DNA of 31,189 bases from a virus. Shown one piece after another: positions 1 through 31,189 of the stretch. The notes under the pieces were generated by a model. The model was not told where the DNA came from, searched no databases, and was given only the letters and a program-made list of their open reading frames with translations. The first letter of the stretch is position 1. Each line of letters begins with the position of its first letter. The stretch lies in IMG/VR virus record IMGVR_UViG_3300027821_000019, positions 1 through 31,189 of that record; one strand, given 5' to 3'. Made by a program: the position numbers and the translations under genes.

Positions 1-22
1 GGGGGGGGGGGGGGGGGGGGGG
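1..22. repeat. G homopolymer at left edge (22 nt)
   Basis: The first 22 bases are all G, and the window ends in six more G. A two-colour sequencing artefact makes poly-G at the 3' end of reads, which would appear as poly-C at a left contig edge, so the left tract is not easily explained that way. The simplest reading is a true G tract at which a circular molecule was opened during assembly. On the minus strand the tract lies inside an open frame and would encode polyproline. Confidence 0.7.
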
Positions 23-89
23 TCGCACGCTCGCCGCGCGTGCGTCCATATCTCACCGATCGCAGCGACGAGCGAACGCCTTTCGTCAT
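1..89 (-). CDS. Small leftward ORF running into the poly-C tract (5' part)
   Basis: The minus-strand ATG at 89 is preceded by a strong ribosome binding site, GGAGGA at 102-97, with seven bases of spacing. The frame stays open to the edge and reads MTKGVRSSLRSVRYGRTRGE, then A-T and a run of prolines from the C tract. The peptide is very basic and I recognise no family. It follows the repressor gene in the same direction after a gap of about 100 bases, so it may be the second gene of the lysogeny operon. Its other end is probably the partial frame at the right edge of the window, but the reading frame after the join depends on the true length of the tract. Confidence 0.45.
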   Translation of the reverse strand, partial: MTKGVRSSLRSVRYGRTRGERATPPPPPP

Positions 90-193
90 GGGTCTATCCT
101 CCGAACGCCGAACCGCAAGACACGACGATATCGATCCCCCCTGTAAGAAAATCTGTAGGGGCGTACTCTCTGAACCGACACGAACGCGCACGA

Positions 194-655
194 TTACCCG
201 CTGTGATTGTCGGCGGCCGTTTGACGACGACGGCCGACGGCCGAGCGGAGTCGACGGGGGCCGTCGTCCTTGCCCCGTCTCGCCCGCTGTCCGAGGTGGT
301 ACACGATCAACGTCTTAAACGCGTTTCTCGCGTGTGGGTCGAGCGATTGGATCTGCCTGAACAACGCGCGATCGGTCGCCGTCCCCTTGGGGGCAACCCC
401 GCGTCGAGCGGGACCGTACAGCGTTTCGATCACGTCGGCCGTGTGTCCATGGCCCGCCGTTCGTAACACGAGCGACGCCGATACGCCGCCCGCGAGCGCG
501 ATCCGCAAACAGACGTCGGGCACGGGCGGCAATCCGCCGCCGAGTAACCGACTGATCACCGACGGATTCACCTCGGCCTCGCGGGCGAACTCTTTTTGCG
601 TCCCCGCGTACCCGTCGACGATCACGCGCATCAATCCCGCGAACGCTTTCGACAC
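194..655 (-). CDS. Phage repressor-like HTH protein (Xre/CI type)
   Basis: This 153-residue protein carries a helix-turn-helix near residues 19-41 (TQKEFAREAEVNPSVISRLL), typical of Xre/CI-type DNA-binding proteins. The rest has no recognisable dimerisation or LexA-like cleavage domain, and the C-terminal 30 residues are rich in Arg. The start is GTG at 655, with AAGGTG about six bases upstream. It faces away from a rightward HTH gene across a 192-base gap that contains a direct and inverted repeat array, the usual layout of a lysogeny switch. It probably holds the rightward promoter shut in the lysogen. Identity as the immunity repressor is inferred from position and HTH, not from a close homologue. 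Confidence 0.75.
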   Translation of the reverse strand: MSKAFAGLMRVIVDGYAGTQKEFAREAEVNPSVISRLLGGGLPPVPDVCLRIALAGGVSASLVLRTAGHGHTADVIETLYGPARRGVAPKGTATDRALFRQIQSLDPHARNAFKTLIVYHLGQRARRGKDDGPRRLRSAVGRRRQTAADNHSG

Positions 656-674
656 GGCGACACCTTACGCCGAG

Positions 675-708
675 ATTGCAATGATTGCAAGCATTGCGAA
701 GGTTGCGC
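675..708. promoter_or_regulatory. Operator-like array between divergent regulators
   Basis: Four 7-base units follow each other every 9 bases: ATTGCAA (675), ATTGCAA (684), ATTGCGA (693) and GTTGCGC (702). Neighbouring units also form short palindromes, GCAAT-G-ATTGC at 678-688 and GCAAG-C-ATTGC at 687-697. The array begins 20 bases upstream of the repressor start. Its position between the repressor and the rightward HTH gene makes it the likely operator of one or both. Confidence 0.6.
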
Positions 709-760
709 CGTTTCCATAGTGCGAGTGGCGTACGCCCAAAAATTGCCGATCTTGTCGAGG

Positions 761-790
761 TTGACGCCGTTTCGACGACGGGCGTATGTT
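761..790 (+). promoter_or_regulatory. Candidate rightward early promoter
   Basis: TTGACG at 761-766 and TATGTT at 785-790 are separated by 18 bases, close to a sigma70-type promoter. Transcription would start near 797, about 50 bases before the rightward HTH gene, and could serve the whole early operon. The operator-like array lies about 55-85 bases upstream of the -35 box. Prediction by eye only. Confidence 0.4.
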
Positions 791-847
791 GCGTCGGTCG
801 CACGCATGACGCTTGCGGGCGTGGCGATTTTTGCGGGAGTAGATCGG

Positions 848-1096
848 ATGCCTCAACCCGAATTCGACGAACTCAATACGCACCGACTCGAACACGATTG
901 GACGTGGGAACAACTCGCGTTCGAGATGGCCCGCGCCGATCTCTCGCTCTCGGCGCGGACGCTGCATTACGTCTGTAAGCGACTCCCGCCCGATGGGCAC
1001 GCGCTCGATCGGACGCTCTATAAAATTCGGAAGTACCTCGAACTCGTGCGCGCCGCCGATAAACGCGCCGCCCGGCGTCGCAAGGTGTCGGCGTGA
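848..1096 (+). CDS. Small HTH protein, Cro-like position
   Basis: An 82-residue protein that begins MPQPEFDELNTHRLEHDWTW. The segment from about residue 16 to 45 (TWEQLAFEMAR, then LSARTLHYVCKRLP) fits a helix-turn-helix. The upstream ATGs extend the frame, but 848 is preceded by GGGAG at a good distance and begins the conserved-looking part, so I chose it. It is the first gene of the rightward operon and is divergent from the repressor, the place of Cro in lambdoid phages. Its stop overlaps the next gene's GTG. The DNA-binding role is inferred; a replication or activator role is possible. Confidence 0.6.
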   Translation: MPQPEFDELNTHRLEHDWTWEQLAFEMARADLSLSARTLHYVCKRLPPDGHALDRTLYKIRKYLELVRAADKRAARRRKVSA

Positions 1097-1332
1097 TCCT
1101 CGTCGTGCTCGTCCTCGCCGTCGGCGTCGGGATCGTCGTGGGCTGGACGGCCGCCCGGCGTCACCGGCGCGTGTGGACGCTGCACCTGTCGGCCTCGCGT
1201 GTCTGGTTGGAATGCCCGGTGTGCGGCCTCACGTCGCCCGGGTGGAACCTCTCGATCACGCCGCCGCCCCAACCCTCGCCGCTGCTACACCCGCTCGATC
1301 GGGGGGCCGCATGGCCGATGATTCTGCACTAA
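1093..1332 (+). CDS. Small membrane-anchored protein with a CxxC motif
   Basis: Starting with GTG that overlaps the previous stop (GTGA), this 79-residue protein has one hydrophobic segment at residues 2-19, followed by basic residues (AARRHRR), which predicts an N-out, C-in anchor. A cytoplasmic CPVC sits near residues 41-44, possibly half of a zinc site. Its 3' end overlaps the recT start by about 20 bases. I recognise no family. Function unknown; the compact overlap with both neighbours supports it as a real gene. Confidence 0.5.
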   Translation: MILVVLVLAVGVGIVVGWTAARRHRRVWTLHLSASRVWLECPVCGLTSPGWNLSITPPPQPSPLLHPLDRGAAWPMILH

Positions 1333-2021
1333 CGCCGCGCCCGCCCGATCGCGTCCCGGTCCGGTTCGGCGAGATCCCCGCGACGATCGACGAGGCGTGG
1401 CGGATCGCGTTGATTTTCGCGAAGTCGCGGATCGTCCCCGAGGCCATGCGCGAGCGTCCCGAGGATGTCTTCGTGGCGATGCAACTCGGGGCCGAGCTCG
1501 GGCTCTCGCCGACAAACGCCGTCCAGACGATCGCCGTGATCAACGGGCGCGCGGGGATTTTCGGCGACGGGTTTCTCGCCGTGATCGTGCGGTCGCCGCT
1601 CTACGTGGCGCACGAGGAATACTTCGAGGTACACGCGAAACGCGTCGAGGCCCTCGACGATGAGGCCCTCAAGGATCCGACGACGGTCGCCGTCTGTACG
1701 ATGTGGCGGCGCGGCGTCGAGCAACCCTTAACGCGACGCTTCTCGATCGGCGACGCGCGCCGCGCGGGCCTCACGAAAAAGGCGGGCCCGTGGCAGGAAT
1801 ACACGGCCCGCATGCTGATGTACCGGGCGCGCGGGTTCGCCGGGCGCGACTTGTTCCCCGACGTGCTCAAGGGGATCGTCCCGGGTGAAGAGGCCGCCGA
1901 CGTCACGCCGCCGCCCCCGCCCGCGCAGGTTCGCCGCCTGTCCGAGACGCGACCCGAGCCCGCGCTCGACGCCGCGCCCGACGCCGCCGACGTCGACGAC
2001 ACCTTACCCGCGTCGAGGTAA
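1311..2021 (+). CDS. recT: RecT-family single-strand annealing protein
   Basis: A 236-residue protein resembling RecT annealases, which pair complementary single strands during phage recombination. The diagnostic stretch is at residues 53-89: FVAMQLGAELGLSPTNAVQT followed by IAVINGRAGIFGDG, the family's glycine-rich core, and later QEYTARMLMYRARGFAGRDL, where the repeated aromatic and Arg residues are also typical. Residues from about 195 on form a Pro/Asp-rich, disordered tail. The frame is open further upstream, but ATG 1311 gives the usual N-terminus and only a short overlap with the preceding gene. A PD-(D/E)XK nuclease encoded two small genes later probably provides the 5'-3' resection, as in RecE/RecT or lambda Exo/Beta pairs. 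Confidence 0.9.
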   Translation: MADDSALTPRPPDRVPVRFGEIPATIDEAWRIALIFAKSRIVPEAMRERPEDVFVAMQLGAELGLSPTNAVQTIAVINGRAGIFGDGFLAVIVRSPLYVAHEEYFEVHAKRVEALDDEALKDPTTVAVCTMWRRGVEQPLTRRFSIGDARRAGLTKKAGPWQEYTARMLMYRARGFAGRDLFPDVLKGIVPGEEAADVTPPPPPAQVRRLSETRPEPALDAAPDAADVDDTLPASR

Positions 2022-2025
2022 CGCC

Positions 2026-2193
2026 ATGGTTGCGCCCCCGAAAATTACCCATTGGGTACGTTGGGACGATCCCGGGCTCCGTATACGGCGGGCCCTCTGC
2101 GGGCTCCTCGTCAACATCGCCGATCACGACAACGATCCGACGTGCCCCGCGTGTCGCGCGATCCTCGCCGAACGGGAGGCGATGTCGCCGTGA
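2026..2193 (+). CDS. Small zinc-finger-like protein
   Basis: A 55-residue protein starting four bases after recT. It has HW near the N-terminus, a Cys at residue 25 and CPAC at 39-42, the spacing seen in short phage proteins of the form H-W-x-R-W ... C-G ... C-P-x-C. It probably binds one zinc ion. Such proteins often sit among recombination and replication genes, but their role is unknown. The end overlaps the next gene's GTG by four bases, indicating translational coupling. Confidence 0.6.
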   Translation: MVAPPKITHWVRWDDPGLRIRRALCGLLVNIADHDNDPTCPACRAILAEREAMSP

Positions 2194-2426
2194 CCCTCAC
2201 GATCTATCAAGACTCGCGCGGCCCGGGCACGTGCCGATCGTGCGGCGCGGCGATCGAGTGGGCCGAGCTCACGACGGGACGGCGCGCGCCGTTCGATCGG
2301 ATCCTCCCCGTGCGCGAACAGTCGCCGCTGTTTATCGGCGGCCGGGTGATCGAGGAGCTCGACACGGCGACGAGCCCAACGCACTTCGAGACGTGCCCCG
2401 ACGCGGCGGATTGGCGGCGCCGATGA
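2190..2426 (+). CDS. Zinc-ribbon protein, 78 aa
   Basis: Begins with GTG, with GGGAGG about ten bases upstream. CRSC at residues 15-18, then W at about 23 and PFD in the middle, and HFETCPDA near the end, form the pattern of a common phage zinc-ribbon protein in which the His and last Cys may complete the site. It is likely a small DNA- or protein-binding accessory of the recombination cluster. Function not established. It overlaps both neighbours by a few bases. Confidence 0.65.
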   Translation: MTLTIYQDSRGPGTCRSCGAAIEWAELTTGRRAPFDRILPVREQSPLFIGGRVIEELDTATSPTHFETCPDAADWRRR

Positions 2427-2647
2427 TCCGCGCGGTCGACGTCCGACGGTTTCACGAACCGTTACAGAAGGCGGGCCTCGTGCCCCTCAATTGTCGCGTG
2501 GTGGATCTCTCGATCGGCGTCACGGGCGCGCTCGTCATCCGGTACGAGGTATTCGTGACGCCCGAACAACTCACCGCGCTCGGCCTCGTGTTTCAACAGG
2601 TCGCCGCCGATATCGACGCCGCGTACGACAAGGATCCGCAACCATGA
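2423..2647 (+). CDS. Hypothetical 74-aa protein
   Basis: The ATG overlaps the previous stop (ATGA) and the end overlaps the nuclease start, so it is embedded in the coupled recombination operon. The protein has an alternating pattern suggesting a small alpha/beta fold: a basic N-terminal helix (VDVRRFHEPLQKAG), a strand pair around GALVIRYEVFVTPEQL, and a C-terminal helix. No motif or family recognised. Confidence 0.6.
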   Translation: MIRAVDVRRFHEPLQKAGLVPLNCRVVDLSIGVTGALVIRYEVFVTPEQLTALGLVFQQVAADIDAAYDKDPQP

Positions 2648-3306
2648 CGCGCGGCCTCGTGTTCCACGTCGACCCGCACCGATACGAGCTCGACGGCGAA
2701 CCCGTCCCGAGCGTGACGCAAGTCCTCACGCGGGCCGGGTTGATCGACTTCTCGAACGTCCCCGGGTACGTGCGCGAGGCCGCCCTTGAACGCGGCCGCG
2801 TCGTGCACCAAGCGATCCATTACCTCAACGAACACGACCTCGACGTCGACGGGTTTCGCGCGGCGTTTCCGCACTACCTCGGGTACGTCGAGGCGTGGAT
2901 GTCGTTTTGTGCGCAACGCCGATTTACCGCCGTGTTGAACGAGACGCGCGTCGCCTCGCGGCGGCACCGTCTCGCGGGGACGCTCGATTGTCTCGGCGTC
3001 CTCGACGACGTCGCCGTGTTGCTCGATTTCAAAACGGGCCGCCCGGGTGACGTCGCCGCCGACTTGCAAACGGCCGCGTACCTCGCGCTCGCGCTCGAAT
3101 GGGCCGAGGACGGCGACGATCAACGCCTGCGCGACTACCTCGCCCGGTATCCCGTCGTGCGTCGGTACGGTGTGCAACTCCTCGCCGACGGATCGTTTCG
3201 CGTCGAGGCGTACGCGACGCCGTCCGACTGGCGCGACTTCGCGACGTTGCTTGCGGCGCAACAGATTGTCGACGCCCGTCGCGCATGGATCGAGGCCGCC
3301 GCATGA
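2644..3306 (+). CDS. PD-(D/E)XK nuclease, RecE/Cas4-like exonuclease
   Basis: A 220-residue protein with the RecB/Cas4/RecE nuclease motifs in order: His55 in GRVVHQ, an acidic residue near 100, GTLD with Asp115, DFK with Asp128 and Lys130, and QTAAY at 142-146 (motif QxxxY). These residues coordinate the metal and bind DNA. Its place beside recT suggests a 5'-3' exonuclease that makes single strands for annealing. The N-terminal HRYELDGEPVPSVTQVL is common in phage members of the family. The gene overlaps both neighbours by four bases. The size is that of a nuclease domain alone, with no helicase. Confidence 0.85.
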   Translation: MTRGLVFHVDPHRYELDGEPVPSVTQVLTRAGLIDFSNVPGYVREAALERGRVVHQAIHYLNEHDLDVDGFRAAFPHYLGYVEAWMSFCAQRRFTAVLNETRVASRRHRLAGTLDCLGVLDDVAVLLDFKTGRPGDVAADLQTAAYLALALEWAEDGDDQRLRDYLARYPVVRRYGVQLLADGSFRVEAYATPSDWRDFATLLAAQQIVDARRAWIEAAA

Positions 3307-4040
3307 CACCCGAACCCCTCGATACGATCGACATGACGCGACCCGAGGCCGCACGCCTCGTCGGCCTGCAACTCGAATCGACGGCCCTCTCGACCGTCGA
3401 CCGTATGCGCGCGTCGCTCGCGATCACCGATCGCGCGTCGCTCGAACAAGTGACCGAGGACCGGGCGACCGTCTACGCGTTGATTAAACGGGCCGAGGAA
3501 TTTTTTAAACCGCTCAAGGCCCTTGCGCACCAACTCCATGCGAACTTGTGCGCGCGCGAAACCGAGATCCTCGCGCCCCTGCGAGCGGTCGACCGTGAAC
3601 AGGCCGACGCGATCCGCATGTTTCACGCCGCCGAGGAGCGAGCCCGCCGCGCCCGCGAGGCCGAGCTCGCCGAGGCGCAACGCGTCGAGGACGAGGCCCG
3701 CGCCGCCGCCGCCGCCGCCGAGTACGAACGCTCGGGCGAACATGCAACGGCCGCCGCCGTCCTGGCCGAGGCGATCGCCGCGCCGCCGCCTGTCGTCGTG
3801 TTGCCCGATCCAAATCGCGATCTCGTGTCGTTTACGCGTCGGTGGAAATGGAAGTACGCAGGCGGGCCCGCCGACGTGACAAAAACGCCGCCCGAGATCA
3901 TGCGGCGCACGCTCGCGATCGTCCCCGAGGAATTCAAAACGCTCGACGAAAAAAAAGTCGGCGCGTTCGCGCGGAGCATGAAGTCGAGCGGGCGGATTCC
4001 CGGGATCGAGATCTATCCCGTCGACGAACCGAACAGATAA
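3303..4040 (+). CDS. Coiled-coil protein of the recombination cluster
   Basis: A 245-residue protein. Residues 50-100 and 105-160 are long charged helices (EERARRAREAELAEAQRVED, then an Ala/Glu-rich part with a run of eight Ala), predicting a coiled coil. The C-terminal part carries a W-K-W motif, PEEF and IPGIEIYP, a pattern I associate with phage proteins encoded next to exonuclease/annealase pairs. Its role could be to modulate the nuclease or to bind DNA ends, but no domain is firmly recognised. ATG overlaps the nuclease stop. Confidence 0.7.
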   Translation: MTPEPLDTIDMTRPEAARLVGLQLESTALSTVDRMRASLAITDRASLEQVTEDRATVYALIKRAEEFFKPLKALAHQLHANLCARETEILAPLRAVDREQADAIRMFHAAEERARRAREAELAEAQRVEDEARAAAAAAEYERSGEHATAAAVLAEAIAAPPPVVVLPDPNRDLVSFTRRWKWKYAGGPADVTKTPPEIMRRTLAIVPEEFKTLDEKKVGAFARSMKSSGRIPGIEIYPVDEPNR

Positions 4041-4050
4041 CCGGGGGCCT

Positions 4051-4425
4051 ATGTGGACGAAACTCGACGACGCGTTGCTCGATCACCGAAAGGTTTTTCT
4101 TGCGGGCGACGCCCTCGGGCGCAACGGGCCCGCGCTCGCGATCGGGATGTACGCGATCGGCCTGATGTGGACGAACAAGCAATTGACCGACGGGCACCTC
4201 CCGCGCGGCGTGATCAAGACGCTCGGGCATTTCGAGAAACCGCTCACCGTTGCCGACGCGCTCGTCGAGGCGGGGTTATGGGAGACGACGGCGACCGGGT
4301 ACCTGATCCACGACTTCCACGATTACAACCCCGCCGCCGTCGAGGCGAAGGCGCACAAGCAACACGTCTCGACGGTTCGCGCGAAGGCGGGGATTAACGG
4401 CGCGCGGGCGCGTTGGCAAAAGTAG
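4051..4425 (+). CDS. Replication-initiator-like protein, N-terminal domain only
   Basis: A 124-residue protein whose start MWTKLDDALLDHRKVFLAG, the central LTDGHLPRGV, and GLWE then GYLIHDFHDYNP, match the N-terminal winged-helix part of phage replisome organisers. Full members continue with a low-complexity linker and a C-terminal segment. Here the frame stops right after ARARWQK, while the next 84 bases encode a typical linker in the +1 frame. The gene may therefore be truncated, carry a frameshift error, or use a +1 shift at AAG-TAG. It starts ten bases after the preceding stop with GGGGG-type RBS. If functional, it would recruit helicase at the origin. Confidence 0.7.
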   Translation: MWTKLDDALLDHRKVFLAGDALGRNGPALAIGMYAIGLMWTNKQLTDGHLPRGVIKTLGHFEKPLTVADALVEAGLWETTATGYLIHDFHDYNPAAVEAKAHKQHVSTVRAKAGINGARARWQK

Positions 4426-4624
4426 AAGCAACGCGATAGCAAAACCGATCGCAACGGCGACGGCAAAACGGATCGCAACCGCGACGGCAAACGGGCTAAC
4501 AAATGGATAGCAAAGCGATGGCCCCGTACCAGTACCCGGCCCCGAGTACTAAAGCCTTTTGTACTTTGTACCTTTTAGAACGCGCCGCGCAAACCGCGCG
4601 CGGCGAATTCCCCAATAAAAAGCC
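4426..4624 (+). pseudogene. Out-of-frame tail of the replication gene with 24-bp repeats
   Basis: No complete gene fits here. Read in the +1 frame from 4427, it encodes SNAIAKPIATATAKRIATAT and then ANGLTNG before a TAG at 4508, with two 24-bp tandem units (4442-4465 and 4466-4489) that differ at two positions. A further frame, from ATG 4503 to TGA 4626-4628, gives a 41-residue peptide ending FPNKKP. The repeat period is a multiple of three and the peptide resembles the Ala/Ile/Lys linkers of phage replication proteins, so this is probably a remnant or frameshifted extension of the upstream gene. Confidence 0.5.
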
Positions 4625-4951
4625 ATGAACCACGAAGCCCACGACGAACACGCGATCCATGTTCGCCTCGTCGTGCGCGTGCTCCAAGGGCTCACGGCCG
4701 CGACGACTTTCGACTCGTACGCCGACGTCAAAGAGGCGTTGAAAATTCGCCTCGCGCGCCTCGGGATTTCGTACGACACGGGCGTCGTCGTCGAGGCCCT
4801 CGATCGCCTCGAACTCGGCGGCCGCCGTCGCCTCGTTGAACCTCTGCCGCGTCGCCGCGAACTCGTCGAGCGGCCGATCGAACCCGACCCGATCGACAAG
4901 GCAACCGCGTTGCGAATCGTCGAGGCGCTCAAGCGACGGGGGATCGCATGA
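4625..4951 (+). CDS. Hypothetical 108-aa protein
   Basis: Begins with a His/Glu/Asp-rich segment (MNHEAHDEHAIHV), followed by helices and a fairly basic C-terminal half (GGRRRLVEPLPRRRELVERP). The closing helix (ATALRIVEALKRRGIA) is amphipathic. No family recognised. The RBS is poor; the ATG overlaps the TGA of the preceding short frame, and its own end overlaps the next gene by four bases, which supports it. A 254-residue antisense frame covers this area but is not supported. Confidence 0.5.
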   Translation: MNHEAHDEHAIHVRLVVRVLQGLTAATTFDSYADVKEALKIRLARLGISYDTGVVVEALDRLELGGRRRLVEPLPRRRELVERPIEPDPIDKATALRIVEALKRRGIA

Positions 4952-5247
4952 ACGCGCGCACGTGGATCCGTGCGTCGTTGCCCACGCATTGCGGGCGTTG
5001 CGGCGGCGACGTCCACAAAGGCGACCCGATCCTCGTGATCGAGCTCGTGCGCGCCGAGCACGTGTTGCGGTTCGTCCGTTGCGCCGCCTGTGAAGGCCCC
5101 GCGCCGCCCGATCTCCCGCCGTTCGTCGAGCGATCCAACGTGATCCTCGCGTCGGCGTTGCGTCGGGTTGGGCGGTTACTCCAATTCGATTTCGTGCCCG
5201 ACGGAAAAACGCGCGCGGCCGAACGTGAACCGGGCGAGGACGGGTAA
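4948..5247 (+). CDS. Zinc-binding protein, 99 aa
   Basis: CGRCGGDVHKGDPI at residues 15-28 and CAAC at 46-49 form a four-Cys zinc site around a GDP turn. This arrangement (C-x2-C ... GDP ... C-x2-C) is found in small phage zinc-finger proteins of unknown role. Start codon overlaps the previous stop. The rest, residues 60-99, is a helix and a charged tail. Probably a DNA-binding accessory, by analogy only. Confidence 0.6.
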   Translation: MNARTWIRASLPTHCGRCGGDVHKGDPILVIELVRAEHVLRFVRCAACEGPAPPDLPPFVERSNVILASALRRVGRLLQFDFVPDGKTRAAEREPGEDG

Positions 5248-5271
5248 ACCGGCGTGACATGGGGGGATCAC

Positions 5272-5424
5272 ATGGGCCTACTTGAGACGTTGATCGTCGT
5301 GTTGTTGATCCTGTGGATCCTCGGCGGGTTCGTCGTGCCCGTCGGCGGGTCGCTCATTCACGTGCTCTTACTGCTCGTGATCGTCCTCGTGATCGTGCGC
5401 CTGTTGCAGGGACGGACGATCTGA
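5272..5424 (+). CDS. Lmo0937-like (DUF5670) small membrane protein
   Basis: A 50-residue protein with two hydrophobic helices, ETLIVVLLILWILGGFVV and SLIHVLLLLVIVLVIVRLL, joined by a short Pro/Gly turn and closed by a basic tail. The pattern LETLIVVLLILWILG ... GGSLIHVLLLLVIV ... VRLLQGR closely resembles the Lmo0937 family of bacterial envelope peptides, mostly of unknown function and known from stress-related settings. GGGGGA precedes the ATG. It is unusual in a phage early operon. It could act on the host membrane; a holin role is possible but the location is wrong for lysis. Confidence 0.7.
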   Translation: MGLLETLIVVLLILWILGGFVVPVGGSLIHVLLLLVIVLVIVRLLQGRTI

Positions 5425-5735
5425 TGAAACCGAAACACGAACCCGTCACCCGGTACCACGACGAAACCGTGTTGATCCGCCCGGGCGACGTCCGATACAC
5501 GATGGATCTTGAGGACGACGAGATCGAGCAACTCGCGAGCGGGCGCACGCCGCGCCGTGTGATGGATCGCGCGTACGCGATGCTCGCGTGGAAACGCGAG
5601 GCCGCCCAAGATTGGGGATCGTATGAACCGACTCACGTTTCGCGTGTACGGCGTCCCGCTTCCAAAGGGGAACATGCGGCCCCTGATTCGCGAGAACGCG
5701 CGCGGGATGAAAATCGCGATCGCGACGGAAAGTAA
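5424..5735 (+). CDS. Hypothetical 103-aa protein overlapping rusA
   Basis: ATG overlaps the preceding stop (TGATG). Residues 1-66 look like a folded acidic protein (DETVLIRPGDVRYTMDLEDD, then EIEQLASGRTPRRVMDRAY), but the last 37 residues are Arg/Glu-rich and are read out of frame through the first 113 bases of rusA. The tail is probably not an evolved domain: the gene may have lost its stop when rusA was brought in. No family recognised. Confidence 0.5.
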   Translation: MKPKHEPVTRYHDETVLIRPGDVRYTMDLEDDEIEQLASGRTPRRVMDRAYAMLAWKREAAQDWGSYEPTHVSRVRRPASKGEHAAPDSRERARDENRDRDGK

Positions 5736-6132
5736 CCGCAGCGTCAAAGGCTGGCAACAATTGATCGCCGAGGCCGCGAGTCACGCGTTGCAACAGATCC
5801 CCGAGGCCGATCGCCGCATGTTCGCGTCGGCCGTGCGCGTGTCGGTCGCCTTCTACTTGCCCCGCCCGAAAAAATACGCCCGGCGCGGCGTGTTCGTCCC
5901 GCATTGCACGATCCCCGACGTCGACAAACTCGCGCGCGCCGTCCTCGACGCCTTACAAGCGGTCGCGTATCACGACGACAAACAAGTCACCGAGCTCGAC
6001 GCGCGCAAGTACTACACCGACGTCGACGTCTCGGCGTTCGCCGACGTCGTCGTCGAGGCCGCGCCCGGGCACGCCGCCGATTTTCTCGGCGACCGTATGC
6101 GCGGCGTGTCGTTGTTCGAGGCGACGCCATGA
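5623..6132 (+). CDS. rusA: RusA-like Holliday junction resolvase
   Basis: A 169-residue endonuclease that would cut four-way junctions and so resolve or trim recombination and replication intermediates before packaging. The N-terminal FRVYGVPLPKGNMRP is the family signature, and the metal-binding acidic cluster is visible: IPDVDKLARAVLDAL (Asp99, Asp101, Asp109) followed by HDDKQV (Asp118-119). It is longer than E. coli RusA (120 aa) because of extra residues after the catalytic core. The start at 5623 keeps the signature although it overlaps the preceding frame by 113 bases. It fits with RecT and the exonuclease as a phage recombination set. Confidence 0.88.
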   Translation: MNRLTFRVYGVPLPKGNMRPLIRENARGMKIAIATESNRSVKGWQQLIAEAASHALQQIPEADRRMFASAVRVSVAFYLPRPKKYARRGVFVPHCTIPDVDKLARAVLDALQAVAYHDDKQVTELDARKYYTDVDVSAFADVVVEAAPGHAADFLGDRMRGVSLFEATP

Positions 6133-6360
6133 CGGCGCGGGCACGTGCACGACGTCAATTGCGGATCGCACGGGTCGAACGCTGGTTCAAACTGGCGCGC
6201 GAGTTTGAACGCCTCACCCATCCATGGCCGACGCAAGGCGCGGCGAAAACGCGTCTCGATCGTTTCCAGAAAAAATACCCCGACGGCGGCGTGATCAATG
6301 CGGCGTTTCTGTACGACCTCTTCCAACTCGCGATCGATCGCGAGGCGACGCCATGACGGC
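6117..6360 (+). repeat. 20-bp direct repeats flanking a small gene
   Basis: CGAGGCGACGCCATGACGGC occurs at 6117-6136 and again, exactly, at 6341-6360. Each copy contains the last codons of one gene (EATP, stop) and the first codons of the next (MTA). Recombination between the copies would delete exactly the 75-aa gene and fuse rusA to the following gene junction without damage. Confidence 0.85.
6129..6356 (+). CDS. Small basic hypothetical protein, 75 aa
   Basis: N-terminal half is strongly basic (MTARARARRQLRIARVERWF) and the rest helical, with PWPTQGAAKTRLDRFQKKYP in the middle. GAGG lies about eight bases upstream of ATG, inside the repeat. It overlaps rusA and the next gene by four bases each. 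It lies as a cassette between two identical 20-bp junctions, so it may be a late addition to the operon. No family recognised; nucleic-acid binding would fit the charge. Confidence 0.6.
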   Translation: MTARARARRQLRIARVERWFKLAREFERLTHPWPTQGAAKTRLDRFQKKYPDGGVINAAFLYDLFQLAIDREATP

Positions 6361-7000
6361 CGCGCGGGTGGCGTACCGTGACGGCGTCGGATTGTTCCGT
6401 TGTAACGCCTGTCTTCACCTGTGGGCGGATTGCGCCTGCGAAAGGGACCGTATGAGATTTTTTGACGACGATGCGATCGGCTGTTACCTCGACGCGATCG
6501 ATCACCGGGTCGAGAAAACCAAGGACGGCAAAGAAATCAAAATGGTCGACCTCACGTTGCGCGTGCAACCGTTCACCGTCGAACTTGCCGCCGCCCTCGA
6601 CGAGGACGTGCGCGCGTTGTTGTTCACCATGGGCGACGCCCTCCCGAAAAAGAAACTCAAGGCGATCCATTTCGAGTTACCCGTACCCCGGCAAGCGTTG
6701 ACGATTCAGATCACGCCCGAGGACACGATCGGCGCGTTGCACGTGCTCGACGTCGAGATCACCGGCCCGCGCGCGCGCCTCGAAAAAGGCGTCGACGGGT
6801 TCGGGTTCGTGTTTTACGCCTCGTTCGGGCCCGTCGGCCGCGACGAGCTCGCGTACCTCGTGAACTGGCATACACAACAACGGTTCGTCACGTTCACGCC
6901 GCACGAACCTGTATTGAATTTCAAAGGGGCCGCCGAGGCCGACGCCCCGCCGCCGCCGCGCCCGCGCCGCAACGCGCAAGCGGGCAACGTCGCCCACTAA
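6353..7000 (+). CDS. Hypothetical 215-aa early protein with N-terminal zinc site
   Basis: Residues 17-30 hold FRCNACLHLWADCAC, a possible zinc site. From residue 34 (MRFFDDDAIG) follows a beta-rich domain with VDLTLRVQPFTVELAAALDE, FELPVPRQALTI and LHVLDVEITGPRA; the C-terminal 25 residues are Pro/Arg-rich. ATG 6452 has a good AGGGA upstream, so the protein could start there and the zinc part be a separate short peptide or an extension. I have the impression of a conserved phage early family of about 180 residues, but no function can be given. Confidence 0.6.
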   Translation: MTAARVAYRDGVGLFRCNACLHLWADCACERDRMRFFDDDAIGCYLDAIDHRVEKTKDGKEIKMVDLTLRVQPFTVELAAALDEDVRALLFTMGDALPKKKLKAIHFELPVPRQALTIQITPEDTIGALHVLDVEITGPRARLEKGVDGFGFVFYASFGPVGRDELAYLVNWHTQQRFVTFTPHEPVLNFKGAAEADAPPPPRPRRNAQAGNVAH

Positions 7001-7012
7001 CGGAGGTTCGCC

Positions 7013-7273
7013 GTGACGCCGCGCCCCCCTCGGCCGCCGCTCGAATTCGATGATGGGTACTTCCGCCTGCGCGATCTCGCGCGGTACAGTGGCGTCGCGA
7101 TCCGTACGTTGCGCGATTACCTGCACGATCCGATCAACCCGTTACCACACTATCGCGTCGGGAAACTGACCCTCGTTCGGCGATCGGAGTACGACCGTTG
7201 GGCGTTGTCGTTCAAGGTCACGCAGGAACCCAAGGATATCGAGGCCATGGTTGACGCCATGGTGAAACGGTGA
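7013..7273 (+). CDS. MerR/excisionase-like HTH protein
   Basis: An 86-residue protein starting with GTG after an excellent GGAGG at 7002-7006. The central part, YFRLRDLARYSGVAIRTLRD, then PLPHYRVGKLTLVRRSEYDRW, is the winged-helix pattern of AlpA, Xis and helix-turn-helix_17 proteins, in which the HYRVGKL turn is the wing. It could be an excisionase or a late-gene activator; its location far from int and just before HNH/terminase makes the second equally likely. It overlaps the HNH gene by four bases. Confidence 0.7.
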   Translation: MTPRPPRPPLEFDDGYFRLRDLARYSGVAIRTLRDYLHDPINPLPHYRVGKLTLVRRSEYDRWALSFKVTQEPKDIEAMVDAMVKR

Positions 7274-7623
7274 AGTTTTGCGCGGATCAAACCTGCAACA
7301 ACCGAGTCGAGCGCGGGTACTGTCCCGAGCACGCGCGCGCACGCAACCGGGCCCGAGGTAGTCAACGCGCGAGAGGGTATACGAGACGATGGGAGTCGAG
7401 GGCCCGCAGGTTTAAGGCGAGGTACCCACTGTGCGGCATGAGGCCCGACGGCCGCCCCCCTGTCATGTCGCAGTGTTACGACGAGGGCCGGATTACTCCC
7501 GCGTACCAAGTGGATCACGTGGTACCCCATCGAGGCGACGACGATTTGTTTTGGGACGAGATCAACAACTGGCAGGCCCTATGCGCGGCGTGCGGGTCGC
7601 GCAAGACGGCGGCGGGCCTGTGA
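7270..7623 (+). CDS. HNH endonuclease next to terminase
   Basis: Starts with GTG overlapping the previous stop. A Cys/His-rich N-terminus (CADQTCNN, CPEHA) precedes a basic stretch and the HNH core: YQVDHVVPH (Asp82, His83), then NNWQALCAAC (Asn99/100, Cys105, Cys108) and SRKT. This is the type of free-standing HNH protein found immediately upstream of TerS and TerL in many cos phages, where it is needed for cutting at cos together with terminase. A homing endonuclease is less likely because it lies in its normal operon place. Confidence 0.85.
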   Translation: MKFCADQTCNNRVERGYCPEHARARNRARGSQRARGYTRRWESRARRFKARYPLCGMRPDGRPPVMSQCYDEGRITPAYQVDHVVPHRGDDDLFWDEINNWQALCAACGSRKTAAGL

Positions 7624-7747
7624 CGCGCGCATGCCCCATTCCCCGCAACCACGGGGGGGCCGTTTACGTTTCGGTCGAGGTCGGTCCGGTAACCGCCCGG
7701 CAGTCGTTTACGCAAGGTCGGCCATTCGCCCGGGCCGGAAAGGACAC
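7624..7747. other. Gap before terminase, possible cos/pac area
   Basis: A 124-base gap follows the HNH gene and precedes small terminase. It includes a run of seven G near 7665 and ends with a GGAAAGGA ribosome binding site. In HK97-type phages the packaging site lies beside or within the terminase genes, so this is a sensible place to look for cos, but no overhang or binding site can be read from sequence alone. Confidence 0.25.
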
Positions 7748-8233
7748 ATGAGAGGCCGAAAACCCGACCCCGCCGACGTGAAACGCTACAAGGGCAACCC
7801 CGGGCGGCGGCCGATCAACGAGCGCGAACCGCAGTATCAGCGGATCGACCCGGCGACGCCCGAGGAGCTCACGGATCCGACGGCGCGGGCCGAATGGGAC
7901 CGGCTCGTCCCGACGTTGCAACACGTCACGACGGCCGATCGCGCGTTGGTGATTGCGTATTGTCAGAAATACGCCCAATGGATTCACCTTGAAACCGAGG
8001 CGGCCTCGGGCGCGTTTCTCGTACGCGGCGCGCACGGCGGCAAGGTCGCGAACCCGTTGATCGCCATGGCGAATCGGGCGTATGCGCTGTTCATGCGAGC
8101 GGCGATCGAGCTCGGGGTCACGCCGTCGCAACGGCCGCGCGTCGCGATGGTTGGGGACGGGCCCGCCGCCCCGGTCGACGAATTCACCGAGTTTCAACGC
8201 GCCCGGCCGCCCCGGGTCGCCCGGGTGAAATGA
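7748..8233 (+). CDS. terS: Terminase small subunit, P27 family
   Basis: A 161-residue protein that starts MRGRKPDPADVKRYKGNPG, the usual N-terminus of P27-family TerS (R-G-R-K-P ... K-x-x-x-G-N-P-G-R-R-P). ARAEWDRLVPTL, then TTADRALVIAYCQKYAQW, are also family hallmarks, and RAAIELGVTPSQRPRV matches the C-terminal conserved helix. TerS recognises the packaging site and brings it to TerL. The start follows GGAAAGGA with good spacing. It overlaps a 45-residue zinc-ribbon gene by one base. Confidence 0.9.
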   Translation: MRGRKPDPADVKRYKGNPGRRPINEREPQYQRIDPATPEELTDPTARAEWDRLVPTLQHVTTADRALVIAYCQKYAQWIHLETEAASGAFLVRGAHGGKVANPLIAMANRAYALFMRAAIELGVTPSQRPRVAMVGDGPAAPVDEFTEFQRARPPRVARVK

Positions 8234-8370
8234 TGCGGTACCACTGCAATTTTTGCGGGAAGTCGGTCACATCTGAACTCCCGAGCGACGCCGTGATCCG
8301 CGCGATTCTGGTTTGTCCCGAGTGCATCGAGGCCGGGAAGATCACGATCCCCGACGAGCGGCCGAAATGA
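8233..8370 (+). CDS. Tiny zinc-ribbon protein between TerS and TerL
   Basis: A 45-residue protein with CNFC at residues 5-8 and CPEC at 28-31, a complete four-Cys zinc ribbon. It overlaps the TerS stop by one base and the TerL start by four, so it is translated as part of the packaging operon. A zinc ribbon in this place could help bind DNA or TerS, but no function is known to me. It is short enough to be missed by gene finders. Confidence 0.65.
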   Translation: MRYHCNFCGKSVTSELPSDAVIRAILVCPECIEAGKITIPDERPK

Positions 8371-10031
8371 TCCACCGGGTGCACGCGTACGCCCGCGACG
8401 TGTTGCGCGGGCGGATTGTCGTCGGGCCGCTGGTCGCCCTCGCGTGCGAACGTCACGAGCGCGACCGGCGCGCCAAGGGGTTTACGTTCGATCCCGCCGC
8501 CGCGAACCACGTGATCGACTTTATCGAGCAATGGTGTCGGTTGCCCGACACGGCCGACGAGTACGGCGACCCGCGCGTGTTTCATCTCGAACCGTGGCAG
8601 ACGTTCATTGTCGGATCGTTGTTCGGGTGGATCCTCCCGAGCGGGCACCGACGATTCCGCAACGCCTACATTGAAGTCGGCAAGGGGAACGGGAAAACGC
8701 CCCTCCTGGCGGCGATCGGCCTCTACGGGTTGACGTCGGACGGGCAAATCGCGCCGCAAATTTACGCCGCCGCCGCCGATCGCGATCAAGCGATGGTGAT
8801 GTACCGCGACGCTGTCCGCATGGTCGACGCCTCGCCCGCGTTGTCGAAACGGATCGTCAAGTCGGGGATCCAGTCGGTGCACAACATGGCGTACGGCCTC
8901 GGGTTTTTCCGGCCCTTCTCGCGCGAGCAATCCGCCAAGTCGGGCACGCGGCCCCATATGGGATTGATCGACGAATTGCACGAACACCCGAACGGCGACA
9001 CCGTCAACAAGATGCGCGCGGGCGCGAAAGGGAACCTCGACGCGTTGTTTCCCGAGATCACCAATTCCGGCAGCGATCGCACGTCGATTTGTTTTCAGCA
9101 TCACGAACACTCGCGGCACGTGCTCGACGGGACCGTCGAGGACGATCGATGGTTCGCGTACGTGTGCGCGCTCGCGCCCGGCGACGATCCGTTGATCGAT
9201 CCCGCGTGTCATATCAAAGCGAATCCGAACCTCGGCGTGTCGATTCAACGCGAGTACCTCGCCGATCAAGTGTCGGCCGCGCGCAACATTCCCGGCGAAA
9301 CGAACACGGTGTTGCGTCTCAATTTTTGCGTCTGGACGCAACAACATACCCGGGCGATCGACATGACGGCATGGCGGGAATGCGCGCCGCCGCCGCCCGA
9401 CGAGGCGCTCGTCGGCGTCCCCTGTTACGGCGGCCTCGACCTCGGCCAGTCGGACGACTTCACGGCATGGGTTCGGATCTGGACGCTCGACGACGGGCGC
9501 GTCGTCGTCAAGTGTCGGTTCTGGTTGCCCGAGGCCGCGCTCGTGAAATATCCCCATCGGCCGTACGCGCCATGGCAACGGCGCGGATTGCTCACCGTGA
9601 CCGATGGGTTGATCACCGATTACGACACCGTCGAGGCGACGGTCGGGGAGGATTGCCAACGGGACGGGATCCGGTCGGTCGCGTATGACAAACGGTTTGC
9701 CGAGCAACTCGCGCAACACTTGATCGGGGACGGCGTCGACATGGTCGATCAACCGCAGGGGTTTCAACTCACCGAGGCGATCCGGCGCAAGGGCGAGCTC
9801 GTCGCCGCCCGGGCCCTCTGTCACGGCGATAACGAGATCCTCGCGTGGATGGCCGCGAACTACGTGATCCGGCACGGCATGCGCGGCGACACGCGACCCG
9901 ACAAGGACAAGGCCGCCGACAAGATCGACGGGCAAGTCGCGCTCGATATGGCGTTGGCGATCTGGATTCGACAACCGAACGTCGCGCCGCCCGCGTATCA
10001 AGTGATGGTATTCGGAGGGCCTCACCCATGA
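8367..10031 (+). CDS. terL: Terminase large subunit
   Basis: A 554-residue packaging motor and nuclease. The ATPase shows Walker A VGKGNGKT at about 104-111 and Walker B MGLIDELHEH with the Asp202-Glu203 pair. The nuclease shows GGLDLGQSDDF with Asp358, and a late DKIDGQVALDMAL, both typical of the RNase H-like terminase domain. This is the HK97/YmfN-type family, paired as usual with P27 TerS. The start overlaps the preceding zinc-ribbon gene. Length and motifs are complete, so the protein should be active. Confidence 0.95.
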   Translation: MIHRVHAYARDVLRGRIVVGPLVALACERHERDRRAKGFTFDPAAANHVIDFIEQWCRLPDTADEYGDPRVFHLEPWQTFIVGSLFGWILPSGHRRFRNAYIEVGKGNGKTPLLAAIGLYGLTSDGQIAPQIYAAAADRDQAMVMYRDAVRMVDASPALSKRIVKSGIQSVHNMAYGLGFFRPFSREQSAKSGTRPHMGLIDELHEHPNGDTVNKMRAGAKGNLDALFPEITNSGSDRTSICFQHHEHSRHVLDGTVEDDRWFAYVCALAPGDDPLIDPACHIKANPNLGVSIQREYLADQVSAARNIPGETNTVLRLNFCVWTQQHTRAIDMTAWRECAPPPPDEALVGVPCYGGLDLGQSDDFTAWVRIWTLDDGRVVVKCRFWLPEAALVKYPHRPYAPWQRRGLLTVTDGLITDYDTVEATVGEDCQRDGIRSVAYDKRFAEQLAQHLIGDGVDMVDQPQGFQLTEAIRRKGELVAARALCHGDNEILAWMAANYVIRHGMRGDTRPDKDKAADKIDGQVALDMALAIWIRQPNVAPPAYQVMVFGGPHP

Positions 10032-10216
10032 GCGAGAAACGCAAACCGGGTCGGCCGCCCCTCGACGAGGCCGATCGATCCGTCCCGTACTCCATGCGGA
10101 TCCCCGCGCGCGACTTCGCCAACGCGGCGACGCGGGCCCGCGACGAACGGTTGACGCTGGCCGAATGGATGCGCCGCATGTTGCGATCCGCGACCGATCG
10201 CGACCCCTCCAAGTGA
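10028..10216 (+). CDS. Small ribbon-helix-helix-like protein
   Basis: A 62-residue protein whose start overlaps the terL stop. KRKPGRPPLDEADRSVPYSM contains an AT-hook-like GRPP motif and a possible strand (SVPYSMRIPA), followed by two helices (RDFANAATRARDERLTLAEW, then MRRMLRSAT), the order of a ribbon-helix-helix repressor. It sits at the boundary between packaging and capsid genes, so it may regulate late expression. Family membership is inferred from the pattern. Confidence 0.6.
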   Translation: MSEKRKPGRPPLDEADRSVPYSMRIPARDFANAATRARDERLTLAEWMRRMLRSATDRDPSK

Positions 10217-10272
10217 ATTGTTGCATTTAAAAATAGGTACGCCGCGCGCGCGCGTGCACGCTACTCGGTCAA
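10217..10272 (+). promoter_or_regulatory. Upstream region of the capsid gene
   Basis: The 56-base gap contains an AT-rich stretch (TTGCATTTAAAAATAGG), then an alternating CG run (about 10243-10254). I see no clear promoter pair and, unusually for the most expressed phage protein, no purine-rich ribosome binding site before the capsid ATG. Confidence 0.3.
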
Positions 10273-12174
10273 ATGCTCGATCGCGCGTACGCCGTGTTGC
10301 ACGTCAAGGCGATCGACCTCGAACAACGGACGATCGCCGGGATCGCGTCGACCCCCGAACCCGATCGCATGGGCGACATCGTCGAGCCCCTCGGGATCAG
10401 TTTTAAAAACCCCCTCCCCCTGTTGCTGTACCACGACGCGAAAAAACCCGTCGGGCGCGTCACGTTCAACGCGCCGACGGCCGACGGGCTCGCCTTTACG
10501 GCGTCGCTCCCGATCGTCGACGAACCGGGCACCCTGCGGGATCGCGTCGACGAGGCGTGGCAGTCGATCAAGGCCGGGCTCCTGGCGGGCGTCTCGATCG
10601 GGTTCCGTCCGACCGTGTCGCCTGAATTCAACAAGGCGACGGGCGGGTTTCGGATCACCAAATCGGAGATCCTCGAACTCTCGCTCGTGACGATTCCCGC
10701 GAACGCGGGCGCGTCGATCTCGTCGATCAAATCGCTCGATCTGGCCGCGTCGGGCCGTGACTCGTCCCGCGATCGGGGCCCCCTCCCAATCGTGCGCGTC
10801 GACAAGGACGCGCAACCCATGGAACAGAAAACGATCAACGAACAGATCACCAGTTACGAGAACACGCGCGCCGCGAAACACGGCCGCATGACCGCGATCA
10901 TGGATAAATCGGCGGCGGCGGGCGCGACGCTCGACGACACCGAAACCGAGGAGTACGACGGCCTCGTCGCCGAGATCAAAGCGATCGACGCGCACCTCGT
11001 GCGGTTGCACGCGCTCGAATCGACCGTGATCACCAAGGCGACGCCCGTTGTGGTCACGCCGAACGCGGCCGCCGCGAGCGACGCGCGCGGCGGGATCCCC
11101 GTGATCCAAGTCCGATCGATGCTCCCGAAGGGGACCGGGTTCGTCCGGTACGTACAAGGGCTCGCGGCCTGCAAGGGCAACCTCATGCAGGCGTTCGAGT
11201 ACGCGAAACGGTGGGACGACTCGACGCCCGAGGTCGGCCTCGTGTTTAAGGCCGCCGTTGCGGCGGGCACCACGACCGACGCGACGTGGGCCGGGCCCCT
11301 CGCGCCCCTCATGCCGTTGACGAGTGAGTTTCTCGAACTGTTGCGCCCGGCGACGATCCTCGGCAAGGTTCCCGGGTTTCGGCAAGTCCCGTTCAACGTG
11401 ACGATCGCGTCACAAACCGGCGGCGGTACGTATCAGTGGGTCGGGCAAGGCGCGCCGAAACCCGTCGGGAAACTCCAATTCGGATCCGTGTCGCTCACGA
11501 TCACCAAATGCGCGGGGATCGTCGTGATCACATTGGAGCTCGCGCGCACGTCGACGCCGTCGGCCGAGGCCGTGATCCGGCAAGACATGATCAACGGGAT
11601 CGCGGCGTTTCTCGACGTCGAATTTACCGATCCGACAAAGGCGGCCGTCGCGGGCGTCTCGCCGGGTTCGGTGACGAACGGCGTCACGCCGATCACGACG
11701 GCGGGGACGACGCCCGCCAACGCGCGCACCGATATTCAGGCCATGGCTAACGCCATGGTCGCCGCCAACATTCCGATCGGCGGGGCCGTGTTGCTCATGT
11801 CGAGCACGAACGCGCTCGCCCTCTCGAACGCGCTCAACGCCCTCGGGCAACCGTTGTTCCCGAGTATGAGCCTCGACGGCGGAACCGTGATGGGCGGGAT
11901 CCGCGTGATCACGAGTCAGGCCATGGGGACGACGGTCGCCCTCGTGCAACCCGACGCGATTCTCTACGCGGACGACGGCGGCGTGACGATCGACGTCTCG
12001 CAAGAGGCGTCGGTACAGATGGATTCGGCCCCCGACAACCCGGGCGTTGCGACAACGGTCCTCACGTCGCTCTGGCAAAACAACCTCGTTGGCCTGCGGG
12101 CCGAACGGTTTATCAATTGGAAAAAGGCGCGTGCGGGATGCGTGCAATACACGGTCGCGACGTACACGGCGTAA
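10273..12174 (+). CDS. Prohead protease-major capsid fusion protein
   Basis: A 633-residue polyprotein. Residues 1-150 are an S78-type prohead protease: LLLYHD with His54, GVSIGFRP with Ser108, and EILELSLVTIPAN with Glu135, a complete triad. Residues about 185-260 are a helical linker like the HK97 delta/scaffold segment, and residues 280-633 are an HK97-fold capsid protein (QTGGGTYQWVGQGAPKP, the usual E-loop/P-domain area, and SLWQNNLVGLRAERFINW at the end). In HK97 protease and capsid are separate genes. Here self-cleavage would have to release the capsid part. Start has no visible ribosome binding site. Confidence 0.9.
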   Translation: MLDRAYAVLHVKAIDLEQRTIAGIASTPEPDRMGDIVEPLGISFKNPLPLLLYHDAKKPVGRVTFNAPTADGLAFTASLPIVDEPGTLRDRVDEAWQSIKAGLLAGVSIGFRPTVSPEFNKATGGFRITKSEILELSLVTIPANAGASISSIKSLDLAASGRDSSRDRGPLPIVRVDKDAQPMEQKTINEQITSYENTRAAKHGRMTAIMDKSAAAGATLDDTETEEYDGLVAEIKAIDAHLVRLHALESTVITKATPVVVTPNAAAASDARGGIPVIQVRSMLPKGTGFVRYVQGLAACKGNLMQAFEYAKRWDDSTPEVGLVFKAAVAAGTTTDATWAGPLAPLMPLTSEFLELLRPATILGKVPGFRQVPFNVTIASQTGGGTYQWVGQGAPKPVGKLQFGSVSLTITKCAGIVVITLELARTSTPSAEAVIRQDMINGIAAFLDVEFTDPTKAAVAGVSPGSVTNGVTPITTAGTTPANARTDIQAMANAMVAANIPIGGAVLLMSSTNALALSNALNALGQPLFPSMSLDGGTVMGGIRVITSQAMGTTVALVQPDAILYADDGGVTIDVSQEASVQMDSAPDNPGVATTVLTSLWQNNLVGLRAERFINWKKARAGCVQYTVATYTA

Positions 12175-12353
12175 CGCTCGACGACGATCCGGCCCGCATG
12201 ACGGTCTTGCGGGCCGGATATTTCAACGGGATCTATGCGCGGCCCGGGGACGTGATCGACGTCCCCGCGTCGCTCGTCGACACCCTCACACTAGATCACT
12301 TCGCCGCCGTCGTGCAGGCCGACGAGGCCCCGCCGCGACGGCCCAAGAGGTAG
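12138..12353 (+). CDS. Small hypothetical protein after capsid
   Basis: The core, TVLRAGYFNGIYARPGDVID and VPASLVDTLTLDHFAAVV, resembles short phage proteins that follow the capsid gene. The start is uncertain: ATG 12138 has AAGG at ten bases and gives 71 residues but overlaps the capsid end by 37 bases, whereas ATG 12198 lacks an RBS and gives 51 residues starting right at the conserved part. Role unknown, possibly a capsid accessory. Confidence 0.55.
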   Translation: MRAIHGRDVHGVTLDDDPARMTVLRAGYFNGIYARPGDVIDVPASLVDTLTLDHFAAVVQADEAPPRRPKR

Positions 12354-12355
12354 AC

Positions 12356-12781
12356 ATGGGCGACTCGGCCGACGTGACGGCGCGCGTCTATCACACGGAA
12401 CACGGGAACGAACACCTTGAGGGGGAAACCTACAGCGTCGACGACGAGGCGTTGCTCGAAACCCTGCGGGGGATCGGGTTCGTGTCGATCGAAGGCTGGA
12501 CGCCCGTCACGCCGCCCGCCGCGCCCGTCCTCACGACGTTGACGCCGTCGACGTGCGTCGTCGGCGCGGCCGCGTTCACGTTGCGGGTTCAGGGCTCGGG
12601 GTTCACGGCAACCGACGTCGTCAACCTGAACGGCGCGCCCGTCGCGACGACGTTCGTCTCGGCAACCGAACTCACGACGCCGGTCGCCTCGCCCGTCAGT
12701 GCGGCGGCGATCCCCGTCACCGTGCAAGGGGCGGGCGGCGCGAGTAACGCCCTCACGTTCACCGTCACGGCGTCGCGGTAA
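12356..12781 (+). CDS. IPT/TIG Ig-like domain protein, likely capsid decoration
   Basis: A 141-residue protein starting after AAGAGG. Residues 58-141 form an IPT/TIG-type immunoglobulin fold: PVLTTLTPSTCVVGAAAF, then LRVQGSGFTATDVVNLNG, ATTFVSATELTTPV and IPVTVQGAGGASNALTFTV are the expected strands. The N-terminal 50 residues are acidic. Ig-like domains are frequent on phage capsids and tails, where they are thought to help weak attachment to cell surfaces or to stabilise the shell. Its place just after capsid supports a head role. Confidence 0.75.
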   Translation: MGDSADVTARVYHTEHGNEHLEGETYSVDDEALLETLRGIGFVSIEGWTPVTPPAAPVLTTLTPSTCVVGAAAFTLRVQGSGFTATDVVNLNGAPVATTFVSATELTTPVASPVSAAAIPVTVQGAGGASNALTFTVTASR

Positions 12782-14199
12782 TGGCGGCGTTTACCGTCCT
12801 CGGGCGGCGGGTCGAGCTCACCGTCAAGCAAACGCCGCCCCTGCAAGACGTCGGCGGCCGCTCGAACGGCTGGTGGCCGATCGTCGTGCGCGAACCGTTT
12901 ACGGGCGCGTGGCAAGTCAACATGGAAGCGCGGCGCGACGTCGCGTTGACCTACTTCGCCGTGTTCGCGTGCGTCACGTTGATCGCGTCGGATATCGGGA
13001 AACTCTCGCTCCAATTGCTCGCGCAAACCGCCGACGGGACATGGGAGGAAACGACGAGCGCGGCGTTTTCGCCGGTCCTCCGCAAACCGAATCGCTACCA
13101 AACCACGCACAAATTCGTCGAGCAGTGGATCACGTCGAAACTGGCGTGGGGCAATACGTACGTCCTCAAGCAACGCGACAATCGCGGCGTTGTCGTGGCG
13201 ATGTACGTCCTCGACCCGGCGCGCGTGCGGCCTCTGGTCGCGCCTGACGGCGGCGTGTATTACGAGCTCAGTCGCGACAACCTCGGGGGCGATCTCGCGG
13301 GCCTCGGCGTGACGAGTATCACCGTCCCGGCGCGCGAGATCATCCATGACACGATGGTGTGTTTGTTTCACCCGCTCGTCGGGATCTCGCCGATCTATGC
13401 GTGCGGGCTCGCCGCACTGCAAGGGCTCTCGATCCAAAACAACTCGTCGCAACTCTTCGCCAACGGGAGCAACCCGGGCGGCGTGCTCACGGCCCCGGGC
13501 GCGATCAACGACGAGACGGCGGCGCGCATCAAAGCGTATTGGGAAACGAATTTTACGGGCGCGAACGTCGGCCGTACCGCCGTGCTCGGCGATGGGCTCA
13601 AGTACGAACCGATGGTGATTAACCCCGTCGACGCGCAATTGATCGAGCAACTCAAATGGACGGGGGAAAACGTCTGTAGTTGTTTCCACGTCCCGTCGTT
13701 CATGATCGGCCTCGGCAACGCGCCCCATTTCGCGACCGGCGTCGAGCCCCTGTTGCAACTCTATTACTCGCAGTGCTTGCAATCCCTGTTGACGAACTTC
13801 GAGCAGCTGTACGACGAGGGCGTCGGGATCGCCGAACCGATCAACGGGACGCAATACGGCGTCGCGTTCGATATCGACGATCTCGTGTGGATGGACACGG
13901 CGACGAAAACGAAGGCCGCCGCCGACGCGATCGGCGCGGGCGCGATGTCGCCTGACGAGGCGCGTTGGAAGTACTTCGCCCTCGGCCCGGTCACGGGCGG
14001 CGATACGCCGTACATGCAACAGCAAATGTTTTCGCTCAAGGCCCTCGCGCAACGCGACGCGAGCGATCCGTTTGCGAAACCGGCACCCGCCCCCATGGCC
14101 GCGCCCGCGACGCCGACACCGACGCCCTCGGGCGAACAGGTCAAACATATCGACGTCGTTGTCGCGGCGTTGCTCGAACGCGAATTACAGGCCGCATGA
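12781..14199 (+). CDS. HK97-like portal protein
   Basis: A 472-residue protein starting in TAATG overlap with the previous gene. Characteristic features: FAVFACVTLIASDIGKLSLQLL near residues 58-79, PNRYQTTHKFVEQWITSKLAWGN, HPLVGISPI, NGSNPGGVL, and FHVPSFMIGLGN with the following LLQLYYSQCLQSLLTNFEQ, all typical of the portal family that forms the dodecameric DNA gate. Residues 420-450 are a Pro/Ala/Thr linker. Portal is encoded after the capsid, while HK97-type phages usually have terminase, portal, protease and capsid in that order. Confidence 0.92.
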   Translation: MAAFTVLGRRVELTVKQTPPLQDVGGRSNGWWPIVVREPFTGAWQVNMEARRDVALTYFAVFACVTLIASDIGKLSLQLLAQTADGTWEETTSAAFSPVLRKPNRYQTTHKFVEQWITSKLAWGNTYVLKQRDNRGVVVAMYVLDPARVRPLVAPDGGVYYELSRDNLGGDLAGLGVTSITVPAREIIHDTMVCLFHPLVGISPIYACGLAALQGLSIQNNSSQLFANGSNPGGVLTAPGAINDETAARIKAYWETNFTGANVGRTAVLGDGLKYEPMVINPVDAQLIEQLKWTGENVCSCFHVPSFMIGLGNAPHFATGVEPLLQLYYSQCLQSLLTNFEQLYDEGVGIAEPINGTQYGVAFDIDDLVWMDTATKTKAAADAIGAGAMSPDEARWKYFALGPVTGGDTPYMQQQMFSLKALAQRDASDPFAKPAPAPMAAPATPTPTPSGEQVKHIDVVVAALLERELQAA

Positions 14200-14729
14200 C
14201 CGCCGACGATCTCGCGGCACTCGTGAAGGGGATCGCGCCAATCCTCAAAGCGTACGTCGCGCAACAGATCGCGGCGTCGGCGGCCGAGCTCGGGGCGCGC
14301 CTCTCGACGTGTGAGGCCCTCGGCGTCCGCGTCGCGGCCCTGGAGGCCGCGCCCGGCGTGCGCGATGGGCGCGACGGCCGCGACGGCACCGACGGCGCGC
14401 CCGGGCCTGCGGGCCTCGACGGCCTCGGGTTCGGCGACCTCGAACTCGTGCACGACGGCGAACGCCGGGTAACGGTTCGCGCCGTCCTCGGCGATCGCGT
14501 CAAAGAGCTCGGGACGGTCGCGTTTCCCTGTCACATTTATCGCGGCGTCTGGACGGCGGGCAAAACGTACGAGCGCGGCGACTGCGTCACGTGGGCGGGC
14601 TCGGAGTGGCATGGCAACGCGACGACGACGACAAAACCCGGCGACGGGTCGCCCGCGTGGACGCTGATGGTTAAACGCGGGCGCGACGGCCGCGACGCCC
14701 CCGCGCCCGTCCTGGCGGGGGTTCGCTGA
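14196..14729 (+). CDS. Collagen-like and carbohydrate-binding-like protein
   Basis: A 177-residue protein with three parts: an N-terminal helical trimerisation-type segment (residues 1-50), a short collagen-like tract of G-x-y repeats (residues 57-78, GRDGRDGTDGAPGPAGLDG), and from about 105 a domain reading YRGVWTAGKTYERGDCVTW, then GSEWHGNATTTTKPGDGSPAW, which resembles a chitin-binding (CBM5/12) aromatic pattern. It could be a head fibre or a surface-adhesion protein. ATG overlaps the portal stop. The location between portal and connectors is unusual for an adhesin. Confidence 0.75.
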   Translation: MTADDLAALVKGIAPILKAYVAQQIAASAAELGARLSTCEALGVRVAALEAAPGVRDGRDGRDGTDGAPGPAGLDGLGFGDLELVHDGERRVTVRAVLGDRVKELGTVAFPCHIYRGVWTAGKTYERGDCVTWAGSEWHGNATTTTKPGDGSPAWTLMVKRGRDGRDAPAPVLAGVR

Positions 14730-15046
14730 TGGCCGTCGACCTCGCCGCCGTGAAACGGCATCTCCAGATCCCCGCGACCGATACCGATCCCGACGGCGAC
14801 GCCGATCTCACGCTGAAACTGGCGCAGGCCGAGGCGATCATCCTCGATTACATCAAAGCGACGGCGAACCCCCCGACGGGCGCGGCCGCGACGATCGTCG
14901 ACGCCGCCGTGTTGCTGCAAGTGGGCGAACTTTGGCGGTTTCGCGGGGATGATCCGAACAGCGACGCGGGCCCGTCGACGCCCGGCGACCTCACGCCCAC
15001 GATCACGAATTTGCTTCGCCGGTTGCGGGATCCGGCCCTCGCATGA
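14729..15046 (+). CDS. Head-tail connector, gp6-like
   Basis: A 105-residue, mostly helical protein. MAVDLAAVKRHLQIP followed by an acidic loop, LTLKLAQAEAIILDYIK and AAVLLQVGELWRFRGDD, fits the gp6-like head-tail adaptor family (ring that extends the portal). Its position right after the portal module and before another adaptor supports this. Start overlaps the previous stop. Confidence 0.8.
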   Translation: MAVDLAAVKRHLQIPATDTDPDGDADLTLKLAQAEAIILDYIKATANPPTGAAATIVDAAVLLQVGELWRFRGDDPNSDAGPSTPGDLTPTITNLLRRLRDPALA

Positions 15047-15411
15047 TCGCGCCCGGGCCGAGTCTCGCGCGCCGCACGCCTGCGGGGCAACGCGTGCACC
15101 TGATCACGGTGCAGGGGCCCGGCGCGCCCGTGCCCGACGGCGACGGCGGGTATACGCAAACGTGGGCCGATCTCGACCCGCCGCAACTCAAGGCGTCGAT
15201 CACCAACGCGACCGCGCGCGATCTCGAATTGCTCGCGGCGGGGACCGTGATTTCGCAGGCGGCGTATGTGCTCACGATGCCCTATCACCCGCAGATCACG
15301 ACGGCGGCGCGCGTGTTGTTTCGCGGGCGCGTGTTGGCCCTCACGAGCGTCGCCAATCGCGAGGAGCGCAACGTACAACTCGTCTGCCTCGCGACTGAGG
15401 TACTCCCCTAA
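15043..15411 (+). CDS. Head-tail joining protein (stopper-like)
   Basis: A 122-residue beta-rich protein. RTPAGQRVHLITVQGP, the GGYTQTWADL turn, and late YHPQITTAARVLFRGRVLAL ... LVCLATEV are typical of the SPP1 gp16 / HK97 gp7 joining family. It overlaps the gp6-like gene by four bases. Together these proteins close the filled head and form the tail docking surface. Confidence 0.75.
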   Translation: MIAPGPSLARRTPAGQRVHLITVQGPGAPVPDGDGGYTQTWADLDPPQLKASITNATARDLELLAAGTVISQAAYVLTMPYHPQITTAARVLFRGRVLALTSVANREERNVQLVCLATEVLP

Positions 15412-15830
15412 TGGCGACGCTCGTATGGGACGGCCTCGACGAGCTCAAGGCGCAATTGCGCGCGTTGCCCGCCGAGCTCACGGGCGAGGCCGCGCACGTG
15501 ATCCAAGCGACCGCGAACCGGGCCGAGGCCGACATGTCGGCCGCCTATGCCGCGCACCGACGATCGGGCGAACTCGCCGACGCCCTCAAACAAGTCGAGC
15601 GCGACAACCGGACCGAATTCGGGTACGCGATCACGATGATCAACACGTCGCCGGTCGCGTGGATCTTCGAGAACGGGACACAAGCGCGGCATCGCGGATT
15701 GCGATCAACGGGCGCGATGCCTGCGGGCCATGTGTTTTTGCCCGCGATGATCCACAACCGTGCATGGATGTACGGGCAATTGAAAGGCGTCCTCACGCGG
15801 GCGGGGTTGGGGGTTACGGGTGACGTCTGA
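15411..15830 (+). CDS. HK97 gp10-like tail completion protein
   Basis: A 139-residue protein. WDGLDELKAQLRALPAEL at the N-terminus, RSGELADALK in the middle, and WIFENGTQARH ... PAGHVFLPAM near the end match the gp10-like family (E-x-G-T-x-x-R ... P-A-x-F). Placed between the joining protein and the tail terminator as expected. Starts with ATG overlapping the previous TAA. Confidence 0.82.
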   Translation: MATLVWDGLDELKAQLRALPAELTGEAAHVIQATANRAEADMSAAYAAHRRSGELADALKQVERDNRTEFGYAITMINTSPVAWIFENGTQARHRGLRSTGAMPAGHVFLPAMIHNRAWMYGQLKGVLTRAGLGVTGDV

Positions 15831-16245
15831 TAGTTCGGATCTGGACGCCGCCGTGATCGGGTTGCTGCAGGCCGACGCGACGTTGACGGGGTTGCTCGCC
15901 GACGGCCTGTACATCGACGTCGCGCCGCCCAACGCGAAACAATTCGCGATCGTGTCGCTCGTCGACGAGCTCGACGACGACGTGTTCGAGGGGCGCGTCG
16001 TCGAGGACGTGTTGTATCTGATCAAGGCCGTCGAGCTCTCGACGGTCCCCACGAAAAACATCAAACCGGCCGCCGCGCGGATCGATGCGTTGTTGCATCG
16101 CGCGTTGTTTCTCGCGCCCGGGTACCGCGAGGCGACCGCGCAACGCGAGCGGCGGTTACGGTGGACCGAGGTCGACGAGATCGACAAGTCGATTCGATGG
16201 GCCCATCGCGGCGGGCACTATCGCGTGATGGCGACACTTACATAG
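15820..16245 (+). CDS. Tail terminator-like protein (gpU/DUF3168 type)
   Basis: A 141-residue protein starting with GTG, overlapping the previous gene by 11 bases. DAAVIGLLQADATLTGLLADG, then PNAKQFAIVSLVDELDDDVF and a late HRGGHYRVMATL, agree with the DUF3168/gpU family that caps the tail tube. The last gene of the head-tail interface. Confidence 0.75.
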   Translation: MTSDSSDLDAAVIGLLQADATLTGLLADGLYIDVAPPNAKQFAIVSLVDELDDDVFEGRVVEDVLYLIKAVELSTVPTKNIKPAAARIDALLHRALFLAPGYREATAQRERRLRWTEVDEIDKSIRWAHRGGHYRVMATLT

Positions 16246-16254
16246 GGGGAACCG

Positions 16255-16662
16255 ATGGCAATCAAGACAGGCCGGTACGGGGAAGTCCGATTCGATCCGA
16301 CGGGCGTCGGCACGCCTGCGCCGATCCCCGTCGTGATCGCGTTGAACGGGTGGAAGGCGTCATTCAAAACGAATTACGAGGACGTCACCTGTTTCCAAGA
16401 TACGAATTTAGTGTTCGTCCCGGGCCTCAAGGACGTGTCCGGTACGCTCGGCGGATTTTGGGATTCGACGAGTGTCGTCCTGTTCGAGGCGGCCGACGCG
16501 CCCGATCCCGGCTGGTTGCAACTCACGCCGAACAACACCGAACCGACGTTTTTCTGGTCGGGCAAGGCGTACCTCGACGCCGATATCGATTGCACCGTCA
16601 AAGGCGCGCCGAAAGTCACGTCGACATTCAAGGCGGCGGCGTCGTGGACGATGGCCCCCTGA
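16255..16662 (+). CDS. Putative major tail tube protein
   Basis: A 135-residue beta-rich protein. MAIKTGRYGEVRFDP, LNGWKASFKTNYEDVTCFQD and the DVSGTLGGFWD turn are like the tail tube monomer of small siphoviruses; the end KVTSTFKAAASWTMAP is a typical closing strand. A strong GGGGGA sits just before the ATG, as expected for a highly expressed protein. Position between terminator and chaperone supports the call. Confidence 0.75.
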   Translation: MAIKTGRYGEVRFDPTGVGTPAPIPVVIALNGWKASFKTNYEDVTCFQDTNLVFVPGLKDVSGTLGGFWDSTSVVLFEAADAPDPGWLQLTPNNTEPTFFWSGKAYLDADIDCTVKGAPKVTSTFKAAASWTMAP

Positions 16663-16678
16663 TTGAGGGGATCGCGCG

Positions 16679-16981
16679 ATGCTCAACAATCTGCGGTTGC
16701 GCGGGACGACGGGCGCGATCACGTACGGGTACCACGACGCCGCGATCCTGCGCGACTGGACGATCGTCCGCAAATGCGCGCCCGACGGGACACAACGCGG
16801 CCCGTGGCAATTGCGGGCGACGTTCGCGCGCGTCGATAAATTTATTCTCCGTCAACGCCCGTTGTTGTTCTCGGGCAAACGCGAGGGGTTGCGCGGCCTC
16901 TGGTGCTGGCCGCTCGATACGCCCTCGATCCAGATTGGCGACTCGACATTGATTGCGACGCTCGGCCCGCCCGAGCAATGA
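16679..16981 (+). CDS. Hypothetical tail-module protein, 100 aa
   Basis: GAGGGGATC precedes the ATG. The protein is rich in Arg, Leu and Trp, with AITYGYHDAAILRDWTIVRK and a late LRGLWCWPLDTPSIQIGDST. It lies between the tube protein and the chaperone, in the main tail operon. I recognise no family; a small tail component is the most reasonable guess. Confidence 0.55.
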   Translation: MLNNLRLRGTTGAITYGYHDAAILRDWTIVRKCAPDGTQRGPWQLRATFARVDKFILRQRPLLFSGKREGLRGLWCWPLDTPSIQIGDSTLIATLGPPEQ

Positions 16982-16996
16982 AAGGGATCCCCGCGT

Positions 16997-17440
16997 ATGT
17001 CGATCCGCTTTGTCCGACCCGAAACCGTCGTCTTACCCCTCTCGGGCGGCGACTCGATCCTCGTGCGGCGACGCCTCACGGCGGGCGAGCAACGCCGCCA
17101 ATTCGCGCGCGCGTACGAAGCGAACGCCGACGGCAAATTGCGCGTGAACCTGATCGAGACGGGCCTTGCGTTGATCACGGCGTACCTGATCGACTGGACG
17201 CAACACGACGATCCGAACGCGACGATACGCGGCCTCTCGCTCGACGAGCTCACCGACGTCCTCAACAACCTCGACCCCGCGAGTTTCACCGAGATCAAAG
17301 AGGCGATCGAGCAACACGAGCTCGCGATGGTCGCCGAACGTGAGGCCGAAAAAAACGCCCGGGCTGGCGAGACGATTGCGCCCGCGATCTCGCCATTGCC
17401 GTACGTTGCGGATGGCGCGTTGATTGGGTCCGCGACCTAG
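16997..17440 (+). CDS. Tail assembly chaperone, unshifted form (gpG-like)
   Basis: A 147-residue protein between tube and tape measure. VRPETVVLPLSGGDSILVRR, RRLTAGEQRRQFARAY and the helical LDELTDVLNNLDPASFTEIK suit the tail chaperone that coats the tape measure during tail assembly. A canonical slippery heptamer lies at codons 118-120, and the -1 product is described separately. The C-terminal 27 residues after the slip site (AISPLPYVADGALIGSAT) are probably short filler. Confidence 0.8.
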   Translation: MSIRFVRPETVVLPLSGGDSILVRRRLTAGEQRRQFARAYEANADGKLRVNLIETGLALITAYLIDWTQHDDPNATIRGLSLDELTDVLNNLDPASFTEIKEAIEQHELAMVAEREAEKNARAGETIAPAISPLPYVADGALIGSAT

Positions 17441-17514
17441 ACCCCGACGAGTACGAGATCCTCGTCGAGATGCTCACGGCGAAAACCGATCCCGAGTTTG
17501 ATTTCGACTGGTAA
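16997..17514 (+). CDS. Frameshifted tail chaperone (gpGT-like)
   Basis: If ribosomes slip by -1 at A-AAA-AAC (17350-17356), the first 120 residues are joined to 52 more in the -1 frame, beginning RPGWRDDCARDLAIAV and ending DPEFDFDW, with TAA at 17512-17514, three bases before the tape measure ATG. The extension has the typical W-x-V-x-x-V-R-D ... D-P-D-E-Y-E-I-L-V look of the T domain that links the chaperone to the tail tube. A fixed G to GT ratio is needed for tail assembly in lambda and many other phages. Confidence 0.85.
17350..17356 (+). promoter_or_regulatory. Slippery heptamer for -1 frameshift
   Basis: AAAAAAC is in the right phase: zero-frame codons are GAA AAA AAC GCC, so both tRNAs can re-pair one base back. 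This is one of the strongest -1 slippery sequences known. Immediately downstream GC-rich sequence (CGCCCGGGCTGGCG) may fold and stimulate the shift. Confidence 0.88.
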
Positions 17515-17517
17515 CCC

Positions 17518-20067
17518 ATGCCGATCACGGGGACATTCGGGGCCGACTTCTCGGCGTTTCAAACCGCCGTCGATCAAGCGACGACGAAATTGATCACGTT
17601 CGAGGGCAACGCAACCAACGTCACCAATTCCCTGTCGCGCATGGAGAAGTCCTTTTCCGGCGTGAAGATCATTCAGGATGCAACCCTCATGGCCGACGCG
17701 ATCGAGCGCGTCGGCGGCGTCTCGAAACTCACGGCAGACGAGCTCGAACGGGCGGGCAATCAGGCGCAGGCGGCGGCCGACAAAATGCGCGCGATGGGTA
17801 TGGACGTGCCCGAGGGGATCCAGCGGATCGCCGACGCCGCGAAAAGTACCTCGGGCGCATGGTCCGAATTCGTCCAAGGGTTCGACGTCAAAGAGGCGAT
17901 CGAACACCCCATGGCGGCGGCAACCGACGCCGTCAAAGCGTTGGCGACCGAGATGGGCCCGGCGACCGTCGCCGCGTTGGGGTTCGCGACCGGCGTCGCG
18001 GCCGTCGCCGTCGGGCTGTTCGAGCTCACCGAGCACGCCGCGAAAGTCGGCGGCGAACTCAACGATCTGAGCGAACGAACCGGCGTCGGCGTCGTGCAAC
18101 TCTCGAAGTACGCCAACGCCGCCGCCGTCGCGGGCGCGGATCTCGGGACCGTCGGCGACGCGATGTTTAAATTGCAAAAAGGGATCGGGGAGGATTCGCC
18201 CAAGGTCGCCGAGGGGCTCGACAAGATCGGCCTCTCCATGCAAGACATCAAAGACATTGGGATCGATCAACAACTCGACTTGATCGCGACGGCCCTTGCC
18301 GCGACCGAAGATCCCGCCGCGCGCGCCGCCGCCATGACGGAAATTTTCCGCGACAAAACCGGCGCGTTGTTGCCCGTGTTGTTGAAACTCCATGAGGCCA
18401 TGGCGATCACCAACGACATCTCCCCATGGACGCCGCAACAGGCCGCCGACGCCGAAAAGTTTGAAATGCAAATGGCGTCGATGAAAGTCCACGCCGAGGC
18501 GTTCGCCGTGTCGCTCGGGCGCGATCTGATCCCCGCCGTGTCGGGGCTCGTCGAGGTCGGGAAGCCCGCCGTGTCGTGGCTCGCCGAATTCGTCGCCGAG
18601 TCGAGCTCGATCCCCGGGATCCTCCGAATCGGGGCCGACGCCGTCGGGTACCTGACGGCGGCGTACGAGACGTTGACAGGGAAAACCGAACTCCCGATCA
18701 AGATTCTCGTCGACACCGAGGACGCGAAAAAGAAACTCGACGAGATCCGCGACAAGGCGTACGCCGCCGCCAACGCCCCCGCTGAATTCGAGAAAAATTG
18801 GGTGAAGGCGTTCACGAACGCGGCGGCCCCGATCCCCACCCTCGAAACGGCCCTCAAAAACCTGACCGCCATGCAGGAGGATTCCCGTAACGTCACGATG
18901 GAGCAAGCGAAGGAAGCTCAGAAACTCGCCGACGCGTTCGGCGAGCTCGCGAGCGCGGGGGCCGGGTGGAAAGGCACGCTCGACACGATCGACGGATCCG
19001 TCGTCGAGGCGATCGCCGGGTACCGCGAATCTGGCGTGTCGCTGCAGGCGTTGAAAGTGATTTACTCCGACTTGACCGACACGCAATTCGCCTCGATCGA
19101 GAAACTGATCACGGCCCGCCACGACGAAGTCAAGCAACTCGAACACGACGAGGCCGAAAAACAAAAGCTTGAAGCCAAAACGATCGAGATGACGACGAAG
19201 CTATGGGACGAGTACTACGCCGTGCAAGCGTCGCGCGCGGGCACGGCAACCGACGCCCGCAAGGCCGCCCTCGACCGGCAGTACAACGACGCGGCCGCGA
19301 CGGCCGTCCGCATGGGGATCGCCGACAAGGATTATTGGGACGCCCTTGAGGCCCGGTGGAAACAAGGGACGGAGTCGCTCGGCGTCGATTGGGCGGCGTT
19401 GCAAAAGGCGGCGACGACGGAGTCGAAGGCGGGCCTGCAGCAAATCGCCGACGGCGCGAAAGCGACGTACGCCGAGGCCCTCAAACACGTCGGGGAATGG
19501 TCCGACGCCTCGATCGAAAAATTCCGCACGACGGCCGAGGAAGCGCAAAAGGCCGCCGACATGTTCGGGACGGGTTGGGCCGACAACGCCGACAAAGCGA
19601 AACGGAAAGTCGACGAGATGACATCGTCGGTAATCGGATCGATCCACGCGATCGCGGCGGCGTCGGCGTCGGCGACGATTCCCGCAGGGGCGAGCAACCC
19701 GTACCCGGATACGGCCGAGGGCCGTCTGAAAATGCTCGCCGATCAACAGGCCCGCAACCCCACGCAATTTATCAACGCCTCGGGGATGTTCGGCGGCCTG
19801 CCTGCGTTCGGCGGCGGCGGATCGGGCGACTTCGGATCGGGCACGCCGGTGATGTTGCACGGCAAAGAGGCCGTGGTACCGCTCGACAACAGCAACGCGA
19901 GCAACATTCTGTACGGCGGGGCGGCGGGGATCGCCGGGTCGACGATCAACCTCACCGTCAACGTCACGCAACCGCTCGGGACGCCCGATCAAGTCGCGCG
20001 CGCCGTCGGCGATGCGCAAGTGTCGGTGCTCAAGGGGCAAGGCTTGCGCCTGCCGTACGGCACATGA
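17518..20067 (+). CDS. Tail tape measure protein
   Basis: An 849-residue protein, the second largest here, with long helices rich in Ala, Glu, Lys and Asp, one predicted hydrophobic segment at about residues 147-169 (GPATVAALGFATGVAAVAVG), and no enzymatic motif such as a lysozyme or peptidase domain that I can see. The C-terminal 100 residues are Gly/Ser rich with strands (STINLTVNVTQPLG). Tape measures set tail length at about 0.15 nm per residue, which would give a tail near 125 nm. It follows the chaperone pair directly and ends four bases into the hub gene. Confidence 0.92.
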   Translation: MPITGTFGADFSAFQTAVDQATTKLITFEGNATNVTNSLSRMEKSFSGVKIIQDATLMADAIERVGGVSKLTADELERAGNQAQAAADKMRAMGMDVPEGIQRIADAAKSTSGAWSEFVQGFDVKEAIEHPMAAATDAVKALATEMGPATVAALGFATGVAAVAVGLFELTEHAAKVGGELNDLSERTGVGVVQLSKYANAAAVAGADLGTVGDAMFKLQKGIGEDSPKVAEGLDKIGLSMQDIKDIGIDQQLDLIATALAATEDPAARAAAMTEIFRDKTGALLPVLLKLHEAMAITNDISPWTPQQAADAEKFEMQMASMKVHAEAFAVSLGRDLIPAVSGLVEVGKPAVSWLAEFVAESSSIPGILRIGADAVGYLTAAYETLTGKTELPIKILVDTEDAKKKLDEIRDKAYAAANAPAEFEKNWVKAFTNAAAPIPTLETALKNLTAMQEDSRNVTMEQAKEAQKLADAFGELASAGAGWKGTLDTIDGSVVEAIAGYRESGVSLQALKVIYSDLTDTQFASIEKLITARHDEVKQLEHDEAEKQKLEAKTIEMTTKLWDEYYAVQASRAGTATDARKAALDRQYNDAAATAVRMGIADKDYWDALEARWKQGTESLGVDWAALQKAATTESKAGLQQIADGAKATYAEALKHVGEWSDASIEKFRTTAEEAQKAADMFGTGWADNADKAKRKVDEMTSSVIGSIHAIAAASASATIPAGASNPYPDTAEGRLKMLADQQARNPTQFINASGMFGGLPAFGGGGSGDFGSGTPVMLHGKEAVVPLDNSNASNILYGGAAGIAGSTINLTVNVTQPLGTPDQVARAVGDAQVSVLKGQGLRLPYGT

Positions 20068-23000
20068 AACTGACGATGGCCCGCTCGGGGATCGCGCGCT
20101 CGGGCGCGACGCGCTCGGGCTGGCCCGTGCTCCTCGGCGTCAAGGTCAAGCTACACGCGATCTCGGGGATTGCCCGATCCAACGCGACGCGCTCGAACTA
20201 CACGAGCACGCAACCGTTTATTTCGATCGGCGGCGTGCCGATCGGCACGGGCCCGGGCGTCGGCGTGTTGATCAAGTCGCTCACGATTCAAGACGCCGTG
20301 AGCAGTACCCCGACAACCGGCACCATGACGGCGTACGGGTGGGTTCCCGTCGAGGGGACCGACGTCGTCGTCACGTTGGGATCGAAAAACAATCTCCGCC
20401 GCGAATTCGGCGGGACGATCATGAAAACCCGACACCGCTATGTCGGCGGGCTCCCGGTCGCGCGCAACATGCTGTATGACTGCGCGTTGATTGATTACGA
20501 GTGGGGCCTGCAACGGCGCAAGGTGTCGGGCAACTACACGGCGACGACGGTCGCCGCGATTGCGGCGTCCCTGATGACGGCCGCGCCGAGCGGGTACACG
20601 CTGTACGTCGCGCCCGATATCGCCGCCGCGCGGATCGACGAGATCACGTTTACCGAGCAAACCCTCGACAACGCGATCGGGCAACTCGTGACCCGCGTCG
20701 GCGGGGATTGGCAATGCGACTATTTGAAAGTCGTCCGGTTGTTTTTCACCGACACGGCGACCGCGCCGCCCGCGATCGTGAATGCCGTCCATCACTCCAT
20801 GGCGGGGATCACGTGGGATCGCGACCTCTCGCAAGTCGTGACGCGCGTGTATGTCGACGCGGGCGGATCGAACGCGCTCGAAGCGATTCAGCCGGGCGAG
20901 ATCTTGATCCCCGTCGAAACCGCCGCGTGGTACCCGACGACGGGCGGGACCGTCCTCGCGGGCCCGCAACGCGTGAAATATACCGGCGTCGATCCGGGCG
21001 GCGGCGGATCGCTCGTCGGGCCGGGCGCGGCCCCGACCGGCGCGCCGAATGTGATCCTCAACCCCGGCGCGGGCGTCGACGTCGGGCCCCACGATTACGC
21101 CGTGACGTTCAAAACCGCGCAAGGCGAATCGACACCCGGCCCCCGGCTCTCGGTCCTCGTCGGGGCGATTCTCCCGCCCCCGACGGGCCCCGCCTTCGAT
21201 AAGGCCGTCGCGGGCACCGGCCCCGATCCCGGCGCGCACGAGTACGCCGTGTCGTACACCATCGTCGGCGGCGGGGGCGAGACGATCCCCGGGCCGCGCG
21301 TCGCGATGAGTACCGGCGTCGCCGATCCGCCGACGAAAGGCCCGACGCCCGACAAGGTGACGCCCGGCCCGGGCCCCGACCCCGGCCCGCACGATTACGC
21401 GATCACGTTCGGCGGCGGCGGGGGCGAAACGACGATCGGCCCCATTGGCGGTCAAATTGTTGTCTCGGGCACGCTCGATCCGCCGACGGCCTCGGCGACA
21501 CCCGACGCGACGACGCTCCCGGGGACGGGCCCCGATCCCGGCGATCACGTCTACGCCGTGTCGTTCGTCGCGATGGGGCCGAGCGGCACCGTGATCGGGA
21601 CGACGCCGGTCGGGCCCGGAAGCGCGATCGTCACGACGGGATATTTTCCGACGCCGTCGACGGCGTTACAGGCCCGGCCCCCCTTGCCCCCGCCGACGTA
21701 TACCGATCTCCCGCTCGGCGTGTACGACTATGCGCTCACGTTCGTGATCGGCCCGAGGTCGAGCCCGATCGGCGAAACCACGATCGGCCCGATCACCGCG
21801 ATCGACAATCGCGGCAACCCCGTACAAGTGCCGATCGCGCCGCCCTCGACGGCCCCGACGCTGACCGAGCAACCGGGATCGGATGGGTGGTACCCCGGGC
21901 AAGTCGTGACCGTGGCGGTCACGTTCGTCGGCGCGGCGGGCGAAACGACGGCGGGGCCGAAAGGCAACGTGACGCCGACACGCCCGCAGGGCACGAGTCA
22001 GATCAGCGTGACCAATATTCCGATCGGCCCGCCCGGCACGACGGGGCGCATGTACTACCAAGGGTCGGGGAACACGGGCAACGTGTACGGCCCGTACTAC
22101 GTGCCCGGCAACGTCTCGACGGGCCCCGCGATCATTCCGAACGCGAATATCAGCAATTTGTATAGTTCAACCGGGCAATACGGCCCGACGACGAACAACG
22201 CGACCGTCCCGCGCGCGTTGACGATTCCGATCGCGAACCTGCAAACGGCGACCGATGCGCGGGTCGGGGCGACGAAACTGTACCGGCGCGTCAACGGATC
22301 GGGCGGCGCGTTTCAACTCGTGCAAACCTTCGATCCCTACATCAGCGTGTACGGCCTCGTCACGCCGATCGCCTCGACGCAAATTTTTATCAGCGGGACG
22401 GGCCCTGGTCCGCTGAGCGTCGGGAGTTACAGCTACAAGATCACGTACGTGACGGCCGAGGGCGAGACGGAAGGATCCGCCGTGACGAACGCCGTCACGA
22501 TCACGAACCCCGCCGCGCAGGGGACGATCGATCTGTATTACCTCCCGGTCCCCGATGCGAATTGGGGGGCGATCGGCAAACGGCTGTACCGCACGCACGC
22601 GCTCGCCGCGCCGCCCAATCAAAGTACCGTGTGGCAACTCGTGAAGGCGTTCGATAAAAACAGTCTCGGCGTGACGCAATGGAACGACAACGTCCCCGAT
22701 AGCAGTCTCGGCGCGGCGTGCCCGACGGGCAATACGACGGGCGATCGCCTCGTCACGCCGGGCGCGAGCGCGCCGAACAGCAACACGGCCGCGATTCGTG
22801 GCGTGCATCTCACGAACATTGCCGTGTCGGCGCAGGGGCCGCTCGTGAGTCGCGATCTCTATCGGCAATCGGGCGGGTTCGGGTTCCGATTCGTGACGCG
22901 GTTGCTCGACAACACGACGACGACGTTTGATGATCTCGCGACAAACGCGCAACTCGGGGCCGCCCCGCCGTCGAGCAACACGACGACGGGCGCAGTACAA

Positions 23001-24272
23001 ACCGTGCACGTGTCCAGCATTCCGACGGCCGCCAACGCGACGCGGAACCTCTATCGCCGGTCGGGGGGCGCGGGGTTGCGGTACGTCGGCGCGGTTCCCG
23101 ACGGCGCGACGGTGTACAACGATACGTTGCCCAACGCGGGCCTTGGCGCGCCGCCGCCGACGGTCAACACGTCGGTCTTGCGGCAAATCGTGCTCAAGAA
23201 TCTCCCGATCGGGAATAGCTTAGTACTGCAACGCAACGTGTATCGCACGGTCGCCAATGCGCCCGGCTCGACGCTGAAGTTGGTCGGGGCGACGCCCGAC
23301 AACGTCGCGACGGCGTTTACCGATACCGTCACCGACGCGGCCCTTGGTCGCGCGGCGTTGACCGTCGGCACCGCGCAGGCCGCGCAGGTTCAGTTATCCG
23401 CAATTCCCGTCGGCGCGCCGCTGGTGACGGCCCGCAAGGTGTACCGCACGAAAGCGAACGCGACGCAATTGCAATTGCTCACGACGATCAACGACAACAC
23501 CACGCAAACGTGGCTTGACCTCGCCCTCGATACCACGCTCGGCGCGAACGTCCCGACGGATGATACGTCGCTCCTCGCGCAACCCGCAGGCAACGTGCTC
23601 GCGGGCTCGACGTCGCTCCCGTGCGCGTCGGTCGCCGGGTTCCGCACGGCGGGCGGATGGGTCGCGGCGGGGTCGCAGATCATCCGCTACACGAACATCA
23701 GCGGGACGAACCTCGTCGGGATTCCGTCGAGCGGCCCGGGCTCGATTGGCGCGACCCTCAGCTACAACACGACGATTGTTGCGGCGGCGATGCTCCTCGG
23801 GATTCCCGCGAACGGCGTCGGCGCGATCCGTGTGCGGATTGTCAAAGGCGACCCGATCGATCTGTTCATCCAAGAGGACGACGTCGCGGCGCAAGCGGCC
23901 CTCGCGGCGCAACTCGGCGGCGGGGCCGATGGGATCGTCGAGGACGAGATCCAAGATCGGCGCCTGTCGGCGACCGAGGCGCACGCGCGCGCCCGGGCGC
24001 GCCTCGCGCAACTCGCCGAGCGCGACGCCGACGGCAAGGTCGGGATTATCACCGTGCAATACACCTGTCGCGATATCAACACGCGCGCGGGCGCGACGGT
24101 GACGATCAACCTCGGGGCCCCGATCAACCTGCGCGGCGATTTTCTGATTCAACGCGTGACGGTGAACGCGTTCGGCAATCCACACGTCCCGCCGACGTAC
24201 ACGGTCGAGGCGTCCAGCGTACGATTCACGTTCGAGGAATTGTTGCGCGTCATTCGAGAATCGGGGGCGTAA
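20064..24272 (+). CDS. Tail hub-like protein with a giant FN3-like repeat insertion
   Basis: A 1402-residue protein. Residues 1-280 look like a tail hub or distal tail domain (GTIMKTRHRYVGGLPVARNM, TEQTLDNAIGQLVTRVGGDW). Residues about 338-640 hold some six repeats of about 50 residues, each with G-P-H-D-Y-A-V-T-F then GET-x-x-GP. Residues about 900-1170 hold four repeats of about 65 residues with I-P ... R-x-L-Y-R ... D-N ... Y-x-D ... L-G. A G-G-x-V-x-A-G-x-Q-x-I-x-Y-T module occurs both before (about 290-322) and after (about 1185-1228) the repeats. The last 140 residues (IVEDEIQDRRLSATEAHARA, then TFEELLRVIRESGA) return to the hub-type fold. Confidence 0.8.
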   Translation: MKLTMARSGIARSGATRSGWPVLLGVKVKLHAISGIARSNATRSNYTSTQPFISIGGVPIGTGPGVGVLIKSLTIQDAVSSTPTTGTMTAYGWVPVEGTDVVVTLGSKNNLRREFGGTIMKTRHRYVGGLPVARNMLYDCALIDYEWGLQRRKVSGNYTATTVAAIAASLMTAAPSGYTLYVAPDIAAARIDEITFTEQTLDNAIGQLVTRVGGDWQCDYLKVVRLFFTDTATAPPAIVNAVHHSMAGITWDRDLSQVVTRVYVDAGGSNALEAIQPGEILIPVETAAWYPTTGGTVLAGPQRVKYTGVDPGGGGSLVGPGAAPTGAPNVILNPGAGVDVGPHDYAVTFKTAQGESTPGPRLSVLVGAILPPPTGPAFDKAVAGTGPDPGAHEYAVSYTIVGGGGETIPGPRVAMSTGVADPPTKGPTPDKVTPGPGPDPGPHDYAITFGGGGGETTIGPIGGQIVVSGTLDPPTASATPDATTLPGTGPDPGDHVYAVSFVAMGPSGTVIGTTPVGPGSAIVTTGYFPTPSTALQARPPLPPPTYTDLPLGVYDYALTFVIGPRSSPIGETTIGPITAIDNRGNPVQVPIAPPSTAPTLTEQPGSDGWYPGQVVTVAVTFVGAAGETTAGPKGNVTPTRPQGTSQISVTNIPIGPPGTTGRMYYQGSGNTGNVYGPYYVPGNVSTGPAIIPNANISNLYSSTGQYGPTTNNATVPRALTIPIANLQTATDARVGATKLYRRVNGSGGAFQLVQTFDPYISVYGLVTPIASTQIFISGTGPGPLSVGSYSYKITYVTAEGETEGSAVTNAVTITNPAAQGTIDLYYLPVPDANWGAIGKRLYRTHALAAPPNQSTVWQLVKAFDKNSLGVTQWNDNVPDSSLGAACPTGNTTGDRLVTPGASAPNSNTAAIRGVHLTNIAVSAQGPLVSRDLYRQSGGFGFRFVTRLLDNTTTTFDDLATNAQLGAAPPSSNTTTGAVQTVHVSSIPTAANATRNLYRRSGGAGLRYVGAVPDGATVYNDTLPNAGLGAPPPTVNTSVLRQIVLKNLPIGNSLVLQRNVYRTVANAPGSTLKLVGATPDNVATAFTDTVTDAALGRAALTVGTAQAAQVQLSAIPVGAPLVTARKVYRTKANATQLQLLTTINDNTTQTWLDLALDTTLGANVPTDDTSLLAQPAGNVLAGSTSLPCASVAGFRTAGGWVAAGSQIIRYTNISGTNLVGIPSSGPGSIGATLSYNTTIVAAAMLLGIPANGVGAIRVRIVKGDPIDLFIQEDDVAAQAALAAQLGGGADGIVEDEIQDRRLSATEAHARARARLAQLAERDADGKVGIITVQYTCRDINTRAGATVTINLGAPINLRGDFLIQRVTVNAFGNPHVPPTYTVEASSVRFTFEELLRVIRESGA

Positions 24273-25295
24273 ATGGCCGTCACAATCACCCGTACCCCAT
24301 GGATCGACGACGACGGGACCGGGACGAGCGGCACCGTGATCAACAACGCCGTCAAAACCGATCTCTATAACCAGATCGACGGCGCGCTCGCGCAAGTCGC
24401 GCAATTAAACGGGGGGAATAGCTTCAACGGCAATCAGGGATTTAATGGAATCATCACCGTGGCAGGGGCCGGAGTCAGTGCCTTTGCCACGCAAGGCGCA
24501 GGGACGCAAGGGATCCGCATTCAAAACGGGCTCAGTGGGGCGACGAACGTCGCGGCCCTGTCTATCGGCAACGATCAAGATGCCTATCTGTTAACGCTCC
24601 AAGTGCAGACATCCGGGTTTAATCCGTCGGGTGCTTTTCTTCCGGCAAGTGCCGTGCTGTCTTCCAACAATGGACTATCGATCAACACGGTCGTTGGTCC
24701 GATCCGCGTGTATACACAGAACGTCGAACGTGCCCGATATTTTCCATCGGGCGGATACGCCTTCGGCACGATAGCCGCCGATCCCGGTGCACAAACGTTC
24801 CAGATCAATCAGCGAGTCCTGTCGCTGGTCTGCGACGGGACCACGCTCGGCTCTGCCATCGGCATTCAAAACACCAATCCCGCGAACTCGATCAATTACC
24901 TTGTGTTTATGAATAGTGTGGGCGCGGCCACCGGGAACATCGCGCAAACAGGGTCAGCGAGCATCATCTACGGCGCGTCGTCCGATGCGCGGTTGAAAGA
25001 CGATCGCGGGCGCGCGTCGGATCTCGCGGCGTTGCGCGCCGTCGTCGTGCACGATTTTACGTGGAAGGCCGACGGCGTCGACGATCGCGGCGTGTTCGCG
25101 CAAGAGATCGTCGACGTGTTTCCGCGCGCCGTGCTACAGGGGACCGACGAACGCAACGACGACGGGGCGCTCGTTCGCCCATGGATGGCGGATTACTCTA
25201 AATTCGTCGCCGACTTGATCGTCGGCTGGCAACAACACGACGTCGAGCTCGCGGCCCTGCGCGCCGCGCTCGCGGCCCTTAGTACGGTTCCTTGA
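24273..25295 (+). CDS. Tail fibre with C-terminal S74 auto-chaperone
   Basis: A 340-residue fibre. An N-terminal part (TRTPWIDDDGTGTSGTVINN, then helices) anchors to the tail. Residues about 50-235 are Gly/Ser/Asn/Thr-rich beta structure. The C-terminal 100 residues form an S74 intramolecular chaperone: SSDARLKDD gives the Ser-Lys catalytic pair, then FTWKADGVDDRGVFAQEIVD and a final coiled-coil (VELAALRAALAAL). The chaperone folds the trimer, then cuts itself off. Bases in the middle (24420-24990) have a clearly different, lower-GC style than the rest. Probably a receptor-binding protein. Confidence 0.85.
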   Translation: MAVTITRTPWIDDDGTGTSGTVINNAVKTDLYNQIDGALAQVAQLNGGNSFNGNQGFNGIITVAGAGVSAFATQGAGTQGIRIQNGLSGATNVAALSIGNDQDAYLLTLQVQTSGFNPSGAFLPASAVLSSNNGLSINTVVGPIRVYTQNVERARYFPSGGYAFGTIAADPGAQTFQINQRVLSLVCDGTTLGSAIGIQNTNPANSINYLVFMNSVGAATGNIAQTGSASIIYGASSDARLKDDRGRASDLAALRAVVVHDFTWKADGVDDRGVFAQEIVDVFPRAVLQGTDERNDDGALVRPWMADYSKFVADLIVGWQQHDVELAALRAALAALSTVP

Positions 25296-25434
25296 GATCC
25301 GCCCGAATGGCAACCACGATGCACCCGGGCGCGATCTCGTATCGGATCGTGGGCGGGGCCTCGGCAACGTCGATCGTGACGATCCGGCCGTTCGGTAATC
25401 GGTACTCGGTCGGGCGGGTCGGGGCGTTAGTCAT
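25279..25434 (-). CDS. Possible antisense 51-aa ORF (strand uncertain)
   Basis: Minus-strand frame starting MTNAPTRPTEYRLPNGRIVT and continuing IDVAEAPPTIRYEIAPGCIV to ADLKEPY. Codon choice (GCC, ATC, GAG, CCG) and balanced charge look like this phage's genes. It overlaps the fibre's 3' end by 17 bases. A rival plus-strand frame covers 25307-25489 (MATTMHPGAISYRIVGGASA ... FVKRGPE) and overlaps the next gene's start by four bases but almost lacks acidic residues. Neither has a good ribosome binding site; I cannot decide which, if either, is translated. Confidence 0.35.
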   Translation of the reverse strand: MTNAPTRPTEYRLPNGRIVTIDVAEAPPTIRYEIAPGCIVVAIRADLKEPY

Positions 25435-25485
25435 GGGAGCATCGATGTACCTGATCCACGCGGCGTTCGTCAAACGAGGCCCCGA

Positions 25486-25707
25486 ATGACGCGCACGCTC
25501 GACGCGATCGACTATTGGAAACTGCGCGCGATCTGTAGCGAGGCGTCCCGATGCGAGATCCTCGCGTTGCAGGCGCGGGCCGAGCTCGCGACCGCGCACA
25601 AGAAACAAAACACGCAACTCGCCGCGCTCGGGTTCGATCCGCAGGCCCCGACGTTCACACTCGACGACGACACGTTGACGATCACGATCCCCGATCCCCC
25701 CGCATGA
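25486..25707 (+). CDS. Hypothetical 73-aa helical protein
   Basis: LDAIDYWKLRAICSEASRCE then a long helix (ALQARAELATAHKKQNTQLA) and a short end FTLDDDTLTITIPDPPA. The pattern Y-W-K-L-R ... long helix ... T-F-x-L-D-D-D-x-L is one I associate with short phage proteins of the late region. Function unknown; possibly a small chaperone or tail-tip protein. Starts with ATG overlapping TGA of the plus-strand frame before it. Confidence 0.6.
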   Translation: MTRTLDAIDYWKLRAICSEASRCEILALQARAELATAHKKQNTQLAALGFDPQAPTFTLDDDTLTITIPDPPA

Positions 25708-25720
25708 AAGGCGGCCCGCG

Positions 25721-26419
25721 ATGAAAGTGACGATCAAAACCGCACACGGGTACCTGTCGCCGCAACCGGCGACGGCGAAAAATCCCGGCGTGCGTTGGGA
25801 GTACCGCGACACGGCGGGGGAGTGGGAAACCTTCGAGCTCGAAGGGCTCGACCTCCCGCCCGTCCCGGTCCCGATCCCGCCCGAGCCCGAACCGATCCCG
25901 CCCGAACCCACGCCGCCGCCGACGAGCGCGGACGCGATCGATCTGTCGGCGGCGATCGTCGCCTCGGGCGATTGTCCGAGCGTCGCGCATTTACCGATCC
26001 TGTCGGCCATGTCGACGATCTCGTTGATCGACGTGGGGGGCGACGGGCAAGGGTTCGCCATGAACTTTCCCGGCCGCGACACGTGGCCCGGCGTGATCCC
26101 GCCCGGATGGGAGGGGCCGATCAACCACACGTTATGGATCGCCGAACGGATCGGCGGCGTGTGGTACGTCCTCCCGATTAAAGAGGCCCTCGGCGATTAC
26201 TGCACGCTCGGGCCGATCCTCAAGCCGGGGCAAATTCCCGAGAACCTGACGTACTTCGCCGGGTCGCCGATGCTCGGGTATCAACCGGGCCCCTCTGAGC
26301 AAATCGGATTTTTCGCGACGACGGGCGATACCCGCCGCATGAACTTACAACCCCCGACGGGCGCGGGTCGGACAAACGTCGTCCTCGTCCCGTTCGCGCC
26401 CGGCAATTATTCGTTCTGA
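25721..26419 (+). CDS. Hypothetical 232-aa tail-region protein
   Basis: A short beta domain (KTAHGYLSPQPATAKNPGVR, then WEYRDTAGEWETFELEGL) is followed by a Pro/Glu hinge of about 25 residues (VPIPPEPEPIPPEPTPPP) and a globular domain with WPGVIPPGWEGPINHTLWI and VVLVPFAPGNYSF. The second domain's W-P-x-x-I-P-P-G-W-x-G-P motif has the flavour of a carbohydrate-handling or cell-surface protein, but I cannot name a family. It could equally be a lysis or adsorption protein; this is the best position for the missing lysis enzyme. Confidence 0.6.
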   Translation: MKVTIKTAHGYLSPQPATAKNPGVRWEYRDTAGEWETFELEGLDLPPVPVPIPPEPEPIPPEPTPPPTSADAIDLSAAIVASGDCPSVAHLPILSAMSTISLIDVGGDGQGFAMNFPGRDTWPGVIPPGWEGPINHTLWIAERIGGVWYVLPIKEALGDYCTLGPILKPGQIPENLTYFAGSPMLGYQPGPSEQIGFFATTGDTRRMNLQPPTGAGRTNVVLVPFAPGNYSF

Positions 26420-26432
26420 GGGGCGCGGGGTT

Positions 26433-27773
26433 ATGACCAGCGACACCATGATCCGGCAATTGACGACGGCGATCGCCCTCACGACGCAAGTCCGCGACGC
26501 GCTCGCGGCGCCGCCGCCCTCAGTCGTGATCGATGTCGGCCCGGGCGAGAGTGTGCAAGCCGCGCTCGACGCCGCCGCGTCGGGCTCAACAATCCGCCTC
26601 GCGCCCGCGACATATGAGGGGGCGTTGCGGATCGACAAGTCGGTACACCTGATCCCGCTCAACCCGCCGCCGAACGGGCCCGCGACGGCCGACGCCTCGG
26701 TATGGCTGACGAGCAACGCGGAACAGACCGTGTGGATCACGCCCAACGCCGCCGACGTCTCGTTGCTCGGGATCGGGGCGCGCAACAGCAACCCCCAATA
26801 CGAGTGGTACCACGTGCAGGGGTCGCGGGTCGCGTTCGATCGATGCGTCGGCCTCGGGGATCCGGTCAACGGACAACATCGGGGTTGGCGCATGGAAGGC
26901 CACACGATCGCCATGGTGCATTGTTACGCCGACGACGTCGGTCTACACGGGCGCGATTCGTCCGTGATCGGGACGTGGCAAGATCTCGACGGCCTCGACG
27001 TCGACAAATGCTATTTCCGAGGCGGGGCGGAAACATTCATGGCGGGCGGGGCCGATGCCCCCTCGGCCGATCGCATGCCGCGCAACGTGTCGATTACGGC
27101 GTCGACGCTCACCAAAAACCCCGCGTCGTACGCGGCGGGGTGGCAACTCAAAACCCCGTTCGAGCTCAAATGCATCAAAGGCTTGTACATGGCCGATTGC
27201 CTGCTCGAATACGCGGGCGTCGCCGAGGGGCAAGCGGCGTACCTGATGGTACTGACCGTGCGCAATCAGGACGGGGGCGCGCCGTTGTCGACGATCGAGG
27301 ACGTGACGATCGAGCGTTGCTTGTGTCGACACGGCGGCGGCGGCGTCAACGTCCTCGGGCGCGACAATATGCACCCGTCGGGCACCATGCGCAACGTCAC
27401 GATCCGCGATTGCAAGTTTACCGGCCTCAACCCCTCGGGCCTCTGGTCGCAAGGCGGGTACTACGGATCGGGACGCTGCGTGCAATTCGACGGCGCGCCC
27501 GACGGCGTCACGATGGACGGGATCACGATGGAAGGGACGAACCTGAACCAACTCGGGTACTTCCTGAACGCCCCGCAACAACCGACACACTTAACGCTCC
27601 GTAACTGGAAATACCCGACAACCGAGTACGGGTGGTACGTCGACAATGACGGCATGGACGTCCCGCCCGCCTCGACGAACCTCCGCTTACTCATGCCCGA
27701 TCTCGTGTACGAGATCACGGCGAACGATCCCGGCGCGAGCGTCGGGGCCTCGGCGCGCCAATGGGCCGAATGA
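26433..27773 (+). CDS. Right-handed beta-helix protein, putative depolymerase or tailspike
   Basis: A 446-residue protein. Residues 30-75 (VVIDVGPGESVQAALDAAAS, then GSTIRLAPATYEGALRIDKS) are the usual entry to pectate-lyase-type parallel beta-helices. Successive coils follow (VSLLGIGARNSN, IAMVHCYADDVGL, LDVDKCYFRGG, VSITASTLTKN, VTIERCLCRHGG, VTIRDCKFTGL). This fold occurs in phage tailspikes that cut capsule or O-antigen. Catalytic residues are not identifiable by eye. The gene starts after GAGGGG and ends overlapping a lipoprotein gene. Confidence 0.8.
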   Translation: MTSDTMIRQLTTAIALTTQVRDALAAPPPSVVIDVGPGESVQAALDAAASGSTIRLAPATYEGALRIDKSVHLIPLNPPPNGPATADASVWLTSNAEQTVWITPNAADVSLLGIGARNSNPQYEWYHVQGSRVAFDRCVGLGDPVNGQHRGWRMEGHTIAMVHCYADDVGLHGRDSSVIGTWQDLDGLDVDKCYFRGGAETFMAGGADAPSADRMPRNVSITASTLTKNPASYAAGWQLKTPFELKCIKGLYMADCLLEYAGVAEGQAAYLMVLTVRNQDGGAPLSTIEDVTIERCLCRHGGGGVNVLGRDNMHPSGTMRNVTIRDCKFTGLNPSGLWSQGGYYGSGRCVQFDGAPDGVTMDGITMEGTNLNQLGYFLNAPQQPTHLTLRNWKYPTTEYGWYVDNDGMDVPPASTNLRLLMPDLVYEITANDPGASVGASARQWAE

Positions 27774-27979
27774 TCGCGATCCTCGCGGCCTGCGCGGCGA
27801 TGAGCGCGTGTCTCGGCCTGCGGCATCTCGACGCCGGGATCGAGGAGGTTCGCGAGATCATTCGTCGGCAGGATTGCCGGGACGGCGCGCCCGCGCGCGT
27901 GCTCGTCGACCCGCGTTGCGTGGATGGGATCTGCGGCGTCACGTGTGCGCCCGACCGTTGGCAACCCCCGCGCCCCTGA
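27770..27979 (+). CDS. Small predicted lipoprotein
   Basis: A 69-residue protein (ATG 27770, overlapping TGA of the previous gene). It begins MIAILAACAAMSAC, a short hydrophobic segment ending in a lipobox-like sequence with Cys14, then a helix and a Cys-rich end, CRDGAPARVLVDPRCVDGIC followed by GVTCAPDRW. If it is a lipoprotein, it would suit an Rz1-like spanin subunit, which lies last in lysis cassettes and reaches the outer membrane, but no Rz partner is evident. A signal-peptide tool would settle the export. Start at 27761 is possible. Confidence 0.55.
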   Translation: MIAILAACAAMSACLGLRHLDAGIEEVREIIRRQDCRDGAPARVLVDPRCVDGICGVTCAPDRWQPPRP

Positions 27980-27991
27980 AAGGATCGACCC

Positions 27992-28132
27992 ATGTTGACG
28001 ATCGCCCTCGTGCTCGTCCTTGCGGCGTTCGTGTTGACCCTCGGCGCGGCCCTCAACCCGCCGCGCGTCCCGTTGTGGATCCCGGTCCTATTGATCATCA
28101 TCGCGCACCTGTTGCGGATCCTCCCGGCGTGA
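27992..28132 (+). CDS. Small membrane peptide, holin candidate
   Basis: A 46-residue peptide after AAAGGA. MLTIALVLVLAAFVLTLGAA is one hydrophobic helix and VPLWIPVLLIIIAHLLRIL the second, joined by a short NPPR loop. Size and two-helix form agree with class II or III holins. It follows the small lipoprotein at the end of the late operon, the usual place for lysis genes. It could also be a general membrane peptide. Too short for most gene finders. Confidence 0.55.
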   Translation: MLTIALVLVLAAFVLTLGAALNPPRVPLWIPVLLIIIAHLLRILPA

Positions 28133-28157
28133 GGACAGACGCTTACTGTCTGTCCTC
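28131..28157. terminator. Hairpin at end of late operon
   Basis: GAGGACAGAC (28131-28140) and GTCTGTCCTC (28148-28157) are perfect inverted arms of ten bases around a 7-base loop. It starts at the stop of the last late gene. No T tract follows on either strand, so it may be a weak or Rho-assisted terminator, or an mRNA stabilising hairpin. Confidence 0.55.
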
Positions 28158-28286
28158 CGCGAGGAGCTCGAAACGGGGGCGGGGCGAGGCGAGGCGGGCG
28201 CAGGCGGGGCGATCGGCGACGGCGTCGAGGAAGTGGGACGCGACGCCGGGCGGCGTCTCTGAGGGCGTTTAAAACCGTCGAGGCAA

Positions 28287-28383
28287 CCGCGCGCCGCCTT
28301 TGCCCGGCGCGCGGGGATTGGCGGCGGGGGTTGGTGTCGCCGGTCGCGGCAATTCTGCCGCGCGGCGGGTAGGGCCCCGCCGC
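28287..28383. repeat. Two GC-rich hairpins
   Basis: CCGCGCGCCG (28287-28296) pairs with CGGCGCGCGG (28305-28314) across an 8-base loop, and CGGCGGG (28363-28369) pairs with CCCGCCG (28376-28382). They lie between late operon and integrase where no gene is supported. They may belong to a transcription barrier or to a structured RNA. Confidence 0.5.
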
Positions 28384-28390
28384 CGATCCA

Positions 28391-28421
28391 CTTGCGCCAC
28401 TCGCTGAGCGAGTGGCGCAAG
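28391..28421. repeat. Perfect 31-base palindrome
   Basis: CTTGCGCCACTCGCT and AGCGAGTGGCGCAAG are exact inverted arms of 15 bases with one central G (28406). So exact a palindrome suggests a protein-binding or DNA-processing site, or a very strong hairpin. It lies about 60 bases left of the GGTTGCGGTT array. Confidence 0.85.
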
Positions 28422-28450
28422 CTCCCGATCCCACTTTCGCCCCTCAAATC

Positions 28451-28652
28451 TGGTTACGGTTTACTTGCTCGATTTGAGCTCGAACCGCAACCAACCGCAA
28501 CCAACCCCTTAAAAATCGCTAATATATTGAGCAATTTCGACGCGGGGAGAGAGTTATACCCAATCGGTTCGCGATCCGCTATCGCGTTTCACATCAACGC
28601 GTTGCGGTTAGCGTCTCGTTTTGGTTGCGGTTTTGGTTGCGTTTTGGTTGCG
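28451..28652. repeat. GGTTGCGGTT site array, candidate attP or origin
   Basis: Sites related to GGTTGCGGTT are at 28452-28461 (GGTTACGGTT, 9/10), 28483-28492 and 28493-28502 (two exact inverted copies, AACCGCAACC), 28600-28609 (9/10), 28623-28632 (exact), 28635 and 28646 (degenerate; these with 28619 share TTTTGGTTGCG in phase every 11-12 bases). Between them lies an AT-rich part (about 28508-28540, TTAAAAATCGCTAATATATT). Opposed arm sites around an AT-rich core just downstream of the integrase gene is the form of a phage attachment site; an origin with iterons is the alternative. Confidence 0.6.
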
Positions 28653-28684
28653 TGTGACTCGCTCGGGCCGCGCCGACTTTCGCC

Positions 28685-29947
28685 TCACGACTCGCCCCCC
28701 GTGTCGGCCTTGTCGACGGCCCATACCTCGTCGAGGCGTTTGCGGCGCGCGATCGTCTCGGCGGCGTTGTCGGGGATCCAGTGGCGATAGATCCGCTCGG
28801 TTGTCGTGATGTGCGCGTGTCCCAATTGGCGGGAGACGTAGTCGAGGCGCTCGCCGCGCGACAACAAGGTCGACGCGTACGTGTGCCGTAGGCCGTGGAT
28901 GTCGATCACCGGGACGCGCGCCGCCTTGATCAGCGGGGCAAGGATCCGCGATCGGATGTTGCGCCCGTTCAGGCGGTTCCCGTGTAAGCGCGTCGCGAAC
29001 ACGAGCGACGGCGCGGGCCGCCCCCGCTGAAACGCCCCCTCGCGTTGCGCCGCCCGATGCGCCGCGATCACGCGGTCGAGCTCGGCCGACGTGTCGACGA
29101 GGCGGCCCCGCTTGTTTTTCGGCGACGTGATCGATGAGGCCCCCTCGACGGCCTCGCGCGTGCGCGTCCCGTCGGCCGCGATCGTCCAGACGGTCCGCTT
29201 GTTCGTGGCGAACGCGCGTTGCACGTGGATCGCGTGCGCGTGCTTGAAGTCGAGATCCCATTGCAACTCGACGAGCTCGCCGACACGCAACCCCGTCCGC
29301 AAGGCGACGAAGAAAAACCCGTAGTAATCGGGCCGCCGCGCGCGCACGGTTTCGAGAAACCGATCCGCCTCGGCAGGCGTCCAGACGGCGACCTCGTCGG
29401 GCAACTCGTCGGGCGATTTGAGAAACTTCTCCAGACGGCTCGCCGGGTTGGCGGCGATGAGATCGGCCTCGACGGCCGCGCCGAGGACGGCGCTTAACGC
29501 CCCGTGGATCGCCTCGCGCGTTTTATACCGGATGAGGCCGAACGGCGGGCGCGTGCTCGTGGTCGTGAGCAACCCCTTACAAAACGCCTTGCACGCCTCG
29601 CGCGTGACTTTGGCGATCGGCGTGTCGCCGAGGGCCGGGTACACGTGCAGGCGCAACAACCGCTCGTACGAGTTGTTCGTCGACATTTTGCGCCCGGCCC
29701 ATCCGTCGACGAGCCAACGATCGCCGAACGTGCGGATCGTGTCGCCGCTCGACGCCGGGCGCGCCGTCGCCGATCGTTTGCTCGCCGGGCGCATGTCCTC
29801 GCCCTTGCGCATATGCGCATTGATCGCCTTGGCGAGCGCGCGGGCCGTCGGTTCGTCGGCCGCCTGTTGTTGCCAACGCGCGCCGTGCTGGTGACACTGG
29901 ATCACCCATTCGCCGCGATCGGCGCGGTAGTTCACCTTAGCGGACAT
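28685..29947 (-). CDS. int: Tyrosine-family integrase
   Basis: A 420-residue site-specific recombinase that would insert and remove the prophage. The catalytic residues are in place: Arg221 in RTGLRVGEL, a Lys near 277-279 (SPKNKRG), His351 and Arg354 in HGLRHTYAS, His377 in RQLGHAHI and the nucleophile Tyr387 in TTTERIYRHW. The N-terminal 60-180 segment is a core-binding domain, and the first 50 residues a small arm-binding domain (YRADRGEWVIQCHQHGARWQ). The start at 29947 has AAAGGA upstream; a 14-residue extension is possible. It overlaps the 3' end of a small basic protein gene by 11 bases. Confidence 0.93.
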   Translation of the reverse strand: MSAKVNYRADRGEWVIQCHQHGARWQQQAADEPTARALAKAINAHMRKGEDMRPASKRSATARPASSGDTIRTFGDRWLVDGWAGRKMSTNNSYERLLRLHVYPALGDTPIAKVTREACKAFCKGLLTTTSTRPPFGLIRYKTREAIHGALSAVLGAAVEADLIAANPASRLEKFLKSPDELPDEVAVWTPAEADRFLETVRARRPDYYGFFFVALRTGLRVGELVELQWDLDFKHAHAIHVQRAFATNKRTVWTIAADGTRTREAVEGASSITSPKNKRGRLVDTSAELDRVIAAHRAAQREGAFQRGRPAPSLVFATRLHGNRLNGRNIRSRILAPLIKAARVPVIDIHGLRHTYASTLLSRGERLDYVSRQLGHAHITTTERIYRHWIPDNAAETIARRKRLDEVWAVDKADTGGES

Positions 29948-30086
29948 GGCGATCCTTTCGAGGGCGGCCGCCGCGTTTCCCGTTTTCACGGGACGCGGCG
30001 ACCTTGGCGGGGGAGGTGGAACGGCCGCCGAGGCGGCCGAGGGCGACGAACGGCGTGAGCTTGCGTGTTTGATTAGGTTTTTTCAC
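29937..30086 (-). CDS. Small basic 'GGRPRK' protein upstream of integrase
   Basis: A 49-residue protein that starts with GTG (MKKPNQTRKLTPFVALGRLG) and contains SPAKVAASRENGKRGGRPRK, the KGG-like/AT-hook tail widely seen in short proteins near phage or plasmid recombination genes. It is positively charged and likely binds DNA. It overlaps the int start by 11 bases. No Shine-Dalgarno is seen, and a TATACT box lies only six bases upstream, so its message may be leaderless. It might be a recombination directionality factor, which has not yet been identified here. Confidence 0.6.
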   Translation of the reverse strand: MKKPNQTRKLTPFVALGRLGGRSTSPAKVAASRENGKRGGRPRKDRHVR

Positions 30087-30088
30087 GG

Positions 30089-30112
30089 CCCAAGTATAAC
30101 ACGACGCTTGGG
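30089..30112 (-). promoter_or_regulatory. Dyad and -10-like box before the integrase operon
   Basis: CCCAAG (30089-30094) and CTTGGG (30107-30112) are inverted around 12 bases. On the minus strand TATACT covers 30098-30093, inside the dyad and six bases from the GTG. No good -35 box is seen. This could be an activated, operator-controlled promoter for the small basic protein and int. Confidence 0.4.
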
Positions 30113-30113
30113 T

Positions 30114-30551
30114 TTATGGCTGTTTCCGCCAATCCACGACGAACGGTTTCGCCGTCCGCTTGTACTTGTCGCCGACTTTTTTGAGAAAACCCGCTTGCAG
30201 TAACGGGCTGTACCCGATGCGCCCGCCGCTGCCGACGGCCGCCGTGATCTCGGCCGACGTAAGCGGCCCCTTCTCCTCGACGAACGCGAGCACGCGGGCC
30301 GTGCGTTCGCGGATCGCGAGTTTCTCGCGCGTATGGTCGCCCCGGCCGCTCTTTTTCGATTTCGGTTTCGATTTCGGGGCACGGCGGGCGGCGTCGAGCG
30401 CGAGCGCGTCGCCGAGGACGTCGGCCGAACGCTCGACCCGCTTGTCGACCGCGTGCCCGTTCAACGCCGCCGCCGCGAGACGATACGCCGCCGCCGCGCG
30501 TTCGGCCTCGGTCGCGAGGGCTAACAGTTTCTCGATCGCTTTGCTGCTCAT
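30114..30551 (-). CDS. Winged-helix-like DNA-binding protein
   Basis: A 145-residue protein. The C-terminal half, ARVLAFVEEKGPLTSAEITA, then GRIGYSPLLQAGFLKKVGDK, has the helix-turn-helix and wing order of a winged helix. The N-terminal 50 residues form Ala-rich helices, and a Lys/Ser/Pro stretch (APKSKPKSKKSG) joins the two. Start overlaps the previous gene by four bases (ATGA). In the lysogeny operon it may be a regulator or an exclusion protein; no specific name can be given. Confidence 0.6.
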   Translation of the reverse strand: MSSKAIEKLLALATEAERAAAAYRLAAAALNGHAVDKRVERSADVLGDALALDAARRAPKSKPKSKKSGRGDHTREKLAIRERTARVLAFVEEKGPLTSAEITAAVGSGGRIGYSPLLQAGFLKKVGDKYKRTAKPFVVDWRKQP

Positions 30552-31051
30552 GTCGTCGTCGATCCTTGTCGCGCAGTGAACCGATCGACCCGTACGCGAT
30601 GCGCGTGATCACGGCGGGCGGCCTTGCGTCGTTTCCGGGTGTTCGTTTCGGCGGCGGCCTCGGCGGCGTCGCGCGTCTTGAGCGACGCGAACGTATGCAC
30701 GGCGGCGCCTTTCTCAAGGTGTCGCTTGACCCATGATTCGAGCGGCGCGTTGCCGCCGAGGCCCTTGATCTCGAACACGGCCCCGAGGACGGCGATCGCG
30801 ATCGACCCGATGCGGGGCAAGGCGAGCGCGGCGGGCGGGACGTTCTCGAACACGTCGCGGACGTCTTTGACGTGTAAGTGCCGATTGAGCACGGCCGACA
30901 ACGTCGCCGCCGCGAGGAAATTAAAACAGTCGACGTGCGCGAGCGCGGCGCGATCGAACGTGTCGCGCCCGATCCGCAACAACACGGCGTCGTGACGTTC
31001 GCGTAAGCGTTTGGTGATGTACGTGCCGAGGACGCGATCGGACAAGTCCAT
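30548..31051 (-). CDS. Hypothetical 167-aa protein of the lysogeny operon
   Basis: Begins MDLSDRVLGTYITKRLRERH after AGAGGATC. Middle part is hydrophobic and helical (FNFLAAATLSAVLNRHLHVK, PRIGSIAIAVLGAVFEIKG), with a late cationic tail (TRKRRKAARRDHAHRVRVDR). No recognisable family. It is coupled to the winged-helix gene and follows the partial gene at the right edge. It might be a superinfection-exclusion or other lysogenic-conversion protein, but only location suggests this. Confidence 0.55.
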   Translation of the reverse strand: MDLSDRVLGTYITKRLRERHDAVLLRIGRDTFDRAALAHVDCFNFLAAATLSAVLNRHLHVKDVRDVFENVPPAALALPRIGSIAIAVLGAVFEIKGLGGNAPLESWVKRHLEKGAAVHTFASLKTRDAAEAAAETNTRKRRKAARRDHAHRVRVDRFTARQGSTTT

Positions 31052-31066
31052 ACAGTGATCCTCTGG

Positions 31067-31189
31067 TTAGGCGCGGCGTTTGGGGTACCGGGTGAACGTC
31101 ACGACGGCGACGGCGCGACGAATGACGAGGGGGAGATCGGTTATCGCGCGACGTTCGTGATTGACACCGCGCGAATTATGTGAGGGGGG
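31067..31189 (-). CDS. 3' part of a leftward ORF entering from the right edge
   Basis: An open minus-strand frame from the edge, starting in the terminal C run and reading SHNSRGVNHERRAITDLPLV then IRRAVAVVTFTRYPKRRA and TAA, 15 bases before the next start. There is no internal ATG, so its start is beyond the window. It is probably the other end of the small ORF that begins at 89, linked by the homopolymer; the join is in frame only for some tract lengths. Confidence 0.45.
   Translation of the reverse strand, partial: PPSHNSRGVNHERRAITDLPLVIRRAVAVVTFTRYPKRRA

Follow-up and report, generated by a model that had tools for sequence, protein, structure and literature searches.

A temperate phage contig with a G homopolymer at both termini, probably within one small gene of the lysogeny region

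Gene content and terminal homopolymers

The window analysed here is the full linear IMG/VR record IMGVR_UViG_3300027821_000019 (31189 bp), which has the gene content of a temperate siphovirus (Table 1). It opens with 22 G residues and closes with six, as originally predicted; both runs lie on one strand and extend to the very end of the record. Read in the sense of the small gene described below, the long run is a C tract, and the short run probably forms its far edge. The G22 is not expected from the base composition and the terminal runs are not a matter of chance: the longest G or C run elsewhere in the window is 7, GGGGGG occurs at 8 of the 31161 interior positions (2.6e-4), and a terminal run of at least 5 was present in none of 49 tract-free contig ends. 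A homopolymer shared by both termini on the same strand is what a circular genome linearised at a G tract would display, and the G22/G6 pair has this form.

Table 1. Features of the window and of the corresponding region in the related contig L128
Feature	Record	Position	Strand	Remark
G22 homopolymer, left terminus	window	1..22	+	C tract on the coding strand of the small gene
Small ORF, N-terminal part	window	23..89	minus	MTKGVRSSLRSVRYGRTRGERA plus one base; enters the tract; no detectable L128 homology
GGAGGA ribosome-binding sequence	window	97..102	minus	7 bases before the ATG at 89
Repressor-like protein, 153 aa (phrog_3949)	window	194..655	minus	52% identical to the L128 repressor
Terminase large subunit	window	8313-10031		
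Major head protein	window	10273-12174		
Portal	window	12781-14199		
Tape measure	window	17518-20067		
Tyrosine integrase (Phage_integrase)	window	28685..29989	minus	
145-aa protein of unknown function	window	30114..30551	minus	4-base overlap with the 167-aa gene
167-aa protein of unknown function	window	30548..31051	minus	ATG at 31051; conserved in related phage contigs
Small ORF, C-terminal part	window	31067..31183	minus	SHNSRGVNHERRAITDLPLVIRRAVAVVTFTRYPKRRA, stop; homologous to the C-terminal half of the L128 52-aa ORF
G6, right terminus	window	31184..31189	+	probably the other side of the same tract
Repressor	L128	9242-9688		
52-aa ORF	L128	9820-9978		
167-aa homologue	L128	starts 10001		

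If the record is circularised, the leftward gene order reads repressor, small ORF, 167-aa protein, 145-aa protein, integrase. The small ORF is the one split by the tract. An ORF with a GGAGGA start signal had been predicted to run from position 89 into the C tract, and an open frame to leave the C run at the right edge and to end just before the next leftward gene; we found both. On the minus strand the frame from the ATG reaches the tract after 22 codons and one base, whereas the right-edge frame starts with TCA at 31183, stays open for 38 codons and leaves a gap of 15 bp between its stop and the ATG that opens the 167-aa gene. Since no start codon precedes the conserved part of this right-hand fragment, the N-terminus must lie beyond the contig edge. 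The remaining two right-edge frames stop early, as had been claimed, but 13 and 2 codons past the tract rather than about 15 and 3. When the two parts are joined via n C residues, one protein results only if n = 2 mod 3 (68 aa at n = 23). The tract lengths that can be read from the contig are 22 (if the runs overlap) and 28 (the sum, 22+6), both of which are out of frame, and the junction itself falls outside the record. No known family was matched by the small protein.

The 167-aa protein belongs to a conserved family that related phage contigs (L128, L129, L131, L132 and L133) encode in their lysogeny regions and that is marked by the motifs LAHVDCFNF and AIAVLGAxFE. The family had no match in Pfam or PHROG and was not found in the bacterial genomes or the phage collection that were searched.

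Comparison with related contigs

A search with the 167-aa protein (63% identity) yielded the record IMGVR_UViG_3300005764_000124, here called L128, in which the repressor, a 52-aa ORF and the 167-aa gene follow each other without a break. The right-hand fragment of the small ORF (RRAITDLPLVIRRAVAVVTFTRYPKRR) aligned to RKPIDELPAEVRRAVSVLARAKLKRRR, the C-terminal half of the L128 52-aa protein, with a score of 55 that was equalled in none of 5000 shuffles; the two other frames of the right-hand end did not match that protein. For the left-hand fragment (23 residues) no similarity to L128 was detectable. The window and L128 thus have in common the gene order, a homologous repressor, the C-terminus of the small protein and the 167-aa protein. 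They differ at the place of the tract, where L128 has no homopolymer and encodes QRPRPPRKP with C runs of at most 4; its linker is rich in proline and arginine and written in C-rich codons (CGCCCGCGCCCGCCCCGC).

The sequences at the two ends of the window are therefore neighbours in a related genome, a statement that concerns one relative only (L128) and a left-hand fragment that has no homology there. The gene order in L128 and the homology of the C-terminal piece suggest that both ends flank one small gene and that the genome is circular or permuted. The same two lines of evidence support the original proposal that the ends join within one small gene of the lysogeny operon. As far as sequence comparison goes, it is most likely that both contig ends flank a single gene, possibly with extra sequence between them.

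Searches based on the repressor matched only the record of L128. The contigs L129/L130, L131, L132 and L134 carry different genes at the place of the tract and are uninformative on it. When L134 (3300046535_000116) was compared with the window between 28685 and 1096, it showed a similar integrase; it also showed 93% identity in the protein encoded at 1311-2021. In between, it carries a different regulator block and lacks the 167-aa and 145-aa genes. Judged from such comparisons, the immunity region is mosaic.

Homopolymers at contig ends

The main alternative to a genomic tract is an artefact, in which the variability of the immunity region or low coverage ended the contig and the G run came from bad reads or library tails. 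We regard this as possible rather than probable. A scan of IMG/VR for G22 gave at least 120 contigs, and among the matches listed the tract lay within 150 bp of a contig end in 93 of 120, against the 2% expected under uniform placement. Since most of these tracts are near ends, finding G22 at a terminus already points, on its own, to a stopped assembly. Many of the end-located tracts among the matches listed were surrounded by low-complexity junk. This clustering, the lack of a tract in L128, and the mosaic nature of the immunity region among relatives, which can also break assemblies, speak for the artefact. So does the related contig 3300013308_000228: it is broken in the same inter-gene region, both of its ends carry similar junk, and its tract lies on the opposite strand. 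The latter break indicates that the locus is prone to such ends and that the tract is not conserved.

Against an artefact stands the fact that both ends of the window are clean, on the same strand and flanking the same gene. Among the matches listed 30 tracts were exactly terminal, and the opposite ends of all 30 contigs were examined; a same-strand pairing like that of G22 and G6 was seen in two of them, L064 (G28/G9) and L092 (G26/G9). The occurrence of this pairing in two other records favours a real tract over a read-tail artefact. In L064, L092 and the window alike, a read directed outward meets C at the end that carries the long run and G at the end that carries the short one. Loss or trimming of G-ending reads at a real tract would predict this asymmetry.

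Two-colour sequencing is known to produce poly-G tails (PMC9712116). Such tails predict outward G at both ends, whereas the left end of the window reads C, and as the sole cause they were rejected. For the end-located tracts among the matches listed, outward C exceeded outward G by 62:38 (p = 0.02), the reverse of what two-colour tails predict, which counts for a real tract; for the 30 exactly terminal tracts listed the two orientations were balanced (16 to 14). Clean interior tracts of G22 to G33 also occur. In addition, the exact 127-bp direct repeat at the termini of L104 spans a long G/C tract, a structure that a circular genome assembled across such a tract would be expected to show. Taking these observations together, we hold the tract in the window to be probably real.

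The records L064 (3300020162_000595, with L176) and L092 (3300024265_000111, with L177) measure ~41-43 kb; their same-strand terminal G tracts make it probable that they, too, are circular phage genomes interrupted at such a run. In L092 the tract has a short ORF running into it on one side and a long open frame running out of it on the other. The 127-bp repeat was seen at the right end of L104 and with L187 (3300022744_000033), has a hairpin adjoining the tract, and is consistent with a circular genome containing a real G tract. Another arrangement was found in L070, L084, L101 and L105, which contain repeated elements, several copies per record, that pair a hairpin of the type TGCCAA...TTGGCA with an adjacent G/C tract of at least 22. 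A GC-rich hairpin beside the tract of the window (24-44) was considered as a structural cause and dropped: the window has 53 such stems, and the folding energy of this one is unremarkable. Rfam gave no match.

Interpretation

The best explanation, to which we assign a probability of about 0.6, is that assembly stopped at a real G/C homopolymer in a short gene of a circular or permuted phage genome. The record would then most likely be a near-complete circular or circularly permuted temperate-phage genome that was opened at the G tract. Assembly would have halted inside the short gene between the repressor and the conserved 167-aa gene, at a probably real tract of at least 22 bases in a proline/arginine-rich linker region of the short protein. 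C-rich linker codons like those of L128 could have expanded by slippage. A tract length of 2 mod 3 would yield polyproline in frame, and any other length would yield a protein that is truncated after the tract.

The original prediction went further and saw in the tract a phase-variable switch within the joined gene. The joining was borne out by the comparison with L128; the switch was not supported, since the tract sits exactly at the contig break, where most of the IMG/VR tracts listed are located, L128 is tract-free and the lengths 22 and 28 are out of frame. In bacteria, G/C homopolymers like this one serve as contingency loci. As a special case of a real tract, slippage in the C tract of the proline-rich linker would toggle a small protein of the lysogeny operon and leave the population mixed in lysogeny, and the parallel with bacterial contingency loci speaks for this, as do a tract of at least 22 bases within an ORF whose start signal is good and a conserved C-terminal frame into which translation passes only at 2 mod 3. 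We nevertheless consider such a switch unlikely: L128, the one relative that has the gene unbroken, lacks the tract, the searches turned up no second copy of the locus that would show length variation, and neutral expansion of the linker or a decaying gene fits equally well. The exact 20-base flanks had no other copy in IMG/VR, in a search from which records of this same genome were possibly left out. A tract at a contig end can be read as a switch only with the reads in hand. Confirmed length variation of the tract within the small gene would make it a contingency switch acting on phage lysogeny, a kind of control for which the open-access literature searched held no precedent (an absence, not a proof).

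Cos sites usually lie near HNH/terminase genes. That the contig termini are physical ends of the virion DNA, with the homopolymer as a 3' tail added during library preparation, is very improbable and was rejected because the termini interrupt a lysogeny-operon gene some 7 kb away from the HNH/terminase genes, and also the right end reads outward G and not C, even though library kits that add low-complexity tails exist (PMC6612421) and the outward-C run could fit such a tail.

Comparison with known systems

The locus resembles the phase-variable genes with homopolymeric tracts of Neisseria, Bordetella and Campylobacter in that a G/C homopolymer probably lies inside a reading frame and its length modulo 3 would decide on expression. 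It differs from them in that the bacterial genes have a demonstrated length variation and phenotype, whereas the gene in the window belongs to a phage lysogeny operon and carries a tract that is at most a candidate for such variation.

The window also resembles the contigs with poly-G/C ends in IMG/VR (at least 120 records), in which G22 can likewise stand exactly at the terminus, and in particular L064 and L092, which like the window have a same-strand run at the other terminus. Most of the sampled ends are messy or one-sided, in contrast to the two sides of the window, which are clean and placed by synteny in one gene. A viral contig that is labelled linear and ends in poly-G/C can thus represent a circular genome, nearly complete, whose assembly broke at a homopolymer.
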